DNA of 64,000 nucleotides from Neobacillus sp. PS3-34 (GTDB lineage Bacteria > Bacillota > Bacilli > Bacillales > Cytobacillaceae), in contig NZ_CP133267.1 of the NCBI RefSeq assembly GCF_030915465.1, positions 4,453,001-4,517,000 of the forward strand. Reading direction: 5' to 3'. The position numbers and the translations under genes were made by a program. The notes under the pieces were generated by a model. It was not told the origin of the DNA. It ran no database searches and saw nothing but the letters and a program-made list of their open reading frames with translations. Position 1 is the stretch's first letter; the number at the start of each line of letters is the position of its first letter. Positions 1 through 64,000 of the stretch are shown piece after piece.

Positions 1-1
1 C

Positions 2-2107
2 GAACTAGAAGCATATCCTGATACGCTTGTTGGAACTGACTCACATACAACTATGATCAACGGTCTTGGTGTATTGGGCTGGGGCGTTGGCGGTATCGAG
101 GCAGAAGCTGGAATGCTTGGCCAGCCATCTTATTTCCCTGTTCCTGAAGTAGTAGGCGTTAAGCTTACAGGTGAGCTTCCAAACGGTGCTACAGCTACAG
201 ACCTTGCACTTAAAGTTACACAAGTACTTAGAAGCAAAGGTGTGGTAGGCAAATTTGTCGAGTTCTTCGGACCAGGAGTATCTGTTCTTCCGCTTGCTGA
301 CCGTGCGACGATTGCCAACATGGCACCTGAATATGGTGCAACGTGCGGATTCTTCGCAATTGATGATGAATCACTTAACTATATGCGCCTGACAGGCCGT
401 GATGAAGAGCAAATCAATGTTGTTGAGCAATATTGCAAAGCAAACGGATTATTCTTCAACCCAGCTGAAGAGCCAGTTTATACTGATATAGTTGAAATTA
501 ATATTGCTGAGATCGAAGCAAACCTGTCAGGACCTAAGCGTCCACAGGATTTAATTCCTCTTTCAAAAATGAAAGAAGAATTCGTTAAAGCAGTAAGCGC
601 ACCTCAAGGTAACCAGGGCTTCGGCTTGAAGGAAAAAGAACTTTCAAAAGAAGTAGCTGTAAAGTTCCATAATGGAGACCAAACAGTAATGAAAACGGGT
701 GCAGTTGCAATTGCTTCTATCACTAGCTGTACGAATACATCCAACCCTTACGTATTAGTGGGAGCAGGGCTTGTTGCTAAGAAGGCTGTTGAATTAGGAA
801 TGGAAGTTCCTAAATTCGTTAAAACATCATTAGCACCAGGATCAAAGGTTGTTACAGGTTATCTTCGTGATTCAGGATTGCTTCCTTACCTTGAGCAAAT
901 CGGCTTTAACCTTGTAGGATATGGTTGTACTACATGTATCGGTAACTCTGGTCCATTAAGAGACGAAATCGAAACTGCCATTGCTGAAAACGATATGCTT
1001 GTTACATCCGTATTATCTGGTAACCGTAACTTTGAAGGACGTATTCATCCGCTTGTTAAAGCTAACTACCTTGCATCACCGCCGCTTGTAGTTGCATATG
1101 CATTAGCAGGAAATGTTAATATTGACTTCCAGTCAGAGCCAATCGGCAAGGACAGAGAAGGTAATGACGTGTTCTTTAAGGATATCTGGCCAAGCACTGA
1201 AGAAGTGAACGAAGTAGTAAAACGTACCGTAACTCCTGAGCTTTTCAACAGAGAATATGCGCATGTTTTCAGTGACAATGAACGCTGGAATGAAATCAAA
1301 ACAAGCAATGAGCCTTTATATACATGGGATCTTGATTCCACGTATATTCAGAATCCTCCATTCTTTGAAGGATTAACTCCTAACCCTGATGAAGTTAAGC
1401 CATTGGCTGACTTACGTGTTGTGGCTAAATTTGGAGATTCAGTTACAACAGACCATATTTCTCCGGCAGGTGCAATCGGCAAAGATACACCAGCAGGGAA
1501 ATACCTTCGTGAAAAAGGTGTTGAACCACGTGATTTCAACTCCTACGATTCACGACGCGGAAATCATGAAGTAATGATGCGTGGTACATTTGCGAATATC
1601 CGTATCCGAAACCAAATCGCACCGGGCACAGAAGGTGGCGTAACAACCTACTGGCCAACAGGCGAAGTAACTTCTATCTATGATGCTTGTATGAAGTATA
1701 AAGAAGAAGGTACCGGCCTTGCTGTTCTTGCAGGTAAAGATTACGGAATGGGTTCATCCCGTGACTGGGCTGCTAAAGGAACAAACCTATTAGGAATCAA
1801 AACTGTCATTGCTGAAAGCTTTGAGCGTATCCACCGTTCAAATCTTGTATTGATGGGTGTTCTTCCTCTTCAATTTAAGGATGGCGACAGCGCTGAATCA
1901 CTTGGATTAACTGGAAAAGAAACATTCAGTGTCCAGGTTGATGAGAGCGTGAGACCGCGTGATATGGTTAAAGTAATTGCTACTGATGAAGCTGGAAAAG
2001 TTACTCAATTTGAAGTACTTGTCCGCTTTGATTCTGAAGTAGAAATCGATTACTATCGCCATGGCGGAATCCTTCCAATGGTTCTTCGCGATAAACTTAA
2101 AGCGTAA
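2..2107 (+). CDS. citB: Aconitate hydratase (aconitase), 5' end cut by window
   Basis: Interconverts citrate and isocitrate in the TCA cycle through a 4Fe-4S cluster in the cytoplasm; in Bacillus the apoprotein also binds RNA. The reading frame is open from the first bases, so the N-terminus lies outside the window and about 701 residues are visible. Cluster cysteines are seen in SCTNTSNP (about nt 730) and [11 protein letters not shown] (about nt 930). The swivel domain carries [17 protein letters not shown] near the C-terminus. A strong terminator follows, so it ends its own transcript. Family assignment is certain; downstream synteny (yneN, sspN, tlp, yneP) supports the citB name. Confidence 0.97.
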
Positions 2108-2121
2108 TTAAAGATGTTAAG

Positions 2122-2153
2122 AAGCGCCATGCAGCTAATGCATGGCGCTTTTA
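2122..2153 (+). terminator. citB terminator
   Basis: A perfect 12-bp stem (2122-2133 with 2139-2150) closed by a 5-nt loop and followed by a T-rich tail, 14 nt after the citB stop codon. Confidence 0.9.
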
Positions 2154-2168
2154 TATAAGGAGAAATAA

Positions 2169-3140
2169 ATGTTAACAGAAGCGATAGAAAAAAAACTTGG
2201 CATTAAAAAAGAGGAACTTACACGAATTAACGATGGTTTTCAGAATATCGTGTATTCTTATAAAACATCCGGGAAGGATTTCATTCTTAGGCTGACCCAT
2301 TCTGATCGACGAAGTATCGAAGCAATAAAACACGAATTAGAATTTATTAAAGTTTTAAGGAACGCAGAGCTTTCTGTTTCAATTCCTTTAGAATCCACTA
2401 ATAATATTAGAGGTATTAACGAAAAAGGTCAGGAATGGTTCGCCGTTATTTTTGAAAAAGCTAAAGGTAAACCGTTAGATGTAACTGACAAGAACATCTG
2501 GAATAAAGGCTTATTTTATAACTGGGGTAAATTGATGGGAGAAATGCATAAGCAATCAACTAACAGTAGCCTTTTAACAAACTTGTCGAATAGGCCTTCC
2601 TGGAGTGAAAAGAATCCAGACGTACTTGGGCTATTTCCTCGAATTTCTTCTGAAATAATCCGGAATCGTTATGGAAGCTTGTTAGAACAGCTTAAAGAAT
2701 TCTCCCCATTGCCAGGTCTTTTTGGACTTATACATAATGATTTCCACCAAGATAATTTTTTTGTTGATGGACAAACAATTACTGTTTTTGATTTTGATGA
2801 CTGTTCCTATCATTGGTATGCATATGATATGGCTGTTTCTTTTTATCATGCCTTTTGGCAGGTTACTTCCTTTACACCTGAATACACTGATTTTAGCGAG
2901 GTATTTTGGCATTATTTCTTAACTGGTTACTGCTCCGCACATAAATTAAGGAACGAAATACTACAGCAGGTTCCTATCTTCCTTAAAATAAGGGAAATCT
3001 TTTTAATTGTTTTATTCAAAGAAAAATGGGATTTAGAAAACCTTGAGGAATGGCAAAAATATACTCTAAATGATTTGGAAGATAGAATTATTAACAAAAT
3101 TCCTTTTTCCAAAACCATTTTTGATTCTTTTTATAAATGA
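2169..3140 (+). CDS. Phosphotransferase of the APH/choline kinase-like family
   Basis: A 323-residue cytoplasmic small-molecule kinase. The catalytic loop HNDFHQDNFF (HxDxxxxN) and the Mg-binding DFDD that follows are both visible around nt 2740-2800, with an N-terminal ATP-binding lobe (ILRLTHSDRRS). AAGGAG lies just upstream of the ATG. It follows the citB terminator and precedes the promoter of the ABC-F gene, so it is probably monocistronic. The substrate is not evident; aminoglycosides, homoserine or a sugar are all possible for this fold. The mtnA-aldolase pair lies 2.3 kb downstream and lacks an obvious kinase, so a deoxy-sugar kinase role is possible but unproven. Confidence 0.8.
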   Translation: MLTEAIEKKLGIKKEELTRINDGFQNIVYSYKTSGKDFILRLTHSDRRSIEAIKHELEFIKVLRNAELSVSIPLESTNNIRGINEKGQEWFAVIFEKAKGKPLDVTDKNIWNKGLFYNWGKLMGEMHKQSTNSSLLTNLSNRPSWSEKNPDVLGLFPRISSEIIRNRYGSLLEQLKEFSPLPGLFGLIHNDFHQDNFFVDGQTITVFDFDDCSYHWYAYDMAVSFYHAFWQVTSFTPEYTDFSEVFWHYFLTGYCSAHKLRNEILQQVPIFLKIREIFLIVLFKEKWDLENLEEWQKYTLNDLEDRIINKIPFSKTIFDSFYK

Positions 3141-3169
3141 TTGACAATTAGCAATCGCCTTAATAAAAT
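3141..3169 (+). promoter_or_regulatory. Promoter of the ABC-F gene leader
   Basis: TTGACA (3141-3146), a 17-bp spacer, then TAAAAT (3164-3169). Transcription would start near 3176, giving a leader of about 230 nt before the ABC-F start codon at 3404. Confidence 0.75.
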
Positions 3170-3193
3170 AAAAAGTAACTAAACGGTAAAGGA

Positions 3194-3256
3194 ATGGTAA
3201 AGAGGGATGAAGTTTTAATCTATTTTTCACCACATTATTCGAAATACGAAAAATGA
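3194..3256 (+). CDS. Candidate 20-residue leader peptide (uORF)
   Basis: ATG at 3194, stop at 3254-3256, 20 codons beginning MVKRDEVLIYFS. It ends one base before the antiterminator arm at 3258. The AAAGGA upstream sits too close to the ATG for a strong ribosome site, so translation is uncertain. It is listed because ABC-F resistance genes are often controlled by ribosome stalling in such a leader peptide. Confidence 0.35.
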   Translation: MVKRDEVLIYFSPHYSKYEK

Positions 3257-3257
3257 T

Positions 3258-3402
3258 GGATCTGAAGAATTGGATTAGTCTGCCCTTTTTTAACATTCAA
3301 TTAAGATGTAGGAAAAGCCTGTGCATATTTAAATATGCTCTTTTCGTCATATCTTGTTGGGCAAAAATTCTCCCTCTTCAGATCCTCTGAGGAGGTTTTT
3401 TT
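3258..3402 (+). promoter_or_regulatory. Transcription attenuator overlapping the ABC-F ribosome site
   Basis: Terminator: 3373-3382 pairs with 3386-3395 (10 bp, one G.U pair, 3-nt loop) and is followed by seven Ts (3396-3402). Its right arm contains the GAGGAGG Shine-Dalgarno. Antiterminator: 3258-3268 (GGATCTGAAGA) is perfectly complementary to 3375-3385, which covers most of the terminator left arm. The two structures are mutually exclusive, as expected for an antibiotic-sensing attenuator. Confidence 0.82.
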
Positions 3403-3403
3403 C

Positions 3404-5125
3404 ATGGGGAAGAACAAGCTGGAATTCAGGGGGAATTTTCTAAGAATAAGAAATTTAGCAAAAACAATTGGAGAGAGAAGCATCCTTCAGCAAATTGACT
3501 TTGATTTAAAAAACGGTGACCGTAGCGGTCTCGTCGGCCAGAACGGAGCAGGTAAAACAACCCTTGCCAGGCTTATCTTGGGGGAAGAAAAGATAGAAGA
3601 AGGAACCATAGAGTTCTTAGTAAATGCAAAAATAGGTTACCTTCCTCAGGCGATTGAACTGAAGCATGTCTTTTCTGAATTAGATATAGAATTTGATAAT
3701 CAATTTGAGACACATGCGAGCCGACTTGGCCTTGATATTAATAGCCTGGATGAACAACAGGCAGATAAATTAAGTGGTGGTGAAAAACTCAAGCTAGCTC
3801 TTTCGCTGCTTTGGCAAGAGGAAACGAATTTTCTTATCCTGGATGAACCAACTAATCATTTAGATTTAAAGGGGATTAATTGGCTTGCGGAAGAATTGAA
3901 GAAATTCACGGGACCAGCGATCATTATTTCCCACGATAGGCATTTTCTCGATCGAACTGTAAATAAGATTTTCGAATTAGAAAAAGGAAAATTGCAAATC
4001 TATAACGGAAATTATAGCGAATATCGGGATGAAAAAGAACGCAGAACAAATTTACAGCTTCATCAATACGAGACCCAACAACGTAATAAAGAAAGGATCG
4101 AACTACAGCTGCAGCAGCTTCAAAATTGGTCAGAAAAAGCTCATAATCAATCGACAAAACAGGATGGTTATAAAGAATACTTTCGCGTGAAAGCAAAAAA
4201 GATGGATAAACAGGTAAAATCAAAAGCAAAAAGACTTCAGCAAGAGCTTGAAAAGAATAAAGTGGAAAAACCAGACGAAGAAGCAAAGGTTTCATTTCAA
4301 TTTGAATCTGCAGGAAAAAGAGGAAAAAGGATTATCGAAGCACGAAAAATAACAAAAAAATACGGTAATCGTACTGTCTTCAATAACAGCTATTTTTATA
4401 TACAGCATGGTGAAAAGATTGGTCTATTTGGAGAGAATGGAAGTGGAAAAACAACCCTCATTAATTGTTTGCTTGAAAAAGAAAAACTGAACGATGGGGA
4501 GATATGGACAAGTAAATCGTTGAAAATCGCCTATCTAAGTCAGGATGTCCTAGATATGCCTTCTGAAAAGTCGGTTTTAGAATTTCTTGATTTGAGTAAC
4601 AGAGAGCAAATCCAAAGTGCGCGGACACTACTTGCAAATCTCGGCCTTGATGCTTCCCTTATTTCAAAACCACTTTCCAAATTAAGCCTGGGAGAAAGAA
4701 CGAGAGCCAAGCTGGCAGATATGTTACTGAAAGAATACGACGTATTAATATTGGATGAACCGACAAACCATCTTGATCTACAAGCAAGAGAACAGTTGGA
4801 AAAAACACTTCAAGAATATTCAGGGACGTTGATTGTTGTTTCACATGATTTTTATTTTTTGAACAAGTTATGCAAAAAGCTGCTTATCTTTGAACACGAA
4901 AAAGTTCAACGATTTGAAGGAACTGCAGATGATTTTATTAATAGAAAAACAAAACCTGTAGCTGATAAAGAAGCATCAGATGAGGAATCAAAAATCCTTA
5001 TTGAAAATCGGATAGCTTCCGTTTTGGGCGAAATTTGCCTCCTTGACCCAAAGGATGCAAAATACAGGGAGCTTGATGAGGAGTACAAAAAACTGATTAA
5101 GCTAAGAGGGAAACCGTTATTTTGA
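3404..5125 (+). CDS. ABC-F ribosomal protection protein, VmlR/Vga-like
   Basis: Soluble twin-ATPase ABC-F protein of 573 residues without membrane segments; members bind the ribosomal E site and dislodge peptidyl-transferase antibiotics (lincosamides, streptogramin A, pleuromutilins). Walker A GQNGAGKTT (about residue 45) and GENGSGKTT (about 343) and signatures LSGGEK and LSLGER are present. The interdomain linker (about 215-300) contains WSEKAHNQSTKQDGYKEY, closely resembling B. subtilis VmlR. The ATG at 3404 is chosen over an upstream in-frame ATG because GAGGAGG lies 8 nt before it. It sits behind an attenuator leader, fitting drug-induced expression. A housekeeping ABC-F role is less likely. 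Confidence 0.88.
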   Translation: MGKNKLEFRGNFLRIRNLAKTIGERSILQQIDFDLKNGDRSGLVGQNGAGKTTLARLILGEEKIEEGTIEFLVNAKIGYLPQAIELKHVFSELDIEFDNQFETHASRLGLDINSLDEQQADKLSGGEKLKLALSLLWQEETNFLILDEPTNHLDLKGINWLAEELKKFTGPAIIISHDRHFLDRTVNKIFELEKGKLQIYNGNYSEYRDEKERRTNLQLHQYETQQRNKERIELQLQQLQNWSEKAHNQSTKQDGYKEYFRVKAKKMDKQVKSKAKRLQQELEKNKVEKPDEEAKVSFQFESAGKRGKRIIEARKITKKYGNRTVFNNSYFYIQHGEKIGLFGENGSGKTTLINCLLEKEKLNDGEIWTSKSLKIAYLSQDVLDMPSEKSVLEFLDLSNREQIQSARTLLANLGLDASLISKPLSKLSLGERTRAKLADMLLKEYDVLILDEPTNHLDLQAREQLEKTLQEYSGTLIVVSHDFYFLNKLCKKLLIFEHEKVQRFEGTADDFINRKTKPVADKEASDEESKILIENRIASVLGEICLLDPKDAKYRELDEEYKKLIKLRGKPLF

Positions 5126-5126
5126 A

Positions 5127-5286
5127 GGCTGTTTTCTAAAAGATTGTTGTTTTTAAAAGCAAATCGTTGTAAAAGAAGTTGATTGGAACGGAAGGTGCGA
5201 GACTCCTGCGGGATCAGCGGAAAGCGAGCATCCTGTAGTGGAAATCAACTACTCCTTATATAGCAACAAAGTATACGGAAACAGCC
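5127..5286 (+). repeat. Interspersed repeat, copy 1
   Basis: 160-bp element bounded by GGCTGTTT (5127-5134) and its complement AAACAGCC (5279-5286), with inner complementary arms around AGTTGATT and AATCAACT. A diverged copy lies on the other strand at 52271-52440. No coding potential; probably a folded, mobile-type non-coding repeat of Bacillaceae. Confidence 0.8.
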
Positions 5287-5343
5287 AATTTAAAACAAAA
5301 TGAGCCCATTTTTCAGACAAATCTTGAATTATTAAAAAATTTC

Positions 5344-5372
5344 TTCATTCATAGATATTTTAATGATAAAAT
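5344..5372 (+). promoter_or_regulatory. Possible mtnA promoter
   Basis: TTCATT (5344-5349), a 17-bp spacer and TAAAAT (5367-5372). The -35 is weak. No SAM (S-box) riboswitch is visible between the repeat and the gene, unlike mtnKA of B. subtilis. Confidence 0.4.
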
Positions 5373-5442
5373 GTGCAGGGAATATATATACAATGTGCTT
5401 CCTCATTAAATAACACTTTGAGGATATAGAGGAGATGGCAGA

Positions 5443-6492
5443 ATGGCAGATACCTTTTTAAGTTCGGTATCATATGACAATGGAATATTAAAGATCCTTG
5501 ATCAGACCAAAATACCAAACGTAACGGAATTTATTGAAATCGAAGATATCCAGGATGCTTGGGATGCTATAAAGCAATTGAAAGTTCGTGGAGCTCCAGC
5601 CATTGGCATCGCAGCAGCTTATGGATTGCTGCTTGGTATTAAAAATGCTCCCGAAACTTCCTTTGAAGATTTTTATAAAGTTTATAAAGAACAATCAGAA
5701 TTTCTGGCTGGCTCCAGGCCGACTGCTGTTAACTTATTCTGGGCACTGAAGCGAATGGATGAACGTGTTCAAATAGAAAAGGCTCGCCCTATATCTGAAA
5801 TAAAAAATGCTTTAGAAAAGGAAGCCCACCTAATCAGGCAGGAGGATGAAGAGGTTTGCCGTTTAATTGGCGAACATGCACTCACCCTTCTGAAAGACGA
5901 TATGGGGATATTAACTCACTGTAATGCTGGCGGCATTGCTACTGCAAGATACGGGACTGCTCTTGCCCCTCTTTATTTGGCAAAAGAAAAAGGCTGGAAT
6001 CTTCGTGTGTTTGCTGATGAAACCAGACCATTGCTACAGGGTGCCCGTTTAACCGCCTGGGAGCTGCAGCAGGCTAATATCGATGTTACGTTGATTACTG
6101 ATAGCATGGCGGCAATGGTTATGAAAAAAGGCTGGATTCAGGCTGTAATTGTTGGCTGCGACCGAGTAGCTGCAAATGGTGATGTTGCAAATAAAATTGG
6201 GACCTACGGAGTTGCATTGCTGGCTAAGGCACACAACATTCCCTTTTATGTCGCTGCTCCGATGTCTACAATCGATCTGGAAACAGCAAATGGTGAGGAT
6301 ATCCTAATAGAAGAACGGGATTCGAGAGAAGTTACGGAAGGCTTCGGACAAAGAACTGCCCCTGAGGGAGTAAAAGTGTTCAATCCTGCCTTTGATGTGA
6401 CTCCTGCTCATCTAATTACTGCTATCATTACGGAAAAAGGAATCATCAAAGAAAATTTTCCGGAAGAACTTCAAAAATTGTTTAAAAACTAA
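5443..6492 (+). CDS. mtnA: S-methyl-5-thioribose-1-phosphate isomerase or 5-deoxyribose-1-phosphate isomerase
   Basis: Aldose-ketose isomerase of the eIF2B-like MtnA family, 349 residues, cytoplasmic. The catalytic cysteine (CNAGG, about residue 160) and aspartate ([10 protein letters not shown], about 239) are present, as is the [13 protein letters not shown] segment. Start ATG has GGAG 8 nt upstream. It is followed 15 nt later by a class II aldolase, not by mtnK or other methionine salvage genes. This arrangement resembles the drdI-drdA dihydroxyacetone-phosphate shunt of B. thuringiensis, which disposes of 5-deoxyribose. The isomerase fold is certain; which pentose-phosphate is used is inference. 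Confidence 0.92.
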
Positions 6493-6507
6493 ACAAGAAC
6501 AGAGGTT

Positions 6508-7304
6508 ATGATGACAACTGAAAATAATTTAAAAATACAGATTTGCGAGATAGGAAAAAGAGTATATGATAAGGGTTTTGTTGCTGCCAATGATGGAAAT
6601 ATCTCGGTTCGTCTGTCTGAGAATGAATTCCTTGTTACCCCTACTGGGATAAGCAAAGGTTTTATGTCACCAGACATGATTATTAAGGTGGATGGAGAAG
6701 GAAATGTACTTGATGGACATTTCAAGCCTACTTCAGAAATAAAAATGCATTTACGGGTTTATAAAGAGCGACCTGATATTGAATCGGTTGTCCATGTCCA
6801 TCCCCCTTATGCTACCGCATTTGCGATTGCAGGTCTTCCATTGGACCAGGCCACTATGCCAGAATCAGTAGTGTTGCTCGGAACCATCCCTGTGGCAGAA
6901 TATGGGACTCCCTCAACAGAGGAAATCCCCGATTCGGTAGCGAGGTATGTACATGACCATAATGGGGTTCTCTTAGAAAACCATGGGGCTCTGACATGGG
7001 GTAAGAATCTAGAGCAAGCTTATTTTTTAATGGAATCACTGGAGTTTTGCGCTAAAATAAACTGGATTGCGAAACAGATGAACGGGGACCGTGAATTATC
7101 TTTCAGAAATGTTGAACGCCTTCTGGACTTAAAAGCTAAAATGGGAATAAAGGGCGTTTCCCCCAAGGTGTTTCAGGCGAAGAGAGAGCAGCATCCAAAA
7201 AAACTTCATCTCCATTGGAACGGGCTTTATCTGAAGAAGATATTAACAAGATTGTTGAGAAGGTAACTTCTTCTGTGATGGCCGAATTGAAGAGAAATCT
7301 TTGA
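6508..7304 (+). CDS. Class II aldolase (fuculose-phosphate aldolase-like), frameshifted near the C-terminus
   Basis: Zn-dependent class II aldolase/adducin protein that would cleave a 1-phospho-ketose into dihydroxyacetone phosphate and an aldehyde. Zn ligands are seen in HVHPP (about residue 96) and ENHGAL (about 157); NDGNISVR near residue 29 is the phosphate site. The frame as read stops at 7266. One extra C in the C5 run at 7160-7164 restores a frame ending at 7304 with a coherent tail (SEEDINKIVEKVTSS), so a base is probably missing. Cotranscribed with mtnA; together they fit a deoxypentose or methylthioribose DHAP shunt. Confidence 0.85.
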
Positions 7305-7331
7305 AAAAGCAAGCTACCTGCTTGCTTTTTC
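7304..7331 (+). terminator. Terminator of the mtnA-aldolase operon
   Basis: Perfect 11-bp stem (7304-7314 with 7320-7330), 5-nt loop, T-rich right arm. It begins at the corrected aldolase stop codon. Confidence 0.88.
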
Positions 7332-7488
7332 ACGTTGTGCTATATTTAGATATCTTAAGAAAAGATGGTTTGAAAAGCAATTGTTTGGGGAATCGTCACA
7401 TTTCTTCCCTTTTACAATCTTTATTTCAACTTACTTTATAGTGTAAAATCAGCTTAGCATTTATTTTTCCAAGTGAAGGAGGAAAAGC

Positions 7489-8022
7489 ATGATAAAAAAA
7501 ATAATCGCTGCTGTTCTGTTAATTGCCTTATTAACTGTAGCCATTGTTCAAGCAATGGATAAAAAAACTGATACACAAAGCGAAACAAATGAAACAGCCC
7601 AGAGTGAGGGACTTAAAGCCGGTTTAAAGGCACCCGATTTCGAACTTAAAACTTTAACAGGTGAAACCGTAAAACTTTCAGATTTGAAGGGTAAAAAAGT
7701 AATGCTAAATTTCTGGGCTACATGGTGTCCTCCTTGTAAGGCTGAAATGCCTGAAATGGAGCAATTCTTTAAGCAGGACCATAAGGATTTGGAAATTTTA
7801 GCGGTAAACATAGATCCTCAGCTCGATGTTAAAGGGTTTGTAAATCAAAATGGCATTACGTTCCCAGTCCTACTAGACGATAAAGATGAAGTGAATACTA
7901 AATACAGGATACTATCTATCCCAACCACCTATTTTATCGACAGTAAAGGGGTTATACAGGATATTTTTAAGGGTGCAATGCCGCTTGAGGCTATGCAGCA
8001 GTATACCGAGGACTCAAAATGA
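7489..8022 (+). CDS. yneN: Membrane-anchored thiol-disulfide oxidoreductase (ResA/TlpA type)
   Basis: 177-residue extracytoplasmic thioredoxin-fold reductase. Residues 5-23 form a single N-terminal membrane anchor; the redox site is WATWCPPCKAE (cysteines near 80 and 83); the cis-proline loop is SIPTTYFID. Such proteins reduce disulfides in cytochrome c maturation or other secreted proteins. The position between citB and sspN-tlp matches B. subtilis yneN. Start has AAGGAGG 7 nt upstream. Substrate is not determined by sequence; ResA-like is the nearest description. Confidence 0.88.
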   Translation: MIKKIIAAVLLIALLTVAIVQAMDKKTDTQSETNETAQSEGLKAGLKAPDFELKTLTGETVKLSDLKGKKVMLNFWATWCPPCKAEMPEMEQFFKQDHKDLEILAVNIDPQLDVKGFVNQNGITFPVLLDDKDEVNTKYRILSIPTTYFIDSKGVIQDIFKGAMPLEAMQQYTEDSK

Positions 8023-8034
8023 TTATATTTAAAG

Positions 8035-8062
8035 CACCCGCCATCTTCAGGCGGGTGTTTCA
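8035..8062 (+). terminator. yneN terminator
   Basis: CACCCGCC (8035-8042) pairs with GGCGGGTG (8050-8057), followed by a short T tract, 12 nt after the stop codon. Confidence 0.8.
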
Positions 8063-8160
8063 TTACATTAAACAGGATTTTTAATACGATTTTTCGACAG
8101 TTATATCCTTAAAAATTTAGAAATTTACATTCCGATTAAATTTTCAAAAAGTTGTAATAA

Positions 8161-8175
8161 TTGAAACCGTTTCCG
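8161..8175. promoter_or_regulatory. Possible catabolite-responsive element (cre)
   Basis: TTGAAACCGTTTCCG matches the CcpA consensus WTGNAANCGNWWNCA at 14 of 15 positions. It lies 44 nt before the small basic protein gene. No clear -35/-10 pair could be placed, so the effect is unknown. Confidence 0.35.
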
Positions 8176-8218
8176 GGCATAATAACTGTTAGTATAGTGA
8201 ATAAGGAAGGTGATTAAC

Positions 8219-8350
8219 ATGAGAAAGCCAAGAAAACGGAGCTTTGCAGAACTAGTGATGGAAAATAAAACCCAGCTTATGAAGGATCACGCTGCTATGG
8301 AGAGAATCGAGCAGCGTCTAGAAGAAAAGCGATTAGGCAAAGCCGAATAA
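8219..8350 (+). CDS. FbpB-like small basic protein
   Basis: 43-residue protein beginning [17 protein letters not shown] and ending in a charged helix ([13 protein letters not shown]). It resembles the FbpA/FbpB Fur-regulated small basic proteins, thought to assist the iron-sparing small RNA FsrA in B. subtilis. Strong AAGGAAGGTGA ribosome site precedes the ATG. No convincing Fur box is seen, so iron control is not supported here. It sits between yneN and sspN. Family call rests on sequence memory of the N-terminal motif. Confidence 0.65.
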
Positions 8351-8418
8351 TTTCTCATCGTTTTCCAAACATTTTTCTCTCCTTATTGGAAAGTATATTA
8401 ATGAGGAGGGATTTTGAA

Positions 8419-8562
8419 ATGGGTAATCCAAAAAAAGACAGCAAGCATTTTGTTCCTAGCCATATTGGCACACAGCCGCGAGGTTTTAGCGGAAATAATG
8501 GAAAAAAAATGCAGGATAAATCTGGAGAGCATCCACAAGTCATTCAGACAAAAGGTGAATGA
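8419..8562 (+). CDS. sspN: Acid-soluble spore protein N
   Basis: 47-residue minor small acid-soluble spore protein found in the forespore core. Family features are the MGN start, the [10 protein letters not shown] segment and the C-terminal QTKGE. Preceded by GAGGAGG. It lies directly upstream of tlp as in B. subtilis, where the two genes are cotranscribed by forespore RNA polymerase; here a terminator-like hairpin lies between them. Confidence 0.88.
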
Positions 8563-8565
8563 AAT

Positions 8566-8600
8566 AATACCCAAGGCCGAGAAGGCTCGGGTATTTTTGT
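8566..8600 (+). terminator. Hairpin between sspN and tlp
   Basis: AATACCC (8566-8572) pairs with GGGTATT near 8589-8595, extended by GCC/GGC with a small bulge, then a T run. Probably a partial terminator that sets the sspN:tlp ratio. Confidence 0.65.
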
Positions 8601-8674
8601 TAAAAAAATGTGATATTTTTTTTGCCTCGTAACAAACTATATTTGTACCACTTACATCACAAGGAGGAACGAAC

Positions 8675-8917
8675 ATGACTAATAATACACCAAAACCGGA
8701 TGACCGTAGTGATAACGTTGAAAAACTGCAATCAATGATATTCCATACGATTCAGAATATGGAAGAAGCAGAAAAATCAATAGCTTCCTCAAGTGACGAT
8801 GAACAGCGCAGACAGATTGAAGAAAAAAATGAACGCCGACGCGAAAGCATCGAGTCATTCCGTTCTGAAATCAAAGATGAAGCCCATGCAGGGGAAAGCG
8901 AAAATCAATTCGAATAA
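8675..8917 (+). CDS. tlp: Small acid-soluble spore protein Tlp
   Basis: 80-residue thioredoxin-like minor spore protein. The family core PDDRSDNVEKLQSM and a long acidic/basic helix (EEKNERRRESIESFRSEI) are present. Strong AAGGAGG ribosome site. It follows sspN in the conserved sporulation pair. Expected to be made in the forespore and degraded on germination. Confidence 0.92.
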   Translation: MTNNTPKPDDRSDNVEKLQSMIFHTIQNMEEAEKSIASSSDDEQRRQIEEKNERRRESIESFRSEIKDEAHAGESENQFE

Positions 8918-8930
8918 ATAAAAAAAGTGG

Positions 8931-8960
8931 CCTGTCATTTTCCGGACAGGTTTAATCTTT
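8931..8960 (+). terminator. tlp terminator
   Basis: CCTGTC (8931-8936) pairs with GACAGG (8945-8950), followed by a T-rich stretch; moderately strong. Confidence 0.6.
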
Positions 8961-9030
8961 GAAGGTCTCATTTTTAGTGAAGCCACTATAGTTATGATAA
9001 GATATAAAGGGAAATTATTAAAAAGAAGTG

Positions 9031-11382
9031 ATGAAAATGATTCGACAGAAATTAAACAGTAATGAGTTGTACGAACAAATAAAAATGTGGGAACAAGAAC
9101 TTGCTGATAAACAGCAGCTATCAAATGAAGCAGCCCTTTATTCCTTTATTAATTTATTACAAGAAGAAAAGGATTCCAAAACTTTATCCATTTTACTAAC
9201 GATAGCAGCGAGATCAAGGATTGAAAAAAATAAAGGCGATTCTCTTGCCCGCGCTTGGATGGAAAGGGCACTTGCACTGGATTCTTCAAACAAACAGGCT
9301 AATGAGTTCTTGTTAAAGTCCTCCTGGAAACAAAAGAGAAATATTCTTGAACAGCTTTCATTCCCGCTTATCAGAGAAACAGATAATCGAACAGCTAAGA
9401 AGAAGGTTGCTGATCAATACATACAAATTTGCCGAAACTTCCTGGAAGAGGCGGATACCCAGCTCGAAGATGTAAGCTCTATGAAGGAGCAGGCGTCATC
9501 CGTTACTGGTGGGAAGAACTTTGAAATTTATAATAATCTTTTTAATTTATTGACAGAAGCGATTGCTGAAACCAGTCAACTGTTAAAGGCGTCAGAGGAA
9601 TATGAACAGTCTATAACAGGAGTCTTTCATACTTCAATCCATTTCCAGGAATTGAAGCTTCATCTTGCAAGATTAGAGGAGATTCAATCCGAATGGATGA
9701 CCTATTTTAGAGAAGAAGAACTGGAAAAAGCCAAATCTGATAATTCTCTTGAAGAATTAAAAGAGATGGTTGGGTTGAAAAATGTTAAGAACCGTATTAA
9801 CGATTTTTATCATTTTCTAAAATACCAAAAGCAAAGGAAGTCTCTTGGATTCAAAACGAAGGATGAGTTAAGCCTCAATATGATTTTGACTGGAAATCCG
9901 GGTACTGGAAAAACAACTCTTGCCAGGCTGCTTGCAAAAATCTATTTTGAACTTGGAGTCCTACCTCGCCAGGAAGTAATTGAAGCAGACCGATCGCAGC
10001 TGGTTGGTGCATTTGTTGGCCAAACAGAAGAAAATGTTAGGTCAGTGGTAGAAAGAGCTGTTGGAGGGGTCTTATTCATAGACGAAGCTTACAGTTTAAA
10101 ACGGGAAGGGCAATCAGGGAACGATTACGGCGACGCTGCTATTGACACCCTGGTTTCATTAATGACAGGAAGGGAATTTGGCGGTAAATTCGCTGTTATA
10201 TTAGCTGGATATCCAGAAGAAATGCGGTCATTTCTTGATGCCAATCCAGGTTTGAGAAGCAGATTTCCTAACTCTAATTTTTTTCATTTGCCGGATTACA
10301 GCAATGAGGAATTGATTCAAATTGGTGAAATGGCAGCAGAGGAAAATGATTATATTCTAACAGAAGAAGCTAAAATGGCACTTGACCAGCGCCTGGAACG
10401 CGAGCGGGTAGATGAAACATTTGGCAATGCCAGAACAGTACGAAATATCTTACTAAATGCCATTTTTAATAAAGGCTCCAAGAGCAAAAATGAAGATGAG
10501 AATTTTTTGCGTTTTACATTATTGGATAAAGATGATTTTGAAGGCAATGAGATATCAGACGATGTACCTCCAATTGACAAATTGAATCAGCTTATCGGTA
10601 TGGAAAACTTAAAAGAGGAGATACAATCTCTTATTTCATTTGTCAGGATGCAACAATATAGACGAGAACAAAATTTGCCGCCGATTCCTATTCAGCTGCA
10701 TGCTGTTTTTACAGGGAACCCCGGTACTGGGAAGACAACAGTCGCAAAAATTTACGCAGAACTATTAAAGGAATATGGAATATTGAAACGTGGCCATCTG
10801 ATTGTCGCCAGCAGGGCCGACTTTGTAGCTGGATATGTTGGACAAACATCTGCAAAAACGAAGAAAAAAATTAGGCAGGCTCTGGGCGGTGTGTTGTTTA
10901 TTGATGAAGCTTATTCCCTTTTAGGACAGACTTCAGGCGACTTTGGGAAGGAAGTAATTGATACACTTGTCGATGAGATGACCCGGCAAAATGAAAATCT
11001 AGTTGTTGTGCTGGCAGGTTATCCAAATGAAATGGATATTCTGCTGGAGAGTAATCCTGGACTCCGATCAAGGTTTAAGAAGTTTTTCTATTTCCCGGAT
11101 TACTTGGCAGAAGAGCTTTTGGCCATAATGGATGCTTATGCAGAAAAATATAAATATCAAATTTCCAAGGAAGCCAAAGTATTTCTAAGAGACCAGCTTG
11201 AGGAAGAAATTGTCTCTGGAAACGGTCGCTTTGCCTCCAACCTTGTCGATGAAATGATTCAGGCACAAGCGATGAGGCTGATGAGTGGCGGATCAGTGGA
11301 AGACTTAATCGAAAAAGCTAATACTTTAGAACTGGAAGATGCCATAAAGGCATTCAACAAGGCACGGAATGGGGACATATAA
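9031..11382 (+). CDS. SpoVK/CbbX-type AAA ATPase with two AAA modules
   Basis: 783-residue cytoplasmic AAA+ protein. After an N-terminal helical region (about 1-240) come two AAA modules of the SpoVK/CbbX family, each with Walker A TGNPGTGKTT (about residues 288 and 561), Walker B GGVLFIDEAYSL, a pore-type VGAFVGQT/VAGYVGQT loop and sensor AGYP. B. subtilis SpoVK has one module, so this is the tandem form. Three in-frame starts lie together (GTG 9028, ATG 9031, ATG 9037); the AAGAAGTGA site favours one of the two ATGs. Stop abuts the yneP start. Probable role is in spore maturation; target protein unknown. Confidence 0.88.
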   Translation: MKMIRQKLNSNELYEQIKMWEQELADKQQLSNEAALYSFINLLQEEKDSKTLSILLTIAARSRIEKNKGDSLARAWMERALALDSSNKQANEFLLKSSWKQKRNILEQLSFPLIRETDNRTAKKKVADQYIQICRNFLEEADTQLEDVSSMKEQASSVTGGKNFEIYNNLFNLLTEAIAETSQLLKASEEYEQSITGVFHTSIHFQELKLHLARLEEIQSEWMTYFREEELEKAKSDNSLEELKEMVGLKNVKNRINDFYHFLKYQKQRKSLGFKTKDELSLNMILTGNPGTGKTTLARLLAKIYFELGVLPRQEVIEADRSQLVGAFVGQTEENVRSVVERAVGGVLFIDEAYSLKREGQSGNDYGDAAIDTLVSLMTGREFGGKFAVILAGYPEEMRSFLDANPGLRSRFPNSNFFHLPDYSNEELIQIGEMAAEENDYILTEEAKMALDQRLERERVDETFGNARTVRNILLNAIFNKGSKSKNEDENFLRFTLLDKDDFEGNEISDDVPPIDKLNQLIGMENLKEEIQSLISFVRMQQYRREQNLPPIPIQLHAVFTGNPGTGKTTVAKIYAELLKEYGILKRGHLIVASRADFVAGYVGQTSAKTKKKIRQALGGVLFIDEAYSLLGQTSGDFGKEVIDTLVDEMTRQNENLVVVLAGYPNEMDILLESNPGLRSRFKKFFYFPDYLAEELLAIMDAYAEKYKYQISKEAKVFLRDQLEEEIVSGNGRFASNLVDEMIQAQAMRLMSGGSVEDLIEKANTLELEDAIKAFNKARNGDI

Positions 11383-11820
11383 ATGGTAATTGCAACGAAA
11401 GAAATCGAAGTTCGATATGCTGAAACAGATCAAATGGGAGTCGTTTATCATGCGAATTACTTTGTTTGGATGGAGCTTGGAAGAACAAGCTTTATTGAAA
11501 AGCTAGGGTATAACTATGCTGAAATGGAGAAGGATGGCATCATTTCTCCTGTCATGGATATACAGGCATCCTATAAAAAACCAATTCGCTATGGTGAAAA
11601 AGCCACAGTAAAAACTTGGGTTGAGGAATACGATGGAATCCGGGTAACTTATGGGTATGAAATACTGACAGAATCAGGGGAAATTGCCGTCATCGGTCTA
11701 TCCCGGCATGTTTGTGTGAAGAAGGAAAGCTTCAGGCCCATTTCTCTTAAAAGGCTTTATCCTGAATGGCATGCGGCATACGAAAAAGCAAAAAAGAAAC
11801 AAGCTGAAATAAAGAGGTAG
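11383..11820 (+). CDS. yneP: Acyl-CoA thioester hydrolase, 4HBT hot-dog fold
   Basis: 145-residue YbgC/4-hydroxybenzoyl-CoA thioesterase-family protein. The catalytic segment YAETDQMGVVYHANYF, with the family aspartate and the helix following, is at residues 10-25. It would hydrolyse short or branched acyl-CoA in the cytoplasm. Starts immediately after the AAA gene stop and is followed 9 nt later by yneQ, so the three are likely cotranscribed. Placement matches B. subtilis yneP. Confidence 0.9.
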   Translation: MVIATKEIEVRYAETDQMGVVYHANYFVWMELGRTSFIEKLGYNYAEMEKDGIISPVMDIQASYKKPIRYGEKATVKTWVEEYDGIRVTYGYEILTESGEIAVIGLSRHVCVKKESFRPISLKRLYPEWHAAYEKAKKKQAEIKR

Positions 11821-11829
11821 GTTGCACCC

Positions 11830-12123
11830 ATGGCATTCGGAATCAAAAAAGCTGAATTAAAAGTTTGGAAAGAAAAAATCGATAGTGGAAAAATCGCTTT
11901 CTTGACCCATTATTGGCTGGATGACCGCTTCCCCGGTTGTACAACAGTCACCAAAGTGGGCTGTAATGATTTAGAACAGCTTGCCAGGTGGGGAAGTAAG
12001 CACGGCTTAAAAAAGGAATGGATTCATATAAGGCCGGATGGCTATTCCCACTACGATTTAATAGGAAGCCGCCAAAAAGAGATCCTTATAAAAGAGGGTA
12101 GACTTGATCTTATTTGGGAATAA
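11830..12123 (+). CDS. yneQ: YneQ family protein of unknown function
   Basis: 97-residue protein with conserved-looking segments HYWLDDRFPGCTTVTKVGC and WIHIRPDGYSHYDLIG. It has no membrane segment or recognised catalytic motif. AGAGGTAGG precedes the ATG. Its position between yneP and yneR matches B. subtilis yneQ. It ends just before a perfect bidirectional terminator shared with convergent yneR. Confidence 0.82.
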   Translation: MAFGIKKAELKVWKEKIDSGKIAFLTHYWLDDRFPGCTTVTKVGCNDLEQLARWGSKHGLKKEWIHIRPDGYSHYDLIGSRQKEILIKEGRLDLIWE

Positions 12124-12160
12124 AATATAAAAAGGCGGCATAGCCGCCTTTTTATATTTT
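12122..12160. terminator. Bidirectional terminator between yneQ and yneR
   Basis: An 18-bp perfect stem (12122-12139 with 12143-12160) around a 3-nt loop, AT-rich outside and GC-rich inside, serving both convergent genes. Confidence 0.92.
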
Positions 12161-12448
12161 ATGATAATTAAAAACAGGCTCCTTAGCCTCAGGATGGAAG
12201 TCAACATTTAAGTCATGTCCGTCAAAATACCAACTATCTTTTTCCTCAATGTAGTAAACAATTCCATCCTTTTCTGATTTCACACTCGCATCCACAGGTT
12301 CTTCATTTATAACACCGAGAGAAAAACCGCTCTGGACAGTACTGCAGCCACCATAACGGACAAAAAACTTCACATAATCTCCCTGTTTTAAGCTCATTTC
12401 TTTTTTATACCACTCTGATGCCTGATCACTAATATGTATTTTCATCAT
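12152..12448 (-). CDS. yneR: YneR, HesB/IscA-like protein
   Basis: 98-residue HesB/YadR/YfhF-family protein. It has the A-type Fe-S scaffold fold but only one obvious cysteine, in VRYGGCSTVQSGFSLGV, and lacks the C-terminal CGC motif of true IscA. AAGGAG lies upstream of the ATG. Function is unknown; a role in iron or cluster handling is inferred from the family. It is a useful contrast to the two HesB-like genes in this window that carry TGA at the equivalent cysteine. Confidence 0.85.
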   Translation of the reverse strand: MMKIHISDQASEWYKKEMSLKQGDYVKFFVRYGGCSTVQSGFSLGVINEEPVDASVKSEKDGIVYYIEEKDSWYFDGHDLNVDFHPEAKEPVFNYHKI

Positions 12449-12619
12449 TGAGCTCCTTCCAGAATATGAAGTTCCCTTTATTAAAGTTGATTGAAGGAAA
12501 TCTTCATTATCAATTTATTATAGTGGATATTTCAATAAGAATCGAGCAAGGGGCTTAATTTTAAATATTTATAAGTAAAAATAAACTATCGTATGAATAT
12601 TCGGGGTATAAAGGAGAAA

Positions 12620-12648
12620 AATGACTCCGTTTACCGGAGCCATTGGGT
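12620..12648 (-). terminator. Terminator overlapping the CapA-like gene end
   Basis: On the minus strand GGCTCCG (12641-12635) pairs with CGGAGTC (12629-12623) with one G.U pair, followed by ATTTTT; it includes the stop codon. Confidence 0.65.
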
Positions 12649-13778
12649 CATAAATTTATGGATTTCACGGTCCTTTGCTGCTGCGTTGGCAAGGCCATAA
12701 GATCCTGCCTGCTTGAGAGGGACGACTCGGTAGTTTTTAAGATGCTGCTGGGACACATAAGTAGGATTGAAAATAGGGTTTGATAACTCTATCTGTTGAC
12801 CTTTTTCACTTACATGCTTAGTAATATCCACTGTTGCCAACCCGCCTATATCTTTATAATCACGCATTTGGCCGGATATAAAATTACCTAAAGAGTAGAC
12901 AGCTAATACCCTTCTCCCATCTTTTGCGATAATCCATTGCATTGGCTGCAAAACATGAGGGTGCGATCCAAAAATCACGTCGACTCCTTCATTGGCAAGA
13001 AAATGGCCAGGTCCTTCTGTTGTTCGTTAGGATACCTCTGATATTCATTGCCCCAGTGAATGCTCATGATGACAACGTCCGCTTCCTGTCTAGCTCTATG
13101 GATTTCTTCCTTCATGCTGTCCCGATTAATAATATTCACAAGATATTTTTTCTCGAGGGGCACAGGGATTCCGTTTGTTCCAAATGTGTACGAAAGAAAG
13201 GCAAGTTTTATTCCGTTTTTACTAATGACTCTTAACCTCGACCTGTCTTTTTGGTCAGTAAAAGTGCCGACATGGGGGATGCCAATGCTGTCTAAATAAC
13301 GTGATTCAGATAGAATGCCTCGTTCTCCTTTATCAAGAGAATGGTTATTTGCTGTAGATACGATATCGACTCCCGCATTCTTTAATGCATCTGCCACTTC
13401 ATGGGGGCTGTTAAACATGGGATAGTTAGAAACCCCTAATTCCGTACCTCCAAGAATACTTTCTTGATTAGCTGTCACGATATTCGGCTTTCCCAATAAT
13501 CCATTTATATTTTGGAAAATAGGATTAAAATTATATTTCCCTCCACGGAAGGCATCCTCATAAACCCAGTCATGGATGAGGATATCTCCTATTCCTCCAA
13601 TCGTAACTTTCTCTGTTACATTTTTGCCCATAACGGTATATTGACGTGAAGAAAGGTTCTCTGAAGCATATACTTTTGTTTTTGCCTCAGCTTTTTGGTA
13701 TTGTTGAAAAAGCAGGGTAGAGGACAGGAACAAACAAATTCCTATCATCAATAAGGAAAAAGCTGTTTTATTTTTCAT
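12631..13778 (-). CDS. CapA-family (PgsA-like) metallophosphatase-fold protein, frameshifted
   Basis: Poly-gamma-glutamate synthesis CapA/PgsA-like protein, about 382 residues when repaired. Residues 5-25 form an N-terminal membrane anchor. Metal-site motifs GGIGDILIHDW, ANQES, STANNHSLDKG, SIHWGNEY and GSHPHVLQP are all present, the last in a second frame. One missing C in the GGCC at about 13005 (needs GGCCC) joins the two parts as DLA-HFLANEGVDVIFGSH. The enzyme may act in anionic polymer export or as an extracytoplasmic phosphoesterase; no capB/capC partners are nearby, so PGA synthesis is not supported. Confidence 0.85.
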
Positions 13779-13891
13779 AATTGCTCCTCATTTGCTGAAA
13801 ATTCAATGATAATCTCAAATTCTACTATAATATAATTTTTGGATTGCAAAAAGATGTTTTTTCAAAAACAATTTAATAAGAGGTGAAACAT

Positions 13892-14182
13892 GTGTTTAAG
13901 ATGACGGATAGTGCCTATAAAAGATTACAAACTGCACTTGAAAAAGAAAAAAACACACCAGAAGAAAAATTATTTATACGCTTAGGTATGGGCATTGGCT
14001 GAGGCGGTCCAAAGTTAAATCTGTCTCTGGAAGAGCAGATGCTTCAAAATGATCAGCTGTTTGAATTTGAAGAACTTCAAATCCTGATTCATGAAAAGGA
14101 TAATGTGTATTTCGATAATACCAAACTAGATTATACAAAGGACGTCTTTGGAAATGGTAAATTCCAATTGTTAAAAATATAA
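13892..14182 (+). CDS. HesB-like probable selenoprotein (in-frame TGA as Sec37)
   Basis: 96-codon gene starting at GTG 13892 (AGAGGTG five to seven nt upstream), with a single in-frame TGA at 14000-14002. Reading through gives IRLGMGIG-U-GGPKLNLSLEEQ and a complete C-terminus (FGNGKFQLLKI), the layout of the HesB-related (seleno)protein family, where the U position is Cys in other members. No indel is needed: the frame is open on both sides. A SECIS-like hairpin starts 16 nt after the TGA. An AAGAGGTGA site and a strong terminator frame the gene. Likely role: Fe-S or selenium-linked redox protein; exact function unknown. Alternative: a nonsense mutation. Confidence 0.8.
14019..14040 (+). other. 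SECIS-like hairpin of the first HesB-like gene
   Basis: 14019-14023 pairs with 14036-14040 and 14025-14027 with 14033-14035, leaving a bulged U at 14024 and a UGGAA loop (14028-14032). The loop begins 25 nt after the TGA. A bulged U and a loop with GG are the features recognised by SelB in the E. coli fdhF element. Confidence 0.65.
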
Positions 14183-14216
14183 AAAGCGGAAAACCTAAGA
14201 GGTTATCCGCTTTTTT
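14181..14216 (+). terminator. Terminator after the first HesB-like gene
   Basis: AAAAAGCGGA and AACCT pair with AGGTT and TCCGCTTTTTT with single unpaired bases between; six Ts at the end. Confidence 0.85.
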
Positions 14217-14255
14217 CATTTTCTTGGACATGGAATTTCCTAAACTTTAAAATAC

Positions 14256-14453
14256 TTACACAGGTGTTTCTTCCATTTGCTCCATAAACAAAATTAATTC
14301 GTCAAAGTTTCTTACTACTTTCATCGGTATACCTGAACATTTCATACCATTTGAAGAGGTGAAAAATTCAATTGTGAATTCATCCCGTGACTGACATTCT
14401 GTTACTTCAGAAGTATATACCAAGTTTTGATTTTCCCAGTTGCCGCTTTTCAT
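14256..14453 (-). CDS. Small hypothetical protein
   Basis: 65-residue protein beginning MKSGNWENQNLVYTSEVT. Start at 14453 is chosen because AAAGGAG lies 6-7 nt upstream; the longer frame has no ribosome site. It contains one cysteine-bearing segment (VTECQSRDEF) and no membrane helix. I do not recognise the family. It stands alone between two minus/plus neighbours. Confidence 0.65.
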   Translation of the reverse strand: MKSGNWENQNLVYTSEVTECQSRDEFTIEFFTSSNGMKCSGIPMKVVRNFDELILFMEQMEETPV

Positions 14454-14606
14454 ATAGAATCTCCTTTCAACAAGAAGGCTTACTATTATTTTACAGCAAT
14501 ATAGCAACTTAACGATGATTACTTTTTGAAAATTTAATGAATTCCTCGCTTCTAAAGGAGCTTTAGATTAAAATCGGATAGTTGGATTTCCTTAGGTAAG
14601 AAAATA

Positions 14607-15744
14607 TCAGTAATTAAGCCTAACAGCGTTCTCTATAAACATAGTGGAAGGGAAGGAAAGCCTGAAGATGGTACCTGCACCAGGAGCGCTTTCCACCTGA
14701 ATCATACCGCCGCTATCTTCCACTATTTTTTTACAGACACTTAGTCCAATTCCAGTTCCTTTTTCTTTTGTCGTATAAAAGGGCAGGAAGAGTTTATCGA
14801 GCGTTTCTTGTGTCATGCCGCATCCATTATCCTTTATCACGATCAAAGCCACTTCCTGATTGATTTCTGTTATTAAATCAATTTTTCGTTCATTTTGAGG
14901 CTGTTGAACGTCATCGAGTGCCTCGATGCTATTTTTTATAATATTTATAAGCACTTGCTTTAGTTGGTTTGCATCCATTCTAATCGTTATATCCTCGAGG
15001 CTTAGGAAAGACCGAATTTGAATATCTCTCAGAATGGCTTCACTTTCATACAACAAGGCAATATCTTTTACAAGGGCGTTGATCGAGCGGATAAGCTGAG
15101 TGGCCATTTGAGGTTTAGAGGCGTTCAAAAATTCAAATATGATTCCATTCGCACGGTCTATTTCTTCCAAAGCAATATCTGCGTATTGTACTTTATCGAT
15201 TTCCTGCAAATAGGGTCTTATTAGCTGAATAAATCCCTTAACAGTAGTGAGAGGGTTCCTAATTTCATGTGCAATCCCTGCTGCCAGATTCTCTATGCTG
15301 TCACGACGGTCGGCTTCAACTGGCCGCCTCTTTTAGTAGTTGAACACTTTCCTCTAAAAATTGTTTTTTATCCATTAATTCGACATTATATTGAATAAGT
15401 TTTTGTTCAACCCGGTTCATCATTTCCTGTAATTCTGTCATTTCAGTTTTAAATGGCAGACAGTAGATATGAATATTTCTAAATTCGTCTTCCGCTTTAA
15501 AAATTTTATAGGAATTTTTTTTATTTTTTTCGTTCATAAGGACTTCAATGGATGCTTTTCGCGAAATTGACAAAAAGAAATCAATCGCTTCCTTTTGAAA
15601 TGGTGTGTCGATTAGCTGGATAAAATCTTCTGTATGAGGAAACAATTCCTTAGCCTGCTTTGAAGCTGCTAGGAAGGACAATGCCTGGTCATAAATAAAA
15701 TAAGGGAAAGGAACTTCTTTTACAAATAACCTATTAAAATCCAT
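14607..15744 (-). CDS. Soluble sporulation-type sensor histidine kinase, frameshifted
   Basis: Histidine kinase of about 380 residues with no membrane segments. An N-terminal PAS-like region (MDFNRLFVKEVPFPYFIYD) and coiled coil lead to the phospho-acceptor box AAGIAHEIRNPLTTVKGF, then N box NIIKNSIEAL, G1 DNGCGM and G2 GTGIGLSV. The first 142 residues stop at 15316 in another frame. A net +1 (or -2) discrepancy sits at the GGCC near 15321; adding CC gives EAAPVEADRRDS and an intact kinase. It resembles the Bacillus Kin family feeding the Spo0 phosphorelay; the signal is unknown and no response regulator is adjacent. Confidence 0.85.
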
Positions 15745-15981
15745 TACATTACCATCCTTTAAAATATTAGAAAACTAAACTATGCATAGGGCGTTGGCTA
15801 TAATAAATAATAATGTGGTATATGTCATTTGTGTTATGTCCGAAAACGATACATTTTGTTAGATTATAAATATAATACCAAATTATTCCTTACCTTTACA
15901 ATTGCTTACATTGCAATAAAATCAACAATTTCAGCAATCTTACAGCAAGAAACGACACTTAATAATAAAGGGGCAAAAAGA

Positions 15982-16528
15982 ATGGCTGTTTCAACACTGG
16001 AATTGAAATCTTTTTTATTAAATCATGCCGGCGATATGACAAATCAGTGGTTATCATTAAGAAAAAAAGAAGAAGAAAAATCAGTGTACTCGAATCAAAT
16101 GCCAAATCGATATGTTAAAGAAATTAAATCAAGAAATCTCAAATTAATAAAATCGATTGCAGAAAATATTGGTAACGGAAAAGATATTGATCTGGAATCC
16201 TGGGGGGAAACTGTTGGAAAAACAAGGGCAAAGTACGAGTCCCCCATTTATCGTTCGATGGAGCAATTTAAATTATTCCGAGAAATATTTTGGGAATATT
16301 TCTCGAAATTCATAGAATATTGGCGTTTTAATCGTAGATACAATGGTTGCACAGGAATTATTTAAAATCATATCTGCACTTGAAATGACTGGGGTAGAAG
16401 TAACACTTACCGGGATGAGACCTGAACTTGCTCATTCGGTCGTTGCACTAGGTGTTCGATTTTATGAAGTGAAATTGTTTAATAATCTTCATCAAGCATT
16501 AAAATCATTTGGAATCGTAAGGAAATGA
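15982..16528 (+). pseudogene. RsbR-like stressosome protein with an internal deletion
   Basis: The start (ATG 15982, AAAGGGG upstream) encodes about 113 residues of an RsbRD-type N-terminal domain (LKSFLLNHAGDMTNQWLS ... FREIFWEYFSKFIEY). The sequence then jumps, in another frame, into the second half of a STAS domain (GVLIVDTMVAQELFKII ... TGMRPELAHSVVALGV) ending at 16528. A normal RsbR paralogue has roughly 100 more residues here, so one missing base cannot explain it; an internal deletion or a local assembly collapse is needed. Not expected to work in the stressosome. Confidence 0.78.
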
Positions 16529-16529
16529 A

Positions 16530-16572
16530 AAATGGCTATAAAGGACCCAATTGGGTTCCTTTATAGCCATTT
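16530..16572. terminator. Bidirectional terminator between the rsbR remnant and plsY
   Basis: A long stem (16530-16548 with 16553-16572, one bulge) around an AATT centre; the right arm overlaps the plsY stop codon. Confidence 0.88.
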
Positions 16573-17151
16573 AATTTTTGGTTCAGTTTTGTTGATAATT
16601 CGCTTGATATTTGCCCGATGCCTGTAAATTACAAACAATGACAGGAGAGAAACCACAACGATTAGCGGAACATCCTTGCTGATGAAGATTGCAAACAATA
16701 CGGATGTGAGAGCAGCAATCATGGATGAAAGTGACACATACTTAGTCGTATATAATCCCAGTATAAACATAACGAGTGTCGTGACAAACAGGTCCGGTGC
16801 ACAAAACAACAATACACCTCCAGAAGTGGCAACTGCCTTTCCACCCCTAAAACCTGCAAATACAGGATACATATGACCAACCACTGCTATTACTCCGGGA
16901 ATAAGTGGATTTAAGTCATTTGCATGAAATAAAACCGGAAGTGAAGCTGCGAGCGTCCCTTTTAAAATATCAGCGAGCGTTACAGCAATTCCCGCTTTTT
17001 TTCCCAAAGTACGAAAGGTATTCGTACCCCCTAGATTTCCGCTGCCATGCTGGCGAATATCTTTACCATAGAATGCTTTACCAATAATAAGTCCTGAAGG
17101 AATTGAACCAAGCAAATAAGCAAGGATCAGGATAATGATTGTTATTGCCAT
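16561..17151 (-). CDS. plsY: Glycerol-3-phosphate acyltransferase PlsY
   Basis: 196-residue multi-spanning membrane enzyme that transfers the acyl group from acyl-phosphate to glycerol-3-phosphate, the first step of phospholipid synthesis. Family motifs are GSIPSG (about 16-21), [12 protein letters not shown] (about 37-48) and the Gly-rich [13 protein letters not shown] (about 100-112). AAGGAG lies upstream of the ATG. Corresponds to B. subtilis yneS. It is transcribed away from the next gene and is probably monocistronic. Confidence 0.95.
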
Positions 17152-17333
17152 TAAAAATTTCTCCTTCTATAAATTGATCCAGTTTCTTTATTGTACCATG
17201 CTTTTATGAAAACGCCATCCTTGCATTTCCAATATAAACAGAATCTATAAAGCGGATGTGCTGTTAATAGTTTAACCATTTTCCTACAGGGAATTAAATA
17301 GAGAACGCCATTTAACCTAAGGAGTGATTATCA

Positions 17334-17627
17334 ATGGACAAGCAATTTAATGAAGGAAAATTACAAAACGAAGTGAATAAGAATTCTGAGGTTTTATCGA
17401 ATTTTGATGAGTTTAAAAGCTTTCTCAGCGGTAAAGTAAGCATGGGGGAAAAATTAGGGATGGATGAGGAACAGCTGGCTAAAGCTGCCGAAAAGGTTGC
17501 CGGCTTCCTGGCTGAAAATCAGTCCCCTAAAAACAGTGAAGAACGACTTCTTCAAGAGCTATGGAAAGTGGGCACAAAAGAAGAACAACATAAACTAGCG
17601 CATATGCTTGTCCGTTTAGTAAAATAA
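17334..17627 (+). CDS. DUF3243 protein (YmfJ-like)
   Basis: 97-residue cytoplasmic protein of the DUF3243 family. The diagnostic core runs from NFDEFKSFLSGKVSMGEKLG to LLQELWKVGTKEEQHKLAHM. All-helical, no catalytic motif known. AAGGAG precedes the ATG and a perfect terminator follows, so it is a single-gene unit. Function unknown in the family. Confidence 0.9.
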   Translation: MDKQFNEGKLQNEVNKNSEVLSNFDEFKSFLSGKVSMGEKLGMDEEQLAKAAEKVAGFLAENQSPKNSEERLLQELWKVGTKEEQHKLAHMLVRLVK

Positions 17628-17637
17628 TGAGAAGTGA

Positions 17638-17661
17638 CAAAAAGGCCAGGTGGCCTTTTTG
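17638..17661 (+). terminator. Terminator of the DUF3243 gene
   Basis: Perfect 10-bp stem (17638-17647 with 17652-17661), 4-nt loop, T5 in the right arm. Confidence 0.9.
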
Positions 17662-17755
17662 TTTTGTCTATAAAGAGAAACTGGCTGCCAGTTCTTGTCC
17701 TTGTTAGCATGAAAATTGTATGATTATAGAAATACAAGAGAAGGGAGAACAATCT

Positions 17756-18949
17756 TTGACGAATGAAATTATAGAAAATTCCAAAGTACATAGAATAAAA
17801 GAACTATTTATTGTGGCGCTCAAGCTTGGACTTACTTCATTTGGCGGTCCGACCGCACATATAGGGTATTTTCACAATGAATATGTAAAAAAAAGAAAGT
17901 GGCTGGATGAAAAAGCCTTTGCTGATCTCGTGGCATTATGTCAGTTTCTTCCGGGCCCTGCAAGCAGTCAGGTTGGAATGGGAATCGGAATGATGCGGGC
18001 AGGTATTACAGGCGGTGCAGCTTCATTCCTAGGGTTTACCCTTCCTTCCGTCATAATGCTTGTTTTATTTGCTTATTTCCTAAAAGGATTGGATATTACG
18101 CATCAAGGTTGGCTGCATGGATTAAAAATTGTTGCTGTCGTTATTGTTTTCCAAGCGGTCCTTGATATGGGTAAGAAGTTAGCAGCCGGAAAGTGGAAGT
18201 CTGGAATTGCGATTTTGGCAGCGGCAGTAGTTCTATTATGGCCTAGCAGCATCTCGCAATTGATGGTAATTGCTGCATCAGGAACAGCAGGCTACCTTTT
18301 TTTCAAAACAGGAAGTGTGGAAAAGAAGAATACATTACCTATTCCAATCAGTAAAAAAACTTCCATAACGGCAGCAGTATTATTTGTATGCTTCCTGATA
18401 ATATTGCCTTTTCTTGCGAAATGGTCAGGAATTGACGGACTTGAACTATTTGATCGGTTTTACCGCAGTGGCGCACTTGTTTTTGGCGGTGGCCATGTTG
18501 TTCTGCCATTACTAGAAAGAGAACTTGTACCTACAGGCTGGGTCAGCAAGGAAGCCTTTTTGGCAGGTTATGGAGCAACACAGGCTGTACCTGGTCCTCT
18601 TTTCACTTTTTCTTCCTACCTTGGTGCTGTTATTGGAGGGTGGAAAGGTGCTGCAATTACGACTGCAGCAATCTTCCTTCCAGCATTTTTACTCATTGCG
18701 GCTGCACTTCCATACTGGGATTTATTAAGGAGAAAGCCGGGTATTCAGGGGGTTTTTGCGGGAGTGAATGCGGCAGTAGTCGGTATTTTGCTTGCCGCGC
18801 TTTATAATCCCATTTTTGTTACTTCCATTTTAACGGGAAGGGATTTTGCATTTGCCGCCGTTTTATTCGGATTGTTCAACATTTGGCGGCTGCCACCATG
18901 GCTCACCGTAGTTCTTGGGCCATCGGAGGTATATTATTTTTATAATTAG
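17756..18949 (+). CDS. chrA: Chromate/anion transporter ChrA, C-terminal frameshift
   Basis: Two-domain (long-chain) CHR family membrane transporter of about 397 residues; members expel chromate using proton motive force. Each half has the family signature: FGGPTAHIGYFHNEYV / FLPGPASSQVG and FGGGHVVLPLLERELV / AVPGPLFTFSSYLG. TTG 17756 is preferred because AAGGGAGA lies 7 nt before it, while the upstream ATG 17720 has no ribosome site. The last residues as read (GPSEVYYFYN) are unlike the family; one extra G in the GGG at 18917-18919 gives LGAIGGILFL and a stop near 18946. Substrate could also be another oxyanion. Confidence 0.9.
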   Translation: MTNEIIENSKVHRIKELFIVALKLGLTSFGGPTAHIGYFHNEYVKKRKWLDEKAFADLVALCQFLPGPASSQVGMGIGMMRAGITGGAASFLGFTLPSVIMLVLFAYFLKGLDITHQGWLHGLKIVAVVIVFQAVLDMGKKLAAGKWKSGIAILAAAVVLLWPSSISQLMVIAASGTAGYLFFKTGSVEKKNTLPIPISKKTSITAAVLFVCFLIILPFLAKWSGIDGLELFDRFYRSGALVFGGGHVVLPLLERELVPTGWVSKEAFLAGYGATQAVPGPLFTFSSYLGAVIGGWKGAAITTAAIFLPAFLLIAAALPYWDLLRRKPGIQGVFAGVNAAVVGILLAALYNPIFVTSILTGRDFAFAAVLFGLFNIWRLPPWLTVVLGPSEVYYFYN

Positions 18950-18953
18950 TTAA

Positions 18954-18983
18954 AGGCTTTCGTCCTGAGCGAAAGTCTTTTTT
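18954..18983 (+). terminator. chrA terminator
   Basis: GGCTTTCG pairs with CGAAAGTC (8 bp, one G.U), 7-nt loop, T6. Confidence 0.85.
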
Positions 18984-19118
18984 AGTCAATATAAAATAAA
19001 AATTCCAAATAAAGAGCCTATGATCTAAAGAATTACACCAAATAAAATAATTTCAGTGCCAAAAATCCCTGTTCATTTCCAAATGGATTTATTAGGATAG
19101 AATGAAGGGGGAAACGAA

Positions 19119-20849
19119 ATGGCAAGAATTATACATCATAAGAAAAATAATACGACCAGGTGGATAATTGGAGGGTTAATATTTGCATTGTTTCTAGCAA
19201 TAACAAGTATTTTCCTAATCTTGTATCCTTTTGCTTCTAGAGTTAAAGAAGCATATTTCAAAGGAGAATATCCTATTCTTTTTAATGGGAATCAAATGGG
19301 TAATGCTTTAATAGATGGGAAAACATTATATGTGCCTCTAAAGTTCATGAAAGAAAATATAGACAGCCAGCTTTTTTATGATGAAAAATCTAAATCGGTC
19401 ATTATCACCACGAAAGATAAAGTGATACAAATGCCTGCTGAGTCTTTAACGTATTTTGTTAACCAAAAGCCCGTAAAGCTTCAGATATCTCCAATTCTAT
19501 CCAAAGAAGGGCAAGTATTTATAGCGCTTGATTCTATCCTGCCATTTTATCCAATACAGTATGAAAAGTTAAAAGAAAGCGGTGCAATCTGGATTCAAAG
19601 GAATGGAGATAGCTTCCGGAGCGGTTCGATTGCCAGCGGCGATGAAAATCCTGAGAAGCTTCGGCTTAGAGTAAAACCTGAATGGCAGTCACCCTATACC
19701 GCTGAAACCAAAAAGCATGAGACGGTATATATAGAAGATGAAAAGAAAGATTTTTATTTTGTAAGAAAAGAAAATGGTATTGGAGGATATATACGAAAAG
19801 AGTTTGTTAAACCTAGTCAGCAAGTTAAGATTGTGGTTAACCGGCAGCAAGAAAAAATCCACAAACCAGCTTTGAAAGCCCCAATTCAATTAACATGGGA
19901 AGCGGTTTACAGTCGAAATCCCGATTTTGAAAGCATACCACCGATGCCAGGTATTAATGTTGTATCTCCTACATGGTTTTCACTTACAGGGGCAGATGGA
20001 ACGATTAAAAATCTTGCTTCACTAGAATATAGCAAACGGGCAAAGAAAAAAGGTTATCATGTCTGGCCATTCTCTAATGGATTTGATCCGGAACTAACCC
20101 ATGATGCCTTAAAAGATTACGAAACGAGACAAAAAATCATTGTACAGCTACTTCATTTTACGCAAATGTATCAGCTGGAGGGAATTAATTTTGATATTGA
20201 AAATGTCAATCCGGAGGACTGGCGACTCGTTACCCAATTAATGAGAGAGGCAACCCCTTATTTACACGAAGCAGGACAGACTGTATCCATGGATATTACC
20301 TTTGCTGCTGAAAATAGTAATTGGTCTACCTTTTATGAACGAAAAAAACTCGCACAAATTGCAGATTATTTAATTGTCATGGCATACGATGAGCACTGGG
20401 GTAAAACATCTGGATCCGGAAGCGTCGCTAGCCTGCCATGGGTCGAAAGCAATTTAAAGAATTTGCTGGCAGAAGTGCCAAATGAACGGTTGATTCTGGG
20501 AGTACCGCTATTCGCAAGATTATGGAAAGAAGTCATACAGGAGGATGGAAGCACAGAAATTACAACAAAAGCATTTTCCATGGAAAAAGTAAAGGAGTGG
20601 CTGGCTGAACACAGTTTGACACCGGTTTATAATCCAGACAGCGGACAAAACTATGCCGAATATTATTCACCAGACGAAAAGGCTACTTATAGAATATGGA
20701 TTGAGGATGGAACCTCACTATCAAAACGCGCAAATCTCGTAAATACTTACAAACTGGCTGGTATTGCCAGCTGGTCCAGATATTTTGCCGACCAATCTGC
20801 ATGGACAGCATTACAGCTGAATCCAAAAAAAGAAATTAGCAAAAAATAA
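19119..20849 (+). CDS. GH18 glycosidase with copper-amine-oxidase-like N-domain
   Basis: 576-residue membrane-anchored glycosidase. Residues 11-33 form an uncleaved anchor. Next come a Cu_amine_oxidN1-like stalk domain (LFNGNQMGNALIDGKTLYVP), an SH3-like segment (about 165-235) and a GH18 barrel (about 260-570). The catalytic strand is GINFDIENVN: the acid glutamate is present but the first aspartate of DxxDxDxE is replaced. The barrel ends in a typical MAYDEHW strand. Related Bacillus proteins act on peptidoglycan or spore cortex. Single-gene unit with its own ribosome site and terminator. Confidence 0.88.
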   Translation: MARIIHHKKNNTTRWIIGGLIFALFLAITSIFLILYPFASRVKEAYFKGEYPILFNGNQMGNALIDGKTLYVPLKFMKENIDSQLFYDEKSKSVIITTKDKVIQMPAESLTYFVNQKPVKLQISPILSKEGQVFIALDSILPFYPIQYEKLKESGAIWIQRNGDSFRSGSIASGDENPEKLRLRVKPEWQSPYTAETKKHETVYIEDEKKDFYFVRKENGIGGYIRKEFVKPSQQVKIVVNRQQEKIHKPALKAPIQLTWEAVYSRNPDFESIPPMPGINVVSPTWFSLTGADGTIKNLASLEYSKRAKKKGYHVWPFSNGFDPELTHDALKDYETRQKIIVQLLHFTQMYQLEGINFDIENVNPEDWRLVTQLMREATPYLHEAGQTVSMDITFAAENSNWSTFYERKKLAQIADYLIVMAYDEHWGKTSGSGSVASLPWVESNLKNLLAEVPNERLILGVPLFARLWKEVIQEDGSTEITTKAFSMEKVKEWLAEHSLTPVYNPDSGQNYAEYYSPDEKATYRIWIEDGTSLSKRANLVNTYKLAGIASWSRYFADQSAWTALQLNPKKEISKK

Positions 20850-20878
20850 AAAGGAGCCAGCACTGCTGGCTCCTTTTG
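20849..20878 (+). terminator. Terminator of the first GH18 gene
   Basis: AAAAGGAGCCAGC pairs with GCTGGCTCCTTTT around a 3-nt loop, immediately after the stop codon. Confidence 0.92.
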
Positions 20879-21111
20879 CTTTCACAAGTGACAGGAATCA
20901 AACTATAAAAACAATAGTATTAATTCCTTTTCTGTCGAAAAAAGGAACATTAAGAGGCAAATTCATTACAAAAATGTGAAGAATTTTTAAACAATTGAAT
21001 CAATAATTGAACTGTTAACACTTATACCAATATAATTTAAATAAGCCTAATATTTCTAATGGGTTATATTAATTTTTAATTAAATTAAACCTTTTCAAGG
21101 GTGGTGAACTT

Positions 21112-21924
21112 ATGTATGAAGAAAGAGAAAGCGAAGGGAAATATCGGGCATTGGCAGAGGAATATGAAATACTTAACCGAAACCTTCAGTTACGAATTCA
21201 GGAGGAGATTGAAAAAAACATGCTGAAAGACCAAAAACTCATTCAACAATCACGTCTGGCAGCAATGGGAGAGATGATAGCGAGTATTGGACACCAATGG
21301 AGGCACCCGTTGAATAACTTATCGTTACTCATACAGGATATCAAAGAGGCACGGGAATTCGGTGAAATAGACGATCAATATATTGACCGTTTTACTCGTG
21401 AAAGCTCGATTCAAATTGAACATATGTCACGTACCATTAATGATTTCCGAAAGTTTTACCGGCCAAACAAGACAAAAACCGCATTTCCCCTCGCAGAATC
21501 CATTGAAGATGCTTTATCTATTTTTTCCTCCAGCCTAAAAAACCATGATATTCATGTACAATTTGAATATCGTGGTCAAATAATGGCGTATGGATATCCA
21601 AATGAATTTAGCCAGGCAGTCCTAAATATCTTAATCAATGCACGAGACGCTTTTATCCAGAGAGGGATTCAAAACCGCAGAGTAGTGATAAGAATTTCTG
21701 AAACAGAAGGCATATTAACGGCTGAGTTTGAGGATAATGCAGGCGGAATTGATCCAGTAGTACTAAATAATGTATTTGAACCGTATTTTACGACAAGGCC
21801 TAAGGGTACAGGCTTGGGCTTATATATCGCTAAAATGATAGCAGATAACATGGGAGGCTCTATTAAGGCTGAAAATATTTTGGAAGGTACGTGTTTCTCC
21901 CTTTTTATTCCTCGTTTTCGGTAA
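21112..21924 (+). CDS. Soluble sensor histidine kinase
   Basis: 270-residue kinase without membrane helices. An N-terminal coiled coil (YRALAEEYEILNRNLQLRI) leads to the variant H-box MIASIGHQWRHPLNNLSLL (about 57-75) and a HATPase domain with N box NILINARDAF, G1 DNAGGI and G2 GTGLGL. The HQWRxPLN box is typical of a distinct kinase subclass. AGGGTGGTGA precedes the ATG. No response regulator is adjacent, so the signal and partner are unknown. Confidence 0.87.
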   Translation: MYEERESEGKYRALAEEYEILNRNLQLRIQEEIEKNMLKDQKLIQQSRLAAMGEMIASIGHQWRHPLNNLSLLIQDIKEAREFGEIDDQYIDRFTRESSIQIEHMSRTINDFRKFYRPNKTKTAFPLAESIEDALSIFSSSLKNHDIHVQFEYRGQIMAYGYPNEFSQAVLNILINARDAFIQRGIQNRRVVIRISETEGILTAEFEDNAGGIDPVVLNNVFEPYFTTRPKGTGLGLYIAKMIADNMGGSIKAENILEGTCFSLFIPRFR

Positions 21925-22055
21925 GCATAAAGACAGAAACTACAATTGGCAAGTGCTTAACTGAATCGTATTTCTTTAAATTGCGTGAAGCCTCCTTTAT
22001 GTTTTTTTTTCGCAAAAAAGGTAAAATAAATATAAATGCAAAAGGAGGAAGAAAT

Positions 22056-22469
22056 ATGACGATTGAAATTCCATCAAGGGACGAACTGGGTGTCATTTTA
22101 AAAAAAGCAAAACGGATTGCAGTCGTAGGTCTTAGCGACAATCCTTCGCGAACATCCTATATGGTTTCAGAAGTCATGCAAAGAGCCGGTTATGAAATCA
22201 TTCCTGTCAATCCAACGATTGATGAAGTGTTAGGAGTAAAGGCGGTTGCCTCCTTAAAAGAGATTGAAGGACATATTGACATCGTAAACGTTTTTAGGAG
22301 ATCAGAACAATTGATGGATGCTGCAAAGGAATTTGTCGAGGCGGATGCCGATGTTTTTTGGTCCCAGTCTGGCTTGGTGAATGAAGAGGCTTATCATTTC
22401 CTTAAAGATAAGGGCTATACGGTAGTAATGGACCGCTGCATCAAGGTTGAACATGCATTGACAAAATAG
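22056..22469 (+). CDS. yneT: CoA-binding (Rossmann) protein YneT
   Basis: 137-residue CoA-binding domain protein of the YneT/YccU type. The nucleotide-binding motif IAVVGLSDNPSRTSY (about 20-34), IIPVNPTIDEVLGV and the C-terminal MDRCIKVEH are present. Start 22056 has AAAGGAGG 6-7 nt upstream. As in B. subtilis it lies directly before parE-parC. Its cellular role is not established. Confidence 0.9.
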   Translation: MTIEIPSRDELGVILKKAKRIAVVGLSDNPSRTSYMVSEVMQRAGYEIIPVNPTIDEVLGVKAVASLKEIEGHIDIVNVFRRSEQLMDAAKEFVEADADVFWSQSGLVNEEAYHFLKDKGYTVVMDRCIKVEHALTK

Positions 22470-22615
22470 GATCATCTTCGTTTGCATGAGGGCTTCTGCT
22501 CCATGCTTTTTTATTTAAAATATCATTTTTTACATAAAATGTTCGTTTTTATAAAAAAATGGAGTAAAACAGCGGTGGATTTAATATAAAAATTTGTTAT
22601 TTATTAAGAACTCAT

Positions 22616-22643
22616 TTGCCAAATCGAAATAAATCGATACAAT
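22616..22643 (+). promoter_or_regulatory. parE-parC promoter
   Basis: TTGCCA (22616-22621), a 16-bp spacer and TACAAT (22638-22643). Predicted start near 22650, just upstream of two LexA-box-like sites. Confidence 0.6.
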
Positions 22644-22660
22644 AAAGCATAGACGCAAGG

Positions 22661-22698
22661 CGAACATATGGTAAAATAAAGTAACGAACACGCGTTCC
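22661..22698. promoter_or_regulatory. LexA (SOS) operator in the parE leader
   Basis: CGAACACGCGTTCC at 22685-22698 matches the Bacillus LexA consensus CGAACRNRYGTTYC at every defined position. A second site, CGAACATATGGTAA (22661-22674), keeps the left half only. parE-parC is a known SOS operon in B. subtilis. Confidence 0.82.
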
Positions 22699-22819
22699 GA
22701 AAGGGAAAATTCCTGGATATTTAAAGGAAAACGGTTCGGTTGAGACGAATACAATAACGGACATTTTTCAGCAAAATTTTAAGAGGTTTTCTTTTGGAAG
22801 TAATGAAAGGGGTATTTTA

Positions 22820-24796
22820 GTGGCAAGAACTCAGCAAGCATTTGATTACAATGATGATGCCATACAGGTGCTCGAAGGATTAGAAGCGGTCCGTAAACGC
22901 CCAGGCATGTATATTGGAAGCACTGATTCACGTGGACTCCATCACCTGGTTTACGAGATTGTCGATAACTCTGTCGATGAAGCATTGGCAGGCTACGGAA
23001 ATCAGATTATTGTCAAGATACACAAAGACAATTCAATTAGTGTAATTGATAAAGGTCGTGGAATGCCTACTGGTATGCATAAAATGGGTAAGCCAACGCC
23101 TGAAGTTATACTTACTGTTCTCCATGCCGGAGGAAAATTTGGCCAGGGCGGCTATAAAACAAGCGGCGGTCTACATGGAGTTGGCGCCTCAGTAGTAAAC
23201 GCGCTATCCGAATGGCTTATTGTAACCATTAAACGTGATGGCTTTGTATACGAGCAGCGATTTGAAAACGGCGGAAAGCCTGTTACGACGCTCGAGAAAG
23301 TTGGAAAAACAAATCAGACAGGAACAACGATCCATTTCAAACCGGATCCGACTATTTTTTCGACAACGAGCTATAACTATGAAACGCTATGTGAGAGGTT
23401 AAGAGAATCAGCGTTCCTTTTAAAGGGCTTTAAAATAGAAATTATCGATGAGCGCAATGACTTTCATGATGTTTTTCATTTTGATACAGGTATTCAAGCC
23501 TTTGTTGAATATCTAAATGAAGAAAAGGATGTACTGCATCCGGTTGTCAGCTTTGAAGGTGTCCATAATGGAATTGAAGTGGATTTTGCCTTTCAATTTA
23601 ACGATGGCTATTCAGAAAATGTACTGTCATTTGTCAATAATGTCCGTACAAAAGATGGTGGAACCCATGAGGCTGGTTCAAAAACGGCGATGACACGTAT
23701 TTTCAATGACTACGCACGCAAGGTTTCTCTTTTAAAAGAAAAAGATAAAAACCTTGATGGTGCTGATATTCGTGAAGGATTATCCGCGATTATCAGTGTA
23801 AGAATACCTGAAGAACTTCTTCAATTTGAAGGGCAGACCAAAGGAAAGCTAGGAACGAGTGAGGCTAGATCAGCGGTTGATGCCGTTGTTTCTGAGCATT
23901 TATCCTATTTCCTTGAAGAAAATCCTGATATCAGTTCATTGCTTATCCGGAAGGCGATAAAGGCATATCAGGCACGCGAAGCAGCACGTAAAGCACGTGA
24001 AGACGCTCGAAGCGGCAAGAAGAGGAAACGTTCTGATGCAGTCCTCTCGGGTAAACTAACACCTGCACAGTCACGCAATCCCCAGAAGAATGAACTTTAT
24101 CTGGTGGAGGGCGACTCTGCCGGAGGCTCGGCTAAACAAGGGCGAGACCGCCGTTTCCAGGCTGTTCTCCCATTAAGAGGTAAAGTAATTAACACCGAGA
24201 AGGCGAAGCTTGCTGATATATTTAAAAACGAAGAAATTAACACAATCATCCATGCGATCGGCGCGGGTGTGGGAGCCGATTTTAATCTTGAAGATATCAA
24301 TTATGATAAAATTATTATCATGACTGATGCGGATACTGACGGTGCACACATACAGGTTTTGCTCTTAACATTCTTTTACCGCTATATGAAACCCCTTCTT
24401 GAAGCAGGCAGAGTTTTCATTGCACTGCCACCCCTATACAAAGTCAGCAAGGGGACAGGCAAGAAAGAAGTTATTGAATACTCATGGAGCGATGATGACC
24501 TTCAGGATGCAATCAAAAAAGTGGGCAGAGGTTATATGCTCCAGCGATATAAAGGACTTGGCGAAATGAATGCAGACCAACTATGGGAAACAACAATGGA
24601 TCCTGAAACCCGTACATTAATACGTGTTAAAATAGATGATGTCGCAAGGGCTGAAAGACGCGTCACAACTTTAATGGGTGACAAGGTAGAGCCACGGAGA
24701 AAATGGATTGAATCAAATGTTGCCTTCGGACTCGAAGAAGACGACAGTATCCTTGAAAATGAAAATATATCCGTCGCAGAGGAGGACACAGAATGA
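22820..24796 (+). CDS. parE: DNA topoisomerase IV subunit B
   Basis: 658-residue ATPase subunit of topoisomerase IV, which decatenates daughter chromosomes. GHKL ATPase motifs EIVDNSVDEAL, GRGMPTG and GLHGVGASVVNAL come first; the TOPRIM acidic sites EGDSAGGSA and TDADTDGAHI are in the C-terminal third. GTG start at 22820 with GAAAGGGG upstream; MARTQQAFDYNDDAIQVLEG is the usual ParE N-terminus. Overlaps parC by 4 bp (ATGA). Leader contains a LexA box. Confidence 0.97.
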   Translation: MARTQQAFDYNDDAIQVLEGLEAVRKRPGMYIGSTDSRGLHHLVYEIVDNSVDEALAGYGNQIIVKIHKDNSISVIDKGRGMPTGMHKMGKPTPEVILTVLHAGGKFGQGGYKTSGGLHGVGASVVNALSEWLIVTIKRDGFVYEQRFENGGKPVTTLEKVGKTNQTGTTIHFKPDPTIFSTTSYNYETLCERLRESAFLLKGFKIEIIDERNDFHDVFHFDTGIQAFVEYLNEEKDVLHPVVSFEGVHNGIEVDFAFQFNDGYSENVLSFVNNVRTKDGGTHEAGSKTAMTRIFNDYARKVSLLKEKDKNLDGADIREGLSAIISVRIPEELLQFEGQTKGKLGTSEARSAVDAVVSEHLSYFLEENPDISSLLIRKAIKAYQAREAARKAREDARSGKKRKRSDAVLSGKLTPAQSRNPQKNELYLVEGDSAGGSAKQGRDRRFQAVLPLRGKVINTEKAKLADIFKNEEINTIIHAIGAGVGADFNLEDINYDKIIIMTDADTDGAHIQVLLLTFFYRYMKPLLEAGRVFIALPPLYKVSKGTGKKEVIEYSWSDDDLQDAIKKVGRGYMLQRYKGLGEMNADQLWETTMDPETRTLIRVKIDDVARAERRVTTLMGDKVEPRRKWIESNVAFGLEEDDSILENENISVAEEDTE

Positions 24797-27231
24797 GTTT
24801 AATAGAAAAATTCCGCGACCTTCCTCTTGAAGACGTAATAGGAGACCGTTTTGGAAGATATAGTAAATATATTATTCAGGAACGTGCTCTCCCTGATGCG
24901 CGTGATGGTTTGAAGCCAGTACAACGAAGAATATTATATGCGATGCATTATGAGGGTAATACTCATGATAAAGGTTTCAGAAAATCGGCAAAAACTGTAG
25001 GTAACGTCATTGGTAACTACCATCCGCATGGTGATACTTCTGTTTATGATGCAATGGTGCGGATGAGCCAGAATTGGAAGGTACGGAATGTCTTAGTAGA
25101 AATGCATGGTAATAACGGAAGCGTTGATGGTGATCCACCAGCTGCCATGCGTTATACAGAAGCAAGGCTTTCCGCTATATCAACAGAATTACTGCGTGAT
25201 ATAGAAAAAGAAACAGTTGATTTTATTCCTAACTTTGATGACACATCAAAAGAGCCAACAGTACTGCCTGCAATGTTCCCAAACCTTCTTGTTAACGGAT
25301 CAACAGGAATATCTGCCGGATACGCAACAGATATTCCTCCCCATCATCTTGGTGAAATTATTGACGGGGTCATCATGAGAATGGATAATCCGGATGTTAC
25401 TGTCGAAGAGCTAATGACCGTCATAAAAGGCCCTGATTTTCCTACTGGCGGCATTATACAAGGGATAGATGGAATTAGGAAAGCATACGAAACAGGCAAA
25501 GGAAAAATCATCGTCCGTGGCTTGGCAGAGGTTGAGGACCTTCGGGGCGGTAAGCAGCAAATTGTCGTCACTGAAATCCCGTACGAGGTAAATAAAGCAA
25601 ACCTTGTAAAAAAAATCGATGAGTTCCGTCTCGACCGTAAAGTCGAAGGAATATCAGAAGTCCGTGACGAAACCGACAGAACCGGGCTTAGAATCGTGAT
25701 CGAGCTTAAAAAAGACGCAGATGCCGCTGGCGTGCTGCATTACTTATACAAAAACAGCGACCTTCAGGTAGCGTTTAATTTTAATATGGTAGCCATTTAT
25801 AACAAACGCCCGAAACTAATGGGTCTGCGTGAACTTCTGGATGCCTATATCGGGCATCAGAAAGAAGTAATTACAAGAAGGTCAGAATTCGAACTTAGAA
25901 AGGCTCTGGAGAGACAGCATATTGTTGAAGGACTGATGAAGGCCTTAACCATTCTGGATGAAGTTATTGCTGCAATCCGGGCTTCTAAAGATAAACGGGA
26001 TGCAAAAGATAACTTAATTGCCAAATTTGCTTTTACGGAAGCACAATCCGAAGCAATTGTTTCTTTGCAGCTATACCGTCTGACAAATACGGATATCACT
26101 GCACTTAGAGCTGAAGCTGAGGAACTTTCTAAAAAAGTAGCCGAGCTCACATCTATTTTAGAAAGCGAAAAGAAGCTTTATTCTGTTATTAAAAAGGATT
26201 TAAAAGACGTCAAAAAACGCTTTGCTGACGAACGCCGTTCAAGAATTGAGGCGGAAATTGAAGAAATAAAAATTAATCTTGATGTGATGGTTGCAAGTGA
26301 AGATGTTATCGTAACCATTACGAAAGAAGGATATATAAAAAGAACAAGCCAGCGTTCTTTTGCTGCATCCAATGGCCAGGATCTTGCCATGAAGGATACA
26401 GACCGTCTGCTTGCCAGACTGGATATGAATACGAAGGACGTCCTGCTTCTCTTCACCAGCAAAGGAAACTATTTGTATTTGCCTGTTCACGAGCTTCCTG
26501 ATATCCGATGGAAGGATCTCGGACAGCATGTTGCAAATATTATCCCTATTGAGAGAGATGAGGATATTATCAGGGCGATTGCCATAAAAGATTTTGAAGC
26601 AGAAGAGTATTTAGTGTTTGTTACGAAGAATGGCATGGTTAAGAAAACGGAACTTAAGCAATATAAAGCGCAAAGATACTCTAAGCCACTTACTGCTGTA
26701 AATTTAAAGGACGATGACAGGGTAGTCGATGTCCATATAACCGATGGCAAAAAAGACATATTCATTGTCAGTCATTTCGGCTATGCTCTCTGGTTCGCGG
26801 AAGAAGAAATTGGTATAGTCGGTGCGCGTGCTGCCGGTGTAAAAGGAATCAACCTAAAGGATGGCGATTACGTTGTTGGAGGGAAAATGATTGAACCTGA
26901 TTCCAAGTGTTCAATTATTATTTCAACCCAGCGCGGTTCAGTCAAAAAGATGAAATTGAAAGAGTTCGAGAAAGCTTCCCGTGCCAAACGAGGTGTAGTT
27001 GTTTTGAGAGAATTGAAAGCTAATCCGCATCGCATCATTGGCTTTGCTGCAGCAAACAATGAGGATGAAGTCTTTATTCAAACAGAAAAAGGCTATATTG
27101 AAAGCTTTAAGGCCGCTGAAATGAACTTCAGTGACAGATATTCCAACGGATCTTTCCTTATTGATGAGACGGAGAGCGGAAAGTCATCTCTTCTTTGGAA
27201 AGAAGAAGCAGCAACAATCGATCTTAAATAA
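24793..27231 (+). CDS. parC: DNA topoisomerase IV subunit A
   Basis: 812-residue DNA-cleaving subunit. The active tyrosine is in AAMRYTEARL (about residue 122); the quinolone-resistance region HPHGDTSVYDAMVRMSQ is intact with serine/aspartate positions typical of the sensitive type. Beta-pinwheel blades fill the C-terminal third. Start overlaps the parE stop, so the subunits are translationally coupled. Its terminator follows at once. Confidence 0.97.
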   Translation: MSLIEKFRDLPLEDVIGDRFGRYSKYIIQERALPDARDGLKPVQRRILYAMHYEGNTHDKGFRKSAKTVGNVIGNYHPHGDTSVYDAMVRMSQNWKVRNVLVEMHGNNGSVDGDPPAAMRYTEARLSAISTELLRDIEKETVDFIPNFDDTSKEPTVLPAMFPNLLVNGSTGISAGYATDIPPHHLGEIIDGVIMRMDNPDVTVEELMTVIKGPDFPTGGIIQGIDGIRKAYETGKGKIIVRGLAEVEDLRGGKQQIVVTEIPYEVNKANLVKKIDEFRLDRKVEGISEVRDETDRTGLRIVIELKKDADAAGVLHYLYKNSDLQVAFNFNMVAIYNKRPKLMGLRELLDAYIGHQKEVITRRSEFELRKALERQHIVEGLMKALTILDEVIAAIRASKDKRDAKDNLIAKFAFTEAQSEAIVSLQLYRLTNTDITALRAEAEELSKKVAELTSILESEKKLYSVIKKDLKDVKKRFADERRSRIEAEIEEIKINLDVMVASEDVIVTITKEGYIKRTSQRSFAASNGQDLAMKDTDRLLARLDMNTKDVLLLFTSKGNYLYLPVHELPDIRWKDLGQHVANIIPIERDEDIIRAIAIKDFEAEEYLVFVTKNGMVKKTELKQYKAQRYSKPLTAVNLKDDDRVVDVHITDGKKDIFIVSHFGYALWFAEEEIGIVGARAAGVKGINLKDGDYVVGGKMIEPDSKCSIIISTQRGSVKKMKLKEFEKASRAKRGVVVLRELKANPHRIIGFAAANNEDEVFIQTEKGYIESFKAAEMNFSDRYSNGSFLIDETESGKSSLLWKEEAATIDLK

Positions 27232-27240
27232 TCATTCTAG

Positions 27241-27268
27241 CCACCTGTTTTTACAGGTGGTTTTTTTT
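27241..27268 (+). terminator. parE-parC terminator
   Basis: CCACCTGT (27241-27248) pairs with ACAGGTGG (27253-27260), loop TTTT, then eight Ts. Confidence 0.95.
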
Positions 27269-27328
27269 GCATGTTTTTTCCAATATTGAGCAAGATATGA
27301 ATATATTGATCGGCTGGGAGGGTATGAA

Positions 27329-28114
27329 ATGGCGAGAGAACTGATTTTTTCATTTGCAGCATTCTTTATGTTGTCTTTGACGGCAATTACGGGAGTTTTT
27401 GCAAATGAGGAACATTCCAAAATCATAACGATTTCTAAAGATTCGGTTGACATAACAGGGGATGGGAAAAAAGATGCCGTTTATATGCAGGCTATACCAT
27501 ATCAGGATGAACATTCATTTTTAAAAAGCATTCTTGTCGATATAAAGGCTTCAAATGGAAAAAATTTAAAAATAAGGCTGGATAGTGGGATTCACCCGAC
27601 AATATCTTTTCCTGACTTGAATCATGATGGTGTGAAGGATTTGTTCATTGTCATACCAACAGGGGGCAGCGGCGGCATCCTGCAGGGCTATTTATATACA
27701 CTGAAGGGATTTGTTTTAAAGGATTTAACTATTCCTAAAGCTTTAGAAATCGAAAGCCATTTTTTAAATGGATATAAAGCAGAAATTAATATAAAAGCAA
27801 CAGGAAAAACGTATCAATTCGATTTGAGAGACAGAAAGAAACAGTATGACCTGCTTGGATTATATCGCTCAGGCAGATTGAATGAGCCAACCGAGCTAAT
27901 GGTTCAAGGATATTCCGTGCTTAAACCAATCTCCCTGCCTGGACAAATGAAAGGACTAAGGGCTATCCAAAGGATTAGTGGCATCGCCAATTCAGATACT
28001 ATCGGTATCGTCGAATCCGTATGGGCTTTAAAGAATAACATTTGGAACCTGGAAAGAGTTTCTGTTCTTGAAGAAAAAAATAAACAGCAAGGCGACAGGA
28101 AAGAAAAACCTTAG
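27329..28114 (+). CDS. Secreted protein with FG-GAP/VCBS-like calcium repeats
   Basis: 261-residue exported protein. Residues 1-25 are a signal peptide (hydrophobic FAAFFMLSLTAITGVFA, AxA-type site). Two Ca-binding-like loops follow, DITGDGKKDAV and DLNHDGVKDLF, as in FG-GAP or VCBS repeats. The rest has no recognised motif. GGGAGGG precedes the ATG. It is probably a surface or spore-envelope protein; function unknown. Confidence 0.72.
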   Translation: MARELIFSFAAFFMLSLTAITGVFANEEHSKIITISKDSVDITGDGKKDAVYMQAIPYQDEHSFLKSILVDIKASNGKNLKIRLDSGIHPTISFPDLNHDGVKDLFIVIPTGGSGGILQGYLYTLKGFVLKDLTIPKALEIESHFLNGYKAEINIKATGKTYQFDLRDRKKQYDLLGLYRSGRLNEPTELMVQGYSVLKPISLPGQMKGLRAIQRISGIANSDTIGIVESVWALKNNIWNLERVSVLEEKNKQQGDRKEKP

Positions 28115-28190
28115 GCGTTTGTCACGAATTATGAAATGTAAAATATAATAACGGTAAGCATGTTAATGATTGAAAGGGGTAATGCTTGCC

Positions 28191-28679
28191 ATGAGTATGT
28201 TCATTCCTTCAAAATTAACAGTTCATTTTTTGGCTCCTGCTACACAATTTAGGCCAGTAGAGGGGCGTAAGTACACATTAACTCATTCAGATACAACAGG
28301 CCAACTATTCCTAAGTGTTGGTAATTTCTTTGATTACTCAGCTATTAATCCTAAGTTCAGGGATGAGGTTTTTGCCGAGTGGGTACCACAGCTGGGTGAA
28401 TTCACATTATGCGGTAAGGTATATATAAGCGGCGGCGAATTTGATGAAAAGTATGCAAAAGTGAGATTTATGATCTTTAAAAAGGAGCTGGATTTAGCCC
28501 TAAAGGCTATTTTTTATGGGGATCAGATCTTTTTTTCGTATTTTCCATGGCTCCTCGATGCACCCATTTATATACATTTTGAATCTGTTTTTCCTGAATT
28601 TAATCAGATCCTATTTTTTGGAACACCACGACATTATTTAAATGGGTTGAGAGAAGAGACATATCAAAAACACAGGTGA
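28191..28679 (+). CDS. Staygreen-family protein
   Basis: 162-residue protein of the staygreen family, named for plant SGR, which removes Mg from chlorophyll a. Conserved stretches RKYTLTHSDTTGQLFLSVG, NPKFRDEVFAEW and HFESVFPEFN are visible. Start at 28191 (AAAGGGG 11 nt upstream) gives MSMFIPSKLTVHFLAP. This organism shows no photosynthesis genes, so a chlorophyll role is unlikely; another tetrapyrrole or metal chelate may be the substrate. Hairpin terminator follows. Confidence 0.85.
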   Translation: MSMFIPSKLTVHFLAPATQFRPVEGRKYTLTHSDTTGQLFLSVGNFFDYSAINPKFRDEVFAEWVPQLGEFTLCGKVYISGGEFDEKYAKVRFMIFKKELDLALKAIFYGDQIFFSYFPWLLDAPIYIHFESVFPEFNQILFFGTPRHYLNGLREETYQKHR

Positions 28680-28695
28680 ATCTGTGTTTTTTTTG
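28670..28695 (+). terminator. Terminator of the staygreen gene
   Basis: ACACAG and CTGTGT pair across a 6-nt loop that includes the stop codon; eight Ts follow. Confidence 0.85.
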
Positions 28696-28752
28696 TCGTC
28701 TAGGAAATTATAAAATTAAATGATGTGAATAACTTCTTCAAGTTGTATTAAT

Positions 28753-28869
28753 CTAGCTCCAGCACCCAGCCCCTCGGGGTCATAAGCCAAATCACTCCAG
28801 AAATCAGGATTTCCTGCGTGATTCGTCTTATGCCTGTCGGGGCTAACCAGGGCGCTTGCGCCTTTTGTT
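28753..28869. repeat. REP-like palindromic element
   Basis: Nested inverted repeats: AGCCCC with GGGGCT, CATAAG with CTTATG and ATCAC with GTGAT fold into one long imperfect hairpin, ending in GGCGCTTGCGCC. The layout matches a repeat seen widely between Bacillaceae genes. Non-coding. Confidence 0.7.
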
Positions 28870-29041
28870 CATGTAACAAATTAGAACTAATCCCAATTTG
28901 ATTTTGCAAATGGAGGATATACAATATAATATTATTATGTAAACTGAGATTAATAACAATCAGGTATCTAATTGCTGGAACAAAACGTACTGAACAGTTA
29001 ATTGTAATCATTAGAAGAAAATAAACAATAATTTAGATATT

Positions 29042-29419
<378 letters not shown>

Positions 29420-29636
29420 GTATAAAAAAATAGGTCAATTAATGACCCCTTTCTATCTAGACGCGTAACCTAAAAATACCCTCTATAGTGACACAATCAT
29501 TTTGAACTACATTATTGCTTCCATTTGGGTGCGCATTGTTCTTATTTTATCAGGTTTTTGTTTGAATTCCGCCAGTCAAAATGATTAATTTAATAAGACT
29601 TTGGACGTTAAGTATTTTTTGACTCAAAATAAGTTA

Positions 29637-29676
29637 CAAAAAAAACGTTTAGAAAGCTCAAAGTCTTTCTAAACGT
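29637..29676 (-). terminator. Terminator of the ABC exporter operon
   Basis: Perfect 12-bp stem (29645-29656 with 29665-29676); read leftward it is followed by a run of T residues. Confidence 0.9.
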
Positions 29677-29683
29677 CTCAACA

Positions 29684-31584
29684 CTACCCAACATTTTTAA
29701 TCCTACCATTACCAGTAAACTGACTATTATACAAATCAGCATAAAACCCGCCGTGAGCTAACAGCTCCTTATGATTTCCTTTTTCTATCACACTTCCATT
29801 GTTCATCACGAGAATCAGATCTGCATCTCGAATCGTCGATAACCGATGCGCGATGATAAAACTCGTGCGTCCTTTCATCAGATGGTTCATGGCGCGCTGG
29901 ATTTGTACCTCTGTACGCGTATCCACGCTGCTGGTTGCTTCATCTAATATTAGGATGGCAGGGTTTGCTAAAATCGCCCTTGCTATCGTTAGTAGCTGTT
30001 TCTGTCCTTGAGAGATATTAGACGCTTCCTCGTTTAAAACCGTATCATAGCCATCAGGCAGCGTGCGAATAAAATGGTCGGCATTGGCCGCTTGTGACGC
30101 AGCAATAATTTCTTCTTCTGTTGCTCCCTCTCTACCATAGGCAATATTGTCACGAATCGTGCTATTAAACAACCACGTGTCCTGTAGTACCATACCAAAT
30201 GATCTTCTAAGGTGGTCGCGCTTTAACTCCCTGATATCCACACCATCTATTAAAATCCTGCCTTTGTTGATTTCATAAAAACGCATCAATAAATTAATGA
30301 GTGTAGTTTTACCAGCACCTGTTGGTCCTACAATCGCTACCGATTGCCCTTGTTCCACATCAATATTCATGTTTTCGATTAATAGTTCGTTTTCTTTATA
30401 CCCGAAAGAAACATGTTCAAATTTTACATCACCTTTAGGAGAGTTAATCCCCTGAGCTTCAATAGATTCTGGTACCTCCTCGTTTTCGTCTAATATTTCA
30501 AACACCCGCTCCGCACTTGCAATCGTTGACTGGATCACGTTTGCAATAGAGGCTGTTTGAGCAATTGGTTGTGAAAACTGTCTGGCATATTGGATAAAAG
30601 CTTGAATATCACCAATTTCAATCACCTTTTTTGTGACTAAAAGCCCACCAGCTACGGATACCAAGACATACCCAATATTATTTATAAAAGACATTAAAGG
30701 CATAATCATTCCTGATACAAATTGTGCTTTCCATCCAGCTTGGTAGAGCGTTTCATTTATCTCCTCAAACTGTTCGATGGACTTTCGTTCATGCCCAAAC
30801 ACCTTAATGACTTTATGACCTGTATACATTTCTTCTACATGCCCATTTAGCTGACCGAGTGATTTTTGCTGCCCTTTGAAGAAAAGTTGAGACTTTTTCG
30901 CAATTTTTGCAGTGGCAATAAAACTCAGCGGAAGCGTCACAATAACGATAAGTGTCATCAACGGACTAATCGAAAGCATCATAATGATTACTCCAATTAA
31001 CGTGACAACTGAAGTGATTAATTGGGTTAAGCTTTGCTGTAAAGTAGTACTGATATTATCAACATCATTGACAGCGCGACTTAGGATTTCCCCATGTGTC
31101 CTTGAATCAAAGTATTTAAGCGGCAGTCTATTAAGCTTTTCTTCCACTTCATTACGCAGATGATAGACGGTTTTTTGTGCTACTCCCGCCATAATATACT
31201 GCTGAATATAGGCAAAAATCCCACTCAATAGGTAAAGGCCGATTAATAAAATGATGATATGACCGATATAATCAAAATCTATTTTTGCGCCAGGTACCCC
31301 TCTCATCTTCATCATCAAGCCTTCAAACAGCTTTGTTGTTGCCTTTCCCATTATTTTGGGGCTGACAATAGCGAATACCGTACTGATCATTGCGGTTAGT
31401 AATACGGAAAGAAGCTGCAGTTTATATGGTCTTAAGTATCCTATTAATCTTTTAAGGGTTCCTTTAAAATTCTTTGCTTTTTGGACAGGCATCCCCATGG
31501 CCATTGGCCAAATCCTCCACCTGGTCCTGGTCTTCGTGGTCCAGCCCCTAGTCCAGCGTTCTGATTTTTTTCCTCTCTACTCAT
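29684..31584 (-). CDS. ABC exporter half-transporter, second subunit (frameshifted near N-terminus)
   Basis: Type IV ABC exporter subunit: six membrane helices then an ATPase with GPTGAGKTTLINLL (Walker A), ISQGQKQLLTIARA (signature) and LDEATSSVD (Walker B). About 633 residues when read from ATG 31584, which overlaps the stop of the first subunit by 4 bp (ATGA). The first ~25 residues (MSREEKNQNAGLGAGPRRPG) are in another frame; one missing base in GG at 31506-31507 rejoins them to MAMGMPVQKAKNFKGTLKRL. It forms a heterodimeric multidrug-type exporter with its neighbour. The translocated drug is unknown. Confidence 0.9.
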
Positions 31585-33306
31585 GCGATTTCCTCCTCTG
31601 AAAGCTGAGACATCACAATTTCACGATAGACCGGACTTGTTTCCAACAGCTCTTTATGTGTTCCAATCCCTGAGATTTGGCCATTGTCTAAAACAATGAT
31701 CTGATTTGCATCCATAATCGTACTCACCCGCTGGGCAACGATTAATACAGTAGAATCAACCGTTTCTTGTTTTAAGGCAGCCCTGAGCTTGGCATCTGTT
31801 TTAAAGTCCAATGCAGAGAAACTATCATCAAAAATATAAATCTCTGGTTTGCGCACTAGTGCACGGGCAATGGATAAGCGCTGTTTCTGTCCTCCTGAAA
31901 CATTTGTTCCCCCTGGGCAATCATCGCATCAAAGCCATCATCCATTGCAGAAATAAATTCAGTTGCTTGAGCAATGTCAGCGGCATACCTAACTTCATCG
32001 TCCGTTGCAGCTTTTTTTCCATATCGAAAATTTTCCGATATCGTTCCTGTAAAAAGCACGGCCTGCTGTGGGACAAAACCAATCTTTTCCCGGAGACGTT
32101 CCTGCGACATTTTACGAACATCAACACCATTTACCAAGATTGTACCGCTATCCACATCATAAAAACGAGGAATCAAATTAACAAGTGTTGATTTTCCAGA
32201 GCCTGTTCCGCCTATTATAGCGGTTACCTTACCAGGCTCCATTTTAAAAGAAATATTCTCGATCGCTGGCATTTCTGCACCAGGATAACTAAAGGAGACA
32301 TCTTTAAATTCTACCTGACCTCGCACGTCTTCCGCGGATAAAGAAACAGACGGATCGTTAATATCTGCTACTGTATCAAGCACCTCGTTAATTCTCACAG
32401 CTGAAACAGAGGCCCGTGGAATCATGACAAACATCATAGATAGCATAAGAAATGAGAACATAATTTGCATCGCATATTGAATAAATGCCATCATATCTCC
32501 GACCTGCATGTGGCCATTGCTAATACGAAGACCACCGAACCAGATGATGGCGACAGTTGAAAGATTAAGGACGACCATCATAATTGGCATCATGGCCGCC
32601 ATGATTTTGTTTACTTTTATAGCGGTTTGCGTTAAGTCCCAGTTTGCTTCATTAAACCTCCTTTTCTCGTATTCAATCCGATTGAATGAGCGAATGACGC
32701 GAATTCCCGTTAAGTTTTCGCGTAAAACACGGTTAAGCTTATCAAGTTTTACCTGCATAGCTTTAAATAGCGGGATACCTTTTCTAGCGATAATAACGAT
32801 TGAAAGCACTAGAACAGGTAAAGAAACTGCAAGTACTAACGTCAATTTCGCATCCTTGGAATAAGCCATTATGATCCCGCCAATACACATCATTGGGGCC
32901 ATGGCCATCATCCTCAGTATCATCACGAGAACCTGCTGGATTTGGGTAATGTCGTTTGTTGTTCTTGTAATCAATGAAGCTGTACCAAGTTGATCAAATT
33001 CATGTAAGGAAAAATTGCTTACGTGAGAAAATACCTTTGAGCGCATTAATTTTCCAAAACCCGAGGCTGCCTTCGCTGAAAAAAGCTAGCTGCAATCGAA
33101 CAAATCATCCCTCCAGATGCCACGAGCAGCATAAAGCCCCCAATTTTCCATATGTAGTCCGTATCTCCTGTTACGACGCCCTTGTCAACAATATCGGACA
33201 TTAACGTTGGCAAATAAAGCTCAGCTAATGACTGGAGGAGGACAAGGACAAGAACCAAGTAGATTGGAAGTTGAAATGCTTTTAGATATTTTGTTAATTT
33301 TAACAA
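31581..33306 (-). CDS. ABC exporter half-transporter, first subunit (two frameshifts)
   Basis: Type IV ABC exporter subunit of about 575 residues if repaired. Present in order: first helices (MLKLTKYLKAFQLPIYLVLV), the rest of the membrane domain, Walker A GGTGSGKSTLVNLI, the signature SGGQKQRLSIARA split by a frameshift, and FDDSFSALDFKTD. Break 1 is an A6 run at 33079-33084 that needs A7. Break 2 is a C5 run at 31909-31913 that needs C6. Both are homopolymers, so the gene is probably intact in the cell. FDDSFSALD replaces the usual LDEATSALD glutamate, typical of the degenerate site in a heterodimer. Confidence 0.88.
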
Positions 33307-33326
33307 GATTGTTCCCTCCTACCTGA

Positions 33327-33776
33327 TTATCGACTTACATCATTAAAATATTGTTGGACTTTAAAAAGTAAATCTGCAAGATGCTTACTTTCTTCTTCTC
33401 CTAAATAATCAACCAATCCAGTAAAGGTTTCAGTAAATGCCTTTCTTCCATCCTCGGTTGCTTTAATGCCTGCTGGTGTAAGCTTTATTTTTACAGCTCT
33501 TCGATCCTCAGCATCTACAGTACGTTCGATTAAACCATCTCTTTCAAGTACATTGATAATTTGAGTAATGGTTGGGGGTGTCACCTGCAGCAGTTGACTT
33601 ATTTCCGACACCTTCATCTCGGTATTTTTCGCATTTGCTTCCCGGTAAATGGCGATAAGCACTCTAAATTCACTTGGATTAAAACCAGCTACTTTTTTAT
33701 CGTGCCAACCCGTTTTTCTGAATTGCATAAAGGATTGAAGAAGCTTATGTGCCGTACTACTTTCAATATTAGCCAT
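33327..33776 (-). CDS. MarR-family regulator of the ABC exporter
   Basis: 149-residue winged-helix repressor. The recognition region TEMKVSEISQLLQVTPPTITQIINVLERDGLIER and wing DRRAVKIKLT are typical of MarR. Start at 33776 (MANIESS) is preferred because AGGTGAT lies upstream. It is the first gene of the operon and sits next to a perfect inverted repeat, so it most likely represses itself and the exporter and responds to a drug. Confidence 0.9.
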   Translation of the reverse strand: MANIESSTAHKLLQSFMQFRKTGWHDKKVAGFNPSEFRVLIAIYREANAKNTEMKVSEISQLLQVTPPTITQIINVLERDGLIERTVDAEDRRAVKIKLTPAGIKATEDGRKAFTETFTGLVDYLGEEESKHLADLLFKVQQYFNDVSR

Positions 33777-33797
33777 AATAATCACCTCTTTTCTAAA

Positions 33798-33834
33798 ATA
33801 CTTAGGTAACTAAATTATTTATATACCTAAGTAT
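33798..33834. promoter_or_regulatory. MarR operator
   Basis: Perfect 11-bp inverted repeat ATACTTAGGTA (33798-33808) and TACCTAAGTAT (33824-33834), 15-bp spacer, 22 nt upstream of the marR start codon. Confidence 0.78.
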
Positions 33835-34034
33835 ATTCTCGTTAAGAAACCTCGTCAAATTAAAGAAAAAGAATCTCTTTCAGCACAAAAAAACACAGGT
33901 TTTTTCCTGTGCTTTCTTTGTTATGGGTGTCTTTTTGTCAGATTTTTATCAATACAGCGGTTGGTAAGCCATTGAAAGGCAGTACACTATAATGCGAACC
34001 TTAATATAACCATTTATGAGAACATACTTTCTTA

Positions 34035-34043
34035 TGGTATACT
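34035..34043 (+). promoter_or_regulatory. Promoter of the type I toxin mRNA
   Basis: Extended -10: TGG then TATACT at 34038-34043; a weak -35 (TTATGA, 34014-34019) lies 18 bp upstream. Start near 34050 would put the pairing segment 34062-34071 close to the 5' end. Confidence 0.6.
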
Positions 34044-34112
34044 TAGGAAGTACAGTAAATTGCAGGGTGGGCGGCGACCTTCCTCCATTTCTTTGGAAAG
34101 GAGGTGCCGCTT

Positions 34113-34208
34113 ATGGTTACTTATGAAGCAATGAACCTGGTAATATCTTTTGCCACTCTAATTGTTGCAGTAATCGCAATAGGTGTTTCTTTAAACAAAA
34201 AGAAATGA
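34113..34208 (+). CDS. Holin-like type I toxin peptide
   Basis: 31-residue peptide: short head MVTYEAMNLVIS, a single membrane helix (FATLIVAVIAIGVSL) and a lysine tail (NKKK). This is the layout of holin-like toxins (TxpA-type), which damage the membrane when over-expressed. A very strong AAAGGAGGTG site precedes the ATG but can pair with CCTCC at 34082-34086. The mRNA 5' end (34062-34071) can pair with its 3' part (34209-34218, 10 bp, one G.U), a control used by this class. An antisense RNA overlaps the 3' end. Confidence 0.85.
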   Translation: MVTYEAMNLVISFATLIVAVIAIGVSLNKKK

Positions 34209-34340
34209 CCTACCCTGCATCCGCTAATGTTTGAGTAGGTCATTTCTATTCACACTTTTGGCCGCTGCACTTCACGCAGCTTACTGTACATTGAGCTTCC
34301 AGTTTCAGCTGGGAGCTCTTTTTTATCATATGGAATGTCT
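34193..34340 (-). ncRNA. Antisense antitoxin RNA (RatA-like)
   Basis: Minus-strand promoter TTTACA (34375-34370), 17-bp spacer, TATAAT (34352-34347) directs transcription leftward from about 34340. It would end at a perfect 13-bp hairpin (34247-34235 with 34213-34201) followed by Ts, near 34193. The RNA of about 148 nt is complementary to the 3' end of the toxin mRNA over roughly 135 nt. Size and ends are inferred from sequence. Confidence 0.75.
34301..34328 (+). terminator. Toxin mRNA terminator
   Basis: GAGCTTCCAG pairs with CTGGGAGCTC (10 bp, one G.U), 6-nt loop, T6. Confidence 0.85.
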
Positions 34341-34625
34341 ACTTAAATTATAATAAATAATACTCTCAATGTAAACTTATTAGGATTTATGTTTCAAATT
34401 CAATTCGATATATTATTTTTAATATATTTTTCTAATACTAAAAATACCATCTCGATAAAGGCAGCTTACCGACGAGAGATTTCCAAAATAGGCTTCCCTG
34501 GCGCAACGCTCATTAAAATAAACGTTGAGGGTAAAATATTAAATATCAACGGAACTGCTTATACCGTCCTTTTATATAAACCACTTCGAATTATTTACAA
34601 AATTTTATTATTCCTTTAAGTTTTT

Positions 34626-34668
34626 AATAAATTTCGGTAATATAATATTTAGTAAACCGAAATTTATT
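34626..34668. promoter_or_regulatory. Operator over the MFS exporter promoter
   Basis: Perfect 13-bp inverted repeat AATAAATTTCGGT (34626-34638) and ACCGAAATTTATT (34656-34668) with a 17-bp spacer holding TATAAT (34641-34646). From 34341 to 34625 I see no supported gene apart from the antitoxin promoter. Confidence 0.78.
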
Positions 34669-34689
34669 TAAGAAAGAAGGTTCCTTACC

Positions 34690-35907
34690 TTGAATCAGAA
34701 GGAGACCGGAAAACGTAATTTATTCATTATGTGGTTTGCCAACTTCTTTGTTGCCGGCAGTATGACGATGGTCATGCCTTTTATTTCGTTGTATATCGAG
34801 TCGTTTGGAAATTTTCCGGAGAAGTATGTTCAGCATTGGTCAGGGTTAACGTTTGCAGTTACATTTGTCTCTGCCTTTCTCTTCTCACCTGTATGGGGGA
34901 AAATTGGTGACCGATATGGACGAAAAAAAATCCTGATCTTTTCCGGATTAGGAATGGGGATATCCATTTTCTTAATGGGATTTGTTCACTCAGTTTGGGA
35001 ATTATTCTTTCTGCGCTTTTTTATGGGCTTTTTCTCGGGTTTTATTCCAATGTCACAAGCTTTTATCTCAACGCAAACTCCAAAACAGATAGCCGGACGT
35101 GTACTAGGTACATTGCAAACCGGCAGTATTACTGGTTCATTGTTAGGGCCAATGCTTGGCGGAATTCTTGCTGATTCCCTTGGCTATGCCACCACTTTTA
35201 AATGGACATCTATTTCTATCTTTATCTCGGCACTTCTTGTTATAGCCACAAAGGAATATCGAATTGACGTTGATAAAAAAGGTACGAAATCGCATTATTC
35301 AAGTAAGGAAGTTTTTTCACATATCATCCGGAATCCCATATTACTAACTGTCTTGCTTATCTCTGCACTTGTGCAAATCGCCCACTTCAGCATTCAGCCG
35401 ATCTTATCTTTATTTGTCAGTGATTTGCATGGAAAAACAAATGTAGCGTTTTACTCCGGGATTGCGTTTTCCGCGGCGGGTCTTGGAAATTTACTGATGT
35501 CGAGGAGCTGGGGGAAAATAGCAGATCGTTATGGCTATATCAAAATACTCGTTATCCTTCTATTCTTGGCTGGAATCGTCTACCTGCCAGGAGCTGCTGT
35601 AACCCAGCTTTGGCAGCTGGTGATTATCCGCTTTGCACTTGGGATCACAATTGGAGGCATCATTCCTGTCAGAATTGCCTACATAAGGCAAGAAGCTCCG
35701 ATTGCAATGCAAGGTGAAGTACTTGGTTACAATACGAGCCTCCGCTTCCTTGGCAATGTTTTTGGACCGATGCTTGGCGGTTTTGTTTCTGGTTACTATG
35801 GGTTTTCGGCAGTTTTTGTCAGCACAAGTACATTGTTGATTTTAAGTGGTGTAATCCTTTTATTATCTATGCTCAGGCATCCTAAGCTGGTTAAACATAC
35901 AGCCTGA
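34690..35907 (+). CDS. MFS multidrug exporter (DHA1, MdtG/YttB-like)
   Basis: 405-residue, 12-helix major facilitator exporter. Motif A WGKIGDRYGRKK lies between helices 2 and 3, a second copy WGKIADRYGY in the C-half, and motif C GSLLGPMLGG in helix 5. TTG start 34690 with AAGAAGG 9 nt upstream. Drug export by proton antiport is the expected role; the substrate is not readable. Promoter is covered by a perfect inverted repeat, so an unseen TetR- or MarR-type repressor is likely. Confidence 0.88.
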   Translation: MNQKETGKRNLFIMWFANFFVAGSMTMVMPFISLYIESFGNFPEKYVQHWSGLTFAVTFVSAFLFSPVWGKIGDRYGRKKILIFSGLGMGISIFLMGFVHSVWELFFLRFFMGFFSGFIPMSQAFISTQTPKQIAGRVLGTLQTGSITGSLLGPMLGGILADSLGYATTFKWTSISIFISALLVIATKEYRIDVDKKGTKSHYSSKEVFSHIIRNPILLTVLLISALVQIAHFSIQPILSLFVSDLHGKTNVAFYSGIAFSAAGLGNLLMSRSWGKIADRYGYIKILVILLFLAGIVYLPGAAVTQLWQLVIIRFALGITIGGIIPVRIAYIRQEAPIAMQGEVLGYNTSLRFLGNVFGPMLGGFVSGYYGFSAVFVSTSTLLILSGVILLLSMLRHPKLVKHTA

Positions 35908-35910
35908 ACA

Positions 35911-35940
35911 AAAAAAGACCCACTTGACTGGGTCTTTTTT
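35911..35940 (+). terminator. MFS gene terminator
   Basis: AAAAAAGACCCA (35911-35922) pairs with TGGGTCTTTTTT (35929-35940), 6-nt loop. Confidence 0.9.
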
Positions 35941-36058
35941 TATTCTATAAAATGTCACTATTAAATCTGTATAGAAACAAATGTTCTATCTTGTATTTTA
36001 AGCATAAAATTATAAATTTACTCAAAAGAATCTTCCGAAATGGCTTACTACTTCCCCA

Positions 36059-36639
36059 TTATTTCTTATTGATGATCTTGTCGATAATCCCATATTCGAG
36101 TGCTTCCTGAGCGCTCATAAAGTAATCCCGGTCCGTATCCTTTGCTACTTTTTCAACCGGCTGGCCGGTCCGCTCTGAAATGATACTGTTAATATGTTCC
36201 CGCAGCTTCAAAATTCTTCGGGCGGAGATTTCAATTTCCGTCGCCTGCCCCCTTGCGCCTCCTAGCGGCTGGTGAATCATAATTTCACTGTTCGGAAGAG
36301 CATATCTCTTCCCCTTTGTTCCCGCAAGAAGCAGCATGGCTCCAAATGAGGCAGCCATCCCGATGCAAATCGTGCTGATTTCTGGTTTAATATGCTCCAT
36401 CGTATCAAAAATGGCAAAGCCTGCCGTCGTGGACCCACCTGGGCTATTAATATAAATAGAGATGTCTTTTTCAGGATTATCAGCTTCAAGAAACAGTAGC
36501 TGGGCAATCACACTATTTGCTACCTGGTCGTTTATTTCATCACCAATGATGACAATACGATCCTTTAACAAACGGGAATAAATATCGTACGAACGTTCCC
36601 CCTGTTAGATTGTTCAATTACATATGGTATGGTACCCAT
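36059..36639 (-). CDS. ClpP-family serine protease paralogue, frameshifted near N-terminus
   Basis: ClpP peptidase of about 193 residues. The catalytic Ser is in [10 protein letters not shown], His in MIHQPLGG and Asp in DTDRDYFMS. The N-terminus [20 protein letters not shown] begins at ATG 36639 (AGGAGGAAC upstream) but is out of frame with the rest; a G5 run at 36598-36602 needs G6. It follows the sigma-factor gene by 16 nt in the same direction, so it is a paralogue under special control, not the main ClpP. It needs a Clp ATPase from elsewhere. Confidence 0.9.
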
Positions 36640-36655
36640 TTAAGTTCCTCCCTTT

Positions 36656-37357
36656 TTATGCTGCCATGCAATATAGGCTGAGAGGTGAGCCGGAGTGGTT
36701 TGGCTTAGCCAGCTTTGGAACTTCTGCCAACAGTGGGATACGTGAAATGGAGTCAATTAATATGCCAGGGTCCTGGGATTCAAGTGATTTGTAAAGCAGA
36801 TCAGACAGCAATTCCTTCTCTTCTTCACTCCAGAAGGAATCAGTGGATTGAAGAAGGCTTTGTTTTTCTAGCCGGTTCTTTGATCGGTGCAGTAAAGATT
36901 TCACCGCTGTCTCAGTAGTGGACAATAAACCGGCAATTTCCTTTGCTTGAAAGTTAAATCCTTCTTTCAACATAAAGATAACGGCCTGTTTTGGGGTCAG
37001 ATTGTTTATCAAGAGCTTCACAATATCAATTAACATACCAGGTCTGGATGTATCTTGCCTTTCAATAACATCCCCCTCAATCCCGACAACCTCATGCTTT
37101 CTCTTTCTCAGGGTGTCAATCCAATGGTGGTAAGCAATTTTGTTCAAAAGCGAAGGGGTTAATTGGGATGGATGGTAAGACTGAATTCCCTTCAATAGGG
37201 CTTCTTGGACAAGATCATCTGCTTCCCAATTGTTTTTGGTGAGAAAACGGGAATATCTATGCACACCTTCATATAATTCAGCTAAATCAATTTGACTTGC
37301 AATATGTTTGACCCTTTCTTCGCAAAACAAGCTTCTGCTGGCAGTCATTCTGTTCAC
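36656..37357 (-). CDS. Sigma-70 family RNA polymerase sigma factor
   Basis: 233-residue sigma-factor-like protein. Region 2 is visible as LVQEALLKGIQSYHP and NKIAYHHWIDTLRKRK; region 4 as LTPKQAVIFMLKEGFNFQAKEIAGLL ... TAVKSLLHRSKNRLE. An extra C-terminal tail of about 70 residues is present. It is operonic with a ClpP paralogue, suggesting it controls or is controlled by proteolysis. No anti-sigma gene is adjacent. Could equally be classed as ECF-like. Confidence 0.85.
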   Translation of the reverse strand: MNRMTASRSLFCEERVKHIASQIDLAELYEGVHRYSRFLTKNNWEADDLVQEALLKGIQSYHPSQLTPSLLNKIAYHHWIDTLRKRKHEVVGIEGDVIERQDTSRPGMLIDIVKLLINNLTPKQAVIFMLKEGFNFQAKEIAGLLSTTETAVKSLLHRSKNRLEKQSLLQSTDSFWSEEEKELLSDLLYKSLESQDPGILIDSISRIPLLAEVPKLAKPNHSGSPLSLYCMAA

Positions 37358-37431
37358 TCCTTTTGAACATCTCTGCCCTTATAACGGAATACAGGAAAGG
37401 AAAGATACGGGTATCTTTAAAAAACTTTTGA

Positions 37432-37464
37432 ATTAAAAGGATGTCTAGAAAACATCCTTTTAAT
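37432..37464. terminator. Terminator-type hairpin between DAO and sigma genes
   Basis: Perfect 13-bp stem ATTAAAAGGATGT (37432-37444) with ACATCCTTTTAAT (37452-37464), 7-nt loop. It can serve the leftward oxidoreductase upstream of it only by readthrough; more likely it isolates the sigma promoter. Confidence 0.6.
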
Positions 37465-37506
37465 AATTTATTATACGAAAGTCTTAAATGTTAATTAACT
37501 ATATTA

Positions 37507-38624
37507 TTAGCTCTTAATCGCACCTTCAATATTATAAAGTGTCAAATCTAGTTCCAGCTCCAATCCAAGAGCGAGCTTTGCCAATTCAGATCCCAAATAA
37601 GGTCCCATCGTTAACCCGGAAGCACCTAACCCATTAGCTGCTAAAATCCCCTTCCATCCAGGTAGGGGCCAATCACCGGAAGGAAGCCAGGTGTAAAGGG
37701 ACGATATCCTACTCGGGCTTCGATAAACGTGCTATTGTTCAATCCAGGCGCGACATTCAATGCCTTGTTTAAAACTTCCGCCACTCCGCCAGCTGTAATG
37801 CGATCGTCTAAATTTTCAAGATCCTCATGGGTAGCGCCTGCTACTATTCGTTGTTTATCAAATGCCAATAGGTATTGGTTAGTCGGCGGCATTATAACCG
37901 GCCACTCATTTGTATTGCCATCTTGTATTTCCAAATGGACAATCTGTGCTTTTTGAAAAGTAACCTGAAGGTCCACTCCAAGAGGCTTTAGCAATGAATT
38001 CGCCCAGGCTCCGGCACAAACAATGACTTGATATGCTTGAAATTCCTTATCTCCTGTTTTGACCCCTGTGACACGACTTCCGCTGAATTGCAGCACCGCA
38101 TCACCATTAATAATTGAAGCACCTAATTTTTTGGCTGCTGACAATAAGGAATCCCTCAATAAACGTCCATCTACACGGGCAGCACCGCTAATATGTAAGG
38201 CATGGTAATCTATATCTAAAACAGGAAACAAACGGTTTGCCTCTTCGGGTGAAAGTTCAGTTACATCTTCAATTTCCGGAGCATCTCCACGTCGTAATGA
38301 AACTCGTTCTCCTGCCTTTTTAATCTTTTCTAAATCTTTATGAATACTTAGTGCACCGACCCTTTTATAGCCGGTGTTATCTTCGCCTGCTTTTTCAAGC
38401 TCATTTATTAAATATGGATAATAGCGCGCCCCCGCTTTTGCTAATTGGTACCAAGCTTTGTTTCGCCGTTGTGTTAACCAAGGGCAAATGATCCCCGCTG
38501 AGGCATCCGTCGCCTGCCCTTTATCCTTCCTGTCAATCAGTATGACTTCTGCTCCCTGTTTGGCCAAGTGATAGGCTGTAGAGGCGCCTAGTATTCCGCC
38601 ACCAATGATAATGAATCGTTTCAT
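37507..38624 (-). CDS. FAD-dependent DAO-type oxidoreductase (glycine oxidase/DadA-like), frameshifted
   Basis: D-amino-acid-oxidase-fold flavoenzyme of about 372 residues. FAD motif IIGGGILGASTAYHLAKQGAEV is at the N-terminus; DASAGIICPW and the C-terminal RPFTPGFLPVIG close the active site. As read it stops at 37641; a G4 run at 37665-37668 needs G5, after which the protein continues GPLPGWKGILAANGLGASGL to a stop at 37507. Likely oxidises a small amine or D-amino acid to the imino acid with H2O2. Substrate unknown. Confidence 0.87.
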
Positions 38625-38774
38625 TTTCAGCTTCCTTTTCGTTTTTAGTTCTATAATATTAGCAATGTTCCCTCACTACATCTTATAGCATACCAAGGAC
38701 AATAAAACCAGAATGTCTTTTGGTTCAAAAATAATAACATTTGTGTAACAGCGTCAATCTCTCAATAATGGTAT

Positions 38775-38806
38775 GAAAAAATGGCTGCCTCAAAGACAGC
38801 CATTGA
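38775..38806 (-). terminator. Terminator of the coat-like gene
   Basis: AATGGCTG/CAGCCATT stem (38780-38787 with 38797-38804); T-rich when read leftward. Confidence 0.8.
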
Positions 38807-38848
38807 ACCTTATCAAAATAATCATCATTCATTAGAATGTCTATACTT

Positions 38849-39139
38849 TTATGGATGGTAGCTGCCATGGCCATGATGATAGCCATGACCAGGGATATAT
38901 GTGCCATGGCCATGATGATACCCATAACCAGGGACATATGTGCCGTGGCCATGGTGATAGCCATGACCCGGATAATAACCACCGTGTCCATGGTGATAGC
39001 CGTGGTCAGTATAATATCCGCCATGACCATGGTGATAACCTTGGCCAGGATAATATCCACCATGTCCGTGATGATAGCTTTGCCCAGGGTGATATACTTG
39101 CCCAGGCTGACCGTAACCTCCAGGGAACTGTCTTTGCAT
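38849..39139 (-). CDS. His/Gly/Tyr tandem-repeat protein, probable spore coat protein
   Basis: 96-residue low-complexity protein built on nearly six copies of a 13-residue unit (YHHGHGGYYPGQG and variants YYTDHG, TYVPGYG, TYIPGHG). Start 39139 (MQRQFPGGYGQPG) has GAGGAGG upstream. No signal peptide or membrane helix. The composition is typical of minor spore coat proteins and could bind metal through histidines or be crosslinked through tyrosines. The 39-bp DNA repeat makes other frames look open; they are not genes. Confidence 0.75.
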   Translation of the reverse strand: MQRQFPGGYGQPGQVYHPGQSYHHGHGGYYPGQGYHHGHGGYYTDHGYHHGHGGYYPGHGYHHGHGTYVPGYGYHHGHGTYIPGHGYHHGHGSYHP

Positions 39140-39270
39140 TTTATATCTCCTCCTCAACTGTTTCTCCATAGTGTATGAGTCCAGTTTCAAAGAGGAATAG
39201 GTACCTGCCTATTTTAATACTTTCCGGATTATTCTTTTGATTGTAGTATCCTAATATTTCCTTTTTTAAT

Positions 39271-40971
39271 TTACAATGGAGGCAGATCCAGCTTCCCTTC
39301 CTCAAACAATTCTTTTATCATATGCTTTGTATACCCTGCTGCCTGGCCAAACGTAATCTTTGCCGGCATAGGAGCTTCTTCTGGATCTACAAGGACGTCG
39401 ATGATGCACGGCTTTGATTGTTGAATCGCACTTTGTAATGCTGGTAGTAAATCATTGGGGTTCTCAATGCGGAAACCAATACCGCCACATGCTTCTGCAT
39501 ATTGCGCAAAGTTAGGGTTTACCAGGTCTGTTCCGAATTCAATGTTTCCCATTACTTCCTGTTCAAACTTAATCATAGCGATCTTATGATTGTTTAAAAC
39601 AATGACCACAATTGGCAGGTTATATTTTACTGCCGTTACAAAATCGTTCATTGTCATCCCAAAACCACCATCACCGCAGACTGCAAAAACTTGTTTTTCC
39701 GGAAAAGCAATTTTCCCGGCAATTGCGCCTGGAAGGCCGCAGCCAAGCGTAGCAAGCCAACTGGATATAATGAATTTTTGATTGGTCATATGAAAATGAC
39801 GTGCCATCCAAACCGTAACATTTCCAACATCTACTGAGAGCACAGCATCATCTTTTGCAACCATTTGCAAGGCGTTAATAACTCGCTGTGGCTTGATAGG
39901 CATAGAATCATTCTCTTCTTGACGATCCAGCCTGTTCCACCAATTTTCCATCCTCTCCTGGCTTTTTTCCAAAAATGTCCTATCCTCTTTCCGTTCTATA
40001 TTTTCAGTGAGCCATCCGAGCGTGATCCCTGCCTCCCCAGCAAGTCCTACGTCAACAGGAGAACGCTTCCCTATTTGAGAAGGGTCTACATCAATTTGAA
40101 TGGTTTTGGCCTCTTTTGGAAGAAATCCGGTAAATGGAAATGAAGTGCCGATCATAATAAGCGTATCTGTTTCCTGCATGCCTTCATAGGCCGCTTTTGT
40201 GCCAATCAGACCCAGCCCTCCCAATGAGTAGGGATGCTTGTCAGGGATTACTCCTTTTCCAGGTAAAGTCATTACGATCGGGGCGGCTATTTTTTCAGCA
40301 AAAGGTATTAAAATATCACGAATACCTTGTACTCCTCTTCCTGCTAGGATGATTGGCGCTTTCCGCTTTCATAATTAGTTCCTTTGCACGATGTAAATCT
40401 TCCAATAAAGGAAAAACTTCCTGTTTTACCAAAAAGCTTGAAGTCACTCTTGCTTCATTTCCTACCTCAAACCTTTGAATATCGTCAGGGATGGTGAGGA
40501 CCGAAACACCTTTTTTGGCATAAGCTGTCCTGATCGCCTGATTCACTACAGCAGGCAGCTGTTCAGCAGACATAATCCGTTGATTGTATACAGCGACATC
40601 GTCAAACATCCGTTCCAGGTTTACTTCCTGGAAAAAGTCCGTTCCAAGCTGGTCTGATTCAATCTGACCTGTTATAGCCAAGACTGGTACCTTGTCAAGC
40701 TTTGCATCATACAATCCATTCAACAGATGGATTGCACCTGGCCTGCAATCGCGGTGCAAACGCCTATTTTCCCTGTCAGCTTTGCATATGCTGCCGCAGC
40801 CAAAGCTCCGGCTTCTTCATGCCTAACCTGAATGAATTTAATTTTGTCTTGAGCCTTTCTTAAGGGCTCGATAATCGAGTTTATGGAATCACCAGGCATT
40901 CCATAAATATGATCTACTCCCCATTCAATTAGTAATTCAATTAACACTTCACCTGCTTTTTTTTTAAACAC
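39271..40971 (-). CDS. Pyruvate oxidase-like TPP enzyme (YdaP-like), two frameshifts
   Basis: Thiamine-diphosphate enzyme of the pyruvate oxidase/acetolactate synthase family, about 570 residues. The catalytic Glu region VRHEEAGALAAAAYAK, central domain and TPP motif GDGGFGMTMNDF...NN are present in three frames. Break 1: GG at 40740-40741 needs GGG (gives IAGPGAIHLLNG). Break 2 near 40357: GCC needs GCCCC (gives KAESAPIILAGRG). GTG 40971 is preferred as start because GGAGTG lies just before it; an upstream in-frame ATG exists at 40986. Acts on pyruvate, probably to acetate or acetyl phosphate, at the membrane or in cytosol. Confidence 0.87.
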
Positions 40972-41090
40972 GTTGCCACACTCCATTTAAAAAAAGATAC
41001 TTGTAGTGTTTTTCTAATAAACAATATTTACTCAATTATTTCCAACATAAAATGTAAATACTGATAAAAAACTGATGTAGGTGGTTTAAA

Positions 41091-41858
41091 TTGAAGAAAA
41101 TTGTCTTTATTAGGCACGGACTTAGCCAATACAATGTAGAAAATCGATTCACAGGATGGAAAGATATAGACCTTACAGATCAAGGCTATAATGAGGCAAG
41201 AGAAGCTGCTTTAGTATTAAAAAAACATGGTTTTATCTTTGATACTGCCCATACTTCTGTTCTAAAACGAGCGATTAGAACACTGTGGATTATACTTCAT
41301 GAAATGGATTTGATGTGGATTCCTGTACTTAAATCCTGGCGATTAAATGAGAGGCATTATGGTGCACTGCAAGGATTGAATAAAAACGAGGTAATTTCAA
41401 AATATGGTGAAGAACAAGTAAATATATGGAGAAGATCTGCAAGTATCCGGCCTCCTGAAATTTATCAAGAAGATCATATTTTTGATCAATCAGACCCTAA
41501 ATATAAAGGAATTGGAGCAGAAAATATTCCACTCGCCGAGAGTCTTGAAGACACCGAAAAACGGGCGATCATATATTGGAATGAACAAATTGTCCCTAGC
41601 TTAATACTAAATCAGCGTATCATCATCTCTGCACACGGCAATACGTTACGGGCACTTGTTAAATACTTGGACAATATTCCCCCTGATGGTGTGATAAGTT
41701 TAAATATCCCTAACAGTATTCCGCTAGTTTATGAAATGGATGAAAACCTAAAACCGCTTCGGCACTACTATCTTTGTCAGGAAGGCGAAAGGAGTGACGA
41801 TACCATGCCGCTTAATCAGGATTTGAATGATCCAGATTACTGTGATTGGCTAGGATGA
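41091..41858 (+). CDS. gpmA: 2,3-bisphosphoglycerate-dependent phosphoglycerate mutase
   Basis: 255-residue histidine-phosphatase-fold enzyme interconverting 3- and 2-phosphoglycerate. Phospho-acceptor [16 protein letters not shown] (His9), catalytic Glu in RLNERHYG, second His in [16 protein letters not shown] start at 41091 with TAGGTGG upstream. Bacillaceae usually rely on the cofactor-independent enzyme, so this is likely a second, accessory mutase. C-terminus is slightly extended ([12 protein letters not shown]). Confidence 0.92.
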
Positions 41859-41954
41859 AATTTTGATTAACCTCCCCTTGCTGGAAGATGTGGTAAGGGG
41901 AAGTTGCCGAAAAACTTCCTAATAAAATTAATCAATTTTTTTTGATAAAACAGA

Positions 41955-42005
41955 TTGACATTAGTAAATTTTGGATTTATAATTACTTCATCAAGTAAAT
42001 TTGAT
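41955..42005 (+). promoter_or_regulatory. Consensus promoter with ArsR-type operator, copy 1
   Basis: Perfect TTGACA (41955-41960), 17-bp spacer, TATAAT (41978-41983). ATCAAGTAAATTTGAT (41990-42005), an ArsR/SmtB-type dyad, covers the start site. It is followed by a ribosome site and ATG-CTT-TAG, a two-codon frame. Confidence 0.78.
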
Positions 42006-42079
42006 TTAAAGGCGAAAATAGGAGATTCCTACAATGCTTTAGATTGGTATCAATTACATCAGTTTTTTTTGAACTATAT

Positions 42080-42095
42080 ATCAAAATAATTTGAT
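42080..42095. promoter_or_regulatory. ArsR-type operator, copy 2
   Basis: ATCAAAATAATTTGAT, a near-perfect dyad 90 bp after copy 1; both are followed by TTAAAGG and a ribosome site, as if the leader had been duplicated. Confidence 0.7.
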
Positions 42096-42112
42096 TTAAA
42101 GGAGAAGATAGT

Positions 42113-42292
42113 ATGTTATTTCATGAATACGAAATGGTTGCCCAATTACAAAGGCAGGAAGTTGAACGTGTCTCACGAGAAGCTTGGAAATATGTTTATG
42201 GTAAGAAAGAAAATCGTCTACCCAACCTTATTAGTAAGCTTAACCTAATGTTAAGGGGTAACACCAATAGTACCTGCTCTTGTGAGTGCTAG
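42113..42292 (+). CDS. Small protein with C-terminal CxCxC, metal-operon member
   Basis: 59-residue protein MLFHEYEMVAQLQRQEVERV..., helical, with a C-terminal SNTCSCEC-like end (residues 56-59 hold C-S-C-E-C pattern). AAAGGAGA ribosome site. It lies behind a consensus promoter with ArsR-type operators and precedes a Cys-pair-rich protein, so a metal or metalloid-binding role is likely. I do not recognise a named family. Confidence 0.65.
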   Translation: MLFHEYEMVAQLQRQEVERVSREAWKYVYGKKENRLPNLISKLNLMLRGNTNSTCSCEC

Positions 42293-42330
42293 CAGTTTTG
42301 AAAATTCCCAATAAAGAAATGGAGATGGTC

Positions 42331-42483
42331 ATGATGTTTGGTCTATTTAAAAGCACAAAAAAAGGTTCAAGCTGCTGCAATATTGAAATCAAAGAAGTGA
42401 AGGAAGAAGAATGCTGTGCAGCAGAAGAAAAGCAAGCGTGCTGTACAGACACTGAAAAACAGGATTGCTGTTCAACAAAATAA
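42331..42483 (+). CDS. Cysteine-pair-rich small protein, probable metal binder
   Basis: 50-residue acidic/lysine-rich protein with four adjacent cysteine pairs (SSCCN, EECCA, QACCT, QDCCS). GGAG lies 6 nt before ATG 42331. Together with the upstream CxCxC protein it forms a two-gene operon ending in a strong terminator. Thiol pairs suggest binding of As(III), Cu(I), Zn or Cd. No enzyme or regulator gene is adjacent. Confidence 0.7.
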   Translation: MMFGLFKSTKKGSSCCNIEIKEVKEEECCAAEEKQACCTDTEKQDCCSTK

Positions 42484-42491
42484 GCAATTTT

Positions 42492-42524
42492 AACAAAGAG
42501 CCTGGCAAAATCCGGCTCTTTGTT
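42492..42524 (+). terminator. Terminator of the Cys-rich operon
   Basis: Perfect 11-bp stem AACAAAGAGCC (42492-42502) with GGCTCTTTGTT (42514-42524), then TTATTC. Confidence 0.9.
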
Positions 42525-42536
42525 TTATTCTCCTGA

Positions 42537-42811
42537 TCAACAATCGCTTTCATTCCCCAAAAGGACTAAGCCATTGTTTTCCCTATCATAATCAAGGATC
42601 AATTCCTCAAGGTACGGTTCAATGTTAGGGTCGATTGCTACTTGGATTTCGTTTATTAGTGTCACAATATCATCTTCTTCTGGCTCATCCAGAGCCAGGC
42701 TATCTCTGGCTGTCCTCAGCCAAACCCAGCAAAATATACTCTTATGCCACTTATTTTTTGTTCTTTTAAAACCTGAAATAGGAGCTCACGTGCTTCATCT
42801 GTGATGTTCAT
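42537..42811 (-). CDS. HesB-like probable selenoprotein (in-frame TGA as Sec32), with one missing base
   Basis: Starts at ATG 42811 (GGGAGGGGG upstream): MNITDEARELLFQVLKEQKI. A TGA at 42718-42716 falls in YFAGFG-U-GQP, exactly the HesB cysteine position. After it, one missing C in CAGCC near 42707 (CAGCCC gives QPRDS) restores LALDEPEEDDIVTLINEI and the family C-terminus LVLLGNESDC, ending at 42537. About 91 residues. A 7-bp hairpin with a UGGAU loop lies 24 nt past the TGA (25 after repair), the same spacing as in the first HesB-like gene. Probable selenoprotein; a pseudogene is the alternative. Confidence 0.75.
42680..42698 (-). other. SECIS-like hairpin of the second HesB-like gene
   Basis: On the minus strand CTGGCTC (42698-42692) pairs perfectly with GAGCCAG (42686-42680) around the loop TGGAT. 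Loop sequence and distance from the TGA match the hairpin at 14019-14040, although no bulged U is present. Confidence 0.62.
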
Positions 42812-43087
42812 GTTGCCCCCTCCCTTCTATTACAAAATGATGCAATTGACCATTTCCCGCTTTCTAGTGATAAAACATGGAATGACCTTTATGTTCATTT
42901 CACTGTAGCGGAAAATTTTTCTCCAATGCTTGGCACCCTTTAAAGAATACGATACAAAGGGAATCTGGTAAATAGGTAGGCATTTTATTATATCGGGAAA
43001 AAGGATTATTAGATTCTTTCTTAACGAGGCATAAATAAACTGATATGATATTAATGATTGATGTATAGATATTTGAGGAGTGAAATC

Positions 43088-43342
43088 ATGGGTGTTCAAA
43101 AAGAATTAGCACAACATGCTGAAAAACAAAATAGAAGTTATCAAGTATTTTTAGAGTTGGATGAAATACGTGAAAACTATATTGAAGAAGCTGTCGAATT
43201 ATGCAAACAAGGTCAGCCTTTTACAACAGAAAAAATAAATGAAGTGACCAATAAGATCAACAAAATTAATTTGCGATTTATTCCAACCAGAAAAAATGTA
43301 ACGGTTGAAATGGTTGAGGAGTACGTAAAATCACAAAAATAA
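43088..43342 (+). CDS. DUF2533 protein (YpbS-like)
   Basis: 84-residue helical protein of the DUF2533 family. Start 43088 with GAGGAGTGA upstream gives MGVQKELAQHAEKQNRSY; conserved parts are FLELDEIRENYIEEAVELCKQG and FIPTRKNVTVEMVEEYV. Function unknown. Followed by a hairpin terminator. Confidence 0.85.
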   Translation: MGVQKELAQHAEKQNRSYQVFLELDEIRENYIEEAVELCKQGQPFTTEKINEVTNKINKINLRFIPTRKNVTVEMVEEYVKSQK

Positions 43343-43357
43343 AGCTAAAGTTCTTTA

Positions 43358-43396
43358 AAACCCGCGGATCGAAATTGTCCAGCGGGTTTCTCTTTT
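43358..43396 (+). terminator. Terminator of the DUF2533 gene
   Basis: AAACCCGC pairs with GCGGGTTT across a 16-nt loop, followed by CTCTTTTT. Confidence 0.7.
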
Positions 43397-43552
43397 TAGA
43401 AAGTATGAAAAAATAATGGAGATATTTAACCTTTGACCGAAAGCAGTTTCTTTGCTCCCTTTCAAGATAGTCTTTCCCCACTAAAAAAAACAAAAATAAT
43501 CCCCCTACTTGACTCATATTCTATTAAAAGGATTTTAAAGGGGTGAGATTTC

Positions 43553-44875
43553 ATGAATTCCTTTTTTAGAGGAACCATCATATTGATTGTGGCCGCATTT
43601 TTTAGTGAATGTGCAGAATTTTTTGTTAACATGATACTTGCCAGAGAATTGCGAGAAGAAGGTATGGGAATTTACATGTCTATTTTGCCCATCATCTTTT
43701 TGATTTTTGTAATTGCTAGTCTTGAATTGCCCATTTCTATTTCAAAATTTATCGCAGAAAATAAAAAAAGCTTTCATTATAACTTCCTGCAACACGCTGT
43801 AAAATTAGCTGCCTTGGTTATGTTTATAATGTTAATAGTAACTATCAGCGTGTTATCTTATCCTTCAATAATGGACAGGTTTCACCTTAATGTAAAATGG
43901 TTACTGGCTGGATTAATCCCGATTTCATCATTTTCATCCATTGCAAGAGGCTACTTTATGGGCATTCAGCAGATGGGAAAAATAGCCTTCTCTAACTTTC
44001 TTAGAAAAGCATTTCAATTAGGTGTTCTGCTGGTTGTCTTCGATATTTTAAAAGTTGATAAAGACAGCTCTCTGCTTATGGCTCTTAGTGCATTAATTGG
44101 CAGTGAATTAATCGTATTTCTTTATTTAATAAGTTTATTGATTCTCCATATGCAAAAAATGAAAAATTCTTCGAACGCCATTTTGACAGGAAAACATGCT
44201 CGTCAAAAGCTGCTTTCGGTCTCACTCCCAACTGTGGGGGTTCGCATTTTTCATGCGATAACAAATAGTATTCAGCCATTCTTAATTCAGTCCGCTCTTA
44301 TGGCAGCAGGGTTCAGTTCCATTGCAGCGACAAAGCACTTCGGCATGCTGTCAGGAGTTGCTATGACAATCGGTTTTTTTCCAGCGTTTATTGCCCATTC
44401 CTTAATGGTTATGTTAATCCCAAATGTTTCAGATGCATTCGCGAAACACGACTACGAAAAGTTAAGAAACCTATTTCTGCAATCAATGTGGATTACGATG
44501 ATTTATGGAATTCCAGCTGTTCTTTGTATGAATTTTTTTGCAGAACAAATAACTTCTCTCTTCTTTTCATCCATGAGTGCAGCGTTATATTTGAAATTAA
44601 TGTGGCCATATTTCTTGTTTCATTTCTTTGTAATTCCAATGCAAGCCTACCTAATAGGATTGGGATTAGTGAAAGACATGTTTCTTCATACCATTTGGTC
44701 CCATATTATCTCGTTCTCCGTTATGTATTTCTTAGGGTCCCAATTTTCATTAAATATAGTCGGCATCATTTTGGGCTTAAATACCGGTGCTGTTTTACTT
44801 TTTATGCTTCATTACCTTACCATATGTAAAAAAATAGGGATTACTTTATGGTTAACGAACTATAAAGAGGCATAG
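43553..44875 (+). CDS. MATE/polysaccharide-flippase family membrane protein (SpoVB/YkvU-like)
   Basis: 440-residue protein with 12-14 membrane helices of the MVF/polysaccharide-transporter family. N-terminal GTIILIVAAFFSECAEFFVN and RGYFMGIQQMGKIAFSNFLRK are typical of the SpoVB group, which handles lipid-linked cell-wall or cortex precursors. AAAGGGGTGAG precedes the ATG. Single gene; expected in the cell or forespore membrane. Exact cargo unknown. Confidence 0.85.
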   Translation: MNSFFRGTIILIVAAFFSECAEFFVNMILARELREEGMGIYMSILPIIFLIFVIASLELPISISKFIAENKKSFHYNFLQHAVKLAALVMFIMLIVTISVLSYPSIMDRFHLNVKWLLAGLIPISSFSSIARGYFMGIQQMGKIAFSNFLRKAFQLGVLLVVFDILKVDKDSSLLMALSALIGSELIVFLYLISLLILHMQKMKNSSNAILTGKHARQKLLSVSLPTVGVRIFHAITNSIQPFLIQSALMAAGFSSIAATKHFGMLSGVAMTIGFFPAFIAHSLMVMLIPNVSDAFAKHDYEKLRNLFLQSMWITMIYGIPAVLCMNFFAEQITSLFFSSMSAALYLKLMWPYFLFHFFVIPMQAYLIGLGLVKDMFLHTIWSHIISFSVMYFLGSQFSLNIVGIILGLNTGAVLLFMLHYLTICKKIGITLWLTNYKEA

Positions 44876-45002
44876 AAATGGTGCTTGTGGTTCATTTATA
44901 GTACCCAATCCCATCCTATATATAATTTTCTTGCCCATAAAGTTTAGTAATACGTGGCTGAAATCAAGGGATAATAATGTGGTGTACGAAAGGGGGAACA
45001 TC

Positions 45003-45413
45003 ATGAGATGGCAACGGGAATTGCTTAAAATTATGCAAAACAACAAAGAAAAGAAGCTGGCTTTAGTCATTGATACCTCGAATAACCAAACCGACCAAAA
45101 GTTAATTGAGAATGTAGTAAAATTTATCGGGGAAATGAATCCAGAGTCAATATTAGTTCAAGCGGATTTTAAAATTCGAAGTATTTCCAATATCAAAGAA
45201 TCTGAAGGCATTAAGTACTATACTCACGGAAAATCCTCCTATACGGAAGTCTTTGAATGGGCAAATGAAGAAAAAATCGAAACACTAATGTATGTGACAG
45301 ACGTTACTGGCTTTTTATATGATGAATTGGAAGTGAAGCCATATGTTTACTGGCTCATTCCAGATCAATTCAAACCCAAAGTCCCGTTTGGAAAGATATT
45401 AAATGTTGTTTAA
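45003..45413 (+). CDS. Stand-alone VWA-like domain (DUF2201 C-terminal type)
   Basis: 136-residue protein with an N-terminal helix and a VWA-like fold: LALVIDTSNNQTDQKLIENV, FKIRSISNIKE and YVTDVTGFLYDEL. It resembles the C-terminal domain of DUF2201 proteins, which normally also carry a putative metallopeptidase part that is absent here. Start 45003 has AAAGGGGGA upstream. MIDAS is altered: DTSNN replaces DxSxS. Role unknown. Confidence 0.7.
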   Translation: MRWQRELLKIMQNNKEKKLALVIDTSNNQTDQKLIENVVKFIGEMNPESILVQADFKIRSISNIKESEGIKYYTHGKSSYTEVFEWANEEKIETLMYVTDVTGFLYDELEVKPYVYWLIPDQFKPKVPFGKILNVV

Positions 45414-45494
45414 ACAAATGTAAAGGCGTGTCTCATATTATTGAAACAGGTCCTTTGCAACTTGTTAGTAATAACTGAGCTATAGCTATCAAAA

Positions 45495-46076
45495 TTATGT
45501 GAAGACTGAGATGGATTTTATTGATGTTAATAGTGAAGCAATTGTACCAACCAGAGAAATAATGATAAGTGAATATAAAAAGGTTATCTCTTTAAAAATT
45601 AGAACCCCGCTAAGTATTATCACTGTATCGATTATGAGGATCACCAATCCTACGTTAAGTGAGAGTGATTTTGATACCATTAAAGCAAGTAAATCAATAC
45701 CTCCCGGACTTGCATGAATTCTTAACATGATCCCTACGCCTGTGCCAATAAATATTCCGCCTAAACAAATATTGAGCAGGAACGGCAAATGGAATAAACC
45801 GTTTAAAGGATTAAGTAGGCTGATAATGATTGCTGAAATAAAAGTTCCAATTAATCCATAAAAAAAATAATGTAAATCATAATACATTGCAGCAAAATAG
45901 ATAGGTAAATTCAAACAAGTAAATGTAACGGCTAGTTTCCAGCCCCATAAATAATGGATCAATAAGCTGATTCCCCATATACCTCCGTTTATTACATGAG
46001 AAGGTATGACAAAAGCATTAATTCCTATTCCGATTAAGACACTAGCAATAATGATCGTAAACAATTTAATAACCAT
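45495..46076 (-). CDS. YitT-family membrane protein, short form
   Basis: 193-residue protein with five or six membrane helices (IIIASVLIGIGINAFVIPSH, GGIFIGTGVGIMLRIHASPGG). It has the YitT membrane domain but lacks the usual C-terminal DUF2179 domain, so it is about 90 residues shorter than common members. GGAAGGAGG precedes the ATG. Function unknown, possibly transport. Confidence 0.85.
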   Translation of the reverse strand: MVIKLFTIIIASVLIGIGINAFVIPSHVINGGIWGISLLIHYLWGWKLAVTFTCLNLPIYFAAMYYDLHYFFYGLIGTFISAIIISLLNPLNGLFHLPFLLNICLGGIFIGTGVGIMLRIHASPGGIDLLALMVSKSLSLNVGLVILIIDTVIILSGVLIFKEITFLYSLIIISLVGTIASLLTSIKSISVFT

Positions 46077-46184
46077 ACATCCTCCTTCCTTTCCCTATCC
46101 TAGTCTTTTTATATCCTATGACTTGTTTTGCCGGATTCATTCATTAAATTTGTCCACTTATACTAATGCCTCTTTCATACACAA

Positions 46185-46216
46185 AAAAAGAGCCTGCATT
46201 ATCAGGCTCTCTTTCG
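46185..46216 (-). terminator. gntK terminator
   Basis: AGAGCCTG and CAGGCTCT pair around CATTAT; seven Ts when read leftward, about 35 nt after the gntK stop. Confidence 0.9.
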
Positions 46217-46246
46217 TTAATCAAATATATTTTTGAAATGATTCTT

Positions 46247-47785
46247 CTATACCCACTTCTTCTGGAAAGCAGCGATACTTTCATATTCTTCCTGCAGAAG
46301 CCGTGAAAGGCGGATAAAAATTGGTGTTAAATCCTCATATATTGAAACATTTTCACTGTTTGGAGTATGCTGATGTGTAGCTCCTACCATTTCAGAAACA
46401 ACGTTCAGTGAATCAACCTCTCCAAGGCTGTAAAGGCCAAGGATTGCTGCTCCTAAACATGAGCTTTCAAAGCTTTCCGGAATGATGACTTCATGATTGA
46501 AAATGTCAGCCATCATCTGCCGCCAGACCTCTGACCTGGCAAATCCGCCGGTTGCATGGATTTTATTCGGCTCTCCAATTAACTCGGACAATGCTAATAG
46601 GACTGTATATAAGTTAAATATGACACCTTCCAGAACGGCGCGGATAAGATGTTCTTTTTTGTGGTGCATGCCAAGCCCAAAGAACGATCCACGTGCATTG
46701 GAGTTCCATAATGGTGCCCTTTCTCCTGCAAGATACGGGTGGAATAACAGTCCGTCAGCTCCAGGGGTGACCCTATCTGCTATTTCGGTTAGAACTTCAT
46801 ATGGATCTTTTCCTAAGCGTTTTGCGGCCGCCACTTCTGAATCTCCAAGTTGGTCCCTCACCCATCTAAATATCATGCCGCCATTGTTAACGGGCCCACC
46901 AATAACCCAATGGTCTTCAGTTAAAGCATAGCAAAAAATTCTTCCCTTGGGATCTGTAATCGGGCGGTCGGCTACTGCACGTATCGCACCGCTTGTTCCG
47001 ATCGTAACAGCCACAACCCCTGGCTCAATCGCATTTACTCCCAAATTAGATAAAACCCCATCCCCTGCCCCGACAACAAAAGGGGTGGAAGGAAGCAAAT
47101 TCATTTCTTTCGCATAAGCTTCATCAAGTCCATCCAGCCTGTATGTGGTTGGAACAGGTTCAGAAAGCTGTTCAGGAGTTACACCAGCCATTTTTAATGC
47201 TTCTTCATCCCAGGTTAGTGAATAAATATTAAACAGCCCTGTTGAAGAAGCGATAGAATGATCGACTACATATTTTCCAAATAGCTTAAAGAAAATATAT
47301 TCTTTTATCGAAATAAATTTATAGCTCTTAGAAAACAACTCTGTATAATCGTTTCTTAGCCAGACCAACTTTGCTAATGGCGACATTGGATGTATGGGTG
47401 TTCCAGTCCTAAGGTAAATATCGTGGCCATTCATTTCTTTTTTAATTTTTTCCACCCAGTCTGAACTTCGGTTATCTGCCCAGGTAATACATTCTGTTAA
47501 TGGCTTTCCTGTCTGGTCTACCGCAATAAGACTATGCATAGCCGAACTAAAAGATACACAAAGGATATCTTCTGGCTTGACATCGCTGCCCTGAATTGTT
47601 TTTCTGACAGTATTTATGACCGCCCTGAAAATTTCTTCAGGATCCTGTTCAGCTGTTTCAGGTGTTGGTGAATATAAAGGATACTCTATTCCATGGCTGG
47701 ATATGACGGTACCATCCTTTGAAAATAGAACTGACTTAGCACTTGTTGTTCCGATATCTACGCCTATTACATATTTAGTATTCAT
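46247..47785 (-). CDS. gntK: Gluconokinase
   Basis: 512-residue FGGY-family kinase that phosphorylates gluconate to 6-phosphogluconate. N-terminal ATPase motif GVDIGTTSAKSVLFSKDG, AEQDPEEIF, central GAGDGVLSNLG and VTIGTSGAIR, and C-terminal GGFARSEVWRQMMADIF are present. Start 47785 follows GAGGAGGAA; an in-frame upstream extension has no ribosome site. Length matches B. subtilis GntK. Divergent from the RpiR regulator, with shared operators between them. Confidence 0.93.
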   Translation of the reverse strand: MNTKYVIGVDIGTTSAKSVLFSKDGTVISSHGIEYPLYSPTPETAEQDPEEIFRAVINTVRKTIQGSDVKPEDILCVSFSSAMHSLIAVDQTGKPLTECITWADNRSSDWVEKIKKEMNGHDIYLRTGTPIHPMSPLAKLVWLRNDYTELFSKSYKFISIKEYIFFKLFGKYVVDHSIASSTGLFNIYSLTWDEEALKMAGVTPEQLSEPVPTTYRLDGLDEAYAKEMNLLPSTPFVVGAGDGVLSNLGVNAIEPGVVAVTIGTSGAIRAVADRPITDPKGRIFCYALTEDHWVIGGPVNNGGMIFRWVRDQLGDSEVAAAKRLGKDPYEVLTEIADRVTPGADGLLFHPYLAGERAPLWNSNARGSFFGLGMHHKKEHLIRAVLEGVIFNLYTVLLALSELIGEPNKIHATGGFARSEVWRQMMADIFNHEVIIPESFESSCLGAAILGLYSLGEVDSLNVVSEMVGATHQHTPNSENVSIYEDLTPIFIRLSRLLQEEYESIAAFQKKWV

Positions 47786-47923
47786 TATTCTTCCTCCTCG
47801 AAAAACTCTTGGATGCAGTTTGGTTACAGCATATGATGAATGTTTTTCAGTTTTCTTCTCAAAAAAAGCAGTATATTCTTGGATGCTATTTTTTTGCCAT
47901 TCCAATCCTAAATACTGATATTC

Positions 47924-47942
47924 TATGAAAATTTTTTTCATA
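47924..47942. promoter_or_regulatory. Putative RpiR operator 1
   Basis: Inverted repeat TATGAAAA-TTT-TTTTCATA between gntK and the regulator gene. Confidence 0.65.
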
Positions 47943-47954
47943 CATTAATTATTA

Positions 47955-47972
47955 TACGAAAAAAATTTCATA
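47955..47972. promoter_or_regulatory. Putative RpiR operator 2
   Basis: TACGAAA-AAAA-TTTCATA, the same dyad with one mismatch, 13 bp from operator 1. A third weaker AAAATTTTTTTTCA lies near 47991-48003. Confidence 0.6.
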
Positions 47973-48054
47973 ACGCAAACGTTTACAATAAAAATTTTTT
48001 TCATCTTGCAATTATGCTATACTCCAAGTAGGAACTTGGAAAGGGAAATCGCTT

Positions 48055-48900
48055 ATGACGCAAAATTGCTTAGGGACTATTCGTTCTTATTATTCTAAGT
48101 TAAGTGAAAAAGAAAAAAAAATAGCTGATTATATCTTAGAGAAGCCTGAAATTATTATACACCGTACGATTAATGATGTAGCAGATGATTTAAATATTGC
48201 AGACGCAACTGTATTCAGATTTTCAAAGCGCATAGGGTTCAAAGGCTTTCAGGCAATGAAGATCGCGCTTGCCTCTGAGATCATGAGTTCCGGACGCAAT
48301 ATTGCAGAAGAAAGCACAGAAAAGGATACTGAAAAAAATCTTACTGAAGAAATCTTTAAAACAAATATCAGAAATCTTCAAAATACCCTGCACCAGCTGG
48401 AAAACAATTCAGTAACGAAAGCGGCAGATCTAATCATAAATGCCAAAAGAGTCGAATTTTATGGAACAGGCGGTTCGGCTGTCATTGCAATGGATGCGTT
48501 TCATAAATTTGCCGAGTCAGGCATTAAAGCATCCTCATTCCTTGAAGCACAATTTCAGCTTATGTCTGCGGCTCACTTAACAGAGGATGATGTTGCAGTT
48601 ATCATATCTCATTCTGGAACAAATAAAGATACGGTTCAACTTTTAAAAGCAATAAATGAAACTGGTGCCAAAACAATTGCCATAACAAGCGCTCCTAATT
48701 CTCCAATCGGTATGAATGTCGACATTGCTCTTTTTACCAGTGTAGAGAACTCGGAGTATGTGCCTGCATCATTTTCCTCACGGATAGCCCTGTTAGCCCT
48801 CATTGATGTATTATGCCTGAATGCTTCAAATAAAAAAAATGAAAGGGCGATCTTTATCCAGGAACAAACCCGGAATCAAGGATCCCATTCTACAACATAG
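48055..48900 (+). CDS. MurR/RpiR-family regulator of the gluconate genes
   Basis: 281-residue repressor/activator: N-terminal HTH (KIADYILEKPEIIIHRTINDVADDL...ATVFRFSKRIGFKGF) and C-terminal SIS sugar-phosphate-binding domain (FYGTGGSAVIAMDAFHKFA, ISHSGTNKDTV). Its ligand is probably 6-phosphogluconate, inferred from its place between gntK and gntP. GGAAAGGG precedes the ATG. B. subtilis instead uses a GntR-type repressor for this pathway, so the regulator has been exchanged. Confidence 0.88.
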   Translation: MTQNCLGTIRSYYSKLSEKEKKIADYILEKPEIIIHRTINDVADDLNIADATVFRFSKRIGFKGFQAMKIALASEIMSSGRNIAEESTEKDTEKNLTEEIFKTNIRNLQNTLHQLENNSVTKAADLIINAKRVEFYGTGGSAVIAMDAFHKFAESGIKASSFLEAQFQLMSAAHLTEDDVAVIISHSGTNKDTVQLLKAINETGAKTIAITSAPNSPIGMNVDIALFTSVENSEYVPASFSSRIALLALIDVLCLNASNKKNERAIFIQEQTRNQGSHSTT

Positions 48901-48994
48901 CTCCTATATTTCTTTGTTTCATATAGTTTTACCAATAGACTATTTGTTTAAAATAAAAACTCCCTCAAAATAAAATGAGGGAGTTTTATTATTA

Positions 48995-50313
48995 CTATAT
49001 AAACATATCCAGTATTAAAGCACCTATAAAAGCAGTGAAGGAAAGAATCGTTTCAAGAACTGTCCATGTTTTAAATGTTTCTTTTACGCTTAATCCCAGG
49101 TATTCCTTAACCATCCAGAACCCAGCATCATTGACGTGTGAAAACATTAATGAACCTGCACCAGTAGCAATTACAAGCAGCTCCAGGTTAACGCCTGACA
49201 TATGCTGGATTATAGGTGACACAATTCCGGCTGCAGTTGTTAATGCAACAGTAGCAGATCCTGTAGCGATACGGATTAATCCTGCAATGATAAATGCAAG
49301 CACAAGCGGTGATAATGATAAGTTCTGTGACATTTCACCAATTGTATTGCCAACACCGCTGTCTATCAAAATTTGTTTAAAGCCGCCACCGGCACCGATA
49401 ATTAAAAGAATCGAACCTACTGGCAGAATGCATTCTTCCGTAAACTTTTTAATCACGTTTTTATCAAAACCCTGACGGAAACCTAAGAAATAGAACGCTG
49501 CAAAAACGGCAATTAATAAAGCGATCAAAGGGCTGCCGATGAAAATGAAGAATTTCATTAATCCAGCAGGAAGGCCAGTATAAGGTGCCAGTGCGGAAAA
49601 TATCATTAAAATGACTGGCAGTAAGATAATGAAGAAAGAAATTCCTGTACCAGGCAATTTTTTATATGCCATGTTGATTTTTATTAATTCTGGTTCTCCT
49701 TCAGGAGTTACACGTTTGTTAATCCATTTAGCAAATACTGGTCCACCAAGGATGGCTGCAGGAATCGCAATGATAAGTGAATATAACAATACTTTTCCAA
49801 GATTGGCATTGTAGATTCCAATTGCTGCAATCGCGCCTGGATGTGGTGGAACCAATCCATGGACAATTGATAAACCTGCGATTGCTGGAAGTGCAATAAG
49901 TAAAATGTTTTGTTTTGATGTTTTTTGAATAGAGATAACCAAAGGTAATACAATTAAAATACCTACTTCAAAAAATACAGGTATACCGATGATAAAACCA
50001 GCTAGAAGCATTGCCCAAGGAAGCTTTTTCACGCCAAACTTTCTGACGAAGAAATCAGCTACTTGAATTCCGGCTCCTGACTCAGCCATCATTTTACCCA
50101 AGATGGTACCAAGCGCCAATATTCCAACTAAATCGCCAAAACCCCGCCAACTCCGGTTTCAATTCCGGCAACGATTTTATCCATTGATAAACCTGATACA
50201 ATGGCGAGAAACAAAGTTGCTACTGTTAAACTGATAAATGCGTGCCATTTAAACAAGGATACACCTAGTATGACAATAATGATTGCTAGTAAAGTAACTA
50301 ATAAATGAAACAT
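48995..50313 (-). CDS. gntP: Gluconate permease, frameshifted
   Basis: GntP-family proton symporter of about 439 residues and 12-14 helices. N-part MFHLLVTLLAIIIVILGVSL and C-part (MALGTILGKMMAESGAGIQV ... HVNDAGFWMVKEYLGL) lie in different frames; CC at 50136-50137 needs CCC, giving GVGGVLGDLVGILALG. GGGGAAGGTGA precedes ATG 50313. It imports gluconate for GntK. RpiR-type and cre sites lie in the upstream region. Confidence 0.92.
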
Positions 50314-50445
50314 GATAAATTCACCTTCCCCTTTTTTGTAAGCCCTTTCGAAAATCTTTTTAAGAGTTTACCTTTTTTTCATCGTTTAACCTAACCTCTG
50401 CCTACCCTTTGAAATTCTTTTTCTTATTTTTGGCCAAAATAATTT

Positions 50446-50459
50446 TGAAAGCACTTTCA
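50446..50459. promoter_or_regulatory. CcpA cre site upstream of gntP
   Basis: TGAAAGCACTTTCA, a perfect dyad flanked by TTT and AAA, matching cre except for the central CG. It implies carbon catabolite repression of gluconate import. Confidence 0.65.
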
Positions 50460-50475
50460 AAATATATCTTGATTA

Positions 50476-50491
50476 TATGAAAAAAAATTTC
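50476..50491. promoter_or_regulatory. Putative RpiR operator upstream of gntP
   Basis: TATGAAA-AAAAA-TTTC resembles operators 1 and 2; a GAGAAAAAAATTTTTT variant follows at 50509-50524. The stretch 50314-50711 has no gene. Confidence 0.55.
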
Positions 50492-50711
50492 TTTTATCAA
50501 TGTTTTTTGAGAAAAAAATTTTTTTATTTTTTTTTATCTTATTCTACCCCCTTTTTCAAAAATATTTTCTAAACAGAAAACTCCTAATAGAATTCCCATT
50601 CTACGAGGAGCATATGGCATTTAATAATTTTTAGGGAAAAATATTTTCATCCAGATCTAAATTTTTGCATTTGAAAGGGATTACTTACGATGCGGTGCCG
50701 TCCTCTCCCAC

Positions 50712-51008
50712 TTACAATATACCAATAAGCCAATAAATATGTATGAAAAGTGTAATTGTATATACGGCAGATGCAAACATTGCAAGGCCATACAAGAAAG
50801 GTCTTTTACTTTTTCTTAACTTATAAACAAAAATGATTAGGGAAATGGAGAGCGATACTTTTAAAAATAAAAACAATGCTGGACTGATATGGTAGATAAA
50901 TTCCATTATGAAATTGTCCTCAGAAATGATATTTAAATGAAGGCCAAAGAATGTTGCAACTCCATCAATCAAGTTCGCTGCAGATAAGTATATTAATAAC
51001 TTATTCAT
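50712..51008 (-). CDS. DUF5658 small membrane protein
   Basis: 98-residue protein with three membrane helices (LLIYLSAANLIDGVATFFGL; PALFLFLKVSLSISLIIFV; LAMFASAVYTITLFIHIYW). The NLIDGVATF start is typical of DUF5658. GAGGAGG precedes the ATG. Function unknown. Confidence 0.8.
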   Translation of the reverse strand: MNKLLIYLSAANLIDGVATFFGLHLNIISEDNFIMEFIYHISPALFLFLKVSLSISLIIFVYKLRKSKRPFLYGLAMFASAVYTITLFIHIYWLIGIL

Positions 51009-51128
51009 ACTTCACATACCTCCTCAACCATTTAACATTAACTCTTTAATAAGAACGTTTTTGATGGAATTAATTTATTTTGTTCTTAAATAAGAACAAT
51101 CATTAACAATATACCATTTTTAGCAACT

Positions 51129-51158
51129 AAAAAACAGGCCAAAAATGGCCTGCTTACT
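51129..51158 (-). terminator. trhO terminator
   Basis: CAGGCC and GGCCTG pair around an AAAAAT loop; T6 when read leftward. Confidence 0.85.
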
Positions 51159-51171
51159 ATTAATATTATGC

Positions 51172-52131
51172 TTATACAGTTATTTTATTACTAATAGCAT
51201 TTAATCTTTCTTCTACCTGTTCCGAGCTTAAATCATGCTGTGCAATATAACGGTTTCTTGGATGCACTCGGCATTCATGCGAACAGCTCCGTAAATATTT
51301 ATGCTCATTTTCCTCAGAACACAAAATCTTTTTATTGCACTCCGGGTTTGCGCAATTCACGTAACGCTCACATGGCTCACCTGTAAAATAATCTTTACCA
51401 ACAATTACATTCTCTTTTCTGTTAACAGGAACACTAATTCTTTCATCAAATACATATAGTTGGCCATCCCATAATTCTCCCTGTACTTCCGGATCTTTAC
51501 CGTAGGTGACAATTCCACCGTCTAATTGGGAAACATCTTCAAATCCTTCTTGTAATAGCCAGCCTGAAAATTTTTCACAGCGAACGCCGCCAGTACAGTA
51601 GGTAAGAATTTTTTTATTTTCAAATGCACTCTTATTATCTTTAATCCATTGTGGCAGCTCTTTGAACGTATTAATATCAGGTCTTACTGCGCCTCTAAAA
51701 TGCCCTAAATCAAATTCATAATCGTTTCGGGCATCAATCACAACTGTATTTTCATCTTGCATTGCTTCAAAAAATTCTGCTGGCTTAAGATGTTTTCCAG
51801 TTAATACTTTTGGATCTACATCATTTTCTAGCCTTAAAGTTACCAATTCTTTTCTCAGCCTTACCCGCATTTTTTTAAATGCATGCTCGGATGCCTCATC
51901 AACTTTAAAAACTGTTTCAGAAAAAAGCGGGTGTTCATTCATAAAATGAATGTAGGCGTCTGTTTGTTCAGGCGTACCTGACACAGTTCCATTAATACCC
52001 TCAACTGAAATAAGGATTCTTCCTTTTATCCCCAGGTCATTACAGAACTGTTGATGTTCCTTGATAACTTCCTCAGGATTTTCTATATCTACATATTTAT
52101 AATAAAGTAATACTCTATATTCCTGACTCAT
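51172..52131 (-). CDS. trhO: tRNA uridine(34) hydroxylase (rhodanese family)
   Basis: 319-residue prephenate-independent 5-hydroxyuridine-forming enzyme acting on the tRNA wobble position. An N-terminal acylphosphatase-like domain ([34 protein letters not shown]), a rhodanese domain with the reactive cysteine in [11 protein letters not shown] (about 178-188), and a C-terminal Cys-rich Zn-like region ([12 protein letters not shown] ... CSHEC) are present. GGTGAT upstream. Matches B. subtilis YbfQ. Confidence 0.93.
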
Positions 52132-52270
52132 ATAATCACCTTTTATTTAAAGTATTGAAATTTCCACTTTATTTATATTTAACTTTCCTACTATATCAAA
52201 GAATCTATATATATTTCAAGCCTTGCAGCTTATAAGCCTTTACCCTCCCTTGTAGAAACTGAAAAAATAA

Positions 52271-52440
52271 GCCTTTTTTCATAAACTTTGTTGCTATTTA
52301 GAGAGAAGTTGATTTCCACTCCAGGATGCTCACCTGTCCCGCTGCGCCCGCTGGAGTCTCGCACCTCCCGCTCCAATCAACTTCTTTTTCAATGATTGGC
52401 TTTTAAAAACCTATTTCAAAAACAACAATCTTTTAGAAAG
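52271..52440 (-). repeat. Interspersed repeat, copy 2 (inverted)
   Basis: Reverse-complement relative of 5127-5286: shares GAAGTTGAT, GGAGTCTCGCACC, CCAATCAACTTC and the AACAACAATCTTTTAGAAA end. An extra GGCTGTTTTCG plus AAAGATTGTTGTTTTT fragment follows at 52440-52467. Confidence 0.75.
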
Positions 52441-52512
52441 GCTGTTTTCGCAAAGATTGTTGTTTTTGAACAAATCCTAATATGAGAGTTTGTACCGAAA
52501 TTCCATGATTCA

Positions 52513-52894
52513 GACACGATTGCCCTTGATTTGATTGAACCTGTCCGAATACGCTAGAGGAGAGAATGGTTTTCATAAGGTGGATGAAGCCCGGTACGCC
52601 TGCCATAAATGCCAGAAACGGTCTTCATAAGAGAGGTAAAGGCCAAAAACTCACCAAAAAAGATATCCAAAGGAGGGATGAAGACCCAAAAGCCCTGCCG
52701 GTAGAGCAGAGAATGGTCTTCATAAGGTGGATGAAGCCCGATACGCCTGCCATAAATGCCAGAAACGGTCTTCATAAGAGAGGTAAAGGCCAAATTCTCA
52801 CCAAAAAAGATATCCAAAGAAGGGATGAAGCCCCAAAGTCTTGCTGCCACAGATTTGGACAGGATTGCCCTTGATTTGATCGAACCTGTCCGAA
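52513..52894. repeat. 147-bp tandem repeat flanked by a 37-bp direct repeat
   Basis: Two units of 147 bp (52561-52707 and 52708-52854) differing at a few bases. They are bracketed by 37-bp copies (52513-52549 and 52858-52894; two mismatches) that contain GATTGCCCTTGATTTGAT. Further out, GGCTGTTTTCG (52440-52450) and its complement CGAAAACAGCC (52980-52990) enclose the whole block. Units are a multiple of 3, so both strands stay open by chance. No transposase seen between 52132 and 53059. Confidence 0.85.
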
Positions 52895-53017
52895 CTCAAC
52901 TCTTATTCGGACTAGATTTCCTTTGAATTCATCAAAACTTCCCTTGAGTCGCCTCTAAGATTATTACAGAAGCAACAAACGAAAACAGCCTTTAGAATAG
53001 AGCCAAAAATAAAGAAA

Positions 53018-53053
53018 GGTCCCAATACCATTAAAATGGTTTTGGGACCTTTA
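53018..53053 (-). terminator. Aldo/keto reductase terminator
   Basis: AAAGGTCCCAA pairs with TTGGGACCTTT and TACCATT with AATGGT inside; long perfect hairpin just after the stop. Confidence 0.9.
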
Positions 53054-53059
53054 TGGGAA

Positions 53060-54046
<987 letters not shown>

Positions 54047-54270
54047 GGTTTTTTTCTCCTTCCATCATTCAATTCCGGAAAATCACTTTCTAGGGTAACC
54101 ATTTTCATTATCATGGATTCTTCTAAAAAAAGCTTTTAATTCGCCTATTTTTCCTTAAAGAAAAATTCCCTTGTATTAGATAAATAGATAGGTTGATATT
54201 ACCACAACAAGGACGCTTGTTATTTTGATATAATTTTATAGGTAAATGATTAAGAGGAGGAAAGCATCTT

Positions 54271-55443
54271 ATGGTAAAACGCAATCTCCTTCTTTCATTG
54301 GTAATCGTCATTACCTTATTGGGAGGATTTTTTATCGGGGTTATTTACTCTGAGAAAAGTACCCATAAAGAAAGTTCACATAAAACAAGGTTAGAAATAA
54401 ATCCGATGCCCAAATCGGAAACAAAACCTGAACCTAAGCAAATCCCTAAGCCTGCAAAATCAAAAGTGCTTATTGGATATGTACAGGATTTTCGAAACCC
54501 GTCAGTGGTAGATTACTCGAAGCTGACACATGTAATTTTTTCATTTGCCCACCCTGCTAAGGATGGAAGGGTTTTATTAAATGGAAAAATGGCTGTAGAT
54601 AATCTTAAGGCCATGACAGCAAAAGCACATCAGCAAAACACAAAAATCATGCTCGCCGTTGGCGGGTGGTATCATATACAAGGCGGAGAATCTTATCCAT
54701 ACTTCAAAGCTGCCATTACCAATCCTTCTGCCAGGGCCAAACTGATTAGGGGACTTGTCAATATCACAGAACGTGAAAAACTGGATGGCATTGATATCGA
54801 CTTTGAACATCCACGCTCACAAGCTGATGCCGAGAACCTGGATATTTTCATTAAATCATTAAGTTCAAGGCTTCATGCAAAAAAGAAAGAATTGTCGATT
54901 GCAGTTCATCCGAAAATTCATAGTGTGACCAAAACAGAAATTCACTTTGTTGTCTATAAACCGGAAATGTTTCAATATGTAGACCATGTAAATATTATGG
55001 CTTACGACGGCCAATGGGATGGAGGGTATAATGCATCCAATTTGTCTCCCTACCCGTTTACTGAAAAAATAGTAAACTATTGGGATCATCTTTTTGAAAA
55101 CTATAAATTGCCTAAAGAAAAACTTGTTCTGGGAGTTCCATTATACGGCCAGCCGGATAATCCTGCCATTAAGCAGGTATCCTATGCAGCTATCCTCCAT
55201 AATAATCCTGCTAACGCTGGGCATGACACGGTCGCGATGAACGGTACAACCTACCATTACAATAGTCAGCTAACTATGCAAAGGAAAACGAAGCTTGCAC
55301 TGGATCACGGGTTTGGCGGGATGATGCTCTGGGAAACCGGTCTGGATGCAACAGGGCAAGGCAGTGTAACAGCTACAATTTCTAATGTATTGAAAAGTTC
55401 GGATAGGAACAAAGAACGTTTTTACACTGATGCTAAAAGGTAG
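54271..55443 (+). CDS. GH18 chitinase-type glycosidase, membrane-anchored
   Basis: 390-residue protein. N-terminal anchor (LLLSLVIVITLLGGFFIGVIY), a Pro/Lys linker (about 35-65), then a GH18 barrel. The full catalytic motif LDGIDIDFEHPR (DxxDxDxE) is present, with MAYDGQWDGG and the closing GGMMLWETG. AGAGGAGGAAAG precedes the ATG. Likely acts outside the cell on chitin, chito-oligomers or peptidoglycan. It differs from the first GH18 protein in keeping all catalytic acids. Confidence 0.93.
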   Translation: MVKRNLLLSLVIVITLLGGFFIGVIYSEKSTHKESSHKTRLEINPMPKSETKPEPKQIPKPAKSKVLIGYVQDFRNPSVVDYSKLTHVIFSFAHPAKDGRVLLNGKMAVDNLKAMTAKAHQQNTKIMLAVGGWYHIQGGESYPYFKAAITNPSARAKLIRGLVNITEREKLDGIDIDFEHPRSQADAENLDIFIKSLSSRLHAKKKELSIAVHPKIHSVTKTEIHFVVYKPEMFQYVDHVNIMAYDGQWDGGYNASNLSPYPFTEKIVNYWDHLFENYKLPKEKLVLGVPLYGQPDNPAIKQVSYAAILHNNPANAGHDTVAMNGTTYHYNSQLTMQRKTKLALDHGFGGMMLWETGLDATGQGSVTATISNVLKSSDRNKERFYTDAKR

Positions 55444-55493
55444 TCGAAATGTGTTTATTAATTTGGGTATGCTGAATAAGCATTCCCATTTTT

Positions 55494-55742
55494 TTAACCA
55501 ATTTGTTCCTCATTATGGTCGGGAGTTATTAAGGATCGTTTATTTGGCAGAATAGTAAGATTTGACCTTTTTAATAAGTAGTCAAGATGTTGAATGGGCA
55601 TGGCGCCTCGGCCCTTTCCCTCTCCAAGTGTGAATTGTACAATACTTCCATCATTGCTAGTCACAGTTAAAGACTCCGCAGAATTGAAATTGCCTTTAAC
55701 TGCTTGAGAAATTTGATACTTGGTTCCTAAATCGATAGCCAT
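55494..55742 (-). CDS. Small hypothetical protein
   Basis: 82-residue protein MAIDLGTKYQISQAVKGNFN..., beta-rich N-terminal half (SLTVTSNDGSIVQFTLG) and charged tail. AAGGAGA precedes the ATG. No recognised family, signal or membrane helix. Convergent with the GH18 gene. Confidence 0.6.
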   Translation of the reverse strand: MAIDLGTKYQISQAVKGNFNSAESLTVTSNDGSIVQFTLGEGKGRGAMPIQHLDYLLKRSNLTILPNKRSLITPDHNEEQIG

Positions 55743-55917
55743 AAGTTCTGTCTCCTTATTTGAAAATATTTCTTATAGTGTTCCTCCCTTCTTTTAATGC
55801 ATACATAAATTTCCTTCATTGTTATAAAAACTTTGCATAAATTCCCAAAAACTTAAAAAATACAGGGGAATTCTCCCCCTGCATAGGACATTCTAAAGAA
55901 ATATTATAGATAGATTT

Positions 55918-57254
55918 TTAATAAGCGATTTTTTCCACTCTTTTTAACAACCGTTTTATTGAATGGTTTGCTTCTTTTAATACAATCGCCTTATCGACTG
56001 TATTTAATTTTCGATTTTCCATAACCAGTTTACCGTTAATAATCGTGGATTCGACATCTGCTCTCGTTGCAGAATAAACAATTCTTGAAATGGGATCAAT
56101 CTCAAATGAGGGATAAACATGAAAATCATTTAAATTCAAAATGGCGAGGTCTGCTTTTTTTCCCGGTTCAATGCTGCCGATCTCATGCTCCAGCCCAACT
56201 GCCCTTGCTCCCCCTATAGTTGCCATGCGAAAAACTGTTCTCGCATCCATGGCTGTTGGACCATGTATTGGCTTTTGGATAATTGCAGCAAGCCTCATTT
56301 CATTAAACATATCAAGGTTATTGTTGCAAGGAGCTCCATCCGCCCCAAGACTTACAAAAGCTTGTGTATTCAAAAGAGACGGAATTTCTGCTACTCCGGA
56401 TGCAAGCTTCAGATTCGAACCTGGGCAATGGCTTACTTTTATTCCCCGCTTTTTAATAATTCTTTTTTCTTCTTCATCTAGCCAAACACAATGGGCCAGT
56501 ATCAATCTTTCATTTGCAAGACCAATGCTGTCTAAGTAAACGACATTCCGCACCCCATGTTCCTTTTCAACCAGCATGATTTCGTTAATATTTTCGGATG
56601 CATGTGTGTGGACCCTGACATTGTAAGCGGATGAAAGGTCCCGAACATTTATTAGCAGCTCTTCCGTACAGGAAACAACAAACCGGGGACAAAACGCATA
56701 TTGGATTCGGCCGTTATCACGGTTATTCCATTTTTCCAGCAGGTCTATACTTTGTTGAATTGAATCAGAAGTCTTCTCCCTAAGCGGGATAGGTACCTCT
56801 TCCCCTTTATCCATCATAACTTTTCCGGCAAGAGCACGTATTCCACTTTCAGCAATGGCCTTAAATGCCGATTCCGTGTGGTTAACCGTTTCCATATCAA
56901 CGACTGTAGTGGTTCCGCTTTGTATTAATTCACCGATCCCGAGCATCGCAGAATAGTAAATTGACTCCTCATCATGGGAAGCTTCCAGCGGCCAGATTTT
57001 TTGCTTTAACCAGTCCATTAATTCAAGGTCATCAGCCTGGCCACGAAACAATGCCTGGCATAAGTGGATATGGGTCTGTATAAATCCAGGGATAATGGTA
57101 CGTCCTAATGCGTTTATCACTTTATCTGCAGCATGCATTAGGTGTGGCCAATTTCTATAATTCTGTCATTCTCAATATAAATATCACCTAAGAGGATTTC
57201 TTCCTGAGCGTTCATTGTAATGATTTCAGCATTTTTAATTAGTAAACTGCTCAT
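55918..57254 (-). CDS. Amidohydrolase (aminohydrolase/deaminase type), frameshifted, microcompartment operon
   Basis: About 445 residues of the SsnA/TrzA/MtaD group, Zn-dependent hydrolases that deaminate purine- or triazine-like rings. Metal motifs FIQTHIHLCQ, HTHASEN, LAHCVWL and LGADGAPCNNNLD are present. The first ~40 residues (MSSLLIKNAEIITMNAQEE) start at ATG 57254 in another frame; GG at 57141-57142 needs GGG to join them (IGHTLMHAAD). Last gene of the leftward microcompartment operon. Guanine or a related ring is a likely substrate, but this is inference. Confidence 0.87.
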
Positions 57255-57268
57255 TGCATCTCTCCTTC

Positions 57269-58411
57269 CTAAAGACGATCTTTATTTTCGTATGCTAATA
57301 TCAAATTTTTATAAAATTCGATTGATCTTTTATAGCAAGACACGCTCACCCATTCGTTTGGCTGATGGGCCAGCTTTTCATTGCCCTGCCCATAAATTAA
57401 GGTCGGAATTTCGCTTAGCGGATTGAGAACTGCTGCATCGGTATAATAAGAAACTCCAAAGCAATCAGAGCCATCATTCCCTTTAAGTGAAAGTGCATCC
57501 TGGATAAGGTTTTTTGAAGGAGAGGTCAGGATTGAAGGGCGGTCTAGTATCTTGGTAACCCGGAATTTATATATATCATTCATTGCCACAAGGCCGTTTA
57601 GCTTCTCACCCAGGTCGTTAATTAGCTCATTATGTGATTGCGGTGGAACGGATCTGATGTCCACTCGAATGGTACATCTATCGGGTATAACATTGGTCTG
57701 TATTCCGCCTTCTATCATCGTTACAGCCAAACTGCTTCTCCCAAGCGGCAATGTTTCGATTTCCCATTCTGCTCTTAGCATATCAAGCAGCTTTACGATC
57801 TTAACCATATGGTCTACTGCATTTATTCCCTGTTCAGGCATGGAACCATGAGCTGTTTTCCCATACGTGGTTATCTCCAGCCAAAGAGCCCCTTTATGGC
57901 CAATAACAATTTTTTCATTTGTCGGTTCGCCAATTATGAGAGCATCTATTTTCCTTTTTTCATTTTCTAAAAGAAATGCTCTTGCGCCGCAGCTATCCAC
58001 TTCTTCCCCGGCAGTTGCCAGAAAAGTAACACTTGCGGGAGGTGAAATATTTTCCAAAAATAAGGATTCAAGAGCTAAATACATCGCAGCCAATCCGCTC
58101 TTCATGTCAGAGGCACCTCGTCCATACACCCTGTCACCAACAATTTCCCCCGAGAAGGGAGAATAATCCCATTCCTGCTCACCTGGGGAAACCGTATCCA
58201 TATGGCCGCATAGAAAAAGGTGCTTTTCTCCTGTTCCTTTTAGCGTTACCTCAAAATTGCTCCGATTTGCTCCGAGTGAGGCTACCTTGAAGGGCAATCC
58301 CTTTTCCTTGCAGCGTTCCATAAAAATTTCTGTTATTTTATGTTCATTTCCTGGAGGGTTTGAGCTGTTTATGCGGAGCAAATTTTGAAGAAATTTTACT
58401 TCATCCATCAT
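57269..58411 (-). CDS. M20-family metallohydrolase (ArgE/DapE type), microcompartment operon
   Basis: 380-residue di-zinc amidohydrolase/peptidase. Metal ligands are in FLCGHMDTVSPG, GASDMKSGLAA, TAGEEVDSCGA, IGEPTN and the C-terminal LAHQPNEWVS; the dimerisation insert (GKTAHGSMPEQGINAVDHM) is intact. It would cleave an N-carbamoyl or N-acyl amino compound. Start overlaps the upstream DUF1989 stop by 4 bp, so translation is coupled. In a purine-breakdown setting a ureido substrate is plausible. Confidence 0.9.
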   Translation of the reverse strand: MMDEVKFLQNLLRINSSNPPGNEHKITEIFMERCKEKGLPFKVASLGANRSNFEVTLKGTGEKHLFLCGHMDTVSPGEQEWDYSPFSGEIVGDRVYGRGASDMKSGLAAMYLALESLFLENISPPASVTFLATAGEEVDSCGARAFLLENEKRKIDALIIGEPTNEKIVIGHKGALWLEITTYGKTAHGSMPEQGINAVDHMVKIVKLLDMLRAEWEIETLPLGRSSLAVTMIEGGIQTNVIPDRCTIRVDIRSVPPQSHNELINDLGEKLNGLVAMNDIYKFRVTKILDRPSILTSPSKNLIQDALSLKGNDGSDCFGVSYYTDAAVLNPLSEIPTLIYGQGNEKLAHQPNEWVSVSCYKRSIEFYKNLILAYENKDRL

Positions 58412-59028
58412 GTTGCCTCCACAATTTGCATTTTTAGCGGCGTGACCTTAAAGCCATTTACCGGCGCCATGTCCTGGGAACAGGTAGTACAAGCTATGAC
58501 AACATCGTCTAAAGCTTTAAGCCTTATATAGTCCCCCGGTTTAGAGAGTGGTTCATGGATTTCATAATCGCCTATATCATCCAGTACATTGTTCATAAAA
58601 ATATTGATAGGATCTGGAATGTTGTTTGGGTGAATATTATATTTTCTTAATGCTGTTTGAAGATTGTCATGGCAGTTGGGATGATCGTCTGTATCAAAGT
58701 CTATTTTGTATCGGTAGTAATCACAGGCAGGAAAAAAGAAATCATGCTTACCCACGGTATCCTCTACGAGCTGCATAAGTGGGCGTCGGCGGTTGCTATA
58801 AAGGAAATCTCCGATTTTTAATCTTATGCTGCTAAGTGAAGCCCTCATATGAACAGGTGAAACATGCTCTTCCGGATCGGCATGATTAAAGCAGACAAAA
58901 TCACCAACCTGTTTCCCTTCCATATCAATGATGATCAGCTCTTCACCTTTGCGCAGCATGGCACTTCTGCCCTCATAAGGAGGAATGATTATTTCATCGC
59001 GAATTCTTTCTATTTTAACGGCACCCAC
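58408..59028 (-). CDS. DUF1989 (urea carboxylase-associated) protein
   Basis: 206-residue protein of the DUF1989 family, which accompanies urea carboxylase/allophanate systems elsewhere. Conserved features are GKQVGDFVCFNHADPEE, SNRRRPLMQLVEDTVGKHDF and CSQDMAPVNGFKVTPL. The cysteines CDYYR, NCHDN and TCSQ may bind metal. Overlaps the M20 gene by 4 bp. Its presence points to nitrogen-compound turnover in this operon. Confidence 0.88.
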   Translation of the reverse strand: MGAVKIERIRDEIIIPPYEGRSAMLRKGEELIIIDMEGKQVGDFVCFNHADPEEHVSPVHMRASLSSIRLKIGDFLYSNRRRPLMQLVEDTVGKHDFFFPACDYYRYKIDFDTDDHPNCHDNLQTALRKYNIHPNNIPDPINIFMNNVLDDIGDYEIHEPLSKPGDYIRLKALDDVVIACTTCSQDMAPVNGFKVTPLKMQIVEAT

Positions 59029-59046
59029 CTAATCACCTTCCATCTA

Positions 59047-59730
59047 TTATTCAATGAAAACCGCTACCGCCCGGACGGGAGAACCCGTCCCCTTTCTGAT
59101 CCGAAGCGGAAGCCCAAAGTATAGAAAACGCATTCCTGCGATTTTATCCAGATTACATAGATTTTCGGTATTTGTTATCCCATATTCTCTGCACACAAGA
59201 TGCCCGGAAAACTTCGGGTCCTCTGGATGGTCGATTGCCGGTGCGTCGATTCCTATATTTATTACTCCACTATCAGCAAGCCACTTGGCAGCACTGTAAT
59301 CAAGTCCAGTATAGGTTGTAAGCCATTTTTCAGTTCCGTAGGACCTATTGTAATGCCCTGTATATAAGAGTACTATATCGCCTTTATCCAAATGCTGATT
59401 GGATCGGCGCAAAGCTTCCTCAAGATCTTGCCTCGTAATGAACCTTTCCGGAGAAACCCTGGACAAATCTAAACAAATAGCCGGCCCATAAAAATATTCG
59501 AGCGGCATTTCATCGATATATTTACCTTGTGGGTCATACTCGTACGTAGCATCGCTGTGCGTTGGTCCATGTTCGTTGATAAGCAGATTATTCGTGGCAA
59601 ATCCGAAACCAATTTGTTTCTCGCTTTCTTCATGCGATATATTTGGAAAAATCATTGTTTTTTGATGAAGGGGGAATACCGGCATTCCCTGATATATTTC
59701 CTGAGTTAAATCAACAAGCTTTACTCCCAT
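59047..59730 (-). CDS. Cyclase-family hydrolase (KynB-like)
   Basis: 227-residue metal-dependent hydrolase of the cyclase/kynurenine formamidase fold. The family motif is HGPTHSDATYEY (HGTHxDxP variant), and the second site DAPAIDHPED. Such enzymes cleave or close amide/ring bonds. The ribosome site GGAGGGAAAC precedes the ATG. Part of the microcompartment operon; a ring-opening role in purine or pyrimidine breakdown is inferred. Confidence 0.88.
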   Translation of the reverse strand: MGVKLVDLTQEIYQGMPVFPLHQKTMIFPNISHEESEKQIGFGFATNNLLINEHGPTHSDATYEYDPQGKYIDEMPLEYFYGPAICLDLSRVSPERFITRQDLEEALRRSNQHLDKGDIVLLYTGHYNRSYGTEKWLTTYTGLDYSAAKWLADSGVINIGIDAPAIDHPEDPKFSGHLVCREYGITNTENLCNLDKIAGMRFLYFGLPLRIRKGTGSPVRAVAVFIE

Positions 59731-59771
59731 GGTTTCCCTCCTGTTTATTCTAGTCCAGGCATTTGTGCTGT

Positions 59772-61580
59772 TTAGAGAATGGTTGGTATGATTTCAAACT
59801 TATTCACATCTATTAAGCCCATATCTGTAATTTTCCATTTTGGACTGGTTACGAGTGACCAAAAAGATAAATGCATAAAAGGAACATGGATCCCGCAGCC
59901 AAGTTCGTCTTTTGCGAGTCTCGATAATTCCTCTACTTTATCGCTCATCTCTTTGCCTGTGAATTCATCGGTCATTAACCCTCCGATTCGGAGCGGCAGG
60001 TCCCCTACAACCCTACTATCTTTAATCATGGCGATACCGCCATCCATCGCAATAACACGATTCACTGCAGTTACCATATCCTCATAATTGGTTCCGGTAA
60101 CAATAATATTATGTGTATCATGAGCAACGCTTTCTGCAATTGCGCCGCTTTTTAAATCAAAGCCATTCAGAAAGGTTTTTCCGATTTTCCCTGTTCTGCC
60201 ATGTCGCTCAATTACAAGCACTGGCAAAACGTCTTGTTTTAAACATGGCTGTACAATTCCTTCTACTACATTTAAGGTATACTCTTTGCCCCCTGTCAGA
60301 TTTTGATCAGGAATCGCTTCAATCGCCCGGACTCTTGCCCTGCTGCCAGTTGCCCTTATTAATAGGTCCTCTTTTTTAACCGGTTTCCTTTTAATTGATT
60401 TCTTTACACTTTCCGGATATATGTAAGGAGCGATTTCAATCGTTAGCTCCCCTTTTTCGGCTGCCTTTTTGCCTCCAAGAAAAACCTGGTCGATTTTCAT
60501 TTCATTTAAATCGCTAATGACTGCAATATCAGCTCTTTTCCCTGGAGAAATTACTCCTACATCCTTAAAGCCGAAGTGGGTCGCGGGATTAATGGTGGCC
60601 ATTTGAATAGCTTCAACCGGATCAATCCCTTCAGCAATCGTCCGCCGGATAATGTCATTCATATGTCCGTATTTTAATAGGTCTGCCGGTACCATATCAT
60701 CTGATACGACTATTGCCCGCCGTGAATCCAGTCCATCTTCAGTAATCGCCCGGATACATTCAGCCATATTGCGTTGTGAAGAGCCTTCACGCATAAACAC
60801 ACTGACACCATAACGCAGTTTTTCCACTGTCTCCTCCTTTGTTGTTGTTTCATGGCAGGAGACATGCGTTCCGCCGCTTATGATATGTGCGGCGAGCTCT
60901 TTTCCAAATAAGCCTGGCGCATTTCCTTCGACAGTCTTTCCAATACTGTTCGCATAAGCAACAGCGGCTACCAGATCATCAATGAGTTCAGGTGCGTGTT
61001 CGTACACCGGTTTAATATTGCTAAAGCTTTGGATTTCTCCAATTCCCTGCACATAGGGATCTGTCAGCAGATCCTTCATATCCTTGGCAGAAACATCAAA
61101 GCCGGATGTTTCCAAACCTGGAGCATCCGGAACGGCGCATGGAACCGTAAATAATATGCGGTTCGGCAGGGTTTTTGCTTCCTCAATCATCGCCTTCATT
61201 CCCTGCACTCCGAGGACATTTCCTATTTCATGAGGGTCTCCGATTAAGGTGGTTGTGCCCGTAGGAATTGAAAGCTTTGAAAATTCAGTACATGTCAGCA
61301 TTGCGCTCTCAAAATGCATATGGGAATCAATAAATCCAGGACTTACAAATTTCCCTTTAACATTTTCCACAGTTGTTTTTGGACCAATTAAATCGCTTGC
61401 ATCCCCGACCATTAAAATATACTCACCTTTAACAGCCACATCCGCTTCATAAATTTCACGGGTAATGACATTAATAAAATAGCCCCCTTTAAGGACCAGG
61501 TCTGCGTAAAGAGTTGAATCCAAAAGCACATCAATTAGTTTTCGGTGTTGTATTGCTTTTTTAATTTTTATAGCATCCAT
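59772..61580 (-). CDS. ade: Adenine deaminase
   Basis: 602-residue metal-dependent deaminase converting adenine to hypoxanthine and ammonia. Motifs: FVSPGFIDSHMHFESAML, IGDPHEIGNVLG, VEGNAPGLFGKEL, HVSCHETTTKEE, VVSDDMVPADLL and SPGKRADIAVI. Length and layout match the AdeC family. Lies directly after the pentamer shell gene in the same operon, which makes adenine or a related purine the best guess for the compartment's feedstock. Confidence 0.92.
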   Translation of the reverse strand: MDAIKIKKAIQHRKLIDVLLDSTLYADLVLKGGYFINVITREIYEADVAVKGEYILMVGDASDLIGPKTTVENVKGKFVSPGFIDSHMHFESAMLTCTEFSKLSIPTGTTTLIGDPHEIGNVLGVQGMKAMIEEAKTLPNRILFTVPCAVPDAPGLETSGFDVSAKDMKDLLTDPYVQGIGEIQSFSNIKPVYEHAPELIDDLVAAVAYANSIGKTVEGNAPGLFGKELAAHIISGGTHVSCHETTTKEETVEKLRYGVSVFMREGSSQRNMAECIRAITEDGLDSRRAIVVSDDMVPADLLKYGHMNDIIRRTIAEGIDPVEAIQMATINPATHFGFKDVGVISPGKRADIAVISDLNEMKIDQVFLGGKKAAEKGELTIEIAPYIYPESVKKSIKRKPVKKEDLLIRATGSRARVRAIEAIPDQNLTGGKEYTLNVVEGIVQPCLKQDVLPVLVIERHGRTGKIGKTFLNGFDLKSGAIAESVAHDTHNIIVTGTNYEDMVTAVNRVIAMDGGIAMIKDSRVVGDLPLRIGGLMTDEFTGKEMSDKVEELSRLAKDELGCGIHVPFMHLSFWSLVTSPKWKITDMGLIDVNKFEIIPTIL

Positions 61581-61583
61581 GGA

Positions 61584-61862
61584 TTATCCCCCCAACATTG
61601 TTCCTTCTAAGCTATCAATGATCCCAATGATCGCAGCATCTATTGGGGCATCTTTGTTTTTGATAGCCCTCGACGCCATGCTTCCTGTTACATAAATAAC
61701 TTTTTCCCCGATTCCTGCTCCTACAGTATCTACGGTGATAATGGGGTTCGGTAAAGCACCACCATCCAAACCGATAGGCTGTGTGATTAATAGCTTGGCG
61801 CCTACCAGGTTTTCATCTTTCCTTGTTGCCGTTACACGACCAACCACTATCCCCATATGCAT
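61584..61862 (-). CDS. Microcompartment vertex protein (EutN/CcmL, BMC-P)
   Basis: 92-residue pentamer-forming shell protein that caps compartment vertices. Family features: MGIVVGRVTATRKDENLVGAK, PIITVDTVGAGIGEKV and VTGSMASRAIKNKDAPIDAA. Start ATG has GGAG upstream. The presence of a vertex protein with BMC-domain proteins indicates a closed compartment. Confidence 0.95.
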   Translation of the reverse strand: MHMGIVVGRVTATRKDENLVGAKLLITQPIGLDGGALPNPIITVDTVGAGIGEKVIYVTGSMASRAIKNKDAPIDAAIIGIIDSLEGTMLGG

Positions 61863-61875
61863 GTAAATCTTCTCC

Positions 61876-62613
61876 TTATTCCATAATCAGTGCGATATTT
61901 AATTCTTTCGCGGTGTCTCGAGCCAAAGGTGTAATAATCGTGCCGTTCATAACGGCTAGTTTCGAAAGATTTTTCTGATGGATATATCGAATCGTCTCGT
62001 CTGTAACCACTGTTTTTTGCAGTGCTTTCCTCATTCTGAATTCGGAAGTATTTCCTGCATCAATCAGCTTTATTCCGAGTGACTTAAGCTCAAGTAAATG
62101 CTCATTTAGTTTTCTTTTAAGTGAAACCGTTCCTTTATCCAGTCCTTCTAATGTCCATAGCGGATGATACGGATCTGCTCCAATTTTTAACCCAAATACT
62201 TCTTTGCCAGAAAGTAAAGCTGCAATAATCAGCCTTACAAATGGACGTTGTTCATTGAATGACAGGATGTCAGAGACAATTGAAAAAGAGAGGATAGGTA
62301 TCAACACCGCATCCAGGTCCTGAATGATGTTATCAGACAAATGAGTGTGTGGTATCCAGTCATCATTGCCGGTGGCTTTTACAAGTTCCGTTTTGGCAAA
62401 CCGTCTAAAGACTTCCTCTTCCGCAGAAATTCGAATGGTTATATTCTCTTCTTCGAGCCTTTTTAAGTATGAAAATCCCGGTTCCATTCCAATCATATGA
62501 GAGGTTAATAGAGCCAGGACATATGGTTTAAGCTGGGACCTGCTTCTGTTATTGCGCTGAAACAATTCCTGCAGAGCGTGTTCCATCATGGCACTCTGCT
62601 TTTCAGTTTTCAT
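61876..62613 (-). CDS. Flavoprotein-like microcompartment protein
   Basis: 245-residue protein resembling the flavoprotein (PF02441-like) components of other BMC loci: DAVLIPILSFSIVSDILSF..., IIAALLSGKEVFGLKIGADP and a C-terminal NGTIITPLARDTAKELNI. The N-terminal SAMMEHALQELFQR is an amphipathic helix and may be a cargo-targeting tail. It would bind FMN and move electrons or act in cofactor repair. ATG 62613 lies 2 nt after the BMC-H stop. Assignment is moderate. Confidence 0.7.
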   Translation of the reverse strand: MKTEKQSAMMEHALQELFQRNNRSRSQLKPYVLALLTSHMIGMEPGFSYLKRLEEENITIRISAEEEVFRRFAKTELVKATGNDDWIPHTHLSDNIIQDLDAVLIPILSFSIVSDILSFNEQRPFVRLIIAALLSGKEVFGLKIGADPYHPLWTLEGLDKGTVSLKRKLNEHLLELKSLGIKLIDAGNTSEFRMRKALQKTVVTDETIRYIHQKNLSKLAVMNGTIITPLARDTAKELNIALIME

Positions 62614-62615
62614 TT

Positions 62616-62899
62616 TTATTCACCATTCGTTTTGGATAATAACGCTCTTTCAACCTCACTGTGAGGTCGTGGAATTACGTGGACAGATACCAGCTCACCC
62701 ACACGTCTGGCGGCTTCAGCGCCAGCATCAGTTGCGCCTTTACTGCACCTACATCTCCTCTTACCATTACAGTAACAAGTCCAAATCCTACTTTCTCATA
62801 ACCGCAGATTTCCACGTTAGCCGCTTTTACCATAGCATCTGCTGCTTCAATCGCTCCCACTAATCCTTTGGTTTCAATCAACCCTAATGATTCACCCAT
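62616..62899 (-). CDS. BMC-domain shell protein (hexamer), frameshifted
   Basis: About 94-residue BMC-H shell protein: [38 protein letters not shown] is intact. As read it derails at KAQLMLAL; one missing base near 62735 restores [20 protein letters not shown] and the typical [14 protein letters not shown] end with a stop at 62616. Together with the other BMC gene it tiles the facets. Confidence 0.9.
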
Positions 62900-63028
62900 T
62901 TTAGTTCCTCCTAAAAATTAAATTATTGAAACGTCTTTCCACCACGTTCATCTTAAAAACGATGATTCTCAAGTATAACCATTGTGGATTGTTACATATT
63001 TATGATAGTAGTCATCGTTTGATATCTC

Positions 63029-63361
63029 CTATTCGTTTTCGGGTGCAGCTTCCTGCAGCAAAGTGTTTTTCTCCAGCTTGAACCTTGGCAGCAGCTTGCC
63101 TGCCACTTCATTATGGGCTCTTGGAATGACGTGGTGCGAAATTACTCTTCCTATGCGCTCTGCCGCATTTACTCCGGCATCTACGGCTGACTTAACCGCA
63201 GCTACATCTCCGCTGAAATGGATGGTTACACCCAGATAGCCGCTTACACCTATTACCTTTTCAATTCCCACAATTTCTACATCTGCTGCTTTAACTGCAG
63301 CATCAGCAGCGGAAACGGCTGTTGTATAACCAACTGTTTCAATAAGTCCTAGTGCATACAA
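63029..63361 (-). CDS. BMC-domain shell protein (hexamer), second copy
   Basis: 110-residue BMC-H protein: YALGLIETVGYTTAVSAADAAVKAADVEIVGIEKV, pore segment SGYLGVTIHFSGDVAAVKSAVDAG and HHVIPRAHNEVAGKLL. TTG 63361 is preferred as start because GATGGGGG lies 6 nt before it. A longer C-terminal tail (LEKNTLLQEAAPENE) distinguishes it from the other BMC-H copy. Confidence 0.92.
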   Translation of the reverse strand: MYALGLIETVGYTTAVSAADAAVKAADVEIVGIEKVIGVSGYLGVTIHFSGDVAAVKSAVDAGVNAAERIGRVISHHVIPRAHNEVAGKLLPRFKLEKNTLLQEAAPENE

Positions 63362-63414
63362 TCGGATCCCCCATCTCAAGCAATCTATGTTTTGAAATGT
63401 CCTAAACAAAAATA

Positions 63415-63999
63415 TTAATTTAACCTGTCAGCTTCTTTTTTTAGTTCTTCTGACACTTGAGAAACAATCTCGAATTTACCATATAGCAGCAAGTAATTCT
63501 TTTCTATTAAGTAATCAAAATTCGTTTCGCTCGCCTTTTTTAAATGACGATCCATCAGCAGAATGGAGGTATAGTAGTCCACTCCTTCTATAACGGCAAC
63601 GCCATTAACAGATGTCGTTAATTCCAGCTGCTTTGACAGCCATGGGCTTGGTGATTGAACTTTAAAAATTTGTGTTGATTTATATGATTTTTGAGAAAGT
63701 TTTTGATATAACGTTTTTACTACCATTGAAAGTCTTTCAGAATCCTGTTCATATACCTCAAGAACAAATTTTTCCTTGCTGCCCTTATCCCAGGTTAAAA
63801 AATATTTTATTGACGGAAACTCCCTTAGGATGTCATTTAAGATAAAAAGCTGCCCTACTGTGCATCTTTCTGAAGTAATAACACCAATTGAAAAAGCTGT
63901 AAGGGGGCGTTGAATGAAAGGATGCAAACTTGAATCAAGATTGGAGAAAAGCCAGGCTTTGACACCATCAGTTGTTTGTCCAAGAAATTTACTTTCCTC
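63415..63999 (-). CDS. Unrecognised protein of the microcompartment operon, N-terminus outside window
   Basis: The frame is open at the window edge; 195 codons including the stop are visible. Segments EESKFLGQTTDGVKAWLFSN, SIGVITSERCTVGQLFILND and VNGVAVIEGVDYYTSILLMD suggest two alpha/beta repeats. I cannot place it in a family. Possibilities are a regulator or a cargo/shell-associated factor. It precedes the shell genes in the same direction. Confidence 0.55.
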   Translation of the reverse strand, partial: EESKFLGQTTDGVKAWLFSNLDSSLHPFIQRPLTAFSIGVITSERCTVGQLFILNDILREFPSIKYFLTWDKGSKEKFVLEVYEQDSERLSMVVKTLYQKLSQKSYKSTQIFKVQSPSPWLSKQLELTTSVNGVAVIEGVDYYTSILLMDRHLKKASETNFDYLIEKNYLLLYGKFEIVSQVSEELKKEADRLN

Positions 64000-64000
64000 G

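Follow-up and report, generated by a model that had tools for sequence, protein, structure and literature searches.

Does the single TGA inside a short HesB-like reading frame of Neobacillus sp. PS3-34 stand for selenocysteine (Sec), or does it end the protein? The frame lies in a stretch of 64,000 nt, called the window hereafter (G000:C1:4453001-4517000), of a 4.9 Mb genome. Judging from sequence comparison, we consider it highly probable, close to certain, that the gene encodes a selenoprotein of the HesB/IscA family whose TGA is read as Sec. The argument relies on the conservation of the TGA, on coding constraint on its two sides, on a hairpin with paired changes, on the Sec genes of the genome and on co-occurrence with selA. 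The features of the locus are as follows.

13880 to 13885, plus strand: ribosome-binding-like site GAGGTG ahead of the GTG start (direct reading of the sequence)
13892 to 14182, plus strand: predicted HesB/IscA-like selenoprotein gene, 96 aa, Sec37, no Cys (PF01521 match, conserved TGA)
14000 to 14002, plus strand: TGA, predicted Sec codon, aligned with the first Cys conserved in A-type proteins (TGA conservation, profile alignment to AQ_1857 and HI1723)
14020 to 14039, plus strand: predicted bacterial SECIS hairpin, arms 14020-14027/14033-14039, bulged U 14024, loop UGGAA 14028-14032 (fold, silent-site constraint, paired changes, published constraints)
14181 to 14215, plus strand: intrinsic-terminator-like hairpin and U run, one internal mismatch, overlapping the stop codon (fold energy against shuffles)

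Reading frame and domain

From GTG 13892 to TAA 14180-14182 the frame contains one stop only, TGA 14000-14002, just as the original prediction had it. Translated, the frame gives 96 residues (VFKMTDSAYKRLQ...LGMGIG-U-GGPKLNLSLEEQ...FQLLKI) with U37 in the context MGIG-U-GGPKLNLSL and zero cysteines. Purine-rich sites lie at roughly the same spot as the ribosome-binding-like site in many of the printed homologues. The protein matches PF01521 (Fe-S_biosyn, HesB/IscA) over residues 3-85 with 36.0 bits, for a gathering score of 26.3, so that one single domain match crosses the TGA. Its scores against the two HesB-type selenium-linked NCBIfam models are well below their cut-offs.

The same match bears on a first alternative, according to which the UGA is an ordinary or leaky stop and the products are a peptide of 36 residues and, from ATG 14039, a protein of 47. 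An ATG-initiated ORF is indeed present at 14039-14182, yet the PF01521 match is a single one and runs across the TGA.

The terminator-like hairpin (-17.9 kcal/mol, z -5.71, 0 of 200 shuffles as good) is absent from the list of a simpler scan. Since this hairpin lies at the stop codon and the next sizeable ORF is on the opposite strand, the gene looks monocistronic. A promoter scan gave 4 matches for 2.7 expected, none of them close ahead of the gene on its strand; an Rfam scan of the 64,000 nt gave no match at gathering scores, and no tRNA was detected there by ARAGORN, the tRNA-Sec being located elsewhere in the genome. A further PF01521 protein, this one having Cys where the other has Sec (YGGCSTVQ), is encoded on the minus strand of the window at 12152-12448, about 1.5 kb before the Sec gene; this neighbour's family occurs close to the Sec gene at 36 of the 55 orthologue-type loci defined below.

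Conservation of the TGA and coding constraint

The comparison with homologues that had been proposed as a check shows that relatives carry a TGA at the same site. Within the genus it is present in 4/4 genomes. Of the 193 family genomes, 156 give a match at E <= 1e-6 and 147 contain a TGA copy (the matches being listed to about E 1.7e-20, and 23 genomes having been searched afresh for the final count); the other nine matching genomes do so through stop-free stretches only, and the five of these that we translated gave four A-type proteins with a CGC motif and one divergent Cys form (L078). One TGA copy, that of G047, also has a TAA inside the match. Among named genomes, the TGA is found at the site in all 80 loci considered (the best 80 of 103 relatives; 72 read by script and 8 by eye), at 42-72% identity. 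Their hosts, mostly isolate genomes of bacilli, include Neobacillus, Mesobacillus, Cytobacillus, Robertmurraya, Bacillus infantis, Schinkia azotoformans and Halalkalibacter okhensis. Of the 397 genomes drawn from the order, 50 give a TGA match at E <= 8e-21, and 38 of these belong to other families; weaker TGA matches (E near 1e-13) in G234, G279, G355, G383 and G391 were left out of this count, and all five genomes have selA.

We then counted the differences between 30 homologues and the window at codon positions 1/2/3. The counts are 242/116/356 upstream of the TGA and 373/236/736 downstream of the hairpin, compared with 576/609/582 past the stop codon. This means that coding constraint acts on both sides of the TGA.

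These counts decide against a second alternative, in which the TGA would be a nonsense mutation in a pseudogene or, through a sequencing error, a miscalled Cys codon. The assembly does contain several split genes, as described below, but the same TGA recurs in 147/193 family genomes, which shows that it is no miscall, and in 80/80 named loci, and the sequence past it remains under coding constraint. With a conserved TGA followed by conserved coding sequence, we ruled this alternative out and give it hardly any probability at all.

The predicted SECIS hairpin

The hairpin with a bulged U and a UGGAA loop that had been described 16 nt past the TGA is present, and the spacing agrees with the predicted fold, in which the stem begins one base earlier than the arms listed above (with an A-U pair), that is, 16 nt after the TGA. 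Its energy alone is only mildly unusual and is weak evidence: the 54-nt stretch around it has z -1.44, with 16 of 200 shuffles folding equally well, and the hairpin by itself (-8.6 kcal/mol) has z -2.52, with 6 of 200 shuffles as good. It is the conservation across homologues that takes the hairpin well beyond chance.

Silent variation was examined in 31 loci (the window's own and 30 homologues, with a TGA in every one). Counting the codons from the TGA, codons +7, +8, +9, +11 and +12 do not show any silent change among the rows with the majority amino acid (25, 25, 31, 31 and 18 of the 31 rows): they are CTG in 25/25, TCT in 25/25, CTG in 31/31, GAG in 31/31 and CAG in 18/18, respectively. 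The loop codon +10 is GAA in 22 loci and GAG in 9. In the same loci, conserved Gly, Pro and Leu residues close by are encoded by 3, 4 or more synonymous codons each, and most other codons are variable; uniform two-codon residues also exist outside the hairpin, such as His +39 (CAT in 15/15).

Pairing was examined in 43 distinct rows (the 31 loci and 13 others, one duplicate being removed), of which 25 have the bulged U and 18 have no bulge. Thirty-nine rows form seven pairs out of seven and four rows form six, unpaired cells amounting to 1/175 in the bulged form and 3/126 in the unbulged form, a count biased towards the structure, the register having been picked row by row for most pairs. Pairing is kept through double changes at one pair of the bulged form (U21-A40/G21-C40) and at three of the unbulged form (C22-G40/G22-C40, G24-C38/U24-A38, A25-U37/G25-C37). 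The loop starts with UGG in 43/43 rows. In a stricter test, restricted to 22 of the 31 loci and to the bulged register, 94.8% of the cells are paired and the covariation score is 0.190, a value reached by none of 500 shuffles, the best slid version giving 0.140. Here double changes are seen at a single pair, a number that does not exceed that of the shuffles, and two of the five measures fail to beat the shuffles.

A published bSECIS model allows a loop of 3-9 nt, a stem of 4-16 bp, a G within the first two loop positions, a UGA-to-loop distance of 16-37 nt and a minimum free energy <= -7.5 kcal/mol, as given in the accessible passages of PMC13188914. The predicted fold lies within these bounds, with 9 pairs and one bulge, a loop GGA, -8.6 kcal/mol and a distance of 26 nt; for the seven-pair version with the loop UGGAA the distance is 25 nt.

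Coming back to the leaky stop, we note that it does not account for conserved silent sites in the hairpin, nor for the fact that TGA copies accompany selA (see below). Two separate ORFs were ruled out on the single domain match over the TGA and the conserved hairpin, and we regard this alternative as very improbable. In the selenoprotein reading, the hairpin at 14020-14039 would recruit SelB with Sec-tRNA-Sec during translation and the UGA at 14000-14002 would then be decoded as selenocysteine, yielding the 96-residue protein; we infer that Sec is actually inserted at this UGA.

Sec genes and other probable selenoproteins of the genome

The original prediction proposed to search the genome for selA, selB, selD and selC, and all four genes are present, so that neither this search nor the comparison of relatives refuted the prediction. 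Those for the three proteins score above cut-off: selA at C1:4449918-4451300 (541.9 bits), selB at C1:351054-352274 (324.4 bits) and selD at C1:4447971-4448896 (227.6 and 147.7 bits in two frames). The tRNA-Sec is at C1:711218-711310 (63.3 bits) and is called tRNA-SeC, anticodon tca, by ARAGORN. The start of selA is 17 kb before the hesB gene of the window; of 24 genomes picked because the two genes share one contig, 22 have them 9-19 kb apart and the other two 33 kb and 81 kb apart.

Three further selenoproteins are probable in this genome. SelD has an in-frame TGA in SSKAG-U-GCKIGP (G000:C1:4448866), and the alpha subunit of formate dehydrogenase has one in CNRT-U-HAPSVAGL (C1:4193684-4195627, L180), the match of the latter also crossing a TAG and a TAA near the start, where the frame shifts. 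We take these two TGAs to be the usual Sec sites of the respective proteins. The third is a second HesB-like protein, DGYG-U-GQPRIGLALDEP...TGHCC, encoded near C1:1389327-1389372 (L170:1358-1639, minus strand). Its gene is the second match (15.3 bits, E 0.65) of a model built from the window's hairpin, has a SECIS-like hairpin of its own (-12.9 kcal/mol) and has a homologue in L033. That the hairpin of the window led to another HesB-like selenoprotein in its own genome argues again for the identity of the window gene.

The assembly splits selB, selD and the Sec-type fdhA (regions L009, L019 and L180). Unrelated genes are split too, namely one for a transporter (presumably MntH-like) in the stretch that holds selB and a gene represented by two overlapping ORFs at 12631-13778 of the window (presumably CapA-like). 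Hence, the splits in the Sec genes are probably assembly indels; they may also reflect a real loss in this strain.

Co-occurrence with selA

Sec use had been called rare in Bacillaceae, but it is common in the family studied here: selA is above cut-off in 172 of the 193 family genomes and in 181 of the 397 genomes drawn from the order. In the family, 144 genomes have both the TGA-containing hesB and selA, 28 have selA only, 3 the TGA copy only and 18 neither (p 2.4e-10); in the order, the corresponding numbers are 48, 133, 2 and 214 (p 4e-16), both tests counting related genomes as if they were independent.

Five genomes (G171, G175, G179, G452 and G523) have a TGA copy without selA above cut-off, and by sequence all of these copies belong to the sister type described in the next section. 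The 3.2 kb locus of G171 and G175 is identical to that of G051, and its protein is also encoded by Cytobacillus oceanisediminis 2691 on its plasmid pBO1. In G452 and G523 the sister gene is within a sulfur operon; the G179 genome has a completeness of 81%. A further copy in G452 has a stop before the TGA and, after a frame change, stops behind it, while the flanking sulfur genes stay open. Such decay of the Sec gene is the expected outcome where Sec decoding is absent. Two genes at the far end of this stretch also look shortened, and a wider decay of the region, beyond the Sec gene, is possible.

Orthologue type and sister type

The 80 named loci fall into 55 of the orthologue type (L089-L142 and L147) and 25 of the sister type, which has the motif LEES or LEET after Sec. 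Neighbour families were clustered by script, and those of the sister type were named, CsoR excepted, from plasmid pBO1. The neighbours of the orthologue type are chromosomal, with a MenI-like thioesterase and PlsY, and with further ones that we take to be YneQ-like and CapA-like. The sulfur families of the sister operon were found within about 6 kb of none of the 55 orthologue-type loci.

The sister gene stands at the end of a sulfur operon, with TusA, rhodanese and MBL-type genes in 18 of the 25 loci, DsrE-type genes in 15, TauE-type genes in 14, glutaredoxin in 10 and a metal-sensitive regulator, which we assume to be CsoR-type, in 10. All but one of the 143 genes of this operon lie on the same strand. 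A redoxin-like family, so named by its place on pBO1, occurs near both types (23 and 7 loci). On pBO1 (L177) the sister gene is at 213769-214044, between a rhodanese gene and a peroxiredoxin-family gene; no gene is annotated there, in a gene table which is itself incomplete. We also observed the sister type in a sulfur operon both on a plasmid and in genomes without selA above cut-off (L150, L151, L158, L162, L181, L182, L183 and L177).

In a tree, the 25 sister-type rows all fall in one clade (support 0.72), the orthologue node having a support of 0.016. Rooting on A-type proteins failed and the Cys homologue L078 fell inside the Sec group; we did not rely on this tree.

Proposed function of the Sec-HesB proteins

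The Pfam match and a profile match to PDB chains point to a HesB/IscA-like fold for the window protein, and in the profile comparison the Sec column aligns with the Cys conserved in AQ_1857 and HI1723, two A-type proteins. The A-type Fe-S carriers (IscA/SufA/ErpA) have three conserved cysteines and use a C-terminal Cys pair. The window protein lacks these three cysteines, Sec replacing the first of them. As the protein has no Cys, Sec would be its sole strong nucleophile; and as the C-terminal Cys pair is missing with them, its sequence makes a classic role as Fe-S carrier unlikely.

From the genes around the sister type, located at the end of its TusA/rhodanese/DsrE/MBL operon, we tentatively suggest a sulfane-sulfur or related redox role for the group, a suggestion based on the sister type; the window gene stands by itself. 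Sec37 would handle a sulfane-sulfur substrate (as persulfide or selenopersulfide) or a peroxide, with an outside thiol as reductant. More broadly, it is conceivable, if on balance doubtful, that a large and unnamed group of Cys-free Sec-HesB proteins of Bacillales serves selenium-dependent persulfide handling, with a housekeeping form near selA and a mobile form in the TusA/rhodanese/DsrE/MBL operon, carried on plasmids and decaying as dead cargo in hosts without Sec decoding. The location of the sister type in a sulfur operon gives a concrete and testable hypothesis on the substrate.

A competing explanation, which we judge rather unlikely, is that the protein carries Fe-S clusters or iron as IscA does, Sec being a metal ligand and no sulfane-sulfur or redox chemistry taking place. 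It would fit the PF01521 domain and the alignment of Sec with the first Cys that A-type proteins conserve. However, Cys is absent from 54/55 orthologue-type and 25/25 sister-type proteins, so that the C-terminal pair is missing, and the sister type is located in a sulfur operon. Moreover, the title of a reference in PMC11406059 says that DsrR, which is an IscA-like protein from sulfur oxidisers, lacks Fe-S binding.

Comparison with known systems

Lists of selenoproteins have included the HesB-like ones since 2006 or earlier (PMC1794560). In the accessible passages of the papers, 11 are counted in PMC1794560 and 90, in 86 organisms, in PMC5029168; the former gives 3 selenoproteins of 3 families for Bacillales, so that the order was already known to hold some. 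The passages on HesB-like selenoproteins from 2006 on that we consulted do not state a function. Our search of the open literature found no paper joining selenocysteine with Neobacillus or Mesobacillus, and titles and opening lines of abstracts on selenoproteins and Bacillaceae gave nothing on the topic.

With the HesB-like selenoproteins of TIGR01911 the window protein shares a HesB/IscA domain with Sec, and its UGGP fits UxGP, the motif given for this family in the accessible part of PMC13188914; UGGP itself is found in 75 of the 80 named loci, the remaining five having one substitution each. It scores 30.7 bits against TIGR01911 (HesB_rel_seleno), below the cut-off of 66.35; the second HesB-like protein of the genome is closer, at 52.1 bits, and also under the cut-off. 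NF038090 (IscA_HesB_Se), of the same domain family, aligns with residues 2-83 at 32.7 bits for a cut-off of 85. Because it scores below the cut-offs of these HesB-type selenium-linked models, we take the window protein to be a divergent subgroup of the known HesB-like selenoproteins. In fact it is under the cut-off of every NCBIfam 20.0 model that it matches, as are the four further proteins that we scored; genes of this type may therefore often escape annotation.

With the A-type Fe-S proteins IscA, SufA and ErpA the window protein shares the domain, as it passes PF01521 and its Sec occupies the column of a conserved Cys, but it contains no Cys and its score against TIGR00049 (A-type) is below the cut-off (46.5 for 58.8). 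With DsrR (PDB 2k4z) it has an IscA-like domain in common (profile match, E 0.00029); the literature passages on DsrR that we consulted do not mention Sec. The association with sulfur genes is a feature that DsrR shares with the sister type but not with the window gene.
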